64,000 bases of DNA from Caballeronia peredens. Lineage in GTDB: Bacteria; Pseudomonadota; Gammaproteobacteria; Burkholderiales; Burkholderiaceae. This document shows, piece by piece, positions 1 to 64,000 of the stretch. The stretch is taken from positions 62,001 to 126,000 of the forward strand of contig FCOH02000013.1 in NCBI GenBank assembly GCA_001544595.2. Reading direction: 5' to 3'. Each line of letters starts with the position of its first letter. Positions within the stretch are counted from its first letter, which is position 1. A program made the translations under genes and the position numbers. A model generated the notes under the pieces. It saw only the letters and a program-made list of their open reading frames with translations, was not told where the DNA came from and searched no databases.

Positions 1-320
1 GCCCGAACGGTCAGGAAACGGTGAGCCTCGGCCCGTCGACCTTCACGGTGAACGTCGCGGAAGCGATGGTCGTCGCGATTCGCGAGAGCATGGGCATCGG
101 CGTGCTGCCGACATCTTCGGCGCTGCCGGGTCTGCGCGCGGGCACGCTCGTGCGCGTGCTGCCGCAGTACACGATGCAGGAACTGAACGTCTACGCGCTG
201 TATCCGTCGCGCCAGTATCTCGACGCGAAAATCCGCACATGGGTCGAATTCCTGCGCGAGGCGCTGCCCGACACGCTCGCCGCCGATGCCGAGTCGCTGA
301 AGGAATTCGTCGTCATCTGA
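1..320 (+). CDS. LysR-family regulator, C-terminal part
   Basis: The reading frame is already open at base 3 and runs to a TGA ending at 320, so only the last ~105 residues are present. They match the distal part of a LysR effector-binding domain: a stretch with GIGVLPTSSA, then a basic loop and LVRVLPQY, then VYALYPSRQYLDAKIRTWVEFL, the usual closing strand and helix of the family. The DNA-binding N-terminus lies outside the window, so neither target genes nor effector can be inferred. A GTG at 21 is in frame but is internal, not the start. Confidence 0.8.
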   Translation, partial: PNGQETVSLGPSTFTVNVAEAMVVAIRESMGIGVLPTSSALPGLRAGTLVRVLPQYTMQELNVYALYPSRQYLDAKIRTWVEFLREALPDTLAADAESLKEFVVI

Positions 321-443
321 CGGACGGACGAATGCGCGTTGTTACGAAAAAAGCGGCGGCGCAACACTTGCTTACGCACGGTTCGTCCGCAGCTTGATAC
401 CGTCAGCGTTCGAACCTTTGCCTCTCTTACCGGGAACAGCCAC

Positions 444-632
444 ATGAGCACGCCACTTCTCCTCGCACTCGCCGCGCTCCTTACGTTGATCGCCGTTCCG
501 GCGTCGCGCGATTTCTTCAATGCGATGCGCGCGCAATCGGAGCGCAACGCGAAGCGGCGCCTCGTGCCGATCCGGATCGACGACGAACGCGACGCGCGTG
601 CGCGCCGCATGCGCGATCCGTACGACCGCTGA
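444..632 (+). CDS. small hypothetical membrane-anchored protein
   Basis: A 62-residue ORF with an N-terminal hydrophobic helix (residues 4-19, rich in Leu and Ala) followed by a highly charged Arg/Asp-rich tail ending RMRDPYDR. This is the pattern of a small inner-membrane protein with a cytoplasmic tail. I do not recognise a family. The ATG at 444 was chosen because the helix begins directly after it; a longer frame upstream from 339 reads as non-protein-like. It lies between a LysR gene and the convergent SOS-associated gene. The coding call rests on the helix/tail layout only. Confidence 0.45.
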   Translation: MSTPLLLALAALLTLIAVPASRDFFNAMRAQSERNAKRRLVPIRIDDERDARARRMRDPYDR

Positions 633-652
633 GTTTCAGCGTCGGCGGGTGC

Positions 653-1363
653 TCAGAGCAGCGACTCCAGCGGCTCGATGAGCCGCGGTTCGTCGTTGGT
701 CGCGCGATTCACGTCGCTCGATACGCGATGCCAGACGAAGTGCGACGCCGGCACGCCGTCCGATCTGATTGACGCAGCCAGGTCTTCCGGCGACATGTCG
801 GGATCGAGCCAGCGGCGCGCGGCGGCGGGCGCGAACACGAGTGGACGACGATCGTGCACGTCCACGAGTCCTTCGTCCGCCGCCGCCGTCACGATGACGA
901 AGCCCGCGCCGGGCGCAGCGGCGTCTTCATCGCGCATGATGCTTGTGAGCGCGGCGAGATACATCGGCTCGCCGTCGGCGCGCTGAATGAAATACGGCTG
1001 CTTGAAGGGTTTCGCGGCCGGATCGGCGGGACGCGGCTCGATGCGCCATTCGAACCAGCCGTCGGCCGGCACGAGAATGCGCGCCTTTTTCCACAGATGC
1101 TTGAAATACGCGCTCGTCGCCGCGGTCTCTACGCGCGCGTTGATCGTCTGCGGCAATTTCTTCTGGATGGCCCACGGCGGGCAGTAGCCCCAGTGCACCG
1201 CGCGAATGGTTTCGTCTGGATAGACAGCGAGCGGATGCGTGCCGGGCGACAGGTTGTAGCCGGGCCGCCGGTCGGCGGCATCCACGAGCACGAACGGGTT
1301 TCTCAGATGCAGGCGTTGCGCGTAATGCATCGGCAGTCGGTACTGGCTGATTCGGCCGCACAT
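653..1363 (-). CDS. SOS response-associated peptidase, YedK/HMCES family
   Basis: This 236-residue protein is a YedK/HMCES (SRAP) protein, which covalently caps abasic sites in single-stranded DNA through its N-terminal cysteine and so shields them during replication. The family's active-site residues are visible: Cys2 in MCGR, Asn75 in INARVETA, Glu105 in PADGWFEW and His170 in DVHDRRPLVF. Cys2 must be exposed by Met removal, so the ATG at 1363 is the start and not an in-frame ATG five codons upstream. Length fits the family. It is followed on the same strand by a phosphoesterase gene about 90 bases away and not evidently coupled. Confidence 0.93.
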   Translation of the reverse strand: MCGRISQYRLPMHYAQRLHLRNPFVLVDAADRRPGYNLSPGTHPLAVYPDETIRAVHWGYCPPWAIQKKLPQTINARVETAATSAYFKHLWKKARILVPADGWFEWRIEPRPADPAAKPFKQPYFIQRADGEPMYLAALTSIMRDEDAAAPGAGFVIVTAAADEGLVDVHDRRPLVFAPAAARRWLDPDMSPEDLAASIRSDGVPASHFVWHRVSSDVNRATNDEPRLIEPLESLL

Positions 1364-1456
1364 GGCGTTCCTCCGCAAAGTCCAACACGGTTCCGTGCTG
1401 CTGGTTCGTCGTGGCCGGTTCGTCGGGCTTTGGTCGCGACTCGTTTGTCGCGGCGC

Positions 1457-2260
1457 CTAGATCTCGACGACCTTGTCCCACGCGAACTGCTCGTTTTCCC
1501 AGCGTCCGCTGCGACGGTCGAAGTAGCCGCGCGGATTGCACACGACGCGCGTGCCATCCACGACATAATCGAACGACGTATGCGTATGCCCGTGAATCCA
1601 CAGCGATGCGGGCGCGCGCGCAAGCGACGGCAAATGATTGACGAAGCCCGCCGACACGACATCTTCCGCATAGCGCGGCGCGAGACTTTCGCGCAGCGGC
1701 GCATGATGCGTGACGACGATCGTTTGTCCCGCAAACGGCTTCGCCAGTTCGCCTTCGAGCCACGCGCGCGCCTGCTCATGTAGCGCGAGCGAGTCGTCGG
1801 GTGCGAATTCGCGCGGTTCGCCGTCCGGTTCCGGCCAGGAAAGCTGGATCAGGCCGCGATAGTCGAGCATCGCTTTCGCGCAGGCCGCTTTCGCCTGGGC
1901 GAGCGCGTCGGCGCTCGAGCCGAACAGCGCGAAGTCGGTCCAGAGCGTCGTGCCGAGCACGCGCCATGCGCCCCGGCGATCGACCAGCGCCGCGTTGTTC
2001 AGATAGTGCACGTTGTCGACGCTGCGCGCGGCGTCCTGCATCGCCGCTTCCATCGCGCCGAACTCGGCGTCGTAATACTCGTGATTGCCGGGCACGTAGA
2101 CGATGGGCACGTCGGATGCGAAATTCTCGGCGGCCCACCGCACGCCTTCGGCGTGATTGTGGATGTCACCCGCGAGCACGACCAGATCCGCTTGCGCGTA
2201 TGGAATGGCCAGCGGCTCGTCGCATTCCAGATGGAGGTCCGACAGCACGCGAATCTTCAT
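1457..2260 (-). CDS. calcineurin-like metallophosphoesterase
   Basis: A 267-residue protein with the full calcineurin-type metal-binding series: SDLHLE near residue 8, GDIHNH near 32, GNHEYYD near 59, VTHHAPL near 190 and HGHTHTS near 222. These residues bind two divalent metals and hydrolyse phosphoester bonds; the substrate cannot be read from sequence. No signal peptide is seen, so it is probably cytoplasmic. Its ATG overlaps the stop of the upstream FAD-oxidase gene by four bases, indicating translational coupling and a two-gene operon. Confidence 0.9.
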   Translation of the reverse strand: MKIRVLSDLHLECDEPLAIPYAQADLVVLAGDIHNHAEGVRWAAENFASDVPIVYVPGNHEYYDAEFGAMEAAMQDAARSVDNVHYLNNAALVDRRGAWRVLGTTLWTDFALFGSSADALAQAKAACAKAMLDYRGLIQLSWPEPDGEPREFAPDDSLALHEQARAWLEGELAKPFAGQTIVVTHHAPLRESLAPRYAEDVVSAGFVNHLPSLARAPASLWIHGHTHTSFDYVVDGTRVVCNPRGYFDRRSGRWENEQFAWDKVVEI

Positions 2261-3711
2261 GCGTTGTTCTCCTGTGCGGGCGTCGCGTTCCAGCGCACGA
2301 CCTTGCCGGGATTCATCAGGTTGTGCGGATCGAGCGCGGCCTTGATCGCCTGCATGAGGCGCACTTCCACCGGCGATTTGTAGTGCATTGCCTCGTCCAC
2401 CTTCAACTGGCCGAGGCCGTGCTCCGCGCTGATGCTGCCGCGATGCGCGTGCACCTGGTCATACACGAGCGTGTTGATCGGCGTCTGGAATTCGGCGAGG
2501 AATCGCTTTGCATCGACGCCTTCGGGCGCCTGCACGTTGTAGTGCAGATTGCCGTCGCCGAGATGGCCGAAGGTCACCATGCGCGCACCGGGCGCGGCGC
2601 GCGCGATGATCGCATCGGTTTCGTCGATGAAGCGGCCGATGCTGGAGATCGGCACGGCGATGTCGTGTTTGATGTTCAGGCCTTCTTCGGCTTGTGCGAG
2701 CGGGATGTGTTCCCGCAGATCCCAGAACGCCTGCGACTGCGCGAGACTTTCCGCGACGACCGCATTCTCCACGATGCCTTTTTCCAGCGCTTCTTCCATT
2801 AGTCGCTCGAACAGAGCGCGGGCGTGCTCGTCGCTTTCGCTGTCCGACAGTTCGAGCAGCACGGTTTGCGCGTGAGGCTCGCCGAACGGATAGCGCAGTT
2901 GCGGGAAGTGCCGGCCGACAAGGCGCATCGAAAAATCCGACATCAGCTCGAAGCCGGTGAGCAGTGCTCCGGCGTGATGTTGCGCCATCGAGAGGAAATC
3001 GAGCGCGGCATGCGGCGACGCAAGCCCGGCCAGCGCCGTGACGCTCGCGACCGGCGCGGGATGCAGCTTCATGACGGCCGCCGTGATGATGCCGAGCGTG
3101 CCTTCCGCGCCGATGAAAAGATCGCGCAGATCGTAGCCCGTGTTGTCCTTGCGCAGCCCGCGCAGGCCGTCCCAGATTTCGCCCTGTGCCGTGACGACTT
3201 CGAGCCCGAGACACAGTTCGCGCGTGTTGCCGTAGCGCAGCACGCCGGTGCCGCCGGCGTTCGTCGAAAGGTTGCCGCCGATCGTGCAACTGCCTTCGGC
3301 GGCGAGGCTCAGCGGAAACAGCCGCTGCTCCAGCTCGGCGCGCTTCTGGATTTCCGCCAGAACGACGCCCGCTTCGACGGTGACGGTATTGTTGTGCGGA
3401 TCGACGCCGCGAATGCGATTGAGCCGTTTCAGGCTGATGACCGCCTGTGCGCCGGTGGAGTCGGGCGTGGCGCCGCCGGCGAGCCCGGTATTGCCGCCCT
3501 GCGGCACGATCGCGATTCCGTGCTTGCCCGCGAGCCGCACGATGGCGGCGACCTGCTCGGTGTCGGCGGGCAGGAGCACGGCGCACGCGCTGCCGCGATA
3601 ACGGCGGCGCCAGTCGACGAGATAGGGTTCGGTATCGTGCGCGTCGGTCAGAACGTGTGCCGCGCCGAGCAGATCGGCGCAGGCGTGAACGAAGGCTTGG
3701 GAAGCGGTCAT
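2257..3711 (-). CDS. FAD-binding oxidase/dehydrogenase, GlcD/D-2-hydroxyglutarate dehydrogenase type
   Basis: This 484-residue flavoprotein belongs to the VAO/PCMH group that oxidises D-2-hydroxy acids. An N-terminal FAD_binding_4 domain carries PQGGNTGLAGG (residues 70-80) and NLSTNAGGTG, with GAEGTLGIITAAVMKLHP closing it. The C-terminal FAD-oxidase domain has the metal-binding GHLGDGNLHYN and ISAEHGLGQLK. D-2-hydroxyglutarate, D-lactate or glycolate are possible substrates; the sequence does not decide. It is the first gene of a pair whose second member, a phosphoesterase, starts inside this gene's stop codon. Confidence 0.88.
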   Translation of the reverse strand: MTASQAFVHACADLLGAAHVLTDAHDTEPYLVDWRRRYRGSACAVLLPADTEQVAAIVRLAGKHGIAIVPQGGNTGLAGGATPDSTGAQAVISLKRLNRIRGVDPHNNTVTVEAGVVLAEIQKRAELEQRLFPLSLAAEGSCTIGGNLSTNAGGTGVLRYGNTRELCLGLEVVTAQGEIWDGLRGLRKDNTGYDLRDLFIGAEGTLGIITAAVMKLHPAPVASVTALAGLASPHAALDFLSMAQHHAGALLTGFELMSDFSMRLVGRHFPQLRYPFGEPHAQTVLLELSDSESDEHARALFERLMEEALEKGIVENAVVAESLAQSQAFWDLREHIPLAQAEEGLNIKHDIAVPISSIGRFIDETDAIIARAAPGARMVTFGHLGDGNLHYNVQAPEGVDAKRFLAEFQTPINTLVYDQVHAHRGSISAEHGLGQLKVDEAMHYKSPVEVRLMQAIKAALDPHNLMNPGKVVRWNATPAQENNA

Positions 3712-3862
3712 GGGCAGAAGTGCGGTGGAGCGTAGTCGACAGTATCGCGCAGGGACGCGGCGCGCGAACCTCGTCCGAATGGCATAGGCCCGCGCGCCGG
3801 ACGCGTTTTCGTGCTACAAAGCGTCACGTCGGCGCGAAGCGGGCTTCAGAAAAACGAACGAG

Positions 3863-4261
3863 TCAGCGTTTTTTCGCACGCGCGTGCAAGCGGGCCGCTC
3901 GCTTGAACGGCGCGACGTAAGCCAGCGCAAAGGCGAAGAATGCGAGCGCGAGCAGCGCTTCGAGCCAGCCGAGTGTCGCGGACAGGCGCGCGTCGGTCAT
4001 GCCGCGCACCACGCCTTCGGCGAGATAGAGCAGCACGAGCATCGACGCCCACTGCAGCGTATATACGCTTTTTCGCGCAACGCCCGGCAGCGCGCAGGCG
4101 AGCGGCAGCGCCTTGAGCGCAAGCGCCCAGGCGCCGGGGCGCAGCGGCGCGAGCCACAGTTCCCAGAGCAGCGAGAGCGCGATCAGCGCAATGAGGCTCA
4201 CGAGCGCGCTCCGTGCGTACGCTGCGTTCGGACGTGAGTCGAGAGCGGCGGGTGCGTTCAT
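3863..4261 (-). CDS. DUF2069 membrane protein
   Basis: A 132-residue protein with about four hydrophobic segments, matching DUF2069, a small inner-membrane family of beta- and gamma-proteobacteria of unknown function. The characteristic stretch is VYTLQWASMLVLLYLAEG. A basic tail (HARAKKR) ends the protein, in line with a positive-inside orientation. It starts 8 bases after the stop of the upstream wrbA gene, and DUF2069 next to wrbA is an arrangement I recall from related genomes, so the two are probably co-transcribed. Confidence 0.85.
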   Translation of the reverse strand: MNAPAALDSRPNAAYARSALVSLIALIALSLLWELWLAPLRPGAWALALKALPLACALPGVARKSVYTLQWASMLVLLYLAEGVVRGMTDARLSATLGWLEALLALAFFAFALAYVAPFKRAARLHARAKKR

Positions 4262-4269
4262 CGGCGGGG

Positions 4270-4899
<630 letters not shown>

Positions 4900-4992
4900 T
4901 TAGTGAACGGCTATTATAGGTATCAGGGTGGGTTTCGTGGCGTGGAGCGTGCTCGGGCGAAATGTGCGAGCGAAGTGAGCCACGCGGGGAGA

Positions 4993-6306
4993 ATGCGTTT
5001 GCAGCACATTTCCATCGATCTGGCGGCGGTCAGGCGCCTGGCCGGCTTCGTCGCGCGGCGCATCGGGGAGGACCGCGTGGCGCAGGTGGCCGGCAGTCTC
5101 ACGTTCACGAGCGTGCTGTCGCTCGTGCCGCTCGCGACCGTCGCGTTCGCGCTTTTCACGGCATTTCCGATCTTCGGTTCGTTTCAGGCGTCGTTGCAGG
5201 ACTTTCTCGCGGTTCATTTAATGCCGCCGCAGATCAACGACCAGATCTTCAAATATCTGAACCAGTTCGCCTCGAAGGCGAAAGGGCTCACGACCGTCGG
5301 CATGATCATCCTGTTCGTGACTTCCGTCATGACGATGATGACCGTCGAGTCCGCGTTCAACGTGATCTGGCGCGTGCGCAAGGCGCGCCCGTTCGCGCAG
5401 CGCGTGCTCGTCTACTGGTCGATCATCACGCTCGGGCCCATTCTGTTCGGCTGCAGCCTGTCGATTTCGTCCTACGTGTTCGCGCATTCGGTCGCGTTCG
5501 CGGGCTCGCACAACCTGATGCCGCCGATCCTCGAATGGGCGCTGACGGGCGTGTCGCTGCCGCTGACCGTGCTCGCCTTCACGTTCATCTACGTGTACAT
5601 GCCGAACTGCAAGGTCGAATGGCGCGACGCGCTGGTCGGCGGCCTGATCGCGGCCGTCGCGTTCGAGCTCGGCAAGCGCGGCTTCGGCTCCTACGTGCGC
5701 CGCATTCCCACATACACGGCCGTATACGGCGCGTTCGCCGCGCTGCCGGTGTTCCTGCTCTGGGTGTATCTGTGCTGGATGATCGCGCTCGTCGGCGCGA
5801 TGGTCACGTCCGCGCTGCCCGCGATTCGCACGGGGCAGTATCATCGGCGCGATTTTCCGGGCAGCGACCTGCTGGATGCGCTGGAAATTCTCGCGCGGCT
5901 CGTCGAGGCGCGCGACGAGGGCAAGCCCGGCTACACGGCCTTGCATCTCTCGACGATGGCCCGTTGCGATCTCGATACCTCGACGCGTCTGATCGCGCGG
6001 CTCGACGCGCTCGGCTGGATCGGCCGGCTGGAGGACTCGCGCATGCCGCGTTACGTGCTGATCGCCAATCCGAATCAGATCACGGTGACGATGCTGTTCG
6101 AGCAGTTCGTGATCGATCGCGCCGAACTGGAGTATCAGTTGAAGCTCGACGTCGCGCAGGTGGATTGCGCCGCGCTCATGGATGCGCTCGATAACGAGAA
6201 ACTGGAGATCACGCTCGGTTCGCTGATCGCGGCGCGGGCGTCGGCGCTGACGCATGCGCGCCTGCGCGAGGCGCCGCACGCGCCGATCCCGCAGCAAACG
6301 GCCTAA
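4993..6306 (+). CDS. YihY/BrkB-family inner-membrane protein
   Basis: A 437-residue protein of the YihY (formerly RNase BN) family, a polytopic inner-membrane family of unsettled function. The first ~290 residues contain six hydrophobic segments and family stretches such as GSLTFTSVLSLVPLATVAFA and YGAFAALPVFLLWVYLCWM. The final ~130 residues form a soluble extension that looks like a winged helix (LHLSTMARCDLDTSTRLI), as in the long beta-proteobacterial subtype. The open frame extends far upstream, but the ATG at 4993 gives the expected N-terminus; upstream frame is antisense to wrbA. Confidence 0.88.
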   Translation: MRLQHISIDLAAVRRLAGFVARRIGEDRVAQVAGSLTFTSVLSLVPLATVAFALFTAFPIFGSFQASLQDFLAVHLMPPQINDQIFKYLNQFASKAKGLTTVGMIILFVTSVMTMMTVESAFNVIWRVRKARPFAQRVLVYWSIITLGPILFGCSLSISSYVFAHSVAFAGSHNLMPPILEWALTGVSLPLTVLAFTFIYVYMPNCKVEWRDALVGGLIAAVAFELGKRGFGSYVRRIPTYTAVYGAFAALPVFLLWVYLCWMIALVGAMVTSALPAIRTGQYHRRDFPGSDLLDALEILARLVEARDEGKPGYTALHLSTMARCDLDTSTRLIARLDALGWIGRLEDSRMPRYVLIANPNQITVTMLFEQFVIDRAELEYQLKLDVAQVDCAALMDALDNEKLEITLGSLIAARASALTHARLREAPHAPIPQQTA

Positions 6307-6309
6307 GCG

Positions 6310-6630
6310 TCAAAGTGAAATCTTGCCGGTGCAGATGTCCTTGAACATCACCCAGTCGCCCATCAGGCTGTAGACCGGATGGCGAAACGTGGCCGGACGA
6401 TTCTTCTCGAAGAAGAAATGGCCGACCCACGCGAAGCCGTAGCCGCAGATGACGGCCGCGGGCAGCCAGAGCCAGTCGCCGGTCGCGATCGCCATCGCGA
6501 GGCAGCCGATCACGCCGAGCGAGCCCAGGAAATGCAGCCTGCGCGAGACCAGATTGCGATGTTCATCCAGATAGTAGGGATAGAACTCGGCGAAGTTCGC
6601 GAAATGTTCTCCGTGTGCGGTGTGCGCCAT
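6310..6630 (-). CDS. Mpo1-like (DUF962) membrane protein
   Basis: A 106-residue protein of the DUF962/Mpo1-like family. Yeast Mpo1 is an iron-dependent dioxygenase in fatty-acid alpha-oxidation; for bacterial members this activity is only inferred. Seen here are the two histidine-containing stretches FYPYYLDEHRNLVSRRLHFLG and GYGFAWVGHFFFEKNRPATF, with two hydrophobic segments between them. The ATG at 6630 gives the conserved N-terminus; the frame upstream is poor protein. It is convergent with the yihY-type gene, only three bases apart. Confidence 0.88.
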   Translation of the reverse strand: MAHTAHGEHFANFAEFYPYYLDEHRNLVSRRLHFLGSLGVIGCLAMAIATGDWLWLPAAVICGYGFAWVGHFFFEKNRPATFRHPVYSLMGDWVMFKDICTGKISL

Positions 6631-6766
6631 GACGGCCTCCCTGTCGATGCCCGCTGGTGTCGTGCCATGCGCCACGCGCCTGGCGGACGATTTCTCCAGC
6701 AAGATTCATTCTGCGACCGCGCGGCGCGCCGTGCAAGCGCGCGCAATCGGTGCGGTCGGAGCGCAG

Positions 6767-7609
6767 TCAGCGCGGCGGCGTGTGCGTCCGGGCGCAATCG
6801 AGCGCAAAAGCGAACAGCGCATCGAGCGTCGCGTCCGGCTGTTCGGACATGAGCGCGTGGCCCGCATCGAGTTCGACGGTCTGCACTTTCGCCCCGGCTT
6901 TCCTCAAGGCCTCGACGACTGGCCGGGCGGCGCGCGGCGGCGTCATCATGTCGCGCGTGCCGCTCACGACGCACACCGGGCAGCGCACGGCGGCAGCGCG
7001 CTCGAGTGCATCGGCGTAATGGGTGCACGCGCTGAAATCGGTATGGAAGAGCTGCGCTTCGCCGACGAGGCTCACGCGTTCCATCAGCCGCTGGTTCATG
7101 CCTTGCAGCCAGAAGCCGGGCGCGGGACTCGACGGCTTCGCGGCGATGGTCGAATGCGACCACTGGTTCACCATGGCGATCGCTTCGGGTTCGTGTTCGC
7201 GGGCGGCGTCGAGGAGCGTGTCGGAGACGGTCATCGGCGCGGCGGTCGCGAGCAGCGCGAGTCCCATGGCGCGCGCCGGATGGCGGGCCGCGGCGTCGAG
7301 CGCGATCAGCGAGCCCATGCTGTGACCGACGAAGACGGCATTCGGCACCGGCGCGGCGTCGAGCACGCCGATCATCCAGTCGGCGAGGGCGCCGATCGTG
7401 GAGAGCGCCGGTCCCTCGCTGCGTCCGTGGCCCGGCAGATCGAGCGCCAGCACGCCGAAGCCATGATGCGCGAAATAGCGCGTCTGCAACGCCCAGACAC
7501 TGTGATCGTGCTCGGCGCCGTGAATGAACACGATGGCGGGCCGCGCGGCGTCGAAGGGCTTGCCGCCGGTATAGGCATAGGCGGCGCGGCCGTTCAGATC
7601 GAGCATCAT
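6767..7609 (-). CDS. alpha/beta hydrolase
   Basis: A 280-residue alpha/beta-hydrolase with oxyanion-region FIHGAEHDHSVW, nucleophile elbow GHSMGS (Ser97), a likely acid in SGTRDMMTPP and a catalytic His in DAGHALMSEQP. This is a complete serine-hydrolase triad; the substrate is unknown. The ATG at 7609 overlaps the TGA of the upstream metY-like gene by four bases, so the two are translationally coupled and probably functionally linked, for instance in handling an acyl-homoserine or ester by-product. That link is inference. Confidence 0.85.
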   Translation of the reverse strand: MMLDLNGRAAYAYTGGKPFDAARPAIVFIHGAEHDHSVWALQTRYFAHHGFGVLALDLPGHGRSEGPALSTIGALADWMIGVLDAAPVPNAVFVGHSMGSLIALDAAARHPARAMGLALLATAAPMTVSDTLLDAAREHEPEAIAMVNQWSHSTIAAKPSSPAPGFWLQGMNQRLMERVSLVGEAQLFHTDFSACTHYADALERAAAVRCPVCVVSGTRDMMTPPRAARPVVEALRKAGAKVQTVELDAGHALMSEQPDATLDALFAFALDCARTHTPPR

Positions 7610-8940
7610 GCGCGGCTCCCGAGCGGTGCGGCAGCGCCCGCGTCCGGGCTCTCGGCGGCTTTCTGAGCCGCTTTCAGTCCGCGTTTGAGATCGTCGATGA
7701 GATCGTCGGGGTCTTCCAGTCCGATCGACAGGCGAATGCGCCCCGGCCCGATGTCCGCGGCGGCGAGCGCGGCGGCATCCATGCGGAAATGCGTGGTCGA
7801 GGCGGGATGGATGACGAGCGAGCGCGCATCGCCGACATTCGCCAGATGCGAGAACAGCGTGAGCGTCTCGATGAAGCGCCGCGCCGCCGGCACGCCGCCC
7901 TTGAGATCGAAGCTGAACACCGCGCCTGCGCCGCGCGGCAGCAGCCGTTCGGCGAGCGCGTGATCGCGATGGCTCGGCAATTCGGGATAGGCGACGCCCT
8001 CGACCGCGGCGGACGTGAGCAGGAAATCGATCACTTTGCGCGTATTCGCGACGTGCCGGTCCATGCGCAAGGGCAGCGTCTCGATGCCTTGCAGCAACTG
8101 CCACGCGGCCTGCGGATGCAGACACGCGCCGAAATCGCGCAGGCCCTCGCGCCGGGCGCGCAACAGAAACGGCGCGACGGTGCTTTCTTCGGCGAACACC
8201 ATGCCGTGAAAGCCGTCGTACGGTTCGGTGAACTCGGGAAAATGTCCGCTCGCGGCGAAGTCGAACGTGCCGCCGTCGACGAGCACGCCGCCGATCGTCG
8301 TGCCGTGGCCGCCGAGGAACTTGGTCGCCGAGTGATACACGAGGTCCGCGCCGTGCTCGAACGGGCGCAGCAGGTAGGGCGTCGTGAAAGTGGAATCGAC
8401 GAGCAGCGGCACGCCGTGACCGTGCGCGATCTCGGCGACGCCCGCGATATCGAGCACGTCGAGCCCCGGATTGCCGAGCGTTTCGCCGAAAAACAGCCGC
8501 GTTTGCGGCCGCGCCGCCGCGCGCCACGCGTCGAGATCGTGCGGCGGCACGAAGGTCGTCTCGATGCCGAAGCGCCGCAGCGTGTAATGCAGCAGATTGT
8601 GCGAACCGCCGTAGAGCGCGCTCGACGCGACGATGTGCGAGCCCGCGCCCATCAGCGTGGCGATCGCGAGATGCAGCGCCGCCTGGCCGCTCGCGGTGCC
8701 GATCGCGCCGGCGCCGCCTTCGAGCGCGGCCACGCGCTCCTCGAACACCGCGACGGTCGGGTTCGAGATGCGCGAGTACACGTGACCCGAGCGCTCCATG
8801 TTGAAGAGCGCGGCGGCGTGATCCGTGTCGCGGAAGGTGAACGACGTGGTCTGATAAATGGGCGTCGCGCGGGCGCCGGTGACGGGATCGGGCGCGGCGC
8901 CCGCGTGCAGCGCGAGCGTGTCGAAACGGTTGGCTGGCAT
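7606..8940 (-). CDS. metY: O-acetylhomoserine aminocarboxypropyltransferase (MetY type)
   Basis: This 444-residue PLP enzyme of the Cys/Met metabolism family would make homocysteine from an acylated homoserine and sulfide. It opens with FDTLALHAGAAPDP and TPIYQTTSF, typical of the O-acetylhomoserine (MetY) branch, and its ~440-residue length fits MetY better than MetZ or MetB. PLP residues are visible: Asp182 in VDSTFTTPYL and Lys207 in SATKFLGGHGT. The ATG at 8940 gives the standard N-terminus; an upstream in-frame start adds only Arg-rich sequence. A hydrolase gene is coupled downstream. The MetZ (O-succinyl) alternative cannot be fully excluded. Confidence 0.87.
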   Translation of the reverse strand: MPANRFDTLALHAGAAPDPVTGARATPIYQTTSFTFRDTDHAAALFNMERSGHVYSRISNPTVAVFEERVAALEGGAGAIGTASGQAALHLAIATLMGAGSHIVASSALYGGSHNLLHYTLRRFGIETTFVPPHDLDAWRAAARPQTRLFFGETLGNPGLDVLDIAGVAEIAHGHGVPLLVDSTFTTPYLLRPFEHGADLVYHSATKFLGGHGTTIGGVLVDGGTFDFAASGHFPEFTEPYDGFHGMVFAEESTVAPFLLRARREGLRDFGACLHPQAAWQLLQGIETLPLRMDRHVANTRKVIDFLLTSAAVEGVAYPELPSHRDHALAERLLPRGAGAVFSFDLKGGVPAARRFIETLTLFSHLANVGDARSLVIHPASTTHFRMDAAALAAADIGPGRIRLSIGLEDPDDLIDDLKRGLKAAQKAAESPDAGAAAPLGSRA

Positions 8941-9209
8941 CGTTGGAGGCCGGCGCGCGCGGCGGCGCCGGCGGGCGGCGGAAATGAGGGTCAATCATCG
9001 TAACATCGCAGGCGCGCGCCCAAACTTAGGGCGAACGCTTGGCCGCGGAACCCGCGCAAAGCCTTGTCCGTTCGGCCGATGCGGGCGGATCGCCGGTCCG
9101 TCCGGCTTTCCTTTTGCGGGTCTTTCCGATAGCATCGACCCATGGTTTCATCAACCTTTGTATCATCAATCTTTCGGCATCAGCACAGGCATTTCGCGAG
9201 GAGACAGTC
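8941..9209. promoter_or_regulatory. divergent promoter region with a 13-base direct repeat
   Basis: This 269-base gap separates metY (leftward) from the CBS gene (rightward). Close to the CBS gene, TCATCAACCTTTG at 9148-9160 is followed by TCATCAATCTTTC at 9163-9175. These are 13-base near-identical direct repeats 15 bases apart, differing at two positions. I see no SAM- or SAH-type riboswitch signature on the metY side. Confidence 0.4.
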
Positions 9210-9662
9210 ATGCGAGTCAGCGACATTCTGAAGGTGAAGGGCAACACGCTGTTCACCGTGACACCCGATACGCCGCTCGCCGACGCAGTCGACACGATGG
9301 CGGCGCACGACATCGGCTCGCTCGTCGTGATGGAGTACGGCGACCTGGTCGGCATGCTGACCTTCCGCGAGATCATCGTGACCCTGCGCGACAACGGCGG
9401 CTCGGTCGGCGCCACGACCATCCGCAAGATCATGGACGACCATCCGCTCACCTGCACGCCGGAAACGGACGTCAACGAAGTGCGCCGCATGATGCTCGAG
9501 CATCACGTGCGGTATCTGCCGGTCATGGAAAAGCGCCAGTTGATGGGCGTGATCTCGTTCTACGACGTCGCGAAGGCGGTCGTGGAAGAGCAGGGCTTCG
9601 AGAATCGCATGTTGAAGGCGTATATCCGCGACTGGCCCGAGCAGCAGGAAGAGGCGCGTTGA
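9210..9662 (+). CDS. tandem CBS-domain protein
   Basis: A 150-residue protein made almost entirely of two CBS motifs (about residues 8-60 and 75-130), a module that binds adenosyl ligands such as AMP, ATP or SAM. Typical stretches are TPLADAVDTMAAHDIGSLVV with GMLTFREI, and VNEVRRMMLEHHVRYLPV with GVISFYDVAKAVV. No catalytic domain is attached, so it probably acts as a sensor for a partner. GAGGAG lies 6 bases before the ATG at 9210, which selects this start over longer in-frame options. Confidence 0.9.
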   Translation: MRVSDILKVKGNTLFTVTPDTPLADAVDTMAAHDIGSLVVMEYGDLVGMLTFREIIVTLRDNGGSVGATTIRKIMDDHPLTCTPETDVNEVRRMMLEHHVRYLPVMEKRQLMGVISFYDVAKAVVEEQGFENRMLKAYIRDWPEQQEEAR

Positions 9663-9753
9663 TCATTCAACGGTTGCCGCGAGGCCAGATGCTTCGCGGC
9701 AGCGCCGACATCATGCTCGCCGTCCGAAATCGACTCTGATTCTTCATCCGCAG

Positions 9754-9778
9754 CGCGCCCGACCGGCGCGTTTTTTTT
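9754..9778 (+). terminator. Rho-independent terminator after the CBS gene
   Basis: CGCGCC (9754-9759), a five-base loop and GGCGCG (9765-9770) form a perfect six-pair GC stem followed by eight T. It lies 92 bases after the CBS gene's stop. Confidence 0.8.
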
Positions 9779-9880
9779 CGCCCGGCCTAAGGGTTGCGGT
9801 CGCAGCGGTTGCGATCGAAGCACGCGCAAGACGCGCACTGGTTTTGCGGCCGGCACCGAACATCGAACACCTGAAAAGAC

Positions 9881-11821
9881 ATGAGTGACAATCCCCCGCG
9901 CGCGCAGTCGCGCGCTTCCCGACGTGCCCACGCAGAAGGCGAGAGCCAGTTCCGCCTGATGCGCGAGCGCCGTTTCGCGCCTTTTTTCTGGACGCAGTTT
10001 CTCGGCGCGATGAACGACAACGTCTTCAAAGTGGGCTTCACGTCGCTGGTGACGTTTCAGGCCGCGCGTTTCTCCGGCGTCGATCCGAAAACCGCCGCGT
10101 TTCTCATCTCTGCGATTTTCATCGTGCCGTTCGTGCTGTTCTCAGCGACTTCCGGCCAGATCGCCGACAAATACGACAAAGCCGTGCTCGCGCGCCTCGT
10201 GAAGAGTTTCGAGATCGTCGTGATGCTGATCGGCGGCGCGGGCTTCGTGCTGCACAGCGCACCGCTGCTCTACGCGTGCACGTTCCTGATGGGCGTGCAT
10301 TCGACCGTCTTCGGGCCGGTGAAATACGCCTATCTGCCGCAGCATCTCGATTCGACGGAACTCGTTGGCGGCAACGGGCTCGTCGAGATGGGCACGTTCG
10401 TCGCGATTCTGATCGGCACGATCATCGGCGGGGCGGCGGCGGGCGCGTCCGAACACGGCGCGATGCTGCTCGCGGCCGCGTGCTTCGCGTTCGCGGTGAT
10501 CGGACGCGTCGCGTCGGCGTTCGTGCCGAAGTCGGAGGCGTCGCAGCCGGACTTGCGCATCAACTGGAATCCGTTCTCGGAGACGTGGCGCAATCTCCGG
10601 CTCGCGAAGGCCGACCGCACCGTGTTCCTGAGCCTGCTCGGCATCTCGTGGCTGTGGTTCGTCGGCGCGACCTTTCTTACGTCGTTTTTCAATTTCGCGA
10701 AGGACGTGCTGTCCGCCAGCCCCGATGTCGTGACGATCCTCCTCGCGACGTTCTCCATCGGCATCGGCACGGGCTCGCTCCTGTGCGAGCGGCTGTCGAA
10801 GCGCCGCGTCGAGATCGGGCTCGTGCCGCTCGGCTCCATCGGCATCAGCGTGTTCGCGATCGATCTGTTCTTCGCGAGTCACCGCGTTGCGCCGGCACCG
10901 CATCTGCTCGGCGTGCAGGAATTTCTGCTCGCGCTGCCGCACTGGCGCATTCTCGCGGACCTGTTTCTGCTCGCGATGTTCGGCGGCTTCTACAGCGTGC
11001 CGCTCTACGCGCTCATTCAGGCGCGCAGCCAGCCGACGCATCGCGCGCGCATCATCGCCGCGAACAACATCCTCAACTCGTTCTTCATGATCGTCTCGGC
11101 GCTGCTGGCGCTCGCGCTCACGTCGTTCGGCATCGGCATTCCAGGCCTGTTCCTGACGACGGCGCTGCTCAACATCGTGGTCGCCGTCTACATCTACTCG
11201 CTTGTGCCGGAGTTTCTGCTGCGCTTTATCGCGTGGATGCTGGTGCATACGTTCTATCGCATCCGCCTCGTCGATGCAGAGCGCATTCCGTCGCATGGCG
11301 CGGCCGTGCTCGTCTGCAATCACGTGAGTTTCGTCGATGCGGTCGTGATCATGGCCGAGAGCCCGCGGCCGATTCGCTTCGTGATGGATCACCGCATCTT
11401 CCGCACGCCGGTCGTCGGCTGGATGTTCCGGCACGTGAAGGCGATTCCGATCGCGCCCGCGCACGAGGACGCCGCGATGCTCGAACGCGCCTACGCGGCA
11501 TGCACACGGGCGCTGCAGGAGGGCGACCTGATCTGCATCTTCCCCGAGGGCAAGCTCACGCGCACGGGCGAGATCAATCCGTTCCGGCACGGCATTTCGG
11601 AGATTCTGCGACGGCAGGCGGCGCCCGTCGTGCCGATGGCGTTGCGCGGACTGTGGGGCAGCGTGTTCTCGCGTCACGAAGATGCGCAATGGCCGCGTCC
11701 GCTTCAGCGCGGCGCGATGACCCGGCTGACGCTCGCCGTCGGGGAACCGATCGCGCCGGAAGAGGCGACGCCGCAGCATCTGCAGGAGGTCGTGTCGGCG
11801 CTGCGCGGCGCCCGGCGGTGA
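9881..11821 (+). CDS. MFS transporter fused to a 1-acyl-glycerol-3-phosphate acyltransferase domain
   Basis: A 646-residue two-domain protein. Residues ~20-430 are a 12-helix MFS transporter of the LplT kind, opening with [17 protein letters not shown] and containing [10 protein letters not shown]. Residues ~440-640 are a PlsC/LPLAT acyltransferase with NHVSFVD (His481, Asp486, the H-x4-D catalytic motif) and [10 protein letters not shown]. Together these should flip lysophospholipid inward and re-acylate it. E. coli uses LplT plus Aas for this; the acyl-ACP synthetase domain seen in some longer fusions is absent here. The ATG at 9881 is the natural start. It is followed 58 bases later by aroC. 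Confidence 0.9.
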
Positions 11822-11879
11822 ACGCGATGGCGCTGGCATAATAGCGGTTTCCCCGACACATTTTTTCAGGTCGACGCTC

Positions 11880-12986
11880 ATGTCCGGCAATACCCTTGGC
11901 ACGCTCTTCACCGTCACGAACTTCGGCGAGTCGCATGGCCCGGCGATCGGCTGCGTGATCGACGGCTGCCCGCCGGGCATGGCGCTCACGGAAGCCGATA
12001 TCCAGATCGAACTCGATCGCCGCCGCCCCGGCACGTCGCGGCACGTCACGCAGCGCCAGGAAGCGGATCAGGTCGAGATTCTTTCCGGCGTGTTCGAAGG
12101 CGTGACGACCGGCACGCCCATCGCGCTCCTGATCCGCAACACGGATCAGCGCAGCAAGGACTACGGCAACATCGCGCAGACGTTTCGGCCCGGCCACGCG
12201 GACTACACCTACCTGCAAAAGTACGGCGTGCGCGACTATCGCGGCGGCGGCCGTTCGTCGGCGCGCCTCACGGCGCCGACCGTCGCGGCGGGCGCGGTCG
12301 CGAAGAAGTGGCTGCGCGAGAAGTTCGGGCTGGAAACGCGCGGCTGCATGAGCGCGCTGGGCGAAATCGGCATTCCGTTCGTCGACTGGCGGCATGTGCG
12401 TGAAAACCCGTTCTTCTCGCCGAACGCGGAAATCGTGCCGCAACTCGAGGAATACATGGACAACCTGCGCCGCGACGGCGATTCGGTCGGCGCGCGCATC
12501 GAGATCGTCGCGAGCGGCGTGCCGGTCGGACTCGGCGAGCCGCTGTACGACCGGCTCGACGCCGACATCGCCCACGCGATGATGGGCCTCAACGCGGTGA
12601 AGGCGGTCGAGATCGGCGCGGGCTTCGCGAGCGTCGCGCAACGCGGTTCGCAGCACGGTGACGAAATGTCGCCCGAAGGTTTCGCCACGAACAACGCGGG
12701 CGGCATTCTCGGCGGCATTTCGAGCGGGCAGGACATCAAGGTGTCCATCGCGATCAAGCCGACGTCGAGCATCCGTACGCCGCGCCAGTCGATCGACATC
12801 GAAGGCGCACCCGCGACCGTCGAGACCTTCGGCCGTCACGATCCGTGCGTGGGCATTCGCGCCACGCCGATCGCCGAGGCGCTGCTCGCGCTGGTGCTGA
12901 TGGATCACGCGCTGCGTCATCGCGCGCAATGCGGCGACGTGGTGGTCGGCACGCCGAAAATCCCGGCGCAGGCGCCGCGCGGCTAA
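11880..12986 (+). CDS. aroC: chorismate synthase
   Basis: A 368-residue AroC, which removes phosphate from 5-enolpyruvylshikimate-3-phosphate to make chorismate using reduced FMN. Signatures are visible: [18 protein letters not shown] near residue 17, [12 protein letters not shown] near 123, and AVEIGAGF and [13 protein letters not shown] further on. Length is typical for the bacterial enzyme. The ATG at 11880 matches the canonical MSGNTLG start. It may be co-transcribed with the upstream transporter-acyltransferase, though a CATAAT-like element just before it could give its own promoter. Confidence 0.97.
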
Positions 12987-13017
12987 ACGCGCTTCGGCAA
13001 AACGCTTCGGGCAAAAC

Positions 13018-13050
13018 AAAGGGCGCCGGTCTTTCGACCCGGCGCCCTTC
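13018..13050 (-). terminator. terminator between aroC and the ETF-QO gene
   Basis: AAGGGCGCCGG (13019-13029) pairs perfectly with CCGGCGCCCTT (13039-13049). On the minus strand the stem is followed by TTTGTTTTG, so it best serves the leftward ETF-QO gene; on the plus strand no T-run follows. It may still block read-through both ways. Confidence 0.75.
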
Positions 13051-13068
13051 GTCATTGGCGTTACCGCA

Positions 13069-14742
13069 TCACATGTTCGGATAATTCGGTCCGCCGCCGC
13101 CTTCCGGCGTCACCCACACGATGTTCTGCGTCGGATCCTTGATGTCGCAGGTCTTGCAGTGGACGCAATTCTGCGCGTTGATCTGCAGGCGCTCGTTGCC
13201 GTCGTCGGACTTGACGAACTCGTACACGGCCGCCGGGCAATAACGGCTTTCCGGTCCGGCGTAAGTGCGCAGGTTGACATTGACCGGCACGCCCGGATCC
13301 TTCAGCGTCAGGTGCGCGGGCTGGTTCTCCTCGTGATTCGTGTTCGAGATGAACACCGACGAGAGACGGTCGAACGTGAGCTTGCCGTCGGGCTTCGGAT
13401 AGACGATCGGCTTGCACTGCGACGCCGGCCTCAACATCTCGTGATCCCAATGCTGATGATGCAGCGTCCAAGGCACGTTGCCGCCCATCACCTTCTGCTC
13501 GAGGCCGACCATGAACGTGCCGAGGTACAGGCCCTTGCTCATCCACTGCTTGAAGTTGCGTGCGCGATGCAGTTCGGTCTTGAGCCACGAGGTATCGAAA
13601 GCTTCCGGATAGGCGCTCAGTTCGTCGTTCTGACGGCCTGCCTGCACGGCGTCGAACGCGGCTTCGGCGGCCATCTTCCCGGACTTGATCGCTGCGTGGC
13701 TGCCCTTGATGCGCGACGCGTTCAGGAAACCCGCATCGTCGCCCGCGAGCGCGCCGCCGGGGAACGCGAGTTTCGGCAACGACATCAGTCCACCCGCCGT
13801 GATCGCGCGCGCGCCGTAGGAAATGCGCTTGCCGCCTTCGAGGAACGGGCGGATCGACGGATGCGTCTTGTAGCGCTGGAACTCCTCGAACGGCGACAGA
13901 TACGGATTCGAATACCCCAGCCCGACGACGAAGCCGACCACCACCTGGTTGTTGTCCATGTGATAGAGGAACGAGCCGCCGTAGGTGTCGGGTTCGAGCG
14001 GCCAGCCCGCGGTGTGGATCACGAGCCCCGGCTTGTGCTTGACCGGATCGATCTCCCACAGCTCCTTGATGCCGATGCCGTACACCTGCGGATCGGAATT
14101 CCGGTTGAGTTTGAATTTGTCGATCAGCTGACGGCCGAGATGCCCGCGCGCGCCTTCGCAGAAGAGCGTGTATTTCGCGTGCAGTTCCATGCCGAGCTGG
14201 AAGTTTTCGGTCGGTTGTCCGTCCTTGCCGACGCCCATGTTGCCCGTGACGACGCCGCGCACGGAGCCGTCGTCGGCGTACAGCACTTCGGCGGCCGGAA
14301 AGCCCGGAAAGATTTCGACGCCCAGCGCTTCGGCCTGCTGGCCGAGCCAGCGCGTGACATTGGCGAGCGAAATGACGTAGTTGCCGTGATTCTTGAAGTT
14401 GTCGGGAAGCAGCCAGTTCGGCACCTGCTTCGCGTCGTTCTGCGAGAGGAACAGGAAGCGGTCCTCGGTCACTTCGACATCGAGCGGCGCGCCTTTTTCC
14501 TTCCAGTCGGGAATCAGTTCCGACAGCCCGCGCGGGTCCATCACCGCGCCGGACAGAATGTGCGCGCCGATCTCGGAGCCTTTCTCCAGCACGCACACGC
14601 CGATTTCGACGCCTTTTTCCTCCGCCAGTTGCTTCAACCGGATGGCCGCCGACAAACCGGCTGGTCCGCCGCCGACGATGACGACGTCGTATTCCATCGA
14701 TTCGCGGGGACCGTATTGCTCGATGAGGCTCGCCGGGGTCAT
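13069..14742 (-). CDS. electron-transfer flavoprotein-ubiquinone oxidoreductase
   Basis: A 557-residue ETF-QO, the membrane-associated enzyme that passes electrons from ETF (fed by acyl-CoA dehydrogenases) to ubiquinone. It has an N-terminal FAD site (VGGGPAGLSAAIRL), the family stretch GARGHLGRQL, and a C-terminal ferredoxin-like 4Fe-4S cluster (CPAAVYEF, then CVHCKTCDI). An in-frame TTG precedes the ATG by one codon; AGGAG lies five bases before the ATG at 14742, which favours ATG. It is divergent from an SDR/thioesterase pair across a clear palindrome, consistent with fatty-acid or branched-chain catabolism. Confidence 0.96.
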   Translation of the reverse strand: MTPASLIEQYGPRESMEYDVVIVGGGPAGLSAAIRLKQLAEEKGVEIGVCVLEKGSEIGAHILSGAVMDPRGLSELIPDWKEKGAPLDVEVTEDRFLFLSQNDAKQVPNWLLPDNFKNHGNYVISLANVTRWLGQQAEALGVEIFPGFPAAEVLYADDGSVRGVVTGNMGVGKDGQPTENFQLGMELHAKYTLFCEGARGHLGRQLIDKFKLNRNSDPQVYGIGIKELWEIDPVKHKPGLVIHTAGWPLEPDTYGGSFLYHMDNNQVVVGFVVGLGYSNPYLSPFEEFQRYKTHPSIRPFLEGGKRISYGARAITAGGLMSLPKLAFPGGALAGDDAGFLNASRIKGSHAAIKSGKMAAEAAFDAVQAGRQNDELSAYPEAFDTSWLKTELHRARNFKQWMSKGLYLGTFMVGLEQKVMGGNVPWTLHHQHWDHEMLRPASQCKPIVYPKPDGKLTFDRLSSVFISNTNHEENQPAHLTLKDPGVPVNVNLRTYAGPESRYCPAAVYEFVKSDDGNERLQINAQNCVHCKTCDIKDPTQNIVWVTPEGGGGPNYPNM

Positions 14743-14829
14743 CAATGCTCCTATGTACCGTTAGAATGCCCTTTCGGGATCGCGTATTGTCAGGGAAGGG
14801 CAGGCGGGCTGCAACCGACGCTCGCCAAT

Positions 14830-14847
14830 TTAGCACGATCGTACTAA
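14830..14847. promoter_or_regulatory. 18-base near-perfect palindrome, probable TetR-family operator
   Basis: TTAGCACGATCGTACTAA is an inverted repeat with a single mismatched pair (positions 5 and 14). It lies in the divergent region between the ETF-QO gene (start 14742) and the SDR gene (start 14946). Its form recalls operators of TetR-type fatty-acid-degradation regulators in Burkholderiales; that comparison is from memory. No regulator gene is adjacent. Confidence 0.65.
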
Positions 14848-14945
14848 TATGGTCGGCGCCTGCGCCATCAGTGCCAACGCGGATAGCGCGAGGCGCGTCC
14901 GGTGCGCCATCCGAGGCTGGATCAACCACAGAACAAGGAAGCACA

Positions 14946-15719
14946 ATGGGCCGTTCGATCAACCTGGAAGGGAAGGTCGCGCTGATCACCGGCGCGTCCA
15001 GTGGACTCGGCAAGCGTTTCGCGCAAGTGCTGTCGCAGGCGGGCGCCAAGGTCGTGCTCGCGAGCCGCCGCACCGAGCGCCTGAAGGAACTGCGCGCGGA
15101 AATCGAGTCGTCGGGAGGCGCGGCGCACGTGGTCGCGCTCGACGTGACGGACTACCAGAGCGTGAAGTCGGCGGTGGCGCATGCCGAAACGGAAGCCGGT
15201 ACCATCGACATCCTCGTCAATAATTCGGGCGTGTCGACCACCCAGAAGCTGACGGACGTCACGCCGGCCGACTTCGAATTCGTGTTCGGCACGAACGTGC
15301 GCGGCGCGTTTTTCGTCGCGCAGGAAGTTGCCAAGCGCATGATCATGCGCGGCAGCAGCGCCGCGAAGCCGGCGTACCGCATCATCAACATCGCGTCGGT
15401 GGCCGGTTTGCGCGTGTTCCCGCAGATCGGCCTCTATGCGATGAGCAAGGCCTCCGTCGTGCAGATGACCAAGGCGATGGCGCTCGAATGGGGCCGTCAC
15501 GGCATCAACGTCAACGCGATCTGCCCGGGTTATATCGACACCGAGATCAATCACCATCACTGGAAAACCGAGCCGGGCCAAAAGCTCGTTTCAATGCTGC
15601 CGCGCCGCCGCGTCGGTTCTCCCGAGGATCTCGACGGTCTGCTGCTGCTGCTCGCCGCCGACGAGTCGCAGTTCATGAACGGCTCGGTGATCTCGGCGGA
15701 CGACGGATTTTCCCTTTGA
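14946..15719 (+). CDS. short-chain dehydrogenase/reductase
   Basis: A 257-residue classical SDR with cofactor loop TGASSGLG (15-22), NNSG at 92-95 and the catalytic residues Ser151, Tyr164 and Lys168 in YAMSKAS. Substrate is probably a hydroxyacyl- or ketoacyl-type compound. An AGGA precedes the ATG at 14946. A thioesterase gene follows 34 bases later and ETF-QO is divergent, so a role in acyl-CoA catabolism is inferred. FabG-like reductase is the alternative, but no fab genes are near. Confidence 0.88.
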   Translation: MGRSINLEGKVALITGASSGLGKRFAQVLSQAGAKVVLASRRTERLKELRAEIESSGGAAHVVALDVTDYQSVKSAVAHAETEAGTIDILVNNSGVSTTQKLTDVTPADFEFVFGTNVRGAFFVAQEVAKRMIMRGSSAAKPAYRIINIASVAGLRVFPQIGLYAMSKASVVQMTKAMALEWGRHGINVNAICPGYIDTEINHHHWKTEPGQKLVSMLPRRRVGSPEDLDGLLLLLAADESQFMNGSVISADDGFSL

Positions 15720-15753
15720 TCAAAAGCCTCCACTGCAAAATCAGACGCAACAA

Positions 15754-16191
<438 letters not shown>

Positions 16192-16201
16192 CTGTGCATC
16201 G

Positions 16202-16747
16202 TCACGTGCCGAGCAGGCGCTGCAGCAGTTCAGTGGCGTTGCCCGTGTCGTACTTCCTCATGAGCCTTGCGCGGTAGATATCGACGGTTCGCGGGCTGAT
16301 GTCGAGTACGCGGCCAATTTGCTTGCTCGTCTTGCCGGTCACGAGCTGCGCTGCGATTTCGCGCTCGCGCGGCGTCAGTTCGATCGCCACGCGCCGCGTC
16401 GCGCTCAGGTCCTCGAAGGTCCAGACGCCCGCCGCGTGCGGCGTGGCGCGGTCCAGGGCGCGGCCGGTCACGTGGCACCAGAACAGCTCGCCGTTACTGC
16501 GCCTCATGATGCGGTCGTCGCTGTACGTGCCTTCCCTGCTGATATGCGCGGCGATGCGCTCGCCGATGCGCGCGAACTCGTCCGGCGACGGATACAGTAC
16601 CTCGAACGACTTGCCGATGAGCGCCTCGCGCGCGAAGCCGAAGATCGCGCAGAGCTGTTCGTTGCAGTCCTCTATGCTGCGCTCGCGCGAAAGCACGAGC
16701 CCGACAGGCGCGAGATGAAACGCAGTTTGATAATCCAGTGCACGCAT
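16202..16747 (-). CDS. PAS-domain LuxR-type transcriptional regulator
   Basis: A 181-residue regulator with an N-terminal PAS domain (about 1-110; FHLAPVGLVLSRERSI and NEQLCAIFGFAREALIGKSF) and a C-terminal LuxR/GerE helix-turn-helix (LTPREREIAAQLVTGKTSKQ, then ISPRTVDIYRARLM). PAS suggests sensing of a small molecule or redox state. The ATG at 16747 starts directly before the PAS domain; the frame is open further upstream but is Arg-rich and unlikely. It is divergent from a CoA-transferase operon, which it may control. Confidence 0.87.
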   Translation of the reverse strand: MRALDYQTAFHLAPVGLVLSRERSIEDCNEQLCAIFGFAREALIGKSFEVLYPSPDEFARIGERIAAHISREGTYSDDRIMRRSNGELFWCHVTGRALDRATPHAAGVWTFEDLSATRRVAIELTPREREIAAQLVTGKTSKQIGRVLDISPRTVDIYRARLMRKYDTGNATELLQRLLGT

Positions 16748-16980
16748 GAGCGATCGGGTGCCCGGGCGCCGAGCGATTCGCGGCGAACGCCACCGGGAAC
16801 CAAACATGCGCGGGCTATGACTTATGTATTTTTGCGTATTGTGCCGGATCGCCTGCACAGCGTACTCTTTTGCCACGCCGAAAGCCCGCTCGACGCCTGC
16901 ACGACAGCGCCGCAGCGGCTTCAAAGAGCCAATTCCCGGTTGCGAATTCGGTTGATAAATCACATGGAAGGGACATATAG

Positions 16981-17685
16981 ATGAACAAGGTCTATCCCAG
17001 CGCGAAAGCGGCGCTCGAGGACATCGTCAAGGACGGGCAGACGTTCGCCGTCGGCGGTTTCGGGCTGTGCGGCATTCCTGAGGCGCTCATCGCCGCGCTG
17101 CGCGACACGGGCGTGAAGGACATCACCTGCATCAGCAACAACGCGGGCGTCGACGGCTTCGGCCTGGGTCTGCTGCTCGAGACGCGCCAGATCAAGAAGA
17201 TGATCTCGTCGTACGTCGGCGAGAACAAGGAGTTCGAACGGCAATATCTCGCTGGCGAACTGGAGCTCGAATTCACGCCGCAAGGCACGCTCGCCGAGAA
17301 GCTGCGCGCGGGCGGCGCGGGCATCCCGGCGTTCTTCACCAATACCGGCTACGGCACGGTGATCGCCGACGGCAAGGAAACCCGCCAGTTCGGCGAGAAC
17401 CATTACGTGCTCGAGCATTCGCTGACGGCGGACGTCGGTATCGTGAAGGCGTGGAAGGCGGACAAGTCCGGCAATCTGATCTATCGCCGCACGGCGCGCA
17501 ATTTCAACCCGATGTGCGCAATGGCCGGCAAGATCACCGTCGCCGAAGTGGAAGAGATCGTCGAAGTGGGCGAGCTCGATCCGGACCACATCCACACGCC
17601 CGGTATCTTCGTGCAGCGCCTCGTGCTGAATGCGAACCCCGAAAAGCGTATCGAACAACGCATCGTCCGCGCGAAAGGAGAGTAA
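16981..17685 (+). CDS. scoA: 3-oxoacid CoA-transferase subunit A
   Basis: A 234-residue family-I CoA-transferase alpha subunit with [13 protein letters not shown] near the N-terminus and the NTGYGT and [14 protein letters not shown] stretches of the family. With the next gene it would transfer CoA between succinate and a 3-oxoacid, probably acetoacetate, feeding ketone-body or polyhydroxybutyrate turnover. It shows the same fold as PcaI at 36.5 kb but differs in sequence; no aromatic genes are adjacent here, which favours the ScoA role. Its stop lies two bases before the subunit B start. Confidence 0.92.
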
Positions 17686-17687
17686 TC

Positions 17688-18329
17688 ATGGCTTGGACTC
17701 GTGACCAGATGGCCGCGCGCGCGGCGCAGGAACTGCAGGACGGCTTCTATGTGAACCTCGGGATCGGCCTGCCGACGCTCGTCGCCAATCATGTGCCGGA
17801 CGGCATGGAGGTGTGGCTGCAATCGGAAAACGGTCTGTTGGGCATCGGCCCGTCGCCGTATGAAGACGAAGTGGACGCCGATCTCATCAACGCCGGCAAG
17901 CAGACCGTGACCACGTTGCCGGGCTCGTCGATCTTTTCGTCGGCGGATTCGTTCGCGATGATCCGCGGCGGCCACATCAACCTGGCGATCCTCGGCGCGA
18001 TGCAGATCAGCAAGACGGGCGACCTCGCGAACTGGATGATCCCCGGCAAGATGATCAAGGGCATGGGCGGCGCGATGGATCTGGTCGCCGGCGTGAAGAA
18101 GGTCGTCGTGCTGATGGAACACGTCGCCAAGGGCGACCAGCACAAGATTCTCGAAGCGTGCACGCTGCCGCTGACGGGCGTGGGCGTCGTGGATCGCATC
18201 ATCACGGACCTCGGCGTGATCGACGTCACCGACAACGGGCTCAAGCTCGTCGAACTGGCGGACGGCGTGACGGCCGAGGAAATCCAGCAGAAGACGGGCG
18301 CACCGCTCGATGTCAGCGGCGTGAAGTGA
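17688..18329 (+). CDS. scoB: 3-oxoacid CoA-transferase subunit B
   Basis: A 213-residue beta subunit that carries the catalytic Glu47 in the SENGLLG motif; this residue forms the covalent glutamyl-CoA thioester. [17 protein letters not shown] and [13 protein letters not shown] are also typical. A strong AAAGGAGAG precedes the ATG at 17688, which lies two bases after subunit A ends, so both are made from one operon. A terminator follows at 18.4 kb. Confidence 0.93.
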
Positions 18330-18387
18330 CACTGAAGTGACGCTGGATTGAAACGTGCGCCGCGTCTGCGGCGCGCACGTAAATAGT

Positions 18388-18426
18388 AGCGGGCGAGGCT
18401 TTCGGGCTTCGCCCGCTTTGTTTTTT
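18388..18426 (+). terminator. terminator of the scoAB operon
   Basis: AGCGGGCGA (18388-18396) pairs with TCGCCCGCT (18409-18417) and is followed by TTGTTTTTT. A second, bulged GC hairpin lies just before it, at 18354-18379. Confidence 0.85.
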
Positions 18427-18543
18427 GCGCGCATGGCCGCATCTGCGGCGCACTGCCAAGGGATCGTCCGTTCGGCCAACGCCTGCTCGATCCGGCGCGC
18501 GGCGCTTTACAATCGACTGGACTCTTGCCACAGGGAACCTCTC

Positions 18544-19464
18544 ATGACCGCACCCATCGTCGTCGAAGCAGTCCAGTCAGACCTGAGCGATCCGCACCAG
18601 CGCTTCGTGCAATGCGCGAGTCCCGCGGGCCTGCATCGCATGGCCTATACGGAGTGGGGCGATCCGGCGAATCCGCGCGTGCTGCTCTGCGTGCATGGTC
18701 TGACGCGCTCGGGCCGCGACTTCGACAAGCTCGCGCGGGCGTTCGCGCACGATTATCGCGTCGTGTGTCCGGATGTGGTCGGGCGCGGTCTCTCCGACTG
18801 GCTCGCCGATTCGCGCTACTACGGCGTGCCGCAGTACGTCGCCGACATGGTCACGCTGATCGCGCGCCTGAACGTGGAGACGGTGGACTGGTTCGGCACG
18901 TCGATGGGCGGGCTCATCGGCATGGCGCTCGGCGGCCTGCCCAATACGCCCATCCGCAAGATGCTGCTCAACGACGTCGGGCCGCACATCGAACCGATCG
19001 CGCTGACGCGCATCGGCGAATATCTCGGCAAGCCCGCGCGCTTCGCGTCGCTCGACGAAGGCGTGCGCCACGCGGCGGCGCTCGCGGCGTCGTTCGGGCC
19101 GCTGACCGACGAGGAGTGGACGGGCATCAACACGCCGCTTCTGCACGAGCGCGACGGCGCATGGGGCTTTCGCTACGACCCGGGCATCGCGACGCCTTTC
19201 ACGGCGGCAACCGACGAGCAGAACGCCGCCGGAGAAGCGTTCCTGTGGCATTCGCTGGCGTCGATCAGAACGCCGGTGCTGGTCGTGCGCGGCGAGACGT
19301 CCGACTTGCTGAGCCGCGAGACGGTCGCGCAGATGATCGAAAAGGGTCAGGCGGTGACGAGCGCGGAGATTCCGGGCACGGGCCACGCGCCGGCGTTTCT
19401 TGCGGAGGATCAAATCGCCGTCGCCCGGGGCTTCTTTCTCGGAAATCAGGGCAGCGAGGCATAA
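18544..19464 (+). CDS. alpha/beta hydrolase
   Basis: A 306-residue alpha/beta-hydrolase: oxyanion motif CVHGLTRSGRDF, nucleophile elbow GTSMGG (Ser120), an acid in VVRGETSDLLS and a likely His in PGTGHAPAF. All triad elements are in place. Substrate is unknown. The ATG at 18544 gives a natural N-terminus; longer in-frame starts cross the scoAB terminator region. It lies upstream of a RidA gene, with a probable weak terminator between them. Confidence 0.85.
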   Translation: MTAPIVVEAVQSDLSDPHQRFVQCASPAGLHRMAYTEWGDPANPRVLLCVHGLTRSGRDFDKLARAFAHDYRVVCPDVVGRGLSDWLADSRYYGVPQYVADMVTLIARLNVETVDWFGTSMGGLIGMALGGLPNTPIRKMLLNDVGPHIEPIALTRIGEYLGKPARFASLDEGVRHAAALAASFGPLTDEEWTGINTPLLHERDGAWGFRYDPGIATPFTAATDEQNAAGEAFLWHSLASIRTPVLVVRGETSDLLSRETVAQMIEKGQAVTSAEIPGTGHAPAFLAEDQIAVARGFFLGNQGSEA

Positions 19465-19467
19465 TAT

Positions 19468-19501
19468 CCGGTTGAGCACCCGGTGCTTTCGCCGGTTTTT
19501 T
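19468..19501 (+). terminator. probable imperfect terminator after the hydrolase gene
   Basis: An inner stem AGCAC-CCG-GTGCT is flanked by CCGG on both sides and followed by seven T ending at 19502. It lies directly after the hydrolase stop. The stem is interrupted, so strength is uncertain. Confidence 0.5.
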
Positions 19502-19527
19502 CATTGTTCATCGATCAGGAACACACA

Positions 19528-19881
19528 ATGGCAGTCATTCGTCATCACGTCGGCCCGCGCTTGTCCGAAACCGCGATCCACAACGGCACGGTGTATCTCG
19601 CCGGCCAGATCGCCGAAGACACGGACCAGGACATCACCGGCCAGACGCGTGAAGTGCTCGGCCACATCGACCGCTTGCTCGAGGAAGCGAACAGCGACAA
19701 GTCGCATCTGCTGTCGGTGCAGATCTACATCTCCGACATGGTGCATTTCGCCGGCATGAACGCCGTGTGGGATTCGTGGGTCGCGCAGGGCAATACGCCG
19801 CCTCGCGCCACGGTCGAGTCGAAGCTCGCGAATCCGGCTTGTCTCGTCGAAATCGTGGTGATCGCAGCTCAGCGCGGCTGA
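19528..19881 (+). CDS. RidA-family (YjgF/YER057c) deaminase
   Basis: A 117-residue RidA-family protein, which hydrolyses reactive enamine/imine intermediates released by PLP enzymes. It shows HNGTVYLAGQIAED, SDMVHFAGMNAVWDSW and the PPRATVE stretch containing the conserved Arg. The ATG at 19528 gives the family N-terminus; an in-frame codon 15 residues upstream is in the terminator loop region. It precedes relA by about 40 bases, and co-transcription is possible. Confidence 0.9.
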   Translation: MAVIRHHVGPRLSETAIHNGTVYLAGQIAEDTDQDITGQTREVLGHIDRLLEEANSDKSHLLSVQIYISDMVHFAGMNAVWDSWVAQGNTPPRATVESKLANPACLVEIVVIAAQRG

Positions 19882-19923
19882 TTCATCGTTGAGTTCAGCT
19901 TCGCGCGCAGTCGCATCATCCGC

Positions 19924-22143
19924 ATGACCGAGACCGTCGTTCCCGCCGAAACCCTGCCCGAGCCGTCCATCGACGACGCGCTCGCGTTCGTGCGCGAGCA
20001 CGCGAAGGACGCGCGGCTCTCGAACGGCGAACTGCTGGCGGATCATGCCACGGGCACGGCGCGCATCATGCAGACGCTCAACGTCGATTCGCACGCGATC
20101 GCGGCGGCGGCGCTCTTTGCGCTTGCTCCGCATCTGGACGATCCCGACAAGGTGATCGCCGAGCGCTTCGGTCCGGAAGTGCAGCGGCTCGTCGGCGATG
20201 TGCGCAAGCTGCTGCGGCTCGGTTCCGTCAGCTCGCGCGCGACGCTTCTGGAATTTCCCGACACGCGCGACGCGCAGGCGGCGCGCCGCGCGCAGGTCGA
20301 ATCGCTGCGCAAGATGCTGCTCGCGTTTGCGCAGGACATCCGCGTCGTGCTGATCCGGCTTGCGTCGCGCGTGCAGACGCTGCGCTATCACGCCGCGCAC
20401 AAGCTCGATCCGTCGCCGGACGTGCCGCGCGAGACGCTCGAAATCTACGCGCCGCTCGCGAACCGGCTCGGCATCTGGCAACTGAAGTGGGAACTGGAAG
20501 ATCTCTCGTTCCGCTTCGAAGATCCGGTCACGTACAAGCGCATCGCGAAGCTGCTGGACGAAAAGCGCGTCGAGCGCGAAACCTACGTCACGGAGGCGAT
20601 CGCGCGCCTGCAGACGGAGCTCGACACTGCGCACATCAAGGCGGAAGTGAGCGGGCGCCCGAAGCACATCTACAGCATCTGGAAGAAGATGCGCGGCAAG
20701 CATCTAGACTTCTCCGAGCTGAACGACGTGCGAGCGTTTCGCGTGATCGTCGGCGATATCAAGGACTGCTACACCGTGCTCGGCATCGTGCACAACCTGT
20801 GGCAGCCGGTGCCGCGCGAGTTCGACGACTACATTTCGCGCCCCAAGCCCAACGGCTACAAGTCGCTGCATACGGTCGTGATCGGCGACGACGGGCGCGC
20901 GTTCGAAGTGCAGATCCGCACGTGGGAGATGCATCAGTTCGCCGAATACGGCGTCGCCGCGCACTGGCGCTACAAGGAAGCGGGCGTGCGCGGCTACGCG
21001 GGCCAGGTGACGGCGAGCGAGAAATACGACGAGAAGATCGCGTGGCTGCGCCAGCTTCTCGCCTGGAAGGACGATGTCGAGGGCGAGGGTCCCGGCTGGC
21101 AGCAACTGCGCGACGCCACGCTCGACGACGACCACATCTACGTGCTCACGCCGCAGGCGCGCGTGATCGCGTTGCCGCAGGGCGCGACCGCGGTCGATTT
21201 CGCGTATCACCTGCACAGCGAACTCGGGCACCGTTGCCGCGGCGCGCGCGTCGACGGCGCGATGGTGCCGCTCAACACGCCGCTGCAGAACGGCCAGACG
21301 GTCGAGATCGTCGCGGTGAAGGAGGGCGGGCCGTCGCGCGACTGGCTCAATCCGCAACTCGGTTATCTGCACAGCGCGCGGGCGCGGCAGAAGGTACGCT
21401 CGTGGTTCCTCGCCGCGGACGCGGCCGAGAATATCGCGGCAGGCCGGGCGCTCGTCGAAAAAACCTTGCAGCGAGAAGGCAAGACTTCAGTCAGCCTGGA
21501 GCAGCTCGCGCTGAAGCTCGGCTTCAAGACGCCCGAAGATCTTTACGCGGTCGTCGCGAAGGAGGAGTTCAGCCTGCGCAACATCGAACAGGCACTCTCC
21601 GACACGCCGCCGCCCGAACCCGAACCCGAAGCGCCCGAGCAGTTCGAAAAGCGCAGCAGCGGACAGAGCGTCGCGCATGGCGCATCGACGGGCGTGCTGG
21701 TCGTCGGCGTCGATGCGCTGCTCACGCAACTCGCGCGCTGCTGCCGTCCCGCGCCGCCCGACGCGATCGCCGGATTCGTCACGCGCGGCAAAGGCATGTC
21801 GGTGCACCGAACCGATTGCGCGACGTTCAAGCGCATGGCGCAGCGCTCGCCCGAGCGCGTGCTGCACACGACCTGGTCCGCGGAAGTGATGAACGGGCGC
21901 GGTTCGTCGGTGTATCCGGTGGATCTTTCGGTGGAATCGGCGGACCGGCAGGGTTTGCTGCGCGATATTTCCGAAGTCTTCGCGCGCGAAAAGATCAACG
22001 TGGTCGGCGTGAAAAGTCAGAGCCGCAGGAACATCGCGTATATGCAGTTCACCGTGGAAGTGTCGAATGCCGCGCAAATTCAGCGCGCTTGCACGCTGCT
22101 CGGTGAAGTGCAGGGCGTGATCCGCGCGTCGCGGCGAACCTGA
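19924..22143 (+). CDS. relA: (p)ppGpp synthetase RelA
   Basis: A 739-residue RelA/SpoT homologue that makes the stringent-response alarmone from ATP and GTP/GDP. The N-terminal pseudo-hydrolase domain lacks the HDxxED motif (the corresponding stretch reads ALFALAPHLDDPDK). The synthetase domain has GRPKHIYSIWKKM and EFDDYISRPKPNGYKSLHT, the EFDD form typical of monofunctional RelA rather than SpoT. TGS (around VIALPQGATAVDFAYHLHSE), a zinc-finger-like helical region and a C-terminal ACT domain follow. Therefore this is RelA, ribosome-regulated, and a separate SpoT is expected elsewhere. Confidence 0.95.
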   Translation: MTETVVPAETLPEPSIDDALAFVREHAKDARLSNGELLADHATGTARIMQTLNVDSHAIAAAALFALAPHLDDPDKVIAERFGPEVQRLVGDVRKLLRLGSVSSRATLLEFPDTRDAQAARRAQVESLRKMLLAFAQDIRVVLIRLASRVQTLRYHAAHKLDPSPDVPRETLEIYAPLANRLGIWQLKWELEDLSFRFEDPVTYKRIAKLLDEKRVERETYVTEAIARLQTELDTAHIKAEVSGRPKHIYSIWKKMRGKHLDFSELNDVRAFRVIVGDIKDCYTVLGIVHNLWQPVPREFDDYISRPKPNGYKSLHTVVIGDDGRAFEVQIRTWEMHQFAEYGVAAHWRYKEAGVRGYAGQVTASEKYDEKIAWLRQLLAWKDDVEGEGPGWQQLRDATLDDDHIYVLTPQARVIALPQGATAVDFAYHLHSELGHRCRGARVDGAMVPLNTPLQNGQTVEIVAVKEGGPSRDWLNPQLGYLHSARARQKVRSWFLAADAAENIAAGRALVEKTLQREGKTSVSLEQLALKLGFKTPEDLYAVVAKEEFSLRNIEQALSDTPPPEPEPEAPEQFEKRSSGQSVAHGASTGVLVVGVDALLTQLARCCRPAPPDAIAGFVTRGKGMSVHRTDCATFKRMAQRSPERVLHTTWSAEVMNGRGSSVYPVDLSVESADRQGLLRDISEVFAREKINVVGVKSQSRRNIAYMQFTVEVSNAAQIQRACTLLGEVQGVIRASRRT

Positions 22144-22253
22144 CACCATCCGCTACCATCCGTTAAGCCCGTCTAACGCCTTGATGGCGAAGCGGATTTG
22201 GCGTGAAGTTGATCGGATTGGCGAATAAATTTGAATTTTCCGCAGACAAACAC

Positions 22254-22282
22254 TTGCCAAGTTTCGAAACGCTCCATATAAT
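22254..22282 (+). promoter_or_regulatory. sigma-70 promoter of tRNA-Val
   Basis: TTGCCA (22254-22259) and a perfect TATAAT (22277-22282) are separated by exactly 17 bases. The tRNA begins 12 bases after the -10 box. Confidence 0.85.
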
Positions 22283-22294
22283 CTCACTTCTTTC

Positions 22295-22371
22295 AGGCTC
22301 GTAGCTCAGCTGGTTAGAGCACCACCTTGACATGGTGGGGGTCGTTGGTTCGAGTCCAATCGAGCCTACCA
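22295..22371 (+). tRNA. tRNA-Val (anticodon GAC)
   Basis: A 77-base cloverleaf. The acceptor stem AGGCTCG pairs with CGAGCCT, the anticodon stem CCACC/GGTGG encloses loop TTGACAT (anticodon GAC), and the T-arm contains GGTTCGAGTCC. Discriminator A and an encoded CCA (22369-22371) complete it. It lies between relA and thrS, as in related genomes. Confidence 0.97.
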
Positions 22372-22545
22372 ACGAAAACGAAATTCAGCGAATCTTGGTT
22401 CGCGAATTTCAACCGCAACAAGCGCTCAGCGCAAAAGGCACAGAAAATGGCCCGTCGAACGTTGACCGAAACAACTTCGGAGCGACGCTAGTCGAGGACC
22501 ATATTCGCCTTCTGCCAAATTGTTTCGCGGTATGTGTGAAAAGTG

Positions 22546-22580
22546 AATGCGGCCCCTCGATAGCGGGGCCGCATTTTTTT
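22546..22580 (+). terminator. terminator between tRNA-Val and thrS
   Basis: An 11-pair perfect stem, AATGCGGCCCC (22546-22556) with GGGGCCGCATT (22565-22575), has an eight-base loop and runs into eight consecutive T. It should end the tRNA-Val transcript. The 174 bases between tRNA and terminator hold no convincing gene. Confidence 0.9.
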
Positions 22581-22665
22581 TGTCCGCTCGATTTTCACAA
22601 ATCGAAATAGCGGGGCAGTGCTTAATCGAATTCGCCCGGCATGCGCCGGCGTCCTGGAGAACGAT

Positions 22666-24573
22666 ATGGTTTCGGTACGTTTGCCTGATGGGTCGGTCCG
22701 TCAATACGACCACCCGGTGACCGTCGCGGAAGTCGCGGCATCGATCGGCGCGGGCCTTGCCAAGGCGGCGCTCGCCGGCAAGCTCAACGGCGAACTCGTC
22801 GACACCTCGTTTGTGATCGAGCGCGATTCGTCGCTGGCCATCGTCACCGACAAGGATCCGGAGGGCGTCGATGTCGTGCGCCACTCGACCGCGCACTTGC
22901 TGGCCTACGCGGTGAAGGATCTTTTCCCCGAGGCGCAGGTGACCATCGGACCGGTCATCGACAACGGGTTCTACTACGATTTCTCTTACAGCCGTCCGTT
23001 CACTCCCGAAGATCTCGAGAAGATCGAAAAGCGCATGCAGGAGCTCGCGAAGAAAGACGAGCCGGTGTCGCGCCGGGTGGTGTCGCGCGACGAAGCCGTC
23101 GAGTATTTCAATAGCATCGGCGAGAAGTACAAGGCCGAAATCATCTCGTCGATTCCGGACAGCGACGAAATCAGGCTCTACGGCCACGGCAATTTCATCG
23201 ATCTGTGCCGCGGCCCGCACGTGCCGTCCACCGGCAAGCTGAAGGTCTTCAAGCTGATGAAGGTCGCGGGCGCGTACTGGCGCGGCGACTCGAAGAACGA
23301 ACAGCTTCAGCGCATCTACGGCACTGCCTGGACCAAGAAGGAAGATCAGGACGCGTACCTGCACATGCTGGAGGAAGCGGAGAAGCGCGATCACCGCAAG
23401 CTCGGCAAGCAGCTCGATCTGTTCCACCTGCAGGACGAAGCGCCGGGTATGGTGTTCTGGCATCCGAAGGGCTGGTCGCTGTGGCAGCAGGTCGAGCAGT
23501 ACATGCGCCGCCGCGTGAACGAGGCCGGTTATCTCGAGATCAAGACCCCGATGGTCATGGACCGCTCGCTGTGGGAGGCGTCGGGCCACTGGCAGAATTA
23601 TCGTGAAAACATGTTCACGACCGAGTCGGAAAAGCGCGACTACGCGATCAAGCCGATGAACTGCCCCGGTCACGTTCAGGTGTTCAACCACGGCCTGCGT
23701 TCGTACCGCGATCTGCCGCTGCGCTACGCGGAATTCGGTTCGTGCCATCGCAACGAGCCGTCGGGCGCGCTGCACGGGCTGATGCGCGTGCGCGGCTTCG
23801 TCCAGGACGATGCGCACATTTTCTGCACCGAAGACCAGTTCATCGCGGAATCGATCGCGTTCAATACGCTCGCGATGAGCGTGTACAAGGATTTCGGGTT
23901 CGATCATATCGACATCAAGCTGTCGCTGCGCCCGGAGCAGCGTGCAGGCACCGACGAAACCTGGGATCGCGCGGAACAGGGCTTGCGCGAAGCGCTGACC
24001 GCTTGCGGGCTGCAGTGGGAAGAACTCGCGGGCGAAGGCGCGTTTTACGGCCCGAAGATCGAGTACCACATCAAGGACGCGCTCGGCCGGTCGTGGCAAT
24101 GCGGCACCTTGCAGCTCGACATGGTGCTGCCGGAACGTCTTGGCGCGGAATATGTCGCCGAGGACAACGGCCGCCGCCGTCCGGTGATGCTTCACCGCGC
24201 GATCGTCGGCTCGATGGAGCGTTTTCTCGGCATTCTGATCGAGCACCATGCCGGTGCAATGCCGCCGTGGCTCGCGCCGACTCAGGCTGTGGTGCTCAAT
24301 ATTGCCGAGAGTCAGGCAGAATACGCGGCGAATTTGGCCCAATCGTTGCAAAAACAAGGGCTTAGAGTCGAGTGTGATTTGCGCAACGAGAAGATTAGCT
24401 ATAAAATACGCGAGCACACGCTGCAAAAGGTGCCGTATTTGCTGGTCGTCGGCGACAAAGAGCGTGATGCACAAACCGTGGCCGTGCGTGCTCGTGGCGG
24501 TGTCGATCTCGGCGTGATGCCGGTCGACGCATTTCTCGAGCGTCTGCAGCAGGAAGTGCGGGCGTTCAAGTAA
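22666..24573 (+). CDS. thrS: threonyl-tRNA synthetase
   Basis: A 635-residue ThrRS, charging tRNA-Thr. Domains in order are TGS (1-60; [17 protein letters not shown]), an editing/SAD domain (about 65-225; [16 protein letters not shown] and the zinc-type [11 protein letters not shown]), the class II catalytic core (about 240-530; [30 protein letters not shown]) and the anticodon-binding domain. The ATG at 22666 sits 15 codons into a longer open frame; it gives the family [10 protein letters not shown] start. It heads the thrS-infC-rpmI-rplT operon. Confidence 0.97.
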
Positions 24574-24620
24574 GCTACTCGCAGCGCGGCTTGTTTTTTC
24601 ATTTTTAGAGGAAACGTAAC

Positions 24621-25148
24621 ATCGCTACTGATAAGTCGTCACATCGCATCAACGGTGAAATTACTGCACCGGAAGTGCGCTTGGTCGGAGTGGACAACGA
24701 ACCGCTCGGAATCGTGAAACTGGCCGAGGCGTTCCGCCTGTCGGAGCAGAACGACGTCGATCTAGTCGAAATCGCGCCGCAGGCGGTTCCGCCTGTCTGC
24801 CGTCTGATGGACTACGGCAAGTTCAAGTACTCGGAAGCGAAGAAGCAACACGAGGCGAAGCTCAAGCAGAAGATCGTGCAGGTGAAGGAAGTCAAATTCC
24901 GCCCCGGCACGGATGACGGTGACTACAACGTCAAGCTGCGCAACCTCACGCGCTTCCTCGAAGACGGCGACAAGACGAAAATCACGTTGCGTTTCCGCGG
25001 TCGCGAAATGGCGCACCAGGAAATCGGCATGCGCATGCTCGAACGTCTGAAGACGGATCTGGACGAATACGGCCAGGTCGAGCAGATGCCGAAGATGGAA
25101 GGGCGTCAGATGATCATGGTGCTCGCGCCCAAGAAAAAGGGTAAGTAA
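24621..25148 (+). CDS. infC: translation initiation factor IF-3 (ATC start)
   Basis: A 175-residue IF-3, which binds the 30S subunit and rejects non-canonical initiation. No ATG, GTG or TTG lies at the proper place: the conserved N-terminus ([18 protein letters not shown]) is preceded by ATC at 24621, with GAGGA nine to ten bases upstream. A GTG at 24675 would cut off the conserved RINGEI segment. A rare initiator codon (ATT in E. coli) is the known basis of IF-3 autoregulation, since IF-3 discriminates against its own start. N-domain and C-domain ([19 protein letters not shown]) are complete. Confidence 0.93.
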
Positions 25149-25162
25149 GCATCGGTAGCAGA

Positions 25163-25258
25163 GACAGTGGATCGCGCGCCGTCGCAAGGCGGCCGGCGCG
25201 GTACTGTCGGAAGTTTCGGGGTGGTGCCGCTTCGGCGGCGCCGCTCATGAAAAGCGGC
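25163..25258 (+). promoter_or_regulatory. structured leader upstream of rpmI
   Basis: The 233-base gap between infC and rpmI is unusually long for this operon and strongly folded. GACAGT (25163-25168) pairs with ACTGTC (25203-25208), with CGCGC/GCGCG inside. GCCGC-TTCG-GCGGC forms a UUCG tetraloop hairpin at 25226-25239, and GCCGCT (25240-25245) pairs with AGCGGC (25253-25258). In E. coli, L20 represses rpmI-rplT through a folded leader; an analogous role here is inferred. Confidence 0.5.
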
Positions 25259-25381
25259 GGTTCTTCACTGAGCCGTTTGCACACAAGTGGAGCGTGGGTT
25301 TCGAAGGGCGGGCAGGGATCCGGGGTGGTATCAGAGGATCAGCCGCACACCCATGACCATCTAATAAACTGGAGTAGTTTC

Positions 25382-25579
25382 ATGCCGAAGATGAAGACCA
25401 AGAAGAGCGCTGCGAAGCGCTTCGTGGTGCGTCCGGGCGGTACCGTCAAGCGCGGTCAAGCGTTCAAGCGCCACATTCTTACCAAGAAAACCACCAAGAA
25501 CAAACGCCATCTGCGTGGCGCTACGGCCGTTCATGATTCCGATCTGAACTCCGTCCGCGCAATGCTGCCGTTCGCCTAA
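25382..25579 (+). CDS. rpmI: 50S ribosomal protein L35
   Basis: A 65-residue L35, very basic, starting [14 protein letters not shown] and containing [19 protein letters not shown]. It is a late-assembling large-subunit protein. The ATG at 25382 gives the conserved start; the frame is open upstream across the structured leader but is not protein-like. It is followed 28 bases later by rplT. Confidence 0.98.
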
Positions 25580-25607
25580 CCTCAACTAACACTCCAAGGA
25601 GCGCAAC

Positions 25608-25967
25608 ATGCCTCGAGTAAAACGTGGGGTTACCGCACGGGCCCGTCACAAGAAGATCATTCGTCTGGCCAAGGGTTACCGCGGCCGTCGCAATAACGTC
25701 TATCGCATCGCCAAGCAGGCGGTCATGCGCGCAGGGCAGTACGCCTACCGCGATCGCCGCAACAAGAAGCGTGTGTTCCGCGCACTGTGGATCACGCGTA
25801 TCAACGCGGCGGTGCGTCAGCACGACATGACCTACAGCGTGTTCATCAACGGCCTGAAGAAGGCTTCGATCGAACTCGACCGCAAGGTGCTGGCTGACAT
25901 GGCTGTGTTCGACAAGGCTGCTTTTGCTGCGATCGTGAAGCAGGTGAAAGCCGCCGTTGCAGCCTAA
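25608..25967 (+). CDS. rplT: 50S ribosomal protein L20
   Basis: A 119-residue L20, needed for early 50S assembly and, in several bacteria, the repressor of its own operon. It has the long basic N-terminal helix ([32 protein letters not shown]) and the globular end [27 protein letters not shown] precedes the ATG. It is the last gene before a strong terminator. Confidence 0.98.
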
Positions 25968-26033
25968 TTGCGAAATTAGTACTGCGTGGTTTGCCTTCGC
26001 GTCGCCGGGTCGTTGACGGCGGCGGGAAGGCAG

Positions 26034-26063
26034 AAAACGGGGCTCTCACCGAGCCCCGTTTTT
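26034..26063 (+). terminator. terminator after rplT
   Basis: ACGGGGCTC (26037-26045) pairs with GAGCCCCGT (26051-26059); flanking AAA/TTT extend the stem. Five T follow the stem GC core. It separates the ribosomal-protein genes from pheST and may act as a partial terminator or attenuator. Confidence 0.85.
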
Positions 26064-26073
26064 GTTGGTCGGA

Positions 26074-26122
26074 CGGTTTTGCACATCCCATGCGCGTCGC
26101 CTGGCGTGGATGAGCAAAACCG
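26074..26122 (+). promoter_or_regulatory. long hairpin in the pheS leader
   Basis: CGGTTTTGC-A-CATCC (26074-26088) pairs with GGATG-A-GCAAAACCG (26108-26122): 14 perfect pairs with one internal A/A mismatch and a 19-base apical part that folds further. No T-run follows, so it is not a simple terminator. It lies between the rplT terminator and the pheS start, 39 bases before the ATG. No Phe-rich leader peptide like that of E. coli is evident. Confidence 0.5.
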
Positions 26123-26161
26123 AACCTCAGTTTGAATTTCGACGTAGAGAAGATGGGATCA

Positions 26162-27175
26162 ATGGATCTGGACCAGATTGTCGCCGACGCGAAAAGCGCC
26201 TTTGAACACGCCACCGATGCCACCACGCTCGAAAACGAGAAAGCGCGGTTTCTCGGCAAGTCGGGCGCGCTGACCGAGTTGCTGAAGGGTTTGGGCAAGC
26301 TCGACCCGGACGCGAAGAAAACGGAAGGCGCGCGCATCAATCAGGCGAAGCAGCAAGTCGAAGCCGCGCTGAACGCGCGCCGTCAGGCGCTCGCGGATGC
26401 GTTGCTGAACCAGCGTCTCGCGGCCGAGGCCATCGACGTGACGCTGCCCGGCCGTGGCGCCGGCGCGGGTACGCTGCATCCGGTGATGCGCACGTGGGAG
26501 CGCGTCGAGCAGGTGTTCCGCACCATCGGGTTCGACGTCGCCGACGGTCCCGAAATCGAAACCGACTGGTACAACTTCACCGCGTTGAACAGCCCGGAGA
26601 ACCATCCGGCGCGCTCGATGCAGGACACGTTCTACGTCGACGGCCGCGACGCCGACGGCCGTCCGCTGCTGCTGCGCACGCACACGAGCCCGATGCAGGT
26701 GCGCTACGCGCGCATGAACAAGCCGCCGATCAAGGTGATCGTGCCGGGCCGGACGTATCGCGTGGACAGCGACGCCACCCATTCGCCGATGTTCAATCAG
26801 GTCGAAGGCCTGTGGATCGAAGAGAACATCAGCTTCGCGGATCTGAAGGGCGTCTACACCGACTTTCTGAAGAAGTTTTTCGAGCGCGACGACATTCTCG
26901 TGCGCTTCCGTCCGTCGTACTTTCCGTTCACGGAGCCGTCGGCCGAGATCGACATGATGTTCGAGCACGGCAAGAACGCGGGCAAATGGCTGGAAATCTC
27001 CGGCTCGGGTCAGGTGCATCCGACCGTCATCCGCAACATGGGTCTCGATCCGGAGCGCTATATCGGCTTCGCGTTCGGCAGCGGCCTCGAGCGCCTGACG
27101 ATGCTGCGCTACGGCGTGCAGGATCTGCGTCTGTTCTTCGAGAACGATCTGCGTTTCCTGCGCCAGTTCGCCTGA
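26162..27175 (+). CDS. pheS: phenylalanyl-tRNA synthetase alpha subunit
   Basis: A 337-residue PheS, catalytic subunit of the alpha2-beta2 enzyme. An N-terminal coiled coil (1-90; [19 protein letters not shown]) is followed by the class II core: [19 protein letters not shown], motif 2 ([22 protein letters not shown]) and motif 3 ([17 protein letters not shown]). The ATG at 26162 gives the MDLDQIV start expected from related proteins; an earlier in-frame ATG-like start adds ten atypical residues. pheT follows after 77 bases. Confidence 0.97.
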
Positions 27176-27252
27176 AACCATGAGCGCCCGCATCGTCCCG
27201 CTGCAGCAAAAAGCCGGACGAGAGACTCCAAACATTTCGAACGTAGACACAC

Positions 27253-29685
27253 ATGCAATTCCCTGAATCCTGGCTGCGCAGCTTCGTCGATCCCAAGCTC
27301 TCCACGGACGAGCTCGCGCACGCATTGACGATGGCCGGCCTCGAAGTCGAAGACCTGCGCCCGGTCGCCCCGCCGACTGCGAAGATCGTGGTCGGGCAGG
27401 TGCTCGAAGTCACGCGCCATCCCAACGCCGACAAGCTCAACGTCTGTCAGGTCGATGCCGGCACGGGCGAGCAGCTGAACATCGTGTGCGGCGCGCCGAA
27501 CGTGGCGCCGGGCATCAAGGTGCCGGTCGCGCTGATCGGCGCGGTGCTGCCGCCGGCCGAAGCGGGCGGCGAGCCGTTCGCGATCAAGCCGACCAAACTG
27601 CGCGGCATCGACAGCCAGGGCATGCTGTGCTCGGCGCGTGAGCTGAAGCTCTCGGAAGATCACAGCGGTCTTCTGATCCTGTCGCCGGACGCGCAGATCG
27701 GGCAGGACATCCGCGAGGCGCTCAATCTCGACGACACCGTGTTCGAGATCAAGCTCACGCCGAACAAGGCGGATTGCCTGTCGGTGTTCGGCGTCGCGCG
27801 CGAAACCGCGGCGATCACCGGCGCGCCGCTCAAGACGCCCGAGATGCCGGCAGTGGTTGCGAAGCTCGACGAAAAGCTGCCCGTGAAGATTCTCTCGCCC
27901 GACCTGTGCGGCCGCTTCTCGGGCCGCGTGATTCGCGGCGTGAACGCGCACGCGAAGACGCCGCAGTGGATGGTCGAGCGGCTCGAGCGCGCGGGCCAGC
28001 GCAGCATTTCCGCGCTCGTCGACATCTCGAATTACGTGATGCTCGAACTGGGCCGTCCGTCGCACGTGTTCGATCTCGACAAGATTCACGGCGCGATCGA
28101 AGTGCGCTGGGGCAGGAAGGGCGAGTCGCTCAAGCTTCTGAACGGCAACACCGTTGAACTGGACGAAACCGTCGGCGTGATCGCCGATGACCGCCATGTC
28201 GAAAGTCTCGCCGGCATCATGGGCGGCGACAGCACGGCCGTGTCGCTCGATACCACCAACATCTATCTCGAAGCCGCCTTCTGGTGGCCGGACGCCATTC
28301 GCGGCCGCGCGCGCAAGTACAACTTCTCGACCGATGCGGCGCATCGCTTCGAGCGCGGCGTCGACTTCTCGACGACCGTCGAGCACGTCGAACGCATCTC
28401 GCGCCTGATCCTCGATATCTGCGGCGGCGAGGCCGGCCCGGTCGACGATCAGATCGTCAATGTGCCCGAGCGCAAGCCTGTGTCCATGCGCGTGTCGCGC
28501 GCGCATCGGATCATCGGCGTGGACATCGGCGCGGAAGAGATCGCGCAGATCTTCACGCGCCTGAACCTCGCGTTCGAACGCGACGGCGACATCTTCAAGG
28601 TCACGCCGCCCGCGTATCGCTTCGATATCGAGATCGAGGAAGATCTGATCGAGGAAGTCGCGCGCATCTACGGCTTCGAGAAGATTCCGGCGCGTCCGCC
28701 GGTCGCGCGCAGCGAAATGCGGATCACGAACGAAACGCAGCGCTCGATCCATACGTTGCGCCACGCGGTGGCCGCGCGCGACTACTCGGAAACGGTGAAC
28801 TTCAGTTTCGTCGATGCCGAATGGGAGCAGGATCTCGCCGGCAACGACAACCCGATCCGCCTGCTCAACCCGATCGCGAGCCAGTTGTCGGTGATGCGCT
28901 CGACCACTTTCGGCAGCCTGATCGAAGTGCTGCGCTACAACCTGAATCGCCGCGCCGATCGCATTCGCGTGTTCGAGGCGGGCCGCGTGTTTCATCGCGA
29001 TTCATCGGTGAAGGCGGGCGAACTGACGGTCGAGGGCTTCGCGCAGCCGAAAATGATCGGCGGCCTCGCGTACGGGCCGGCAATCGAAGAGCAATGGGGC
29101 GCCGCGTCGCGCAGCGTCGACTTCTTCGACGTGAAGGGTGACGTCGAGGCGCTCTTCGCGCCGGTGGTGCCGCGCTTCGTGAAGGCCGGGCATCCGGCGC
29201 TGCATCCGGGACGCAGCGCGCGCATCGAAGTGGCGGGACGCGCGGTCGGCTGGATCGGCGAACTGCATCCGCGCTGGCTGCAGAAATACGACTTGCCGAA
29301 CGCGCCGATTCTATTCGAAATCGAAGCCGATGCGCTGATGGAACGCGCATTGCCGACGCCTGCCGAAGTGTCGAAATTCCCGCCGGTGCGACGCGATATC
29401 GCAGTTGTCGTAGATCAAGACGTGCCGGTTCAGGCACTGCTCGACGAGCTCGAAAACGCCCGCTCGGAACCGGCCTGCAAGCACGTCACAAGGGTTGCGC
29501 TTTTCGATGAATTTCGTCCAAAATCAACTACTTCCGGTGGGTTGGGGGCGCACGAGAAAAGTCTTGCCTTCCGTGTAACGTTGCAAGATACTGGCGGCAC
29601 GCTTCAGGACGAAACGGTCGATACGGCCATCAAAACGCTGGTGGATCGCCTGGCTCGAGTACACGGCGCGCGGTTGCGCGGATAG
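27253..29685 (+). CDS. pheT: phenylalanyl-tRNA synthetase beta subunit
   Basis: An 810-residue PheT, the usual proteobacterial length. Domains in order are EMAP/tRNA-binding (about 40-150), B3/B4 editing (about 210-390), B5 (about 400-475; [23 protein letters not shown]), a catalytic-like core, and the C-terminal FDX-ACB domain (about 715-810; [18 protein letters not shown]). It binds tRNA-Phe and clears mischarged Tyr-tRNA-Phe. It lies between pheS and ihfA. Confidence 0.97.
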
Positions 29686-29748
29686 CCTGCAATTGGCCCG
29701 TCCGGCTTAATCGCCAAGTCTTAAACGTGTTGGCGCCGTTTTACTGAT

Positions 29749-30159
29749 ATGAACCAAATGAACTCGAGTGATTTCGAAGCCCTTCTTTCGGCGCAGCGCA
29801 GCGCCATGACCCGAGATACCACGACTTCGAACGGCGGCGCGTCCGGTGACACGCCGACGCTCACCAAGGCCGAACTGGCCGAGATGCTGTTCGACCATGT
29901 CGGTCTGAACAAGCGTGAGGCGAAAGACATGGTCGAAGCTTTCTTCGAAGTCATTCGCGACGCGCTGGAGAGCGGCGAGAGCGTCAAGCTATCCGGTTTC
30001 GGCAATTTTCAATTGCGCGACAAGCCTCAGCGTCCGGGCCGCAACCCGAAGACGGGCGAGGCCATTCCCATTGCCGCGCGGCGGGTCGTCACGTTTCATG
30101 CAAGTCAGAAGCTGAAGGCGCTGGTCGAAACGGGAGCGGAAACAGATCTCGCACGCTGA
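29749..30159 (+). CDS. ihfA: integration host factor alpha subunit
   Basis: A 136-residue IHF alpha, half of the heterodimer that bends DNA at specific sites in transcription, replication and recombination. The core (from [21 protein letters not shown]) matches the E. coli 99-residue protein, including the DNA-contact arm [22 protein letters not shown]. About 38 extra residues, Ser/Thr/Asn-rich, precede it, as I recall for other Burkholderiaceae. No clear Shine-Dalgarno lies before the ATG at 29749 or the in-frame ATG three codons on, so the exact start is less certain. Confidence 0.95.
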
Positions 30160-30260
30160 TCAGTCGATCCGCTGATCTGCAACGGCGCGGCATCGTCGCG
30201 CTTGCCGCTCCTGACCACCGCGCTTCAATCGACATCAATAACCACGATGGTTGATCGACG

Positions 30261-30641
30261 ATGGAAAAAGTCGTCTTGCCTCCGATCCCGGCCAAACGTT
30301 ATTTCACGATTGGCGAAGTCAGCGAACTGTGCGGCGTCAAGCCTCACGTGCTGCGCTATTGGGAACAGGAGTTCACGCAACTGAGGCCGGTGAAGCGGCG
30401 GGGCAATCGTCGCTACTATCAGCATCATGAAGTCCTGCTGATCCGGCGTATCCGCGAGTTGCTGTACGAGCAGGGCTTCACGATCAACGGCGCGCGCAAC
30501 CGGCTCGACTCGCAAGGACGCGCAAGCGCCGACGAAGCCGAGACCGCCGACATGCAGGCCGCGCCGCAAGGTCAGCCGGGCGTCGATGTCGATCAGCTGC
30601 GCAAGGACATTCTTCAGGTGATCGATCTGCTCGGCGGCTGA
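30261..30641 (+). CDS. MerR-family regulator linked to ihfA
   Basis: A 126-residue MerR-family protein with winged-helix start FTIGEVSELCGVKPHVLRYWEQEF and the second helix pair RRYYQHHEVLLIRRIRELLYEQGFTI. The C-terminal third is short with no Cys-rich metal site, so it is not a metal sensor of the classical kind. This gene follows ihfA in many proteobacteria; its targets are unknown. It ends the operon, with a strong terminator downstream. Confidence 0.92.
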   Translation: MEKVVLPPIPAKRYFTIGEVSELCGVKPHVLRYWEQEFTQLRPVKRRGNRRYYQHHEVLLIRRIRELLYEQGFTINGARNRLDSQGRASADEAETADMQAAPQGQPGVDVDQLRKDILQVIDLLGG

Positions 30642-30675
30642 ACGCCGTCCGTCCATCCGAGCACGCATCCCACTA

Positions 30676-30703
30676 TGCCGCGATTCATCGCGGCATTTTT
30701 TTT
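30676..30703 (+). terminator. terminator after the merR-type gene
   Basis: TGCCGCGA (30676-30683), loop TTCA and TCGCGGCA (30688-30695) form a perfect eight-pair stem followed by nine T. Confidence 0.92.
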
Positions 30704-30823
30704 GACCGCTCAACGCCCGCGCTGCATGGTGCGCGCGGCGGCAGTACGATAACGGCTTGCTCTTTCTCGTCATCGCGTCGGTCATGTCGGACGCGGTCAG
30801 GTCACGTCGATTCAGGAGGGCTT

Positions 30824-31423
30824 ATGCGAGTGCTGCTCGTTGGCGCAACCGGTTTGCTGGGCACGGAGATCAGACGCATTCTCGAACCGCAGCATGAAGT
30901 GATCACCGCGAGCCGCAAGGGCTCGGATGTGTCGGTCGATCTGTCGGACAAGGCGAGCATCGTCGCGATGTTCGGCGCGGCGGGCCGGATCGGCGCGGTC
31001 GTGTGCGTCGGCGGGGCGGCGAAGTTCGCGCCGCTCGATGCCCTCGGCGACGATGACTACGCGTTCAGCCTCGCGAACAAGCTCATGGGGCAAGTGAATC
31101 TCGTGCGCTGCGCAATCGGTCACGTCGATGAAGGCGGGTCCGTCACGTTGACGAGCGGCACACTGGCCCAGCAGCCGACGGTGGGCGGCGCGGCGGTGAG
31201 TATCGTGAATGCGGGCGTCGAAGGATTCGCGCGCGCGGCCGCGCTGGAACTCGAAGGCAAGCTGCGCGTGAACGTGGTGAGTCCAGGCTGGGTCTCGGAG
31301 ACGCTGGCGTCGATGGGCCAGGACCCGTCGCGAGGCATTGCGGCGGCGGACGTCGCCCGAGTCTATAAGCGCGCGATCGACGAGCCGATCACCGGACAGA
31401 CGCTGCCCGCGGCTAAGACTTGA
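30824..31423 (+). CDS. atypical short-chain dehydrogenase-like protein
   Basis: A 199-residue Rossmann protein with cofactor loop GATGLLGTEI (7-16), shorter than classical SDRs (~250). The usual Ser appears in TLTSGTL, but the YxxxK motif is not kept: the region reads AAVSIVNAGVEGFARAAALEL, with no Tyr in place. Similar variants exist in Proteobacteria; they may bind NAD(P) without canonical catalysis or use other residues. GAGG precedes the ATG. Its end overlaps a convergent ORF by 11 bases. Confidence 0.8.
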   Translation: MRVLLVGATGLLGTEIRRILEPQHEVITASRKGSDVSVDLSDKASIVAMFGAAGRIGAVVCVGGAAKFAPLDALGDDDYAFSLANKLMGQVNLVRCAIGHVDEGGSVTLTSGTLAQQPTVGGAAVSIVNAGVEGFARAAALELEGKLRVNVVSPGWVSETLASMGQDPSRGIAAADVARVYKRAIDEPITGQTLPAAKT

Positions 31424-31763
31424 TTGCAGCGCCCAGGCGCCGCTTCGGGCGGACGGCTGCGGTGCTGCCCGCCGCTTTTACGTCGACCGACCAGTAGACG
31501 ATGCTCGGCCCGACGCCCCAGGGCGGATAGATGCGCCAGTCGCCGGCGCCGTGATGGAAGAAGTACAGCGCGAACCTGGCGCCCGGCTTCGACGCGCTCA
31601 CGCAGACATAGCGGCTGCCACCGGGATAGATGCGCCCGAAGCGCGTGACGCGCGCGCGGCTCGTCGCTTCGAACCATCTTGCAACTTCCGCGCGCAAGGG
31701 GGAGCAGATTCGATCGGAGCAGATGCGCCTCGGCTGCGCGGGCGCGGTGACGGTCAATGGCAT
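31413..31763 (-). CDS. hypothetical protein
   Basis: A 116-residue ORF I do not recognise. From the ATG at 31763 it encodes PLTVTAPAQPRR, then an amphipathic part (CSPLRAEVARWFEATSRARV), then aromatic-rich sequence (RYVCVSASKPGARFALYFFHHGAGDWRIYPPWG) that looks like a compact beta-rich domain. No signal peptide is seen. A frame extending to 31820 is possible. It converges on the SDR gene with an 11-base overlap, and lies in the loosely packed stretch next to tRNA-Pro. Confidence 0.5.
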   Translation of the reverse strand: MPLTVTAPAQPRRICSDRICSPLRAEVARWFEATSRARVTRFGRIYPGGSRYVCVSASKPGARFALYFFHHGAGDWRIYPPWGVGPSIVYWSVDVKAAGSTAAVRPKRRLGAAIKS

Positions 31764-31894
31764 TGGGCGCCGATTCTGATGTGTCACGTTAAGACTAGAG
31801 CTTAAATCACTGACACACAAGTGTTTTTTTGAGTTTTACGTCTGAATAAACCGTTCCGGCGACGCGGCCGCTGTGCGTTGAAAAAATCGACGCA

Positions 31895-32149
31895 CTACAT
31901 GCTCAAACCCATCATTGCGGTCGTGCTCGACAGCGCTTCTTCTTCGGCGCGAATCCTGAGCATGGCGTCGGCCAATCGGTAGTACAACTGGGCGCGTTCT
32001 TCGAGCAGAGCGGGCGACGCGTTGTGCGGCAACGCATCGTTTGCCATGTCGCCGGCGAGGGCTTGTCCGGCGAAGTAATCTCGCAGCGACATGCCGTAGT
32101 TGCTGTTGCCTGGAAATGCGCGCGGATTATTGAGCTTGTTATAGGCCAT
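31895..32149 (-). CDS. phage-like small hypothetical protein
   Basis: An 84-residue ORF. The central GMSLRDYFAGQALAG and the later LYYRLADAMLRIRAEE resemble a small conserved protein found in phages and prophage remnants (typically GMSLRDYFAAQAL...IADAMLAAR); this recognition is from memory. The ATG at 32149 was chosen because the frame above it runs into tRNA-Pro. It starts 88 bases past the tRNA 3' end, a classic position for an integrated element, but no integrase or att duplication is seen. Confidence 0.65.
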   Translation of the reverse strand: MAYNKLNNPRAFPGNSNYGMSLRDYFAGQALAGDMANDALPHNASPALLEERAQLYYRLADAMLRIRAEEEALSSTTAMMGLSM

Positions 32150-32194
32150 CGTTTTGGCTCGCCGTCTTGCGTGACGTTCTCTGAAGGACAAAAG

Positions 32195-32231
32195 AAAAAG
32201 GCTCTCGGGCCAGAAGCCGGAGAGCCTTTTT
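32195..32231 (-). terminator. terminator of tRNA-Pro
   Basis: AAAAAGGCTCTC (32195-32206) pairs with GAGAGCCTTTTT (32220-32231). Read leftward, the 12-pair stem comes directly after the tRNA and ends in a T-run. Confidence 0.88.
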
Positions 32232-32234
32232 GAT

Positions 32235-32313
<79 letters not shown>

Positions 32314-32323
32314 AAAGAACGAA

Positions 32324-32352
32324 AGTATATCAAAGAGAAACGAATAGTAGAA
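32324..32352 (-). promoter_or_regulatory. promoter of tRNA-Pro
   Basis: On the minus strand a good -10 box TATACT (32324-32329) lies 17 bases from a weaker -35 box TTCTAC (32347-32352). The tRNA starts 10 bases after the -10 box. Confidence 0.6.
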
Positions 32353-32403
32353 CTGCTGCGATGAATTTCGCGACTCCGCTCAGCAAATTCACTCGCCGCG
32401 GCC

Positions 32404-32808
32404 TCAAAGCGGCAACTCCGATTGCGAGTACGGCGACGTCTGAATCTGCAGGGAATCGTGGCCGCCGCGCGGTCTGCGTTCGCCGTCGAGCGCCAGACGC
32501 TGACGCCTGCGAAATCGCCACGCCAGCAGCAAGGACACGGTGCACGGAATCAGATAAGTCAGGACGCGCGCGCTCCAGGCCGTGCGCGAGGCAAGATGGT
32601 CATACGGCGTGTGGTCGTTGAAGTTGGCCGACGCGAAGATCATCGTCAACGTGAAGTCGAGCAGCATCGCCATGAAGCAGAGGGCGAAGAAGAGCAGCGC
32701 GCCGTTCCACCGCAACGTTCGATGAGTTGCGTTGATCGTGCGGCAAATGAACAGCATCAGGCCGAGCAAAGTCAGACTGAATGCCAGCGGAAGCCAGGGA
32801 AAATCCAT
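32404..32808 (-). CDS. hypothetical three-helix membrane protein
   Basis: A 134-residue protein with three hydrophobic segments: about 5-22 (LPLAFSLTLLGLMLFI), 37-58 (GALLFFALCFMAMLLDFTLTM) and 88-105 (ARVLTYLIPCTVSLLLAW), followed by a basic tail RFRRRQR. The family is not recognised. The ATG at 32808 directly precedes the first helix; the frame is open 40 codons further up but that part is non-hydrophobic and Arg-rich. It lies between tRNA-Pro and a LysR gene. Confidence 0.6.
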   Translation of the reverse strand: MDFPWLPLAFSLTLLGLMLFICRTINATHRTLRWNGALLFFALCFMAMLLDFTLTMIFASANFNDHTPYDHLASRTAWSARVLTYLIPCTVSLLLAWRFRRRQRLALDGERRPRGGHDSLQIQTSPYSQSELPL

Positions 32809-32991
32809 ATCGCGCAACCCTCGCGTGCGAATGACGGGAATGTTCCCGGCGGCGCGCAAGGTGACAATCTGTCGCATCGCGAGCGCCCGAGCCGGGAGCG
32901 GACGCGATGATTGCATGCGGCAGATCATGCAAGAATAAGAGTATTCCTAATCGTATTGGCCGATGCAGCTACGGGCCCACGAGGACTCCGG

Positions 32992-33876
32992 CTACGCGTC
33001 CGACAGCGCCTCGGACAGGAAATCGATGAAGGTGCGCACCTTGGTCGTCATGTATTTGCGGCTCGTGTAGACCGCGTACACGGACGGCGCGAAGGCCGTG
33101 TAGTCCGGCAGCACGCGCACGAGCGCGCCCGACGCGAGTTCCGGTTCGACGATCCACGCCGGAAAGTACGCAAGGCCGAGCCCGGCGCGCACGAGTTGCA
33201 GCGCCATCGACGTATCGTTGGTTTTCAGGACGGCGCGGTTCTTCACGGTGAAGACGCCGTCCGGACCCGTCAGTGTGACCGACTCGATGTTGGTGTAAGT
33301 CGGCAGCACCATGCGATGCCGCGCGACGTCGTCCGGATGTCGCAGGTTGCCGTGCAGCTCCAGATACGCGCGCGATCCCGCGAGCACGAACGGCATCTTG
33401 CACAGCGGCCGCACGATCAGCGAAGGCGACGGCTCGGACGTCGCGCGCAACGCCATGTCGTAGCCTTCCTCGACCAGATCGACGAAGCGGTTTTCCAGCC
33501 GCAGATCGACCAGCACGCCCGGATAACGGGCCTGATACGCGACGAGCAGATCCGCGAACTTGCGGTTCGCGAACCAGCCGGGCGCGGTCACCTTGAGCAC
33601 GCCCTGCGGCTGCGCGGTCTGCACGCCGACGGCGGATTCGGCCGCCTGAAGAATGTCGAGTGCCTCGCTGCACTGCTCGTAGTACACGCTGCCGGCTTCG
33701 GTCAGGCTCAGATGGCGCGTCGTCCGGTTCAGGAGCCGTACGCCCAGCTGGCGTTCGAGATTGGCGACATGTTTGCTCGTCATCGCGGTCGAGATGTCGA
33801 GCCGCTCGGCGGCCTTGACGAAGCTGCCGGCTTCGACGACCTCGCGAAACACGCGCAGGCTGGTCAGTGCGTCCAT
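32992..33876 (-). CDS. LysR-family transcriptional regulator
   Basis: A 294-residue full-length LysR regulator: HTH at 1-60 (LRVFREVVEAGSFVKAAERL, then TRHLSLTEAG) and an effector domain ending VYAVYTSRKYMTTKVRTFIDFL. It is divergent from a DoxX gene across 102 bases, the usual arrangement in which a LysR protein controls its neighbour; a 13-base dyad lies between them. The effector is unknown. Confidence 0.93.
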   Translation of the reverse strand: MDALTSLRVFREVVEAGSFVKAAERLDISTAMTSKHVANLERQLGVRLLNRTTRHLSLTEAGSVYYEQCSEALDILQAAESAVGVQTAQPQGVLKVTAPGWFANRKFADLLVAYQARYPGVLVDLRLENRFVDLVEEGYDMALRATSEPSPSLIVRPLCKMPFVLAGSRAYLELHGNLRHPDDVARHRMVLPTYTNIESVTLTGPDGVFTVKNRAVLKTNDTSMALQLVRAGLGLAYFPAWIVEPELASGALVRVLPDYTAFAPSVYAVYTSRKYMTTKVRTFIDFLSEALSDA

Positions 33877-33927
33877 CGATCATTTCCTGTCGGGAAACAA
33901 AACGCCAATATTAGCCGGATTTATCGA

Positions 33928-33940
33928 CAGACGATGTCTG
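33928..33940. promoter_or_regulatory. 13-base dyad between LysR and doxX-type genes
   Basis: CAGAC-GAT-GTCTG is a perfect inverted repeat in the 102-base divergent region, about 40-50 bases from each start codon. Position and size suit a LysR-type site, but the short arms make chance occurrence possible. Confidence 0.35.
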
Positions 33941-33978
33941 CATAGACTCATCGCAATCCACTTTCGAAGGAGTTCGCG

Positions 33979-34401
33979 ATGTCCGCTCAAATCCGTCCGG
34001 CAGCGCCTGCCGCGCACGTCACGCCCGCGCTGGCGCCTTACGCGCATGCGCTGCTGCGCATCGTCGCGTCGTATCTGCTGCTGACGCACGCGTGCGCGAA
34101 GCTGTTTCATGTGCCGCACATCGCCATGTTCGATGGCCTGCCGTTGTTCTCGCTGCTCGGCGCGGCGGGGATCATCGAACTCGTCGGCGGCGTGCTCGTG
34201 CTCGTGGGCTTCTTCGCGCGCGCCGCGGCGTTCGTGCTGTCGGGGGAACTGGCGTTCGCGTATTTCATCGGCCACGCATCACAGGGACACTTCTTCCTGC
34301 CGCTGCTGAATCAGGGCGAGCCGGCCGTGCTGCTGTCGTTCGTTTATCTGTTCATCGCGGCGGCGGGGCCGGGCGCGTGGAGTCTCGACGCGCGCCGCTG
34401 A
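33979..34401 (+). CDS. DoxX-family membrane protein
   Basis: A 140-residue four-helix DoxX protein. Family stretches are LLRIVASYLLLTHACAKLFH near the N-terminus, LIELVGGVLVLVGFFAR-like sequence in helix 2 and GELAFAYFIGHA in helix 3. DoxX members are inner-membrane proteins linked to redox or quinone biology, mostly uncharacterised. AAGGAG precedes the ATG. It is divergent from a LysR gene and ends one base before a convergent second LysR gene. Confidence 0.9.
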   Translation: MSAQIRPAAPAAHVTPALAPYAHALLRIVASYLLLTHACAKLFHVPHIAMFDGLPLFSLLGAAGIIELVGGVLVLVGFFARAAAFVLSGELAFAYFIGHASQGHFFLPLLNQGEPAVLLSFVYLFIAAAGPGAWSLDARR

Positions 34402-34402
34402 A

Positions 34403-35326
34403 TTACTTCGGCCACTCATCGAGTTCGTCATTGAAGAGCGACGCGACGATGCCGCGCAGCCAAACCGTGCGCGCATCGTTATGAAACTTGCGATGCCAGT
34501 GCTGCTTCAGATCGAAGCGCGGCAGCGCGAGCGGCGGCTCGGCGAGCGTGATCGACGCATGTTCCGCGACGTACGCAAAGCCGATCGCGTGCGGCACCGT
34601 CGCGATGAGATCGGTGCGCGACAGGATGAACGGCAGGCTCATGAAGTGCGGCGTTTCCAGCACCGCGCGGCGCCGCACGCGTTCGCGGTCGAGATAATTT
34701 TCCAGCACTTCCTGGCTGCGGCCTTCGGCGCGCACGACCGCGTGGCCGCATGCGAGAAAGTGTTCGAGCGTGAGCGGCTGGTTGGCGAACGGATGATCGC
34801 GGCGCATCAGGCAGATGAAGCGGTGCGAAAAGAGCCGCTGCTGAAAGAAGTTGTTGCCGCGCAGATCGGGGAAATAGCCGACGGCGAGATCGATCTCGCC
34901 GGCTTCGAGGCCGCGCTCCACATCGCCGTGCGACGCCGACACGGAACGCAGATTCGCATTCGGCGCTTCCTTCGCGAACGCCTGCAACAGACGCGGCAGG
35001 AACACGATTTCACCGACATCGGATAGCGCGATCGAAAAAGTCTCGGCGCTCGCGGACGGGTCGAAGTGCTGCCGGTCGAGCAGGCCGCGCTCGATGCGCG
35101 CGAGCGCCTCGCGTGCGGCGGGCACGAGCGCGAGCGTGCGCGGCGTCGGTTCCATGCCGCGCGACGTGCGCACGAAGAGCGGGTCGTTGAAGTACTCGCG
35201 CAGCCGCGCGAGCGCCGTCGACACGCGCGGCTGGCTCACGCCGAGACGCTCGGCGGCGCGGCTCACGTTGCGCGTTTCCTCGATGGCGACGAGGTACGGG
35301 ATCAGATTCAGATCGAGGTCGTTCAT
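34403..35326 (-). CDS. LysR-family transcriptional regulator, NodD/NahR-like
   Basis: A 307-residue LysR regulator opening MNDLDLNLIPYLVAIEETRNVSRAAERLG, with LREYFNDPLFVRTSRGMEPT, the form typical of the NodD/NahR/LinR branch that often senses aromatic or related compounds. The ATG at 35326 gives the canonical start; the frame extends 19 codons upstream. It lies next to pcaR and the pca cluster, but divergence is lost, so a link with aromatic catabolism is only suggested. Confidence 0.92.
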   Translation of the reverse strand: MNDLDLNLIPYLVAIEETRNVSRAAERLGVSQPRVSTALARLREYFNDPLFVRTSRGMEPTPRTLALVPAAREALARIERGLLDRQHFDPSASAETFSIALSDVGEIVFLPRLLQAFAKEAPNANLRSVSASHGDVERGLEAGEIDLAVGYFPDLRGNNFFQQRLFSHRFICLMRRDHPFANQPLTLEHFLACGHAVVRAEGRSQEVLENYLDRERVRRRAVLETPHFMSLPFILSRTDLIATVPHAIGFAYVAEHASITLAEPPLALPRFDLKQHWHRKFHNDARTVWLRGIVASLFNDELDEWPK

Positions 35327-35401
35327 GGAACCGTGGCGAAGGGCTTTGTTATCGATGGTCGCGCGCGCATCGGCGTCCGTCAACGCAGGACGGCGTCACG
35401 T

Positions 35402-36220
35402 TCAGCCGCGCCGCGCGACCATCTCCGACACGCGCTGCGCCGCTTCCTGAAGCGGTTCCAGAAAGGCCTTCACCATCTGCTTCGCGTTCTTTCGCTGCGC
35501 GTTGCCGCTGATGTTCAGCGCCGCGATCACGCGGCCTTGCCGGTCGCGGATCGGCGCGGACATCGAAATCAGGCCTTCTTCCAGTTCCTGATCGACGATC
35601 GCCCAGCCCTGGCGGCGCACGACGGCGATCGCTTCCTTGAGCGTGTCTCGATCGACGATGGTGCGCGGCGTGCGCGCGACGAGCGAGCTCGCGTCGAGCG
35701 CTTCGTCGAGGCGCGCGTCGTCGAGGGCGGCGAGCAGCACGCGGCCCATCGACGTGCAGAACGCAGGCAGCCGGCTGCCGATCGACAGATTCTGCGTGAT
35801 GATCTTGTGCGTCGGCACGCGCAGCACGTAGACGATCTCAGCGCCGTTCAGCACGGCCGCCGAGCAACTCTCGTGCACCTGCTCGACAAGATCTTCCATC
35901 ACCGGCTCGGCGAGATTCCAGAAGGGCATCGAGGTCAGATACGCGAACCCGAGGTCGAGGATCTTCGGCGTCAGCTGAAAGAGCCGCCCGTCCGCTTCCA
36001 CATAGCCGAGCGACTGCAACGTCAGCAGGATGCGGCGCGCGCCCGCGCGCGTGAGGCCGGTCGCGCCGGCGACGTCCGTCAGCGTCTGCGCGGGGCGGTT
36101 CGCATCGAACGAGCGGATCACCGCGAGCCCGCGCGCGAACGACTGCACGTAGGCATCGCCGGGACGCGACTGGGCATCCTGGGGCTCGGCGTCCTGATTG
36201 AGCATGGCTGAATTCGTCAT
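35402..36220 (-). CDS. pcaR: IclR-family regulator of the pca genes (PcaR type)
   Basis: A 272-residue IclR-family protein: winged HTH at about 25-90 (SFARGLAVIRSFDANRPAQTL, GLTRAGARRILLTLQSLGYV) and effector domain with CSAAVLNGAEIVYVLRVPT and LEEGLISMSAPIRDRQG. This matches PcaR/PcaU/PobR proteins that activate beta-ketoadipate genes with beta-ketoadipate as inducer. It is divergent from pcaIJ with paired dyads between. Start is 36220; an in-frame ATG at 36205 is possible since neither has a clear Shine-Dalgarno. The frame stays open far upstream only because the antisense of pca genes lacks stops. Confidence 0.92.
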   Translation of the reverse strand: MTNSAMLNQDAEPQDAQSRPGDAYVQSFARGLAVIRSFDANRPAQTLTDVAGATGLTRAGARRILLTLQSLGYVEADGRLFQLTPKILDLGFAYLTSMPFWNLAEPVMEDLVEQVHESCSAAVLNGAEIVYVLRVPTHKIITQNLSIGSRLPAFCTSMGRVLLAALDDARLDEALDASSLVARTPRTIVDRDTLKEAIAVVRRQGWAIVDQELEEGLISMSAPIRDRQGRVIAALNISGNAQRKNAKQMVKAFLEPLQEAAQRVSEMVARRG

Positions 36221-36332
36221 AGGGCTAAAAGGGAAAAGCGCGAACCGGCGACCGGAACGAACCGACTCCGTGAAAACCCGCAGTTTGCGCATGCTTCGTT
36301 GACACGGCAACGAACGCGGGACTACCATGCCG

Positions 36333-36370
36333 ATGTTCGCTAAACGAATCCATGTTCGCATGACGAACAT
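36333..36370. promoter_or_regulatory. tandem PcaR-type operator dyads
   Basis: ATGTTCG-N5-CGAACAT (36352-36370) is a perfect seven-base inverted repeat. A second copy, ATGTTCG-N5-CGAA, begins at 36333, 19 bases upstream, about two helical turns. GTTCG-type repeats of this kind are known as PcaU/PobR/PcaR sites. They lie 90-130 bases before pcaI and 113-150 bases from the pcaR start. Confidence 0.72.
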
Positions 36371-36460
36371 TTTGAAGCAAGTCTGATTTCGAGCAGGTAA
36401 ACCCCGAGTTCGGGACGGACGCGCTAGCCAAAGCGGCGTCCAGACTGGAGAAGAACGGCA

Positions 36461-37165
36461 ATGATCAACAAGATTTTCGATTCGCTCGCCTCGGCCGTGG
36501 CCGACGTCAACGACGGAGCGACCATCATGATCGGCGGTTTCGGCACGGCGGGCATGCCGTCCGAGCTGATCGACGCGCTCATCGAGCAGGGCGCGCGCGA
36601 GCTGACGATCGTCAACAACAATGCCGGCAACGGCGACACGGGCCTCGCCGCCTTGCTCAAGGCGAAGCGCGTGCGCAAGATCCTCTGCTCGTTTCCGCGT
36701 CAGACGGACTCGCATGTCTTCGACGCGCTCTATCGCGCGGGCGAAATCGAACTCGAACTCGTGCCGCAGGGCAATCTCGCGGAGCGCATTCGTGCGGCGG
36801 GCGCGGGCATTGGCGGCTTCTTCACGCCGACCGGTTACGGCACGAAGCTCGCGGAAGGCAAGGAAACGCGCGTGATCGACGGCAAGCACTACGTGCTGGA
36901 AGCGCCGCTGCACGCGGATTTCGCGCTCGTGAAGGCATATAAGGGCGACCGCTGGGGCAATCTGGTCTATCGTAAGACTGCGCGCAACTTCGGCCCGATC
37001 ATGGCGAGCGCCGCCAAAACGGCGATCGTGCAGGTGTCGAAGGTCGTGCCGCTCGGCGAGCTGGACCCCGAAAACATCGTGACGCCGGGCATCTTCGTGC
37101 AGCGCGTCGTGGAAGTGCCGCAAGCCGTGCATCAGGCAGAACTCGCAGCGGAACTCGCAGCTTAA
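36461..37165 (+). CDS. pcaI: 3-oxoadipate CoA-transferase subunit A
   Basis: A 234-residue alpha subunit that, with PcaJ, activates 3-oxoadipate with CoA from succinyl-CoA, the penultimate step of the beta-ketoadipate pathway. Seen are IMIGGFGTAGMPSELIDAL, ELTIVNNNAGNGDTGLA and FFTPTGYGTKLAEGKETR. A GGAG element precedes the ATG. It is the first gene of the six-gene pcaIJFBDC operon and lies opposite pcaR. Confidence 0.95.
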   Translation: MINKIFDSLASAVADVNDGATIMIGGFGTAGMPSELIDALIEQGARELTIVNNNAGNGDTGLAALLKAKRVRKILCSFPRQTDSHVFDALYRAGEIELELVPQGNLAERIRAAGAGIGGFFTPTGYGTKLAEGKETRVIDGKHYVLEAPLHADFALVKAYKGDRWGNLVYRKTARNFGPIMASAAKTAIVQVSKVVPLGELDPENIVTPGIFVQRVVEVPQAVHQAELAAELAA

Positions 37166-37177
37166 GGAAGAAAAGCC

Positions 37178-37834
37178 ATGAAGAAACTCACTCGTGACGA
37201 AATGGCCAAGCGCGTGGCCGCCGATATTCCCGAAGGCGCGTATGTGAACCTGGGCATCGGCGTGCCGACGCTCGTCGCCAATCACCTCGCGGCGGATCGC
37301 GAAATTTTCCTGCACAGCGAAAACGGTCTGCTCGGCATGGGCCCGGCGCCCGCGAAGGGTGCCGAAGACGACGAACTCATCAACGCCGGCAAACAGCATG
37401 TGACGCTGCTCACGGGCGGCGCGTATTTCCATCACGCGGATTCGTTCGCGATGATGCGCGGCGGTCACCTCGACTTCTGCGTGCTCGGCGCGTTCCAGGT
37501 GTCGGCGACCGGCGATCTCGCGAACTGGCACACCGGCGCGCCCGACGCGATTCCGGCCGTCGGCGGCGCAATGGACCTCGCGATCGGCGCGAAACAGGTC
37601 TACGTGATGATGGAACTGCTCACGAAGCAAGGCGAAAGCAAGCTGGTCGCACAGTGTTCGTATCCGGTGACGGGCGTGCAGTGCGTCGACCGCGTGTACA
37701 CGGATCTCGCGGTGTTCGACGTGACGCCGGAAGGCTTCGTCGTGCGCGAAATCGTGGAAGGCCTGTCGTTCGACGAATTGCAGAAGCTGGCGCAAGTGCC
37801 GCTTCAATACGCGCCGCTGACCGAAGCTGCCTGA
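37178..37834 (+). CDS. pcaJ: 3-oxoadipate CoA-transferase subunit B
   Basis: A 218-residue beta subunit with catalytic Glu48 in HSENGLLGMGP and the YVNLGIGVPTLVANHL stretch. It is paralogous to ScoB at 17.7 kb, but its place between pcaI and pcaF assigns it to 3-oxoadipate. It starts 12 bases after pcaI ends, with AAGGAAG before the ATG. Confidence 0.95.
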   Translation: MKKLTRDEMAKRVAADIPEGAYVNLGIGVPTLVANHLAADREIFLHSENGLLGMGPAPAKGAEDDELINAGKQHVTLLTGGAYFHHADSFAMMRGGHLDFCVLGAFQVSATGDLANWHTGAPDAIPAVGGAMDLAIGAKQVYVMMELLTKQGESKLVAQCSYPVTGVQCVDRVYTDLAVFDVTPEGFVVREIVEGLSFDELQKLAQVPLQYAPLTEAA

Positions 37835-37867
37835 GACCTGAGAGATAAAAGAGAACTGGAGCAACTG

Positions 37868-39070
<1,203 letters not shown>

Positions 39071-39074
39071 TTAC

Positions 39075-40433
39075 ATGTTCGCATCCACGGGACGTCTCAC
39101 CGATCTGATCTGCGGCACCGAGGCGGCGAACGCGCTCTGGTCGCCGCGTGCGACCGTGCAGGCGATGCTCGACGTCGAAGCCGCGCTCGCGCGCGCGTCG
39201 GCGCTGCACGGCGTGATTCCGCCGGGCGCGGTGGACGCGATCGTCGCCGCGTGCCGGGCCGACAACATCGACGCCGACGCGTTGATGGCCGGCGCGCACG
39301 CGGGCGGCAATCTCGCGATTCCGCTCGTCAAGCAACTGACGGCGGCGGTCAAGGCGAACGATGCCGAAGCCGCCAAGTACGTGCACTGGGGCGCGACGAG
39401 TCAGGACATCATCGATACCGGCGTCGTGCTGCAACTGCGCGCGGCGCTCGATCTGCTCGATGCCGACTTGCGCGCCCTGTCCGACGCGCTGGTGACAAAG
39501 GCGCAGGCGCATCGCGCGACGCCGATGATCGGCCGCACGTGGCTGCAGCAGGCGCTGCCGATCACGCTCGGTCTGAAATTCGCGCAATGGCTCGACGCCC
39601 TCACGCGTCATCGCGCGCGTCTCGGCGAGTTGCGCGACCGCGCGCTCGTGCTGCAATTCGGCGGCGCGGCGGGCACGCTCGCCAGTCTGCGCGACAAGGC
39701 ACTGCCGGTCGCGCAAGCGCTCGCGGACGACCTGAAGCTGAAGCTGCCCGCCTTGCCATGGCACACGCAGCGCGATCGCATCGCTGAAAGCGCGTCGTTT
39801 CTCGGCATGCTGACGGGCACGCTCGGCAAGATCGCACGCGACATTTCGCTGATGATGCAGACCGAACTCGGCGAAGTCGCCGAACCGGCCGCGGCAGGCA
39901 AGGGCGGTTCGTCGACGATGCCGCACAAGCGCAATCCCGTCGGCTGCGCGGCGGTGCTGACGGCCGCGACGCGCGCGCCGAACCTCGTCGCGACGATCTT
40001 CGCGGGCATGGTGCAGGAACACGAGCGCGCGCTCGGCGGCTGGCAGGCCGAATGGGAAGCGCTGCCCGACCTCGCGCGGCTCGCGTCGGGCGCGCTTGCG
40101 AGCATGCTGGGCATCGTGCCGGCGTTGGAAATCAACGTCGAACGGCTCGCGCACAACCTCAACGTGACCAACGGCCTCGTGCTCGGTGAAGCGGTGATGC
40201 TCGCGCTCGGCGACAAGATCGGCCGCCTCGACGCGCACAAGCTGGTCGAGGGCGCATCGAAGGCGTCGGTGGCGAACGGCACGTCGCTGTTCGACGAACT
40301 CGCCGCCGACGAAACCGTCACGCGCCATCTGTCGCACGATCAACTGAAGCAATTGCTCGATCCGGCGAACTACGTCGGTCAGGCGCAGGCGTTCGTGGAT
40401 GCATCGATCGCAAGCGCAAACTCGAAAGAATAG
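39075..40433 (+). CDS. pcaB: 3-carboxy-cis,cis-muconate cycloisomerase
   Basis: A 452-residue member of the fumarase/aspartase superfamily that lactonises 3-carboxymuconate to 4-carboxymuconolactone. The superfamily signature GGSSTMPHKRNPVG is present, with HWGATSQDIIDTG near residue 97. Its ATG lies four bases after the pcaF stop. Adenylosuccinate lyase has the same fold, but the length and operon context support PcaB. Confidence 0.95.
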   Translation: MFASTGRLTDLICGTEAANALWSPRATVQAMLDVEAALARASALHGVIPPGAVDAIVAACRADNIDADALMAGAHAGGNLAIPLVKQLTAAVKANDAEAAKYVHWGATSQDIIDTGVVLQLRAALDLLDADLRALSDALVTKAQAHRATPMIGRTWLQQALPITLGLKFAQWLDALTRHRARLGELRDRALVLQFGGAAGTLASLRDKALPVAQALADDLKLKLPALPWHTQRDRIAESASFLGMLTGTLGKIARDISLMMQTELGEVAEPAAAGKGGSSTMPHKRNPVGCAAVLTAATRAPNLVATIFAGMVQEHERALGGWQAEWEALPDLARLASGALASMLGIVPALEINVERLAHNLNVTNGLVLGEAVMLALGDKIGRLDAHKLVEGASKASVANGTSLFDELAADETVTRHLSHDQLKQLLDPANYVGQAQAFVDASIASANSKE

Positions 40434-40446
40434 GAGCCGCAAAAAC

Positions 40447-41241
40447 ATGCCTCTCGCCGAAGTAAACGGAACCCGGATTCACTATCGCGTCGATGTCACG
40501 GCGGGCGACGACGCCCCGTGGCTCGTGCTGTCGAATTCGCTCGGCGCCGATGTCTCGATGTGGACGCCGAACATCGAGGCGTTCGCGCAGCGCTATCGCG
40601 TCGTGCGCTACGACACCCGCGGCCACGGTCATTCGGATGTGCCGCCCGGGCCGTACACGATCGATCAACTGATCGGCGATGTGATCGGACTGATGGATCA
40701 TCTGAAGATCGAGCGCGCGAACTACTGCGGCCTGTCGATGGGCGGGCTGACCGGCATCGGTCTCGCCGCGCGTCATCCTGCGCGTTTCGCGCGCGTCGTG
40801 CTCTCGAACACGGCCGCGCTGATCGGCTCCGACGCCGTGTGGACGCCGCGCGCCGCGAAGGCACGCGAGCCGGGCGGCATGCCCGCGCTCACCGACGCCG
40901 TGATCGCGCGCTGGTTCACCGCGCCGTTCATCGAGCGCGAGCAGCTCGAACTCGCGAATATCCGCGACGTGTTCCGCCACACTTCGGGCGACGGCTACGC
41001 GTCGAACTGCGAGGCGATCCGCGACGCCGACCTGCGCGGCGAAGCCCGAACGATCACGTTGCCGGTGCTCGTGATCGCGGGCACGCACGATCTGTCGACC
41101 ACGGCCGAGCAGGGCCGCGAACTGGCGGGTTATATCGGTGGTTCGCGCTACGTCGAACTCGACGCGGCGCATCTGTCGAACATCGAAAAGCGCGACGACT
41201 ACACGCGCGCCGTCCTCGACTTTCTCGGAGAACAACAATGA
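40447..41241 (+). CDS. pcaD: 3-oxoadipate enol-lactonase
   Basis: A 264-residue alpha/beta-hydrolase that opens the enol-lactone ring to 3-oxoadipate. Nucleophile Ser97 lies in YCGLSMGGLTG, with VIAGTHDLSTT and DAAHLSNIEKRD giving the acid and His. The ATG at 40447 gives the usual MPLAEVNG start and is preceded by AGGAG. Its stop overlaps the pcaC start by four bases. Confidence 0.95.
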   Translation: MPLAEVNGTRIHYRVDVTAGDDAPWLVLSNSLGADVSMWTPNIEAFAQRYRVVRYDTRGHGHSDVPPGPYTIDQLIGDVIGLMDHLKIERANYCGLSMGGLTGIGLAARHPARFARVVLSNTAALIGSDAVWTPRAAKAREPGGMPALTDAVIARWFTAPFIEREQLELANIRDVFRHTSGDGYASNCEAIRDADLRGEARTITLPVLVIAGTHDLSTTAEQGRELAGYIGGSRYVELDAAHLSNIEKRDDYTRAVLDFLGEQQ

Positions 41242-41621
41242 CCGACGACGAACGCTACGAAGCCGGCATGCGGGTGCGCCGCGCGGTGCTGTCCGACGCG
41301 CACGTCGACCGCTCGCTCGAAAACCGCACCGAGCTCACGACCGAATTCCAGAATTTCATCACCCGTTACGCGTGGGGCGAGATCTGGACGCGCGAGGGTT
41401 TGCCGCGTCATACGCGCAGCCTTCTCACCATCGCGATGATGGTCGCGCTCAACCGCGGCGAGGAACTCGCGCTGCATTTGCGCGCCGCGAAGAACAACGG
41501 CGTGACGCAGGACGAGATCAAGGAAGTGCTGATGCAGACGGCCATCTATTGCGGCGTGCCGGCGGCCAATTCGGCGTTCCATCTCGCGCAGAAGATCTTC
41601 GACGAAGAGCAAAAAGCGTAA
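41238..41621 (+). CDS. pcaC: 4-carboxymuconolactone decarboxylase
   Basis: A 127-residue CMD-family protein that decarboxylates 4-carboxymuconolactone to 3-oxoadipate enol-lactone. It starts MTDDERYEAGMRVRRAVL and has the family stretch TLAALNRGEELALHLR-like sequence and EIKEVLMQTAIYCGVPAAN. It is a separate gene, not fused to PcaD as in PcaL of some bacteria; the ATGA overlap gives coupling. It ends the operon before a strong two-way terminator. Confidence 0.95.
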   Translation: MTDDERYEAGMRVRRAVLSDAHVDRSLENRTELTTEFQNFITRYAWGEIWTREGLPRHTRSLLTIAMMVALNRGEELALHLRAAKNNGVTQDEIKEVLMQTAIYCGVPAANSAFHLAQKIFDEEQKA

Positions 41622-41650
41622 ATCTCGCCGATGCGCCGTGCGGTTCGCGC

Positions 41651-41687
41651 AAAGCCGTCTTTCGGGAAATCCGGAAGACGGCTTTTT
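41651..41687. terminator. bidirectional terminator between pcaC and the DUF3443 gene
   Basis: AAAGCCGTCTT (41651-41661) pairs with AAGACGGCTTT (41675-41685), followed by more T on the plus strand and preceded by A-rich sequence for the minus strand. It lies between convergent genes. Confidence 0.88.
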
Positions 41688-41698
41688 GCTTTCATGCT

Positions 41699-43009
41699 TC
41701 AGAACGCGTAGTACGGGCCGGCGCCCGCGGGCGTCGCGCGGCCCTGGATCGCGGTGAAGACACGCCGGCCGTAGAAGAACGGCAAGCCCCAGTCGAAGAA
41801 GCCGCTCGCCGCGCCGGCGAGATTGTCGAAGGCGAAGTTGCCCGTGCCGAACAGCGTCGTCGACGCGGTGACCGTGAAACTGACCGCGCCTTGCGTGCCG
41901 ACCGGCGAACGGATCGTCGCGGAGAAAGTTTGCGGCGTGGCCGGGCAATACCACACGCCGCACTTGGCGAGCGTCGTCGACGGAAAGAAGACGGCGTTCG
42001 ATCCGCTGTCGATGAAACTCGAGCCGTACTGGCTGCCGCCAAAATCCGTCGTGACGTAGCCCGTGGCCGAATTCGACGGAAGCACGGTCGCCGAGCCGAG
42101 CAGATTGTTCGACTGCGAGCCGATGCCGAAGGTCAGCGTGCCCGTCACCGACGATGCGCCGCTGTCCGGCACGTCCGGCAGCTCGATCAGCACGCCGTTG
42201 TTGTCGGTGGCGAAGTTGGCGACCGGATTGGTCACCTGCCGCGCCACCGCCACCGCGCTCGCCGCGCAACCGTCGGCGCCGCAGTCGTAATACCAGCGCG
42301 GCATCGCCGAGTTGGAGCAGTTGCTGCCGCAATCGGCGACGAACGGGCCGACGCCGAGAATGCCGTTGCCGCGCAACGACGACGCGCTCAGCATCGGCAG
42401 GCCGGACTGGCTGCAGTCCGTCGCGGCGCCGGGCACCGCGCTGTCGGCGATGACCTGCACGGAGGTCGAGGCCGCGACCTGACCGGCGAGCTTCACGTCG
42501 GCCTGACGCACCGCGCCCCACGTATAGCCCGAGCCGAACACGGCGCATTCGGCGACGACCGAGTTCGGCGCGCCACCGGCAACGAGCGGAAGCGCGACGG
42601 CCGGAGCAAGCGCGGACGCCAGCACGCGCAATCCGTGCGAGCCGGTATCGACCTGAATGTTGTCGACGGTCTGGCACGCGTTCGTGCCGGGCACGCAGAT
42701 CGTCACGCTCGTTTGCAGCATGTTGCGCGTGCTGGTGGGCGTGCGCGTGACGGTGATCGGCTGGACGTTGGGCGTCGTCGATTGCGTGACGCTCGTGCTG
42801 GCGGGGCTCGGGGCCGCGGGCGCACTGGTGTTCGCCGGAGCGCTGGCCGTCGCGGGCGCGCTCGTCTGCGCGGGACTTGCGGGCGCGTTGCCGCCGGAGT
42901 CGCTGCCACCGCCGCCGCCACCGCCACCGCAGGCGACCAGGAGCGCGCATAGCAGCATGCAGAGCAGAAGCGCGGGCGAGAAGGAAAAGGGAAGGGCGCG
43001 GGATTGCAT
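41699..43009 (-). CDS. DUF3443 lipoprotein with pepsin-like motifs
   Basis: A 436-residue exported protein of the DUF3443 family. A lipoprotein signal ends LLVAC (Cys27), with Gly at +2 favouring the outer membrane. A Gly/Ala/Ser/Pro linker (28-80) precedes the main domain. That domain carries, in order, VDTGSHGLRV (Asp121), FGSGYTWG, NGILGVGP, LTFGIG, FIDSGSNAVFF (Asp334) and a closing WGLPFFYGRRVFTAI. This is the series found in pepsin-like (A1) aspartic proteases: two D-T/S-G motifs, flap, hydrophobic-Gly and last strand. Catalysis is inferred, not known. AGGAG overlapping the stop of the upstream DUF2844 gene couples the two. Confidence 0.9.
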   Translation of the reverse strand: MQSRALPFSFSPALLLCMLLCALLVACGGGGGGGGSDSGGNAPASPAQTSAPATASAPANTSAPAAPSPASTSVTQSTTPNVQPITVTRTPTSTRNMLQTSVTICVPGTNACQTVDNIQVDTGSHGLRVLASALAPAVALPLVAGGAPNSVVAECAVFGSGYTWGAVRQADVKLAGQVAASTSVQVIADSAVPGAATDCSQSGLPMLSASSLRGNGILGVGPFVADCGSNCSNSAMPRWYYDCGADGCAASAVAVARQVTNPVANFATDNNGVLIELPDVPDSGASSVTGTLTFGIGSQSNNLLGSATVLPSNSATGYVTTDFGGSQYGSSFIDSGSNAVFFPSTTLAKCGVWYCPATPQTFSATIRSPVGTQGAVSFTVTASTTLFGTGNFAFDNLAGAASGFFDWGLPFFYGRRVFTAIQGRATPAGAGPYYAF

Positions 43010-43017
43010 GTCGGCTC

Positions 43018-43476
43018 CTATTCGATGTCAGTCGCACTGACGCCCGGCGGCAGCGCGCTCGCGAGCCATGCGCGGCCGCTGAACTCGCGCAGCCGCATGC
43101 GGTTTTCGACGACGAGATCGCCCTGCGCGACGCGCGCCGTGTGCAGGCCGGCCGCGCCGATCGTCGCATTCGCGCCCTCCTTGAACGTGTCGAAATAGGC
43201 GCCGAGAAGCGACTGGACATTCGGCATCGCGGGCCCGCGCCAGGACACCGCGTAGACCTTGCCGCTCGAATCCACGTATTCACGCACGACGATGCCGCTC
43301 GGATCGGTCGTCTCGTGATACTCGACGAGACCGCTCTGCGCCCGATGTATCACGTCGCCGGCCGCGCTGTCCGCGTCGCGCGCGGCGCCGAGTTGCGCGT
43401 GGGCAGGCATCGCTGCGACGAGCGAAACTGTGGCCAGCAGACTCGCTATGTAATAAGGATGACTGATTGATTTCAT
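43018..43476 (-). CDS. DUF2844 secreted protein
   Basis: A 152-residue protein with a signal peptide (1-27, ending MPAHA) and a mature part of the DUF2844 family (DPSGIVVREYVDSSGKVYAVSW, LLGAYFDTF). Function is unknown. It lies eight bases upstream of the DUF3443 gene, and the two families commonly occur together in Burkholderiaceae as I recall. A partner, substrate or inhibitor role for the DUF3443 protein is a guess. GGAGA lies about ten bases before the ATG. Confidence 0.88.
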   Translation of the reverse strand: MKSISHPYYIASLLATVSLVAAMPAHAQLGAARDADSAAGDVIHRAQSGLVEYHETTDPSGIVVREYVDSSGKVYAVSWRGPAMPNVQSLLGAYFDTFKEGANATIGAAGLHTARVAQGDLVVENRMRLREFSGRAWLASALPPGVSATDIE

Positions 43477-43890
43477 CGCCTATCTCTCCGTTATTTAGGA
43501 TCATTCGTATATTTTTGAGATGAATTTTATGGTGAAGAATGAGCAAAGCGATAGGGCGATCAGTGTGCTGAGAAAGTGCGTTGAAAATAGCGAGAAGTGG
43601 CGACAATCTCCTATGAATCAACGAGTTGGAAGCTGCGCAAGGCTGAATTCCGTATTTTCAAGAATGTCACAATTTGTCAAAATCGAGCTTTCAACAGACG
43701 AAAGATTTTCTGGCGCGCGATTGATTGCGTGAAGGCTGTTTTTTAGAACGAAAAGCAGTGTTCAGGTGAACGATCGCAAAAGACGGCGGGGCGCGTTCTT
43801 CTCTTTTTGCACGGCACGTCGCCGGACCGGTAAAATACTGGGTTGATCCACGGAAGAACGCCCGTGGCGTAGCGGAAGGACTTTCCAGAC
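43477..43890. other. AT-richer divergent intergenic region
   Basis: These 414 bases between the DUF2844 gene and bamC are visibly more AT-rich than the surroundings and hold no convincing gene; a 70-residue frame at 43520-43732 has no recognisable character. It must contain promoters for both sides; the bamC one is listed separately. In related genomes dapA normally sits here, directly upstream of bamC. Confidence 0.5.
43807..43836 (+). promoter_or_regulatory. sigma-70 promoter of bamC
   Basis: TTGCAC (43807-43812) and TAAAAT (43831-43836) are 18 bases apart, ending 54 bases before the bamC ATG. Confidence 0.65.
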
Positions 43891-45111
43891 ATGACAGATT
43901 TTCGTGTAACCAAGCGGATGGCTGCGCTTTTCGTGGTGGCCGGAATCGTTGCGGGATGCGGTTCGTCGAATCCCAATGCGTTCAACTACAAGAGCGATCA
44001 GCGTTCGAAACAGGTGTCTCTCGCCGTTCCGCCGAATCTGCTCGACGAGGCGGCCGACCAGCGTTCGCTTCCGCCGCAGGGCGGGCAGGCGTCGCTGTCC
44101 GATCTGCAGCAGATTCAGAAAGTCGCCCCGAACGCACCCACGGTGGTTCCGCCGGTGTCGGGCATGCGCATTCAGCGCGACGGCGCCGAGCGCTGGCTCG
44201 TCGTCGACGGCAAGACGCCCGATCAGGTGTGGCCGCAGATCCGCCGCTTCTGGCAGGAGCAGGGCTTTCTGCTCGTCGTGGACCAGCGCGACAAGGGCGT
44301 GATGGAAACCGACTGGAACGAAACCCATCCGCAGATTTCCGACGGCCTGATTCGCGACACGCTCGCCAAGGCGACCGGCAACGCGTATGTCACGGCCGAG
44401 CGCAACAAGTACCGCACGCGGCTGGAGCAGGCGCCCGACGGCGGCACGTACGTGTTCATCAGCCAGAAGGGCATGCGCGAAGCGCTTACCGGCGTGAACA
44501 ACGATTCGAGCCAGTGGCAGGCGCGTCCGAACGATCCGGCGCTCGAGAACGAATATCTGAAGCGCCTGATGTCATCGCTGTCACTGGCGGATCAGCGGCA
44601 GGCTTCGGGCGGCGCGACGTCGCTCGACACGCCGGCCGTGGCCGGCGCCGCGCGCACCGCGCCTGGCGCCGCGCCCAAGGGCGGCGATGCGAAGGCCGCC
44701 GCGGTTGCCGCGCAGAACGTCGCGAACTCGGGCAACACGCCGATCAGAAACGAAGTCGTGCCCGAGGCCGAGTCGTCGCAACTGACCTTGCCGGAAGCCT
44801 ACGATCGCGCGTGGCTGCGCGTGGGCATCGCGCTCGATCGCGCGAACTTCACGGTGGACGACCGCGACCGCGCGAAGGGCGTGTACTACGTGCGCTACGT
44901 GGATCCGACCGACAAGACATCGGCGCAGCAGGGCTTCTGGAGCCAGGTGTTCCACGGCCGCAAGGAAATGAAGGCGAAGCAGTATCAGATCAACGTGCGC
45001 GCGCTGACCGAACAGCAGACGCGCGTGGCGATCGTCGACGACAAAGGCCAGGTCGATGCCTCGCCGCAGGCCCGTCAGATCATGGCGCTGCTCGCCGATC
45101 AGATCAGCTGA
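43891..45111 (+). CDS. bamC: outer-membrane assembly lipoprotein BamC
   Basis: A 406-residue BamC (NlpB/DapX), an accessory lipoprotein of the BAM complex that inserts beta-barrel proteins. A lipoprotein signal ends at Cys23 (GIVAGC), followed by the unstructured N-terminal segment and two helix-grip domains (AERWLVVDGKTPDQVWPQIRRF; LTLPEAYDRAWLRVGIALDR) joined by an Ala-rich linker. It is longer than E. coli BamC (344), mainly through the linker. It has its own promoter and terminator and stands without dapA, its usual neighbour. Confidence 0.93.
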   Translation: MTDFRVTKRMAALFVVAGIVAGCGSSNPNAFNYKSDQRSKQVSLAVPPNLLDEAADQRSLPPQGGQASLSDLQQIQKVAPNAPTVVPPVSGMRIQRDGAERWLVVDGKTPDQVWPQIRRFWQEQGFLLVVDQRDKGVMETDWNETHPQISDGLIRDTLAKATGNAYVTAERNKYRTRLEQAPDGGTYVFISQKGMREALTGVNNDSSQWQARPNDPALENEYLKRLMSSLSLADQRQASGGATSLDTPAVAGAARTAPGAAPKGGDAKAAAVAAQNVANSGNTPIRNEVVPEAESSQLTLPEAYDRAWLRVGIALDRANFTVDDRDRAKGVYYVRYVDPTDKTSAQQGFWSQVFHGRKEMKAKQYQINVRALTEQQTRVAIVDDKGQVDASPQARQIMALLADQIS

Positions 45112-45143
45112 ACGCGTCTTTTTCGCGGCGCAGTTCCGTACAA

Positions 45144-45170
45144 ACCGCCTCCTTCGCGAGGCGGTTTTTT
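45144..45170 (+). terminator. terminator of bamC
   Basis: ACCGCCTC (45144-45151) pairs with GAGGCGGT (45158-45165), loop CTTCGC, followed by TTTTTT. Confidence 0.88.
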
Positions 45171-45585
45171 ATTGCCCGTTCGCGGCGAATGCCTTGCGCG
45201 CAAACGATCGCTTTTGCCACGCACGCTAATGCGACTCTCGCAATCGAATTGCGCAGACAATTCTTTTTATCGCGAAATGTGCGCAAAAGCTTATAGGAAA
45301 CGGTCGCGTGGACAGTACATTGCATCAATGGCGCGATGCACGGCAGTCGATAAATTCGAGCGCGGCTGATCGGGCGCGTTGCACGGAACACACTGACGAT
45401 TGGTTCGCTTCATGCGAACCCCGATGGCCCCGTCGCCTATCCTCGTAGGGCGACGGTTTTTGCCCGCGTTTCCACCGAAACGCGGGCTTTTTCTTGTGCG
45501 CGCGAAACGCTGCAATTTCGGCGCCGCGCGGCGCGGGCGGTTATGCTCCTGCTTTCGTCTTTTCATCGAATACAGGAGAACGCTC
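45171..45585 (+). other. long non-coding gap between bamC and the ABM gene
   Basis: After the bamC terminator, 415 bases carry no convincing ORF; frames such as 45172-45369 have no protein character. The stretch contains a run of three perfect hairpins, two of them terminator-like, described as a candidate small RNA. No clear sigma-70 promoter could be read; CTTATAGG near 45290 is a weak -10 candidate. Confidence 0.5.
45402..45494 (+). ncRNA. candidate small-RNA 3' end with tandem terminators
   Basis: Three successive perfect stems: GGTTCGC/GCGAACC (45402-45420), CCGTCGCC/GGCGACGG (45430-45456) followed by TTTTT, and the ten-pair GCCCGCGTTT/AAACGCGGGC (45462-45487) followed by TTTTTCTT. Two back-to-back intrinsic terminators with no ORF before them, downstream of a gene that has its own terminator, suggest a separate short transcript. 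The alternative is an attenuator in the leader of the ABM gene at 45586. No homology to a known RNA is claimed, and the 5' end is undefined. Confidence 0.45.
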
Positions 45586-45876
45586 ATGTCGGAAGTTGCG
45601 GTCGTCGCTATCTTGGTGGCCAAGCCGGGCCGGGAAGAAGAGCTGAGGCAAGTGCTCGAAGCCAACGTCGCGCCGACGAGAAAGGAGGCGGGCGCGCTGC
45701 AGTACGACCTGCACCGCGACATCAAAGAGCCGCGCCGCTTCATCTTCTTCGAGCGCTGGGAAAGTGAAGCCGCGCTCGACGAGCACGGCCGGTCCGCGCA
45801 TATTCAGGCGTTCCGCGCGAAGTCGCCGGAACTCTGCGAGCACGCCGAGGTGCATCGCGCGGGCAAGATCCTCTGA
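45586..45876 (+). CDS. ABM-family putative monooxygenase
   Basis: A 96-residue single-domain antibiotic-biosynthesis-monooxygenase (YgiN-like) protein with VAILVAKPGREEELRQVLE, GALQYDLHRD and FFERWESEAALDEHGRSAHI. Such proteins act on quinones or small aromatics, or degrade reactive by-products; the role here is unknown. AGGAGA lies before the ATG at 45586, which starts the fold correctly. It converges on a small hypothetical gene. Confidence 0.9.
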   Translation: MSEVAVVAILVAKPGREEELRQVLEANVAPTRKEAGALQYDLHRDIKEPRRFIFFERWESEAALDEHGRSAHIQAFRAKSPELCEHAEVHRAGKIL

Positions 45877-45887
45877 AGCTAAGCGCG

Positions 45888-46148
45888 TCAGTGCGTCTCG
45901 TGCGGGACGTCGAGGATCAGGATGATGGTCCAGTCGGCGTCGCCGTCGTGATGATACTGGCGCTCCGCCACGATGAACGGCTGCTGCTTGCCCGCCGGCC
46001 CGAGAAAGAGCACGTCGCCTTCCATCGGCAGGCACTCGACCGGCGGCAGCGCCAGATACTCGTCCTTGTTCGCATTGCGCGGCATCAGTTTTTCGATTTT
46101 GCGCGATGCCGCTTCGGTCCATTCGATATCGAGCTGGATGTTGCTCAT
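45888..46148 (-). CDS. hypothetical protein
   Basis: An 86-residue acidic soluble protein, not recognised: IQLDIEWTEAASRKIEKLMPRN, then LPPVECLPMEGDVLFLGPAGKQQPFIVAERQYHHD, then WTIILILDVPHETH. The alternation looks like a small beta-barrel. The ATG at 46148 is the most natural start; the frame is open 33 codons further. It converges on the ABM gene with 11 bases between and lies downstream of aceB, on the same strand but behind a terminator. Confidence 0.68.
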   Translation of the reverse strand: MSNIQLDIEWTEAASRKIEKLMPRNANKDEYLALPPVECLPMEGDVLFLGPAGKQQPFIVAERQYHHDGDADWTIILILDVPHETH

Positions 46149-46246
46149 GCTGTCGTTCGCACGGTGAGTGCGCTCCACGGTTGAATCGTTAAAAAGACGA
46201 TGCGCAATGTAGCACACGCCATGCTCGATCCATGATGCGCCTCCCA

Positions 46247-46272
46247 TGAAAAAACGGCCCGAAGGCCGTTTC
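46247..46272 (-). terminator. terminator of aceB
   Basis: Read leftward, AAACGGCC (from 46271) pairs with GGCCGTTT (to 46252) around a CTTCGG-type tip, then a run of T to 46249. It lies 21 bases after the aceB stop. Confidence 0.85.
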
Positions 46273-46292
46273 TCCCGCTGCGCGCGACGCGC

Positions 46293-47903
46293 TCAGATTT
46301 CCTCGTAAAGCGGCAGCGTCAGAAACTCGGTGAACTGCGCCGACGTCGACATTTCCTCGAAAATCTTCGCCGCGCGTTCATACGGTTTCGTGTCGGCGCC
46401 CGCCGCACTGACGGCCTGCCTGACCTTTTCCAGTTCGTCGATGGTGATCTCGCGCGCCATTGCCGCCGTGACCTTGCGGCCGTCGTCGAGCGTGCCCTTC
46501 GGCGAGCGGATCCATTGCCACACTTGCGAGCGCGAGATTTCCGCGGTCGCGGCGTCTTCCATCAGATTGTGGATCGGCACGCAGCCATTGCCCGCGAGCC
46601 ACGAGCCGAGGTAGTGGATGCCGACGTTGATATTGTTGCGCAGGCCCGCCTCGGTGATCGGCGCTTCCGGGCGGAAGTCGAGCAGGTCGTGCGCGGTCAC
46701 CTGCACGTCGGGACGCTGCTTGTCGATCTGGTTCGGACGCTCGCCCAGCACCTTGACGAACTCTTCCATCGCGAGCGGTACGAGGCCCGGATGCGCGACC
46801 CAGCCGCCGTCGTAGCCGTCGGTGGCGTCGCGCGCCTTGTCGGAGCGCACGCCGGCCATCGCGCGGTCGTTCGCGGCCGGATCGTTCTTGATCGGGATCA
46901 GCGCGGCCATGCCGCCGATCGCCGGCGCATGACGCTTGTGGCACGTCTTCAACAGTTCGAGCGCGTAGGCGCGCATGAACGGCACGGTCATCGTGATCTG
47001 CGAGCGGTCGGCGAGACAGAAGTCCGGATCGTTCTTGAACTTTTTGATAGCCGAGAAGATGTAGTCCCAGCGGCCCGCGTTGAGGCCGGAACTGTGCTCG
47101 CGCAGCTCATACAGGATTTCGTCCATCTCGAATGCGGCGAGAATCGTCTCGACGAGCACCGTCGCGCGAATCGTGCCGCGCGCAATGCCGACGCCTTCCT
47201 GCGCCGCGATGAAGATGTCGTTCCACAGGCGCGCTTCGAGATGGCTTTCCATCTTCGGCAGATAAAAGTACGGGCCGCTGCCGCGCGCGATCAGTTCCTT
47301 CGCGTTGTGGAAGAGAAAGAGCGCGAAATCGAAAATGCCGCCCGACACGCGCTGGCCGTCCACGGTGACGTGCTTCTCGTCCAGATGCCAGCCGCGCGGA
47401 CGCACGATCAGCGTCGCGGTCTTGTCGTTGAGCCTGTACGACTTGCCGTTCTGTTCGAGCGAAATCGTGCGGCGCACCGCTTCCTTGAGATTGATCTGGC
47501 CGACGATCTGGTTGTCCCAGTTCGGCGCGTTCGAATCCTCGAAATCGGTCATGTACGAATCCGCGCCGGAGTTGAGCGCGTTGATGATCATCTTGCGCTC
47601 GACCGGACCCGTGATCTCGACGCGTCGGCACTGCAGATCCTTCGGCAGCGGCGCGACTTTCCAGTCGCCTTCGCGGATCGACTTCGTCGCGTCGAGGAAC
47701 GTCGGACGCTCGCCCGCGTCGAGGCGCTTCGTGCGCTCCACGCGCGCGGCGAGCAGTTCCTGGCGGCGCGGCTCGAACTGGCGATGCAGTTTCGCGACGA
47801 GTTCGAGCGCCTCGGGGCAGAGGATGGCGTCGTAGCCGGGTTTGATCGCGGCGGCGATGGCCATGCCTTGCGGAAGCGAGAGCGCATTTGACGATTGCGT
47901 CAT
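46293..47903 (-). CDS. aceB: malate synthase A
   Basis: A 536-residue malate synthase, condensing glyoxylate with acetyl-CoA to malate in the glyoxylate shunt. Family stretches are DFEDSNAPNWDNQIVGQINL, RPRGWHLDEKHV, SGGIFDFALF and GLNAGRWDYIFSAIKKF, with DGGWVAHPGLV towards the end. AAGGAG lies before the ATG at 47903. A haloacid-dehalogenase gene ends 19 bases upstream on the same strand, so the two probably form one transcript. Isocitrate lyase is 2.6 kb away. Confidence 0.96.
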   Translation of the reverse strand: MTQSSNALSLPQGMAIAAAIKPGYDAILCPEALELVAKLHRQFEPRRQELLAARVERTKRLDAGERPTFLDATKSIREGDWKVAPLPKDLQCRRVEITGPVERKMIINALNSGADSYMTDFEDSNAPNWDNQIVGQINLKEAVRRTISLEQNGKSYRLNDKTATLIVRPRGWHLDEKHVTVDGQRVSGGIFDFALFLFHNAKELIARGSGPYFYLPKMESHLEARLWNDIFIAAQEGVGIARGTIRATVLVETILAAFEMDEILYELREHSSGLNAGRWDYIFSAIKKFKNDPDFCLADRSQITMTVPFMRAYALELLKTCHKRHAPAIGGMAALIPIKNDPAANDRAMAGVRSDKARDATDGYDGGWVAHPGLVPLAMEEFVKVLGERPNQIDKQRPDVQVTAHDLLDFRPEAPITEAGLRNNINVGIHYLGSWLAGNGCVPIHNLMEDAATAEISRSQVWQWIRSPKGTLDDGRKVTAAMAREITIDELEKVRQAVSAAGADTKPYERAAKIFEEMSTSAQFTEFLTLPLYEEI

Positions 47904-47922
47904 GTTTTTTCTCCTTGGTCGG

Positions 47923-48723
47923 TCAGACGGTTTTGCTAGTGGTTTTGCTTGCCTTGCGGCTGCGCGAAACGCCGGCCGCTTGCGCGCCGCGGCTTTCGAC
48001 GAAAGCGATGAGTTCGGCCATGCCGCGCCCGCGGCCGTGCGGCGCGACGCCGAGTTCTTCCATGGGCAGCGCGGCGCGGTCGATCCAGAAAGTCGTGTAG
48101 CCGAACCATGTCGCGCCGGCGATGTTCCAGCCGTTCGCCGAGACGAACACGATGTCGCGCGCCGCCGCGCCGAATGCGCGCGTGCCGAGTTCGTAGGCGG
48201 CGCGTGCGGGCTGATAGGCGCGCACGGCATCGACCGACAGAACGTGATCGAACAGGCCGCTCATGCCGGCGCTTTTCACGGCGATGTCGAGCATCGGCGG
48301 CGTGCCGTTCGACAGAATCGCCAGCGGAAGGCCCTGGCCGTCGCGCAAGGACTTCAGCGCGGGAACGGTGTCGGGGAAGGCGGAGAGGCACGCGTATTCG
48401 TCCATCAGCCGCTTTTCGGCGCTCGCGCTCAGCGCGTCGGCGAGTTTCAGGCGCGCGGCGGCATGACGCAGCGCATCGATCGTGATGTTCCAGAACGGCA
48501 CGTAATGCGCGCCCGCCGGATCGGCGAGCGTGCGCAGCTGCGTGTACTCGATCTGCTTGCGACGCCAGAGCTTCGAGAGCGCGTCGCCGCGTCCGGGAAA
48601 AAGCTGCTCGGCCGCCGCGACGACCGAGTGGACGTCGAAGAGCGTGCCGTAGGCGTCGAAAATGACTGCGCGAGGAGGTCTGGACAATTCGATGGACGAT
48701 GCGTGTGTCGTTATGGCCGACAT
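47923..48723 (-). CDS. haloacid dehalogenase, type II
   Basis: A 266-residue HAD-superfamily hydrolase of the L-2-haloacid dehalogenase kind. Nucleophile Asp23 lies in VIFDAYGTLFDVHSV, the Ser/Asn of motif 2 in LAILSNGTPPML, and FVSANGWNIAGATWFG gives the Ser-x-Asn-x-Trp-Asn feature of type II enzymes. It would release halide from 2-haloacids; natural substrate unknown. It immediately precedes aceB, plausible since dehalogenation gives hydroxyacids. It is divergent from a LysR gene. Confidence 0.92.
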   Translation of the reverse strand: MSAITTHASSIELSRPPRAVIFDAYGTLFDVHSVVAAAEQLFPGRGDALSKLWRRKQIEYTQLRTLADPAGAHYVPFWNITIDALRHAAARLKLADALSASAEKRLMDEYACLSAFPDTVPALKSLRDGQGLPLAILSNGTPPMLDIAVKSAGMSGLFDHVLSVDAVRAYQPARAAYELGTRAFGAAARDIVFVSANGWNIAGATWFGYTTFWIDRAALPMEELGVAPHGRGRGMAELIAFVESRGAQAAGVSRSRKASKTTSKTV

Positions 48724-48765
48724 AGCCGTGCACTCCGTTTAGAGGTCGGGATCGATTGTATTCGT

Positions 48766-48805
48766 GATCAGAGTGATGGAAAAAGCACTGCAGCATCACT
48801 TGATC
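48766..48805. promoter_or_regulatory. large inverted repeat in the HAD/LysR divergent region
   Basis: GATCA-GA-GTGATG (48766-48778) is mirrored by CATCAC-TT-GATC (48794-48805), with one-base slippage in the arms and 15 bases between them. It lies in the 138-base gap between the HAD gene (start 48723) and the LysR gene (start 48862), a likely LysR-regulated interval. Confidence 0.45.
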
Positions 48806-48861
48806 TTTTACTTTTTAATACCTAATCTGTGCACAAACTCCTCGACTGACGACGAACACGC

Positions 48862-49767
48862 ATGGATCGATTCAAGCAGATAGAAACGTTCGCCGCGGTC
48901 GCCGCGAAGGGCAGCTTGTCGGCGGCGGCGCAGGCGGAAGGCATTGCGCCTGCGGTGATCGGGCGCAGGCTCGATGCGCTGGAGGAGCGCCTCGGCGTGA
49001 AGCTGCTCGTGCGCACGACGCGCAGGATCACGCTCACGTTCGAGGGCTCGGCGTTTCTCGAGGACTGTCAGCGCATCATCAACGACATGCAGAACGCCGA
49101 GGCGAGCGTGTCGGCGGGCGGCGTGAAGGCGAGCGGGCATTTGCGCGTGTCGGCGCCGGCCGGCTTCGGGCGGCGTCACGTCGCCTCGCTCGTGCCGAGA
49201 TTCACCGCGCAGCACCCGGATGTGTCCGTGAGCCTCGATCTGACCGACCGCATGGTCGATCTCGTCAACGAAGGCTTCGATTGCGCCGTGCGGCTGGGCG
49301 AATTGCCCGACTCGTCGCTCGTCTCGCTCAAGCTCGGCGAGAACCGGCGCGTGTGCGTCGCGTCGCCCGACTATCTCGCGAGACGCGGCGAGCCCGCCGA
49401 TCTCGCGGCGCTCGCGCATCACAATTGCCTGGCGCTCGGTGCGTCGGCGAATCAGCAGCGCGGCTGGATGTTTCAGCAGGACGGCAAGGTCGTGACGATC
49501 AAGGTCGCGGGCACGATGGAATGCTCGGACGGCGCCGTGCTGCACGAGTGGTGCCTGGAAGGGCGCGGCCTCGCGTGGCGCTCGTGGTGGGAAGTCGGCG
49601 AGGATATCGGCGCGGGCCGGCTCGTGAGCGTGCTGGACGCATTCGCCGCGCCGCCGATCGGCATTCACGCGGTGTTTCCGCAGCGAAGACATTTGCCGTT
49701 GCGCGTGCGATTGTTTCTCGATCTGCTCAAGCATACGTACGACGCTCCGGGATATTGGGGAGACTAG
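48862..49767 (+). CDS. LysR-family transcriptional regulator
   Basis: A 301-residue LysR regulator of the common DsdC/PtxR-like branch: HTH in MDRFKQIETFAAVAAKGSLSAAAQAEG, LLVRTTRRITLTFEG, and effector domain with RLGELPDSSLVSLKLG and CLEGRGLAWRSWWEV. It is divergent from the haloacid dehalogenase-aceB unit and may regulate it. No inducer can be predicted. Confidence 0.93.
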   Translation: MDRFKQIETFAAVAAKGSLSAAAQAEGIAPAVIGRRLDALEERLGVKLLVRTTRRITLTFEGSAFLEDCQRIINDMQNAEASVSAGGVKASGHLRVSAPAGFGRRHVASLVPRFTAQHPDVSVSLDLTDRMVDLVNEGFDCAVRLGELPDSSLVSLKLGENRRVCVASPDYLARRGEPADLAALAHHNCLALGASANQQRGWMFQQDGKVVTIKVAGTMECSDGAVLHEWCLEGRGLAWRSWWEVGEDIGAGRLVSVLDAFAAPPIGIHAVFPQRRHLPLRVRLFLDLLKHTYDAPGYWGD

Positions 49768-49912
49768 CGGGATCGAAAAAATGCGGAGTCCTATGCAAAG
49801 GCGTGATCAAACCCGGCGAGCGGGCGGCGCGCACACCGGCACACGGAAATTCCCTGCGTTCCGATCCCCTTACTACAATGGAAGCACGCATCCACGTAAC
49901 GGAGAGGACGCC

Positions 49913-50347
49913 ATGTTCAAGCACATCCTGGTGCCGACCGACGGCTCCGAGCTGTCGCAGAAGGCCATCGACGGCGCGATCGATCTCGCGCAATCCGTTT
50001 GCGCGCGCATCACGGCTTACGCGTGCCTGCCGCAATACCCGTATTCACCTTTCGCCGATGTCGCCGTCGAGCCGCCCGACGACTTCCACGCCCGCGCCGA
50101 AAACGAAGCGCGCGAGCATCTGCGCGCGGTCGAACGCGCCGCGCAGAACGCCGGCGTGCCGTGCGACAGCGTGACGAGCATCGACGCCGCGCCGTACATC
50201 GGGATCATCGAAGCGGCGGAGCAGAACGGCTGCGACGTCATCCTGATGGCCTCGCACGGGCGTCGCGGACTCGGCAGCCTGCTTATCGGCAGCGAAACGC
50301 AGCGCGTGCTCACGCACACCAAGATTCCCGTCATCGTGTATCGCTGA
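49913..50347 (+). CDS. universal stress protein, UspA family
   Basis: A 144-residue Usp protein: MFKHILVPTDGSELSQKAID at the start and SHGRRGLGSLLIGSETQRVL near the end, which keeps the G-x9-G-S part of the ATP-binding motif though the first Gly is Ala. It is therefore probably the nucleotide-binding type. It contributes to stress survival in ways not readable here. GGAGAGG lies before the ATG at 49913; the frame is open earlier without protein character. It converges on aceA. Confidence 0.93.
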   Translation: MFKHILVPTDGSELSQKAIDGAIDLAQSVCARITAYACLPQYPYSPFADVAVEPPDDFHARAENEAREHLRAVERAAQNAGVPCDSVTSIDAAPYIGIIEAAEQNGCDVILMASHGRRGLGSLLIGSETQRVLTHTKIPVIVYR

Positions 50348-50480
50348 AGTCAAACGGAAGCGCGCCGCCTGCTTGCGCGATGCGCTTTCGTCTGAGCGGC
50401 AGCCGCGACGCGCTTCTCGCGAAACGCGCCACGGCCGCCGCTTTTACCGCTCTCCCTGATTCAACCTGCCGGGCCTGTCG

Positions 50481-51788
<1,308 letters not shown>

Positions 51789-51889
51789 GGCGTTTCTCCT
51801 GGAGACTGGACTGAACGACGAATCGTGAATCGATCTTCGATGACTCGAGCTCCGATGCGCGCCGGATTTCGGCTGCCTGCATTTGCTCA

Positions 51890-51905
51890 ACTCTTATATA
51901 AGAGT
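51890..51905. promoter_or_regulatory. 16-base perfect palindrome upstream of aceA
   Basis: ACTCTTATATAAGAGT is a perfect inverted repeat centred 110 bases before the aceA ATG. The TTATATAA core may overlap a -10 region. Palindromes of this form are seen for GntR-type regulators of central carbon genes in this group; that is recall, not a search. Confidence 0.65.
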
Positions 51906-51992
51906 CTAGGCAAACGAGTCTCGGCGAAACACCCCTTGGCGGTACTTTTATGGATTAATTTTATCGTTATTATTCAATGCAATAGATGGTTT

Positions 51993-52009
51993 ATTCCGTA
52001 TTGTGGAAT
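51993..52009. promoter_or_regulatory. ATTCC-N7-GGAAT dyad upstream of aceA
   Basis: ATTCCGTATTGTGGAAT has five-base perfect arms. It lies 205-221 bases before the aceA ATG. TTCCG-type dyads are used by some IclR-family regulators; no such gene is adjacent, and assignment is tentative. Confidence 0.45.
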
Positions 52010-52106
52010 GACTTTCTTCATCTTGCAACGGGTTTGTTTGTGCCGCGCAGCACATCTTTTGCGACGCAAAAGAGCGTTGCACATCGTGAAATTCTGACGG
52101 CGGGCG

Positions 52107-52139
52107 AAAAAAAACCGATGCGCGAGGCATCGGTTTTTC
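52107..52139 (-). terminator. terminator of rhlE
   Basis: AAAACCGATGC (52111-52121) pairs with GCATCGGTTTT (52127-52137), with A-runs on the left and T-runs on the right, so it functions leftward after rhlE and could act both ways. Confidence 0.88.
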
Positions 52140-52197
52140 TGAAGCGAGTGCGAAAGCGGTGTTTGAAACCGCTTTCTGCTGCGCCTGACTGCTGCGC

Positions 52198-53799
52198 TTA
52201 GCTGCCGCGGCGCGGTGCGCGCGGGCCGTCGTTACGGCGTGCGCTGTAACCGTCGCGCTGGCCGAAGCCGCCTTCGCTGCGGTTGCCGCCGCGATAGCCG
52301 CCTTCGCTGTTGCCGCCACGATAGCCGCCTTCGCGCGAGCCGGCGTTCGACTTGTTGCCGAAGCCGCTGCCGCTGCCGTTGCCCGCGCCGTAGCCGCGAC
52401 CGCTGCTGCTGCCGCCGCCGTTACCGCCGAAGCGACGGCCGCCGCTGCCGCCGTTGCCCGGACGGCCACGGCCGCCGCCGAAACCGCCCTTGGGCGGCGA
52501 CTTGCGCGGCTCGAAGCCCGCGACGACGTTCACCGGCAGCGGATTGCGCACGAAGCGCTCGATACGCTTGAGTGCGCCCATCTCGGCGTAGTGCACGAGG
52601 CTCACGGCGGTGCCGCTGCGGCCCGCGCGGCCCGTACGGCCGATGCGGTGCACGTAGTCTTCCGCGAACTTCGGCAGGTCGTAGTTGAAGACGTGCGTGA
52701 TGCCCGGAATATCGATACCGCGCGCAGCGACGTCGGTGGCCACGAGCACGCGCACACGGCGCTCGCGCAGTGCGCGGATGGTGCGATTGCGCGCGCCTTG
52801 CGGCAAATCGCCGTGCAGTGCGGCGGATTCGAAGCCCGCGTCGGCGAGACGATTGGCGATGAGGTCCGCGTCGCTCTTCGTCGCGGTGAAGACGATCGCC
52901 TGATCCAGACCGGAGTCGCGCAGCAGGTGATCGAGCAGACGGTCCTTGTGATCGCGGTCGTCGACGTAATGCACGGTCTGCGCGATGTTGCCGCTCGCTT
53001 CCAGCTTCTGCACGATCTCGATGCGTTCCGGATCCTTCAGCAGGCGGCCGGTCAGCGACGCGATCTTGCCGTCGATGGTTGCGGAGAACAGCAGCGTCTG
53101 GCGCGAGGCGGGCGTCGCGTCGACGATCTTTTCGATGTCGTCGATGAAGCCCATGTCCAGCATGCGGTCGGCTTCGTCGAGCACGAGCATGTTCAGGTTC
53201 GACAGATCAATGCGGCCGCGCTCGAGGTGATCGATCAGACGGCCCGGCGTCGCGACGAGAATCTCCGGATTCTTCGCGAGCAGCATCAACTGCTGGCCAT
53301 ATGCGACACCGCCGAGAATGCTGACGGTGCGCAGGCGGCGCAGATGCTTGCCGTACGTGGTCGCGGCGGTGGAAACCTGCATCGCGAGTTCGCGCGTCGG
53401 CGTGAGCACCAGCAGGAGCGGGCGCGCAACCGGCTGCGGGCGGCGGCCGCGGGCGGCGTTCGCATCACGCGGCGGGCGCGGCTGCTGCGCTTCCAGCTTC
53501 TGCAATTGCGAGAATTTTTCGATGGCGGGCAGCATGAACGCCGCCGTCTTGCCCGAACCGGTCGGGCTCGAGACGAGCAGATCGCGGCCGGCGAGCGCGG
53601 CGGGAATCGCGCGCTGCTGCACGGGCGTCGGGGCTTCGTAGCCCGCGGCGGTCAACGCGGACACGATGTCGTCGGACAGGCCGAGCGATTCGAAAGTGGG
53701 GCCGGCGGGCTTGGTGGTGGCCGGCGTGTCGATAGTGGGCGTGATGCCGATTTCTGCTGCGAGGTTTTCCAACGGGCTGGCGGTGAAGCTCGAAGTCAT
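52198..53799 (-). CDS. rhlE: DEAD-box RNA helicase, RhlE type
   Basis: A 533-residue DEAD-box helicase. The Q motif (FESLGLSDDIVSALTAAGY), Walker A SPTGSGKT, DEAD in VLDEADRMLD, SAT in FSATI, and HRIGRTGRAG of motif VI are all present. After about residue 420 the protein becomes a Gly/Arg/Asn/Ser-rich tail with GGYRGGN repeats, an RNA-binding RGG-like region. Such helicases remodel rRNA and mRNA, often under cold stress. The ATG at 53799 precedes the usual short N-terminal extension; the frame is open 29 codons upstream. Confidence 0.93.
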   Translation of the reverse strand: MTSSFTASPLENLAAEIGITPTIDTPATTKPAGPTFESLGLSDDIVSALTAAGYEAPTPVQQRAIPAALAGRDLLVSSPTGSGKTAAFMLPAIEKFSQLQKLEAQQPRPPRDANAARGRRPQPVARPLLLVLTPTRELAMQVSTAATTYGKHLRRLRTVSILGGVAYGQQLMLLAKNPEILVATPGRLIDHLERGRIDLSNLNMLVLDEADRMLDMGFIDDIEKIVDATPASRQTLLFSATIDGKIASLTGRLLKDPERIEIVQKLEASGNIAQTVHYVDDRDHKDRLLDHLLRDSGLDQAIVFTATKSDADLIANRLADAGFESAALHGDLPQGARNRTIRALRERRVRVLVATDVAARGIDIPGITHVFNYDLPKFAEDYVHRIGRTGRAGRSGTAVSLVHYAEMGALKRIERFVRNPLPVNVVAGFEPRKSPPKGGFGGGRGRPGNGGSGGRRFGGNGGGSSSGRGYGAGNGSGSGFGNKSNAGSREGGYRGGNSEGGYRGGNRSEGGFGQRDGYSARRNDGPRAPRRGS

Positions 53800-54282
53800 G
53801 TCGATCCTTGAAACGGGAAATAAGGCGTCGGCGCCAATCGGCATACCCAAGTCGTTGGATTCAGCGAGCGAAGAAACAGCGAGCAAATCGAAAAACGGGG
53901 GTCACTCGCGCGAACGTGCGGCGAGTATTTTTGTTAGAAGCTGTATCGGATACGGCAGGCCCAGTGTTGCGATGGGCGCTGACGTCAGCCTGATGCATGA
54001 CGGGCCGCGGAACATTCTGCGCGCAAACTTCAGCGCAACGGCCTAGCAGGGAGGGGACAGTTTCTAAACTGGATTGGAGCGAAACGCTACTGAGCGCCTT
54101 GCTGCGCGTGGCTTTGCTGAAAAAGCTCGCAACTCGCGGTCGGGCACTGAATTGCAAGTATATCGGAATTTGCTGCACCGCGCCACATTTTGACGCATGA
54201 CCGCGCCAACTCCGGGCATCGGAGGGCGCGGCAATGCGTCGTGCGCTTCATGCCGGGGAGCGGCTGCCCCGATCACGCCCGC
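53800..54282. other. intergenic region upstream of rhlE
   Basis: These 483 bases hold no convincing gene. The rhlE promoter should lie here. A hairpin ACTCGC/GCGAGT at 53904-53926 followed by ATTTTT resembles a plus-strand terminator but no gene precedes it. Small frames on both strands lack protein character. Confidence 0.5.
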
Positions 54283-54552
54283 TCAGGCGGTTTCGCCGCG
54301 CTTGAGCGTGTCGACGAGTTCGACATAGCGCGCCTTGGCGTCGTCGGCGGGGGTGCCCTTGAGCGCTTCCCACGCTTCGTATTTGTATTTCCCGGCGATG
54401 TCCGTGAAGCCGGGCTTCTCGCCCTGCACGTCGCCGGCGCTCGCCTGCTTGAACAGCGCGTAGAGCCGCAGCAGCGTGAGGTTGCCGGGGCGTTCCGGCA
54501 GTTGGGTCACATCGGCCTGGGCCTGCGCGAATTGCTGATCGATATCGGTCAT
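54283..54552 (-). CDS. acyl-CoA-binding protein
   Basis: An 89-residue ACBP, a four-helix cytosolic carrier for long-chain acyl-CoA. The signature helix KYKYEAWEALKGT and QAQADVTQLPERPGNLTLLRLYALFKQA are clearly visible. ACBPs are mostly eukaryotic but are known in Burkholderia and some other bacteria. It stands alone, divergent from tsaB. Confidence 0.95.
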   Translation of the reverse strand: MTDIDQQFAQAQADVTQLPERPGNLTLLRLYALFKQASAGDVQGEKPGFTDIAGKYKYEAWEALKGTPADDAKARYVELVDTLKRGETA

Positions 54553-54733
54553 GCGTGCTCCGTTCTTGTGGATATATTGGCGCGGACGATCTTAGCAAGC
54601 GCGCCGCGCGCGGCGGCTCGAGGCTTTCCTCCAAACGAGGACGGCTTCCAGAAGCGGGTCGCTTCGGTACGGCGTCGGTCCATGCGCGTCGACGGCGCGA
54701 ATCCGGCGCAGGTCCCGCATTACAATACCGGCT

Positions 54734-55552
54734 ATGACACGCACCGTTCTGCTCGCCCTCGACACCTCGACGGAGTTCTGCTCAGTCGCGCTCCTGCTCG
54801 CCGATTCCGCTTCCGTTCCCGTTTCCGTTGCCGATCCCGCCGGTGATACCGCTTCGGCCGTTCGATCCGCCGCCGCGCCCCAATACGCGAACGGCGACAC
54901 GCGTGTCTGGTTCCGCCACGAGGCGACCGGCGCGGTTTCGAGCACGCGGCTTTTGCCCGCCGTGCGCGAACTCTTCGACGAAGCCGGCCTCGCGCTCGCC
55001 GACTGCGCCGCGATCGCATTCGGCGCCGGCCCCGGGTCGTTCACCGGTCTGCGCACGGCCACCGGCGTCGCGCAGGGACTCGCGTTCGGCCTGAACGTGC
55101 CGGTGGTTCCGGTGAGCACGCTGCTCGCCTGCGCGGAAGCGGCGCGACTTCACGATCCGTCGTTGCCGCCGCGCGTGCTCGCGGCGCTCGACGCGCGCAT
55201 GGACGAGGTCTACTGGGCCGACTACGAATTCGATGCCGCCACCGGCGACTGGCGCACGCTGCATCCCGCATCGCTCGATGCGCCCCACGCGCTGCCGCTG
55301 CCCGATGCGCCGTTCGCGCTCGCGGGCAACGCGGCCGCCGCGTTCGCCGAGCGTCTGCCGGCGCTGGCCGCCGCCGCGCATGTCGATCGCGAGGCGCTGC
55401 CGCACGCGCTGCCGGTCGCGCTGATCGGTCTGCGGGCATGGCGGGCCGGGCGCACGGTCGCACCCGAGCACGCGGCGCCCGATTACGTGCGCGACAAGGT
55501 CGCCCAGACCACGGCGGAGCGCATGCAGGCACGCGAGGAGGCGTTGCGGTGA
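54734..55552 (+). CDS. tsaB: tRNA threonylcarbamoyladenosine biosynthesis protein TsaB
   Basis: A 272-residue TsaB, the partner of TsaD in adding threonylcarbamoyl to A37 of ANN-decoding tRNAs. The ASKHA fold start (LLALDTSTEFCSVALLL) and GAGPGSFTGLRTATGVAQGLAFG are present. It is longer than E. coli TsaB (231), with an insert near residues 25-55. Its stop overlaps the rimI GTG start by four bases. It leads the tsaB-rimI-udg-DUF1853 operon. Confidence 0.93.
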   Translation: MTRTVLLALDTSTEFCSVALLLADSASVPVSVADPAGDTASAVRSAAAPQYANGDTRVWFRHEATGAVSSTRLLPAVRELFDEAGLALADCAAIAFGAGPGSFTGLRTATGVAQGLAFGLNVPVVPVSTLLACAEAARLHDPSLPPRVLAALDARMDEVYWADYEFDAATGDWRTLHPASLDAPHALPLPDAPFALAGNAAAAFAERLPALAAAAHVDREALPHALPVALIGLRAWRAGRTVAPEHAAPDYVRDKVAQTTAERMQAREEALR

Positions 55553-56040
55553 GCGGCGTGCTGCTGGCGGACCGGTATCTGACGTCGATGACCGAAGCCG
55601 ATCTCGACGAAGTCGCCACCGTCGAAAAGCTCGCCTACGAATTCCCCTGGAGCCGCGGCAATTTTCAGGATTCGCTGCGCAACGGCTACTACGGCGTCTG
55701 TCTGCGGCACGTGACCGGCACGTTGATCGGCTATTGCGTGCTGATGCCCGTCGTCGACGAGATGCATCTGCTCAATCTGTGTGTCGCGCCGTCCGCGCAG
55801 CGCGCGGGCGCCGGTCTCACGCTGCTGCGCGAAGCGGTGCGCCTCACGCGCGCCGAAAAACTCGATGGCGTCTTGCTCGAAGTGCGGCCGTCGAATCCGC
55901 GCGCCATCCAGCTTTACGAGCGCTTCGGCTTCGTTGCCATCGGGCGTCGCAAGAACTATTACCCCGCGCGGCATCGTTCGCGCGAGGACGCAATCGTCAT
56001 GCGTCTGTCGTTTTCGAAGGAGAGTGCGCATGGCGCTTGA
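55549..56040 (+). CDS. rimI: ribosomal-protein-alanine N-acetyltransferase RimI (GTG start)
   Basis: A 163-residue GNAT acetyltransferase that modifies the N-terminal Ala of S18. The acetyl-CoA loop is AQRAGAGLTLLREAV, and LEVRPSNPRAIQLYERFGFVAIGRRKNYYP is characteristic. The GTG at 55549 is preceded by GAGGAG and overlaps the tsaB stop (GTGA), which selects it over an in-frame ATG upstream. Pairing with tsaB is widespread. It overlaps the next gene by 11 bases. Confidence 0.93.
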   Translation: MSGVLLADRYLTSMTEADLDEVATVEKLAYEFPWSRGNFQDSLRNGYYGVCLRHVTGTLIGYCVLMPVVDEMHLLNLCVAPSAQRAGAGLTLLREAVRLTRAEKLDGVLLEVRPSNPRAIQLYERFGFVAIGRRKNYYPARHRSREDAIVMRLSFSKESAHGA

Positions 56041-57007
56041 TGAATCGCTGATCGAAGAACTCGGAATCGGGCCGATGTGGGTGCGGCGGCAGGCAACGTC
56101 CACAGCGCCGTCCGGCGTGCTGGTTGCCGAGGCGCCTCTCGTTGAAGCGTTGGCCGTCGAAGCGTCGGTTGCAGAGGCGCCTCTGGTCGAGGCGCCGGTG
56201 ACCGAAGCGCCCGCGCGGGTGAAAACGGTCAGGGCGGCAGAAACGGTCAAAGCGATGGAACCGTCCCGCGAACCGCCCGGCGCGGCGCGAGACGCATCAC
56301 CCGATTTCGATGCGCCGCCGCTCGACGCCTACGACGATCTCCCGTGGACCGACGACATACCCGTCCACGCCGAACCCGCCATCGCGCAAGCGCCGGACGA
56401 CATCCACACGCTCGACTGGGACGCGCTCGCCGCGCGCGTCGCCGATTGCCAGCGCTGCCGCCTGTGCGAGCGGCGCACGAACACGGTCTTCGGCGTCGGC
56501 GACCGCGAAGCCGACTGGATGCTCATCGGCGAGGCGCCGGGCGAAAACGAGGACAAGCAGGGCGAGCCGTTCGTCGGCCAGGCGGGCAAGCTGCTCGACA
56601 ACATGCTGCGCGCGCTCGCGCTGTCGCGGCAATCGAACGTGTATATCGCGAACGTGATCAAGTGCCGGCCGCCCGGCAACCGCAATCCCGAACTCGATGA
56701 AGTCGCGCGCTGCGAGCCCTATCTGCAACGACAGGTCGAACTCGTGAAGCCAAAGGTGATCGTCGCGATGGGCCGCTTCGCCGCGCAAAGCCTGCTCAAG
56801 AACGAAGCCAGCATCGCGTCGATGCGCGGCCGCGTGCACGCGTATCGCGGCGTGCCGGTCATCGTCACATATCACCCGGCTTACCTGCTGCGCAGCCTGC
56901 AGGACAAGGCGAAGGCCTGGGCCGATCTCAGCCTCGCACGCACGACCTACCGCGACGCGCTCGCGGCGCTCGGAGTCGAGCAGGGAGCGGAGCAGGGCGG
57001 CAACTGA
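56030..57007 (+). CDS. uracil-DNA glycosylase, family 4 type
   Basis: A 325-residue family-4-like uracil-DNA glycosylase that removes deaminated cytosine. Residues 120-310 hold the domain: [52 protein letters not shown] and TYHPAYLLR, supplying the four Fe-S Cys and the active-site motifs. The first ~110 residues are a Val/Glu/Ala/Pro-rich low-complexity extension, absent from most family members. AAGGAG lies before the ATG at 56030, within the end of rimI. A 1-base overlap joins it to DUF1853. Confidence 0.94.
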
Positions 57008-58053
57008 TGAGCGCCCGGGCGAACGAGCTCGCGCGTCTCGTCGATCGTTTCGGCGACGCCACCGTCCGCGATCTCGCCTGGCTGCTGTTTGCACCTGATC
57101 TGTTGCGGGAAGGCAGCGACGGCGTCGCGCTGGCGCGTCCGTGCGCGTCGCCGGCCGAGCGCGATGCGACGCTCGCCTGGCTGGCATCGCTCGATGCCGC
57201 GCCGCAAGCGCTGCACGATCACGCGCGCAATCCTAAATTCACGCGCCTGGGCATCTACGCCGAAAGCCTGCTTCGATACTTCCTCGCGCACGGGCCGGCG
57301 GCGCGCCTCATCGCGGCGAACGTGCCGTTGCGGCGTCAGCGGCGCACCATCGGCGAATGCGATTTCCTGCTCGAAGCGGCAAACGGCGAGCGGCTGCACT
57401 GGGAACTGGCGGTGAAGTTCTATCTGCATATCGGCGATGGCGATGGCGATGGCGATGCCGATGCCGATGCCGACGCGTCACGCCTGTCGCGCGCGGCGAG
57501 CCTCGCGGACTACGTCGGCCCGAACCTTCAGGACCGCTTCGACCTTAAGCACGTGCGGCTCATCACGCATCAGCTCGCGCTGACCTCGCGCGCAGAGTTT
57601 GCCGGGCTCGGCTTCGAAGGGCCGTGGCAGGCGCAGTTGTACGTCAAAGGCCGGCTTTTCTATCACGGACTGCAAGGCGACCGCGTCGCGCCGGCGCCCG
57701 AGATCGGCGACGACCACTTGCGCGGATGGTGGCTGACGGCCTCCGAATGGCGCGCGGCGCACAGCGACGCCGCCGGCGGCGAGCGCGCGTGGGTCGTGCA
57801 GCCGCGCATGGCCTGGCTCGCGTCGCGCCGGCTCGATGCGGCGGCCGCGGAATCGCTCGTGGCTGAGTCGAATGCAATCGGCGCGCGTCTGGAAGGCGCC
57901 CCCGCGCCGACGATGATCGCCGCCTACGTGCGCGACGAGCCGGGCGGGTGGATCGAGGAATCGCGCGGTTTCATCGTCCCGGACGACTGGCCCGGGCGGG
58001 CGCGCGCGTTCGCTGCGTCGGCGGCCGTCCCGGCGTCCGCGCCGCCGGTCTGA
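57007..58053 (+). CDS. DUF1853-family protein
   Basis: A 348-residue DUF1853 protein: RDLAWLLFAPDLL at the N-terminus, FTRLGIYAESLLRYFLAHG, TIGECDFLL and the WELAVKFYLH stretch, which together resemble a PD-(D/E)xK-like nuclease core (E-x-D-F and E-x-K). Nuclease activity is inference only. A Gly-Asp/Ala-Asp dipeptide run lies at residues 143-156, encoded by a hexamer repeat. Start ATG overlaps the udg stop (TGATG). It ends the tsaB operon. Confidence 0.85.
   Translation: MSARANELARLVDRFGDATVRDLAWLLFAPDLLREGSDGVALARPCASPAERDATLAWLASLDAAPQALHDHARNPKFTRLGIYAESLLRYFLAHGPAARLIAANVPLRRQRRTIGECDFLLEAANGERLHWELAVKFYLHIGDGDGDGDADADADASRLSRAASLADYVGPNLQDRFDLKHVRLITHQLALTSRAEFAGLGFEGPWQAQLYVKGRLFYHGLQGDRVAPAPEIGDDHLRGWWLTASEWRAAHSDAAGGERAWVVQPRMAWLASRRLDAAAAESLVAESNAIGARLEGAPAPTMIAAYVRDEPGGWIEESRGFIVPDDWPGRARAFAASAAVPASAPPV
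57433..57474 (+). repeat. in-frame hexanucleotide tandem repeat in DUF1853
   Basis: Seven hexamers: GGCGAT four times, then GCCGAT twice and GCCGAC once, coding for (Gly-Asp)4(Ala-Asp)3. Copy change would keep the frame. Confidence 0.85.
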
Positions 58054-58067
58054 TCAGCCCGCGCCGC

Positions 58068-58880
58068 TCACCACCAGCGGAAGAAGTGATGCACCGGCCC
58101 GACGCCATGTCCGACGTCGAGTTGCACGCTCGCCTCGATCGCGCCGGTGAGATAGCGTTTGGCCTCGGCGGTGGCGGACGCGAGATCGCCAGTTTGCGGA
58201 ATCAGCGCCGCGATCGCCGACGACAGCGTGCAGCCCGTGCCGTGCGTGTTCCTGACCGGCACGCGCGCGCCGCCGAGCCTGAGCGAGCCGCCCGCTTCGA
58301 TGAGCCAGTCGGGACTGTCGGAAGAGTCGAGATGGCCGCCCTTCATCAGCACGGCCTGCGCGCCGAGCGCGCGCAACGCTTCGCCCTGGCGGACCATCGC
58401 GTCTTCGTCCGCGGCGCATTCGCTGCCGAGCAGCGCCGCCGCTTCGGGCAGATTCGGCGTGACGAGCGTCGCGAGCGGCAGCAATTCGTCGCGCAGCGCG
58501 GCGACCGCTTCCGGCGCGAGCAGCGCGTGATGACTCTTCGAAATCATCACGGTGTCGAGCACGACGTGCTTCGGCCGATGACGCCGCAACGCATCGGCGA
58601 CGGCGCGCACGATGCCGGCGTTCGCCAGCATGCCGATCTTCACCGCGTCGATGCGGATGTCGTCGAATACGGCGTCGAGCTGCGCCGTGATGAACGACGG
58701 CTCCGGCGCATGGACCGCCGTCACGCCGCGCGTGTTCTGCGCGGTGAGCGCCGTGATCACGCTCGCACCGTATGCGCCGAGCGCGGAAAAGGCCTTGAGG
58801 TCGGCCTGGATGCCCGCGCCGCCGCCCGAGTCGGAACCGGCGATCGTGAGCACATTGGGAATGGATTTCGTGGCGGCCAT
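58068..58880 (-). CDS. thiD: hydroxymethylpyrimidine kinase/phosphomethylpyrimidine kinase
   Basis: A 270-residue ThiD that phosphorylates the pyrimidine half of thiamine twice. It has the ribokinase-like start [34 protein letters not shown] and the anion hole [14 protein letters not shown]. The ATG at 58880 gives the usual start; an upstream in-frame start adds only Arg-rich residues. It is the last of thiM-thiE-thiD and converges on the DUF1853 gene. Confidence 0.94.
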
Positions 58881-58887
58881 GGAGTTT

Positions 58888-59535
58888 TCAGGTTTGAGCG
58901 CGCGTGATTGTCGCGCGCAGCGCCGCGGCGGCATCGCGCGGATTCGCCGCCTTGCAGATCGCGGATACGACGGCGAGTCCGGCGGGCTTCGCGCGCATCA
59001 CGTCGGCGGCGTTGTGCGCCTGGATGCCGCCGATCGCGACGGTCGGCAAGTGCGTGGCGGCGCGCATCGCCGCGAAGCCGTCGATGCCGCACGGCGCGGA
59101 CGCGTCGGTTTTGGTCGGCGTGGCGTAGAGCGGGCCCGCGCCGAGATAGTCGACGATGCCCGCGAGCCCGGCGGCGTCCGCGGTCTCGGCGAGGTTCGAC
59201 ACCGACAGCCCGATCAGCGCATCGGGCCCGAGCAAACGCCGCGCGGCCTCGGCGGGCAGATCGCGCTGGCCGACGTGCACGCCGTCGGCGCCGGCGGCAA
59301 GCGCCACATCCACATGATCGTTGATGACGAAAGGCACGCCGTGCGCGCGCGTGATCGGAACAAGTTCGCGCGCGAGTTCGAACCACGCGCGTTTGTGCCA
59401 TTCGGGCGCGCGCAATTGCACGAGCGTCACGCCGCCTTCGAGCGCCGCGCGCGCGACGGCGAGCGCGGCGTCATGTCCGCCGCACTGCACCGGATCGAGC
59501 ACGAGATAGAGCGAGAGATCGAACGAGGCGCGCAT
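58888..59535 (-). CDS. thiE: thiamine-phosphate synthase
   Basis: A 215-residue ThiE that joins HMP pyrophosphate and thiazole phosphate to thiamine phosphate. Visible are [64 protein letters not shown] and AIGGI. The ATG at 59535 starts two bases after the thiM stop. It has the shorter monofunctional length, without a fused ThiD. Confidence 0.95.
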
Positions 59536-59537
59536 GG

Positions 59538-60353
59538 TCAGCCGGACACGACATCGCGCTGCACGAGCGTCTTGTCGAAGGTTTCGTGATCGAGCGACGC
59601 GAGCCTGTCGAGATAGGCGACGGCGAAGCTGCCGGGCAGGGCGGCGTCGCGCGCGGCGAGTTCGCCCGCGATGGTCGAATACGCGATGGCCGCGACGGTC
59701 GCGGACCAGAACGCGTCGCGCTCCGGCGCCGCGCCGACGAACGCCGCGACGCTTGCGGACAGCGCGCAGCCGACGCCGGTCACGCGCGTCATCAGCGGCG
59801 TTCCGTTGGACAGCGCGACAACCCGTTTGCCGTCGGTGACGTAATCGGTCGCGCCCGTCACCGCGACCACGGCCTGCGTCTCCAGCGCGAGAACCTGCGC
59901 GGCATCGAGCGCGGCGTCGGTGGCGGCGGTGCTGTCGACGCCCCGTGCGCTCGCCGCGCCGCCGGACAGACTGATGATCTCCGACGCGTTGCCGCGAATC
60001 ACCGCCGGCCTGGCGTCGAGCAATTCGAGCGCGAATTCCGTGCGGAACGCGAGCGGCCCGACCGCGACCGGATCGAGCACCCACGGCTTGCCGGCGCCGT
60101 TGGCGGCGTCGACCGCGGCGCGGATGGCGCGCGTCTGCGGCACGTCGAGCGTGCCGAGATTGACGGACAGCGCGCTCGCGATCGGCGCGAATTCGCCGAC
60201 TTCCTCGCGCGCGACGACCATCGCCGGCGCGGCGCCGATGGCGAGCAGCACGTTCGCGGTGAAGTTGGTGACGACGAGATTCGTCAGGCAGTGCACGAGC
60301 GGCGCGCGCTCGCGCACGCGGGTGACGAACGAAAAGAGATCGGCGGCGGACAT
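59538..60353 (-). CDS. thiM: hydroxyethylthiazole kinase
   Basis: A 271-residue ThiM that phosphorylates the salvaged thiazole. It shows [40 protein letters not shown] and the [15 protein letters not shown] motif with the catalytic Cys. It is the first gene of thiMED. Only 34 bases separate it from lplT upstream, leaving no room for a TPP riboswitch. It supports thiamine salvage rather than de novo thiazole synthesis. Confidence 0.95.
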
Positions 60354-60387
60354 GATGGGTATGGGTCGAAGCGGAGCGCGCGGCGGA

Positions 60388-61695
60388 TCAGTGCCGCGCT
60401 TCGCCGATCAGCGCGACGGAGTCGAACGCGCGCTGATTGGCCTGATGCCGTCGCATCACGAAGTACATCATCAGGCAGACGAAGGAGCCGAACAGCACGA
60501 TGACGAACTGGATCGGCACATCGAGCCACACGAGCACCGCGTACAGACACAGCATGACGAGCACGGAAAGGTTCTCGTTGAAGTTCTGCACGGCGATGGA
60601 ATGCCCGGCGGACAGCAGCACGTGGCCGCGATGCTGGAGCAGCGCGTTCATCGGGACGACGAAGAAGCCCGACAGGCCGCCGACGACCATCAGGAACACA
60701 TAGGCGATCAGCAGATAGCCGGGAAAGTGCATCTTGCCGAAGTAGATGCCCCAGTGCGCGGGAAAGAGATGGCGCGTGTAGAAGGCCATCAGCATCACGG
60801 CGATTCCCATGAGGATGCCCACCGGCAACACGCTCAGCGAACGCTTGAGCGGCACGCGCGCTGCCGCGAGCACCGCGCCGGCCGCGACGCCGACCGCGAT
60901 CACCGCCTGCAGGATGGCGGCCTGCGAAAGCGTCATGCCGAGCGACACCTCGGCCCACTTCAGCACGATGAACTGCAGCGTTGCGCCCGCGCCCCAGAAC
61001 AAGGTCGTGACGGCGAGCGAGATCTGCCCGAGCTTGTCGCGCCAGAGCACGAGGAAGCAGTCGGCGAAATCGGTGATGAGCTTGAGCGGCCGCGTTTCCT
61101 GTTTCGGATAGCGCGCGCCGGTGTCGGGAATGCGCAGGTTGAATATTGCGGCGATCACGTACATCAGCATGATGACGAGCATTGCGGCTTCCGCGGGCGT
61201 GTTGATGCGCGGAATGTGCAGCGACATCAGATGACTCGCGATATGCGGGCTGATGAGCGCGCCGCCCATCACGGTGCCGAGAATGATCGAGCCGACCGTG
61301 GTGCCTTCGATCCAGCCGTTCGCCGCGACCAGTCGGTCGGCGGGCAGCAGTTCGGTGAGAATGCCGTATTTCGCCGGCGAATAAGCCGCCGCGCCGAAAC
61401 CCACGATGCCGTACGCGAGCAGCGGATGCGCGCCGAAGAGCATGGTGACGCAGCCGACCACCTTGATGGAATTGGTCACGAACATCACGTGACCTTTGGG
61501 CCGGGAATCCGCGAAAGCCCCGACGAACGCCGCGAGAATCACATAGGAGAGGACGAAGAACAGCTTGAGCAGCGGCGTCATCCAGTTCGGGGCGTGGAGA
61601 TCTTTGAGCAGTGCAATGGCAGCGATCAGGAGCGCGTTATCGGCCAGCGACGAGAAAAACTGCGCGGCCATGATGGTGTAAAAACCTTTTTTCAT
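60388..61695 (-). CDS. lplT: lysophospholipid transporter LplT
   Basis: A 435-residue MFS protein of the LplT family, which flips lysophospholipids across the inner membrane. It starts [23 protein letters not shown], with [19 protein letters not shown] and 12 hydrophobic segments. The ATG at 61695 was chosen because 52 upstream in-frame residues are hydrophilic and atypical. It is divergent from alr. It may be transcribed together with the thiMED genes downstream. A second LplT-like domain is fused to an acyltransferase at 9.9 kb. Confidence 0.93.
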
Positions 61696-61976
61696 CTGAT
61701 CCGAAGCTTTCCTCACTGCGGGTGATCCGCCCCGGGCACTCGTGGTGCACTCGGGCTTATGCCTTTCGAAATGGGTTGTGCGCACGGCTTTATAACACGA
61801 AAATAGGCACATTCTGACTAGCAGTAATCTCGATGACGTGCGAAATGGCACGCTCGTCCATGGGATTCCTCATAAGATACTGATTCACAAGGCGTCCCGT
61901 TCGCCGCAGCACGACGCCTCCCGCTGTCGTATGCTGGCCGTTCCGAACGCTCTCACTGCAATTCCACCACACGCTC

Positions 61977-63047
61977 ATGCCGCGCCCCCTTTCTGCAACA
62001 ATCCATACCGCCGCACTCGCCAACAACCTGGCCATTGCGCGCAAGTACGCACCGAAATCCAAGATCTGGGCCGTCGTCAAGGCCAATGCTTATGGCCACG
62101 GTCTTGCCCGGGCGTTCCCCGGATTGCGCGCGACGGACGGCTTTGGCCTTCTCGACCTCGAAGAAGCCGCGAAGTTGCGTGAATTGGGCTGGGCCGGGCC
62201 GATTCTTCTGCTCGAAGGCTTTTTCCGTCCGACCGATATCGACGTAATCGACCGCTACAGCCTGACCACGGCCGTGCACTGCGACGAGCAGTTGCGCATG
62301 CTGGAGATGGCGCGCCTGTCGAAACCGGTGAACATTCAGCTGAAGATGAACAGCGGCATGAACCGCCTGGGCTACACGCCGGAGCGCTATCGCGCGGCGT
62401 GGGAGAGGGCGCGCGCCGTGCAGGGCGTCGGGCAGATCACGCTCATGACCCATTTTTCCGATGCCGACGGCCCGCGCGGCATCGCGCATCAGCTGGAAGC
62501 GTTCGAGCGCGGCGCGGAGGGCATCGCGGGCGCGCGCAGCCTGGCGAACTCGGCGGCGGTGCTGTGGCATCCCGACTCACATGTCGACTGGGTGCGTCCG
62601 GGCATCATGCTGTACGGCGCGTCGCCGTCCGGTGTGACCGCCGACATCGCCGGTATCGGTCTCAAGCCCGCCATGACGCTGCATTCCGAACTGATCGCCG
62701 TGCAGACGGTGCCGGCGGGACACAGCATCGGCTACGGCTCGACCTTCACGGCGGGCAAGCCGATGCGCATCGGCGTGGTGGCGTGCGGCTACGCGGACGG
62801 CTATCCGCGCGTGGCGCCGGAAGGCACGCCGGTGATCGTCGACGGCGTGCGCACGAAGCTCGTCGGCCGCGTGTCGATGGACATGCTCACCGTCGACCTC
62901 ACGCCATGCCCGAACGCGGGCATCGGTTCGCGCGTCGAGCTGTGGGGCACGCATCTGCCGATCGACGACGTGGCGAGCTCGGCCGGCACGATCGGCTACG
63001 AACTCATGTGCGCGATCGCCCAGCGCGTGCCGGTGCGCGCCGAATGA
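61977..63047 (+). CDS. alr: alanine racemase
   Basis: A 356-residue PLP-dependent alanine racemase that supplies D-Ala for peptidoglycan. PLP Lys35 lies in [10 protein letters not shown], and the second acid/base Tyr in [20 protein letters not shown] and [12 protein letters not shown] are typical. Length is standard, and no signal peptide is present, so it is the cytoplasmic biosynthetic form rather than a periplasmic broad-spectrum racemase. It is followed by radA after 59 bases. Confidence 0.96.
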
Positions 63048-63106
63048 TGCAGGACTTTGCGTCCGCGCCCGCAGCGAATTCAAATCAAGGCTATTCAAGG
63101 TAATAC

Positions 63107-64000
63107 GTGGCAAAAGCAGCGAAGGCAAAAACGCTTTACACCTGTAGCGAATGCGGCGGACAGGCGCCGAAATGGACGGGTCAGTGCGCCGCGTGCGGCG
63201 CGTGGAACACCTTGCTGGAAACGGTCGAGCAGGCGCCTTCGGCGCATCGCTTCCAGGCGCTCGCGAAGAGCTCGCCGGTGCGGCGGCTCGCGGAAATCGA
63301 AGCGTCGGACGTGCCGCGCTTCACCACCGGCGTCGGCGAATTCGATCGCGTGCTGGGCGGCGGACTGGTGCCGGGCGGCGTCGTGCTGATCGGCGGCGAT
63401 CCGGGCATCGGCAAATCCACTCTGCTGTTGCAGTCGCTCGCGGAAATCGCACGCGAGCGGCCCGCGCTCTATGTGAGCGGCGAGGAATCCGGCGCGCAGA
63501 TCGCGTTGCGCGCGCAGCGGCTCGGACTAGTCGGGGAGCCGGGCGCGGTGGGCGATCTGGCGCTGCTCGCCGAGATCCAGCTCGAAAAGATCCAGGCGAC
63601 CATCGACGAGCACCGGCCCGAAGTCGCGGTGATCGACTCCATCCAGACGATCTACTCCGAAGCGCTGACCTCGGCGCCCGGCTCCGTCGCGCAGGTGCGT
63701 GAGTGCGCGGCACAACTGACGCGCATTGCCAAGCAGACGGGCACGGCCATCATCATGGTCGGCCACGTGACGAAAGAGGGCAGCCTCGCGGGACCGCGCG
63801 TGCTTGAACATATCGTCGATACCGTGCTGTATTTCGAAGGCGACACCCATTCGTCGTTCCGGCTCGTGCGCGCGTTCAAGAACCGTTTCGGCGCGGTCAA
63901 CGAGCTCGGCGTGTTCGCGATGACCGAGAAGGGCCTGCGCGGCGTGGCCAATCCGTCGGCGCTGTTCTTGTCGCAGCACGAGCAGAGCGTCGCGGGATCG
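63107..64000 (+). CDS. radA: DNA repair protein RadA, N-terminal part (GTG start)
   Basis: The first 298 residues of RadA, which extends branch migration in recombinational repair. An N-terminal zinc finger has Cys13, 16, 27 and 30 (CSECGGQAPKWTGQC). The RecA-like core has Walker A GGDPGIGKSTL, VIDSIQTIYSE and the RadA-specific FKNRFGAVNELGVF. The Lon-like C-terminal domain lies beyond the window. The GTG at 63107 with AAGG upstream starts the conserved finger; no ATG fits. Confidence 0.95.
   Translation, partial: MAKAAKAKTLYTCSECGGQAPKWTGQCAACGAWNTLLETVEQAPSAHRFQALAKSSPVRRLAEIEASDVPRFTTGVGEFDRVLGGGLVPGGVVLIGGDPGIGKSTLLLQSLAEIARERPALYVSGEESGAQIALRAQRLGLVGEPGAVGDLALLAEIQLEKIQATIDEHRPEVAVIDSIQTIYSEALTSAPGSVAQVRECAAQLTRIAKQTGTAIIMVGHVTKEGSLAGPRVLEHIVDTVLYFEGDTHSSFRLVRAFKNRFGAVNELGVFAMTEKGLRGVANPSALFLSQHEQSVAGS

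Follow-up and report, generated by a model that had tools for sequence, protein, structure and literature searches.

Does a bacterial protein known so far only as a member of the family DUF3443 belong to the pepsins? The question is raised by a stretch of 64,000 nucleotides from Caballeronia peredens (hereafter the window), in which one open reading frame was originally predicted, from the letters alone, to encode a cryptic pepsin-type aspartic protease. Two-lobed pepsin-type proteases are described as rare in bacteria and, with the exception of PecA, as intracellular (PMC2761423, PMC6819658). It appears that a bacterial pepsin family has been overlooked, because a predicted fold, both active-site residues and a near-constant partner gene are found together, and we consider it highly probable that the DUF3443 proteins are bilobed aspartic proteases of pepsin type, located in the bacterial envelope and co-produced with a dedicated partner known as DUF2844. 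This reading is supported by the predicted fold, the conserved catalytic residues, the relation of the N-lobe sequence to PecA-type proteases, the lipobox and the gene pairing, and the unit to be considered is the DUF2844-DUF3443 gene pair rather than a single gene. The pepsin fold and mechanism are already known, and a lipid-anchored family with a dedicated partner was not met in the literature searched. No paper naming DUF3443 or DUF2844 was found in a search whose scope excluded most subscription journals and web databases, and a fold assignment may exist in InterPro or in a predicted-structure database. If true, such a lipid-anchored family would make exported bacterial pepsins commoner than assumed. 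It would also give one DUF family a function, offer a clue to that of another, and be relevant to the origin of the two-lobed pepsin and its timing.

Gene architecture and predicted fold

The reading frame had been assigned to DUF3443, and the Pfam scan bears this out: PF11925 matches residues 78-436 (E 2.5e-131, 438.4 bits against a cut-off of 25), and no other Pfam family reaches E<=10 with the window protein. The strand, absent from the original prediction, is minus. The landmarks that had been read from the protein stand in the order given for them, namely VDTGSHGLRV (residues 120-129), FGSGYTWG (158-165), NGILGVGP (215-222), LTFGIG (292-297), FIDSGSNAVFF (332-342) and then WGLPFFYGRRVFTAI (407-421), and the spacing of 213 between Asp121 and Asp334 is likewise correct, within a family range of 202-234 (median 213). 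The features of the locus are as follows.

41651..41685, strand unassigned (hairpin scan, reported on plus): terminator-like 16-pair hairpin 3' of DUF3443, between convergent genes
41699..43009, minus: DUF3443 gene, an ORF with ATG start and 436 aa, matched by PF11925
42929..43009, minus: signal sequence with lipobox LLVAC and putative lipidated Cys27, read from sequence
42779..42928, minus: low-complexity Gly/Ala/Pro/Ser/Thr linker, residues 28-77 (read from sequence; the Pfam domain begins at 78)
42254..42784, minus: N-lobe, residues 76-252 (boundary chosen by us; PE-PGRS_C match, E 1e-4)
42638..42649, minus: first active-site loop, Asp121-Thr-Gly-Ser124 (conservation; strand end in the model)
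42515..42538, minus: flap hairpin FGSGYTWG, residues 158-165 (in the model, the turn lies between strands 151-157 and 161-174)
42344..42367, minus: N-lobe psi-loop motif NGILGVGP, residues 215-222 (G216 and G219 in 90/90 rows)
41702..42253, minus: C-lobe, residues 253-436 (the model covers both lobes of A1 enzymes)
41999..42010, minus: second active-site loop, Asp334-Ser-Gly-Ser337 (conservation of Asp334)
41747..41791, minus: C-lobe psi-loop and closing strand WGLPFFYGRRVFTAI, residues 407-421 (conservation of G408, P410 and F411)
43018..43476, minus: DUF2844 gene, 152 aa with a signal sequence (PF11005, E 4.6e-34)

By its lipobox-bearing signal sequence the window protein would class as a bacterial lipoprotein. 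Of 89 relatives, 66 have a lipobox-like pattern ahead of the DTGS loop; among the 23 outside the pattern, 19 carry a near variant by eye (e.g. LLHACGGG), L058 and L068 begin at a contig end, none was seen in L034, and L067, a permuted member described below, does have a lipobox. Under the Lol rule, Asp at position +2 bears on the membrane to which a lipoprotein is sorted. The window protein has no Asp at +2 after the lipidated Cys, and we infer an outer-membrane location for it. The hairpin 3' of the gene is a single site, compared with a mean of 3.0 in shuffled sequences, a count that is not significant. Opposite the DUF3443 gene runs a plus-strand ORF of 604 codons (41138-42952), which is most likely the usual effect of GC-rich coding DNA and not a gene. 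The divergent neighbour on the plus strand (43891-45111) presumably resembles the outer-membrane assembly lipoprotein BamC/NlpB, and a gene similar to it adjoins the DUF2844-DUF3443 pair in Trinickia (L036).

The AlphaFold2 model of the DUF3443 protein (pLDDT 96.2) is two-lobed and all-beta, places the first active-site loop at a strand end, and matches A1 enzymes over the full length in structure comparison. Pepsin, rhizopuspepsin, penicillopepsin and the Irpex lacteus aspartic proteinase (1wkr) are included, with identities of 13-20% in the structural alignments among the matches listed; neither comparison has the PE_PGRS16 crystal structure (4EHC) among its best 50 structural matches, the number listed. 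By query length, the TM-scores from Foldseek come to a moderate 0.49-0.56, which suggests that lobe orientation or insertions differ from those of A1 enzymes. Structure prediction and fold comparison thus returned the pepsin-type match that had been foreseen, and a two-lobed pepsin fold with both active-site residues is predicted with high confidence for DUF3443. Homology of the C-lobe is suggested by motif position together with the predicted fold.

Active-site residues and the case for catalysis

Conservation was assessed in an alignment of 90 rows, comprising the window protein and 89 relatives (98 matches minus eight partial ORF pieces from L034, L046, L049 and L063 and one weak match), in which many rows are close relatives and one, L070, is the window's own gene. 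Asp121, Thr122 and Ser124 each occur in 90/90 rows and Asp334 in 89/89 rows with a letter, the single gap being the permutant L067. The expected conservation of the two Asp residues across the family is therefore upheld, since neither is missing from any of the 90 rows. The first loop reads DTGS in 86 rows, DTAS in two and DTES in two, and the second, in the 89 rows with a letter, DSGS in 80, DSGT in six and DTGS in three, position 337 being Ser in 83 and Thr in six. Both catalytic Asp residues lie in D-[TS]-G-[ST] loops, one per lobe, and the window protein has DTGS and DSGS. The N-lobe psi-loop reads I-L-G (G216 and G219 both 90/90); the C-lobe psi-loop reads D-W-G, with Asp at the first hydrophobic place in 74/90 rows, W407 in 73/90 and G408 in 89/89 with a letter, and in the closing strand P410 is kept in 86 and F411 in 88 of the 89 rows with a letter. 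Ten cysteine columns are each kept in at least 76/90 rows, which is what one would expect of an exported, disulfide-bonded protein.

The caution that the flap Tyr is not clearly kept was justified. By motif alignment and the model hairpin, the position of pepsin Tyr75 is probably that of Phe158 (86 Phe and two Tyr in 90 rows), in a flap where W164 is found in 88/90 and G165 in 90/90. Of the seven bacterial homologues of pepsin in PMC2761423, two are likewise listed with Phe in place of the flap Tyr.

Two kinds of unusual members were observed. In L067 (946-2274), from a Syntrophaceae metagenome-assembled genome, signal and linker are followed by the C-lobe and then the N-lobe, with the break between the lobes; the protein has a normal signal sequence and both DTGS and DSGS. 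This circular permutation could be real or an assembly artefact, and its break point agrees with our N-lobe boundary. The second DUF3443 copy of the window genome (L071; C37:142399-143460 of that genome) has DTAS in place of DTGS, DTAS is found in L076 as well, and DTES occurs in one tandem copy each of L059 and L060. Going by these four loops among the 90 rows, some members may be weakened or inactive paralogues.

Inactive relatives of A1 proteases exist, and it could be argued that in DUF3443 as well the pepsin fold has been retained as a non-catalytic envelope module with a binding or structural task, given that the flap Tyr is replaced and that DTG is altered in four of 90 rows, including the paralogue in the window's own genome. 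However, few columns are as well conserved as those of the catalytic residues, a constraint that a binding role by itself would not impose, and the window copy has DTGS and DSGS intact; we regard loss of catalysis as improbable for the family. A shared fold is in itself no proof of activity, because PE_PGRS16 has the aspartic-protease fold and no activity was observed for it (PMC6819658).

For DUF3443 as an active protease, two positions bear on the pH of its action. At the place of pepsin Thr218 the family has Ser or Thr, whereas six of seven bacterial homologues have Ala, a replacement linked to neutral-pH activity (PMC2761423). The hydroxyl kept there (Ser337) points to an acid-type optimum, which DUF3443 would then have. 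Less clear is Leu409, present in 80/90 rows and placed by motif alignment at the position of pepsin Asp303, as in the Shewanella and Colwellia proteins (PMC2761423).

Kinship with known aspartic proteases

The sequence relation of DUF3443 to these enzymes is remote. In the Pfam scan of the window protein PF00026 did not reach E<=10. It is absent as well from the family lists of 40 full-length members, 38 N-lobes and 38 C-lobes, and had no match within the window's genome; a PDB search using phmmer with the protein, the family profile and separate lobe profiles returned no protease. The lobe alignments held 38 rows each, L034 and L067 being left out. With the window N-lobe alone, PE-PGRS_C (PF20729) matched at E 1e-4 (22.2 bits, below the curated cut-off of 33), and 15 of 38 excised N-lobes matched it at E<=1 (best E 1.5e-6), the next best family, DUF3443 aside, standing at E 0.021. 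None of the 38 C-lobes matched PF20729. At full length PE-PGRS_C was not seen in Pfam scans of the window protein or of P0003, nor in ten distant members at E<=0.1, and it matched one of 40 members (E 2.1e-5); L101, the same gene as P0003, matched at E 7.9e-5 in a one-genome search. The original idea of a cryptic pepsin-type protease stands as to the fold and the active-site Asp residues and is refined as to kinship: of the characterised relatives found, the nearest in sequence is PE-PGRS_C/PecA, a protease domain of the mycobacterial surface, rather than pepsin or shewasin.

A profile of five PecA-like proteins (L097, L098, L099, L100 and L102) matches penicillopepsin across both lobes (E 0.0072), and its 18 sequences at E<=10 are all pepsin- or HIV-type by name, some being called just 'Protease'. 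The DUF3443 N-lobe aligns locally with this profile (E 3.7e-5). Searched with HMMER against 5464 ORFs of the loci, the same profile found those five proteins only and no DUF3443 at E<=0.01, and aligning DUF3443 with bacterial A1 or PecA-like profiles by hhalign in global mode gave nothing useful, the signal being confined to local mode. Lobe-against-lobe scores were tested against 60 column-shuffled nulls. The DUF3443 N-lobe scored 40.0 with the N-lobes of the five PecA-like proteins (0/60 nulls, best 20.4), 24.6 with the N-lobes of six bacterial A1 proteins (0/60, best 19.2) and 20.8 with its own C-lobe (0/60, best 16.8). The C-lobe scored 20.7 with A1 N-lobes (0/60) and 16.7 with A1 C-lobes, a score that was reached by 2/60 nulls and is not significant. 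On the basis of such nulls, chance motifs were rejected as the source of the resemblance. A wider form of the same doubt, that the short DTGS and DSGS loops are a chance likeness in an unrelated beta-rich protein, could draw on the missing PF00026 match and the weak sequence signal of the C-lobe, but the AlphaFold2 model and its structural matches speak against it, and we give it next to no credence.

PF20729 also matches the five proteobacterial proteins that make up this PecA-like profile, and one of 14 control genomes matched too (Deinobacterium chartae). These proteobacterial proteins have two DTG/DSG-type loops and mostly signal-like N-termini, their PE-PGRS_C match is weak, and they may be a further group of exported pepsin-like proteins in bacteria that has gone unnoticed. 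One of them, L100, shows a CGGGG-type lipobox and comes from a genome (G292) that also carries DUF3443. Two bacterial PF00026 proteins (L090:304-2472 and L091:355-2331) have approximately 250-300 extra residues after the protease part.

PecA and PE-PGRS_C share with DUF3443 the DTG/DSG pair, the aspartic-protease fold and the N-lobe sequence relation, and PecA is exported and surface-associated in bacteria, as is predicted for DUF3443. PecA is a PE_PGRS protein of the type VII secretion pathway, whereas DUF3443 is a putative lipoprotein with ten commonly conserved cysteines; the window protein has no PE/PGRS N-terminal region, its N-terminus consisting of the lipobox signal and a short linker. 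Unlike PecA, DUF3443 has a near-constant DUF2844 neighbour and a C-lobe that PF20729 does not match. With pepsin family A1 it has in common the full-length two-lobed fold, two D-[TS]-G loops, the flap hairpin and the psi-loop glycines, and it differs in the missing PF00026 match, the Phe at the flap, the lipid anchor and the lack of an evident folded propeptide. Shewasins, which are bacterial A1 proteins, are likewise bacterial and bilobed. Retropepsin-like proteases are single-lobed and dimeric by type, whereas DUF3443 has both lobes in one chain; those known from bacteria (APRc and the osmotic-stress enzymes of P. aeruginosa) are aspartic proteases as well. The bacterial A1 homologues described in PMC2761423 have no predicted signal peptide and are considered intracellular, whereas DUF3443 has a signal sequence. 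PecA itself is reported to self-cleave and to process mycobacterial surface proteins, with a predicted active site of DTG 293-295 and DSG 470-472 (PMC6819658).

The DUF2844 partner, the proposed mechanism and distribution

DUF2844 lies directly upstream of DUF3443, with eight bases between its stop codon and the DUF3443 start, and the two genes are likely in the same operon. They are adjacent on the same strand with DUF2844 first in 82 of 88 DUF3443 loci, a set that contains repeats of one gene (window/L070/L087; L071/L086; L074/L101). Four of the six exceptions start less than 200 bases from the end of the fetched DNA (L027, L049, L058 and L068), and in L050 and L069 no DUF2844 lies within the upstream DNA, which exceeds 2 kb in both. 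At eight loci two pairs stand in tandem, with one DUF2844 per DUF3443. In 140 Burkholderiaceae genomes DUF2844 occurs in 62 and DUF3443 in 63, of which 62 are shared; in the extra one, G653, DUF3443 is partial. Over 82 pairs, the tree distances of the proteins are correlated (Pearson 0.82, Spearman 0.67; L070, L086, L087, L101, the permutant L067 and short pieces left out), much of which shared species history could explain. Some divergent DUF3443 copies have no reported adjacent DUF2844 match (e.g. G410:C20, G589:C6 and G618:C3). By eye, with crude gene calling in 11 distant loci, no conserved third operon member is evident. A known inhibitor family as the identity of DUF2844 is unsupported, no other Pfam match being found at E<=0.1 in 14 members.

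Pepsins are usually kept inactive by an N-terminal propeptide. Because only a low-complexity linker precedes the DUF3443 domain and a small exported partner is encoded upstream, we think that DUF2844 acts on the protease, be it as an inhibitor, a folding chaperone or a prodomain in trans, and this is a guess from the gene pairing. DUF3443 may instead be an active protease for which DUF2844 is the main substrate, or DUF2844 an unrelated co-transcribed envelope protein, in neither case a regulator. The signal sequence of DUF2844, its position next to DUF3443 in nearly all loci and the absence of any family link found to known inhibitors agree with this, but one copy per protease copy, also in the eight tandem arrays, is more readily explained by a direct complex than by a general substrate, and we would give this account a substantial chance that falls short of even. 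A specific form of the regulatory role is a split zymogen, in which the inhibitory or folding prodomain of an outer-membrane pepsin is now a separate exported protein encoded upstream, the pair being duplicated and inherited together; we put this forward tentatively, as less likely than not. If true, it would represent a regulated system of envelope-protein processing in Burkholderiaceae and other bacteria, analogous to PecA of the mycobacterial surface.

With DUF2844 taken as a partner that acts on the protease, we infer the activity, its acid-type pH behaviour, the membrane and side concerned, the substrate and the DUF2844 role as parts of one mechanism. The DUF3443 protein would be exported and lipidated on Cys27, with a flexible linker of ~50 residues tethering it to the membrane. 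In the cleft formed by the two lobes, Asp121 and Asp334 would activate a water that cleaves the peptide beneath the flap hairpin, with Phe158 where pepsin has Tyr75. The substrates would be envelope proteins or proteins outside the envelope. DUF3443 has no evident folded propeptide of its own, and DUF2844, made alongside, would most likely act on the protease.

The window genome (6.73 Mb) has two DUF3443 copies and two DUF2844 copies, one beside each. DUF3443 was found in 57 of 58 sampled genomes of Caballeronia and in 11 of 398 phylum-wide genomes (10 over the cut-off), the window genome being counted in both, and PF00026 in 7 of 398 genomes of an equally large phylum sample (6 of them above the cut-off). 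The closest of 69 DUF3443 loci are nearly all from Caballeronia, a few under the older name Burkholderia, with up to 83% identity in the best segment, and metagenome-assembled genomes titled Acidobacteria, Terriglobia, Myxococcales, Deltaproteobacteria and Bdellovibrio contain single members. In L034, L046, L049 and L063 and in several small Caballeronia genomes (e.g. G400, G402, G422, G441 and G446), the DUF3443 gene is fragmented or interrupted by stop codons. Some of the reduced genomes are titled Candidatus or symbiont, and this suggests decay of DUF3443 in host-restricted lineages.
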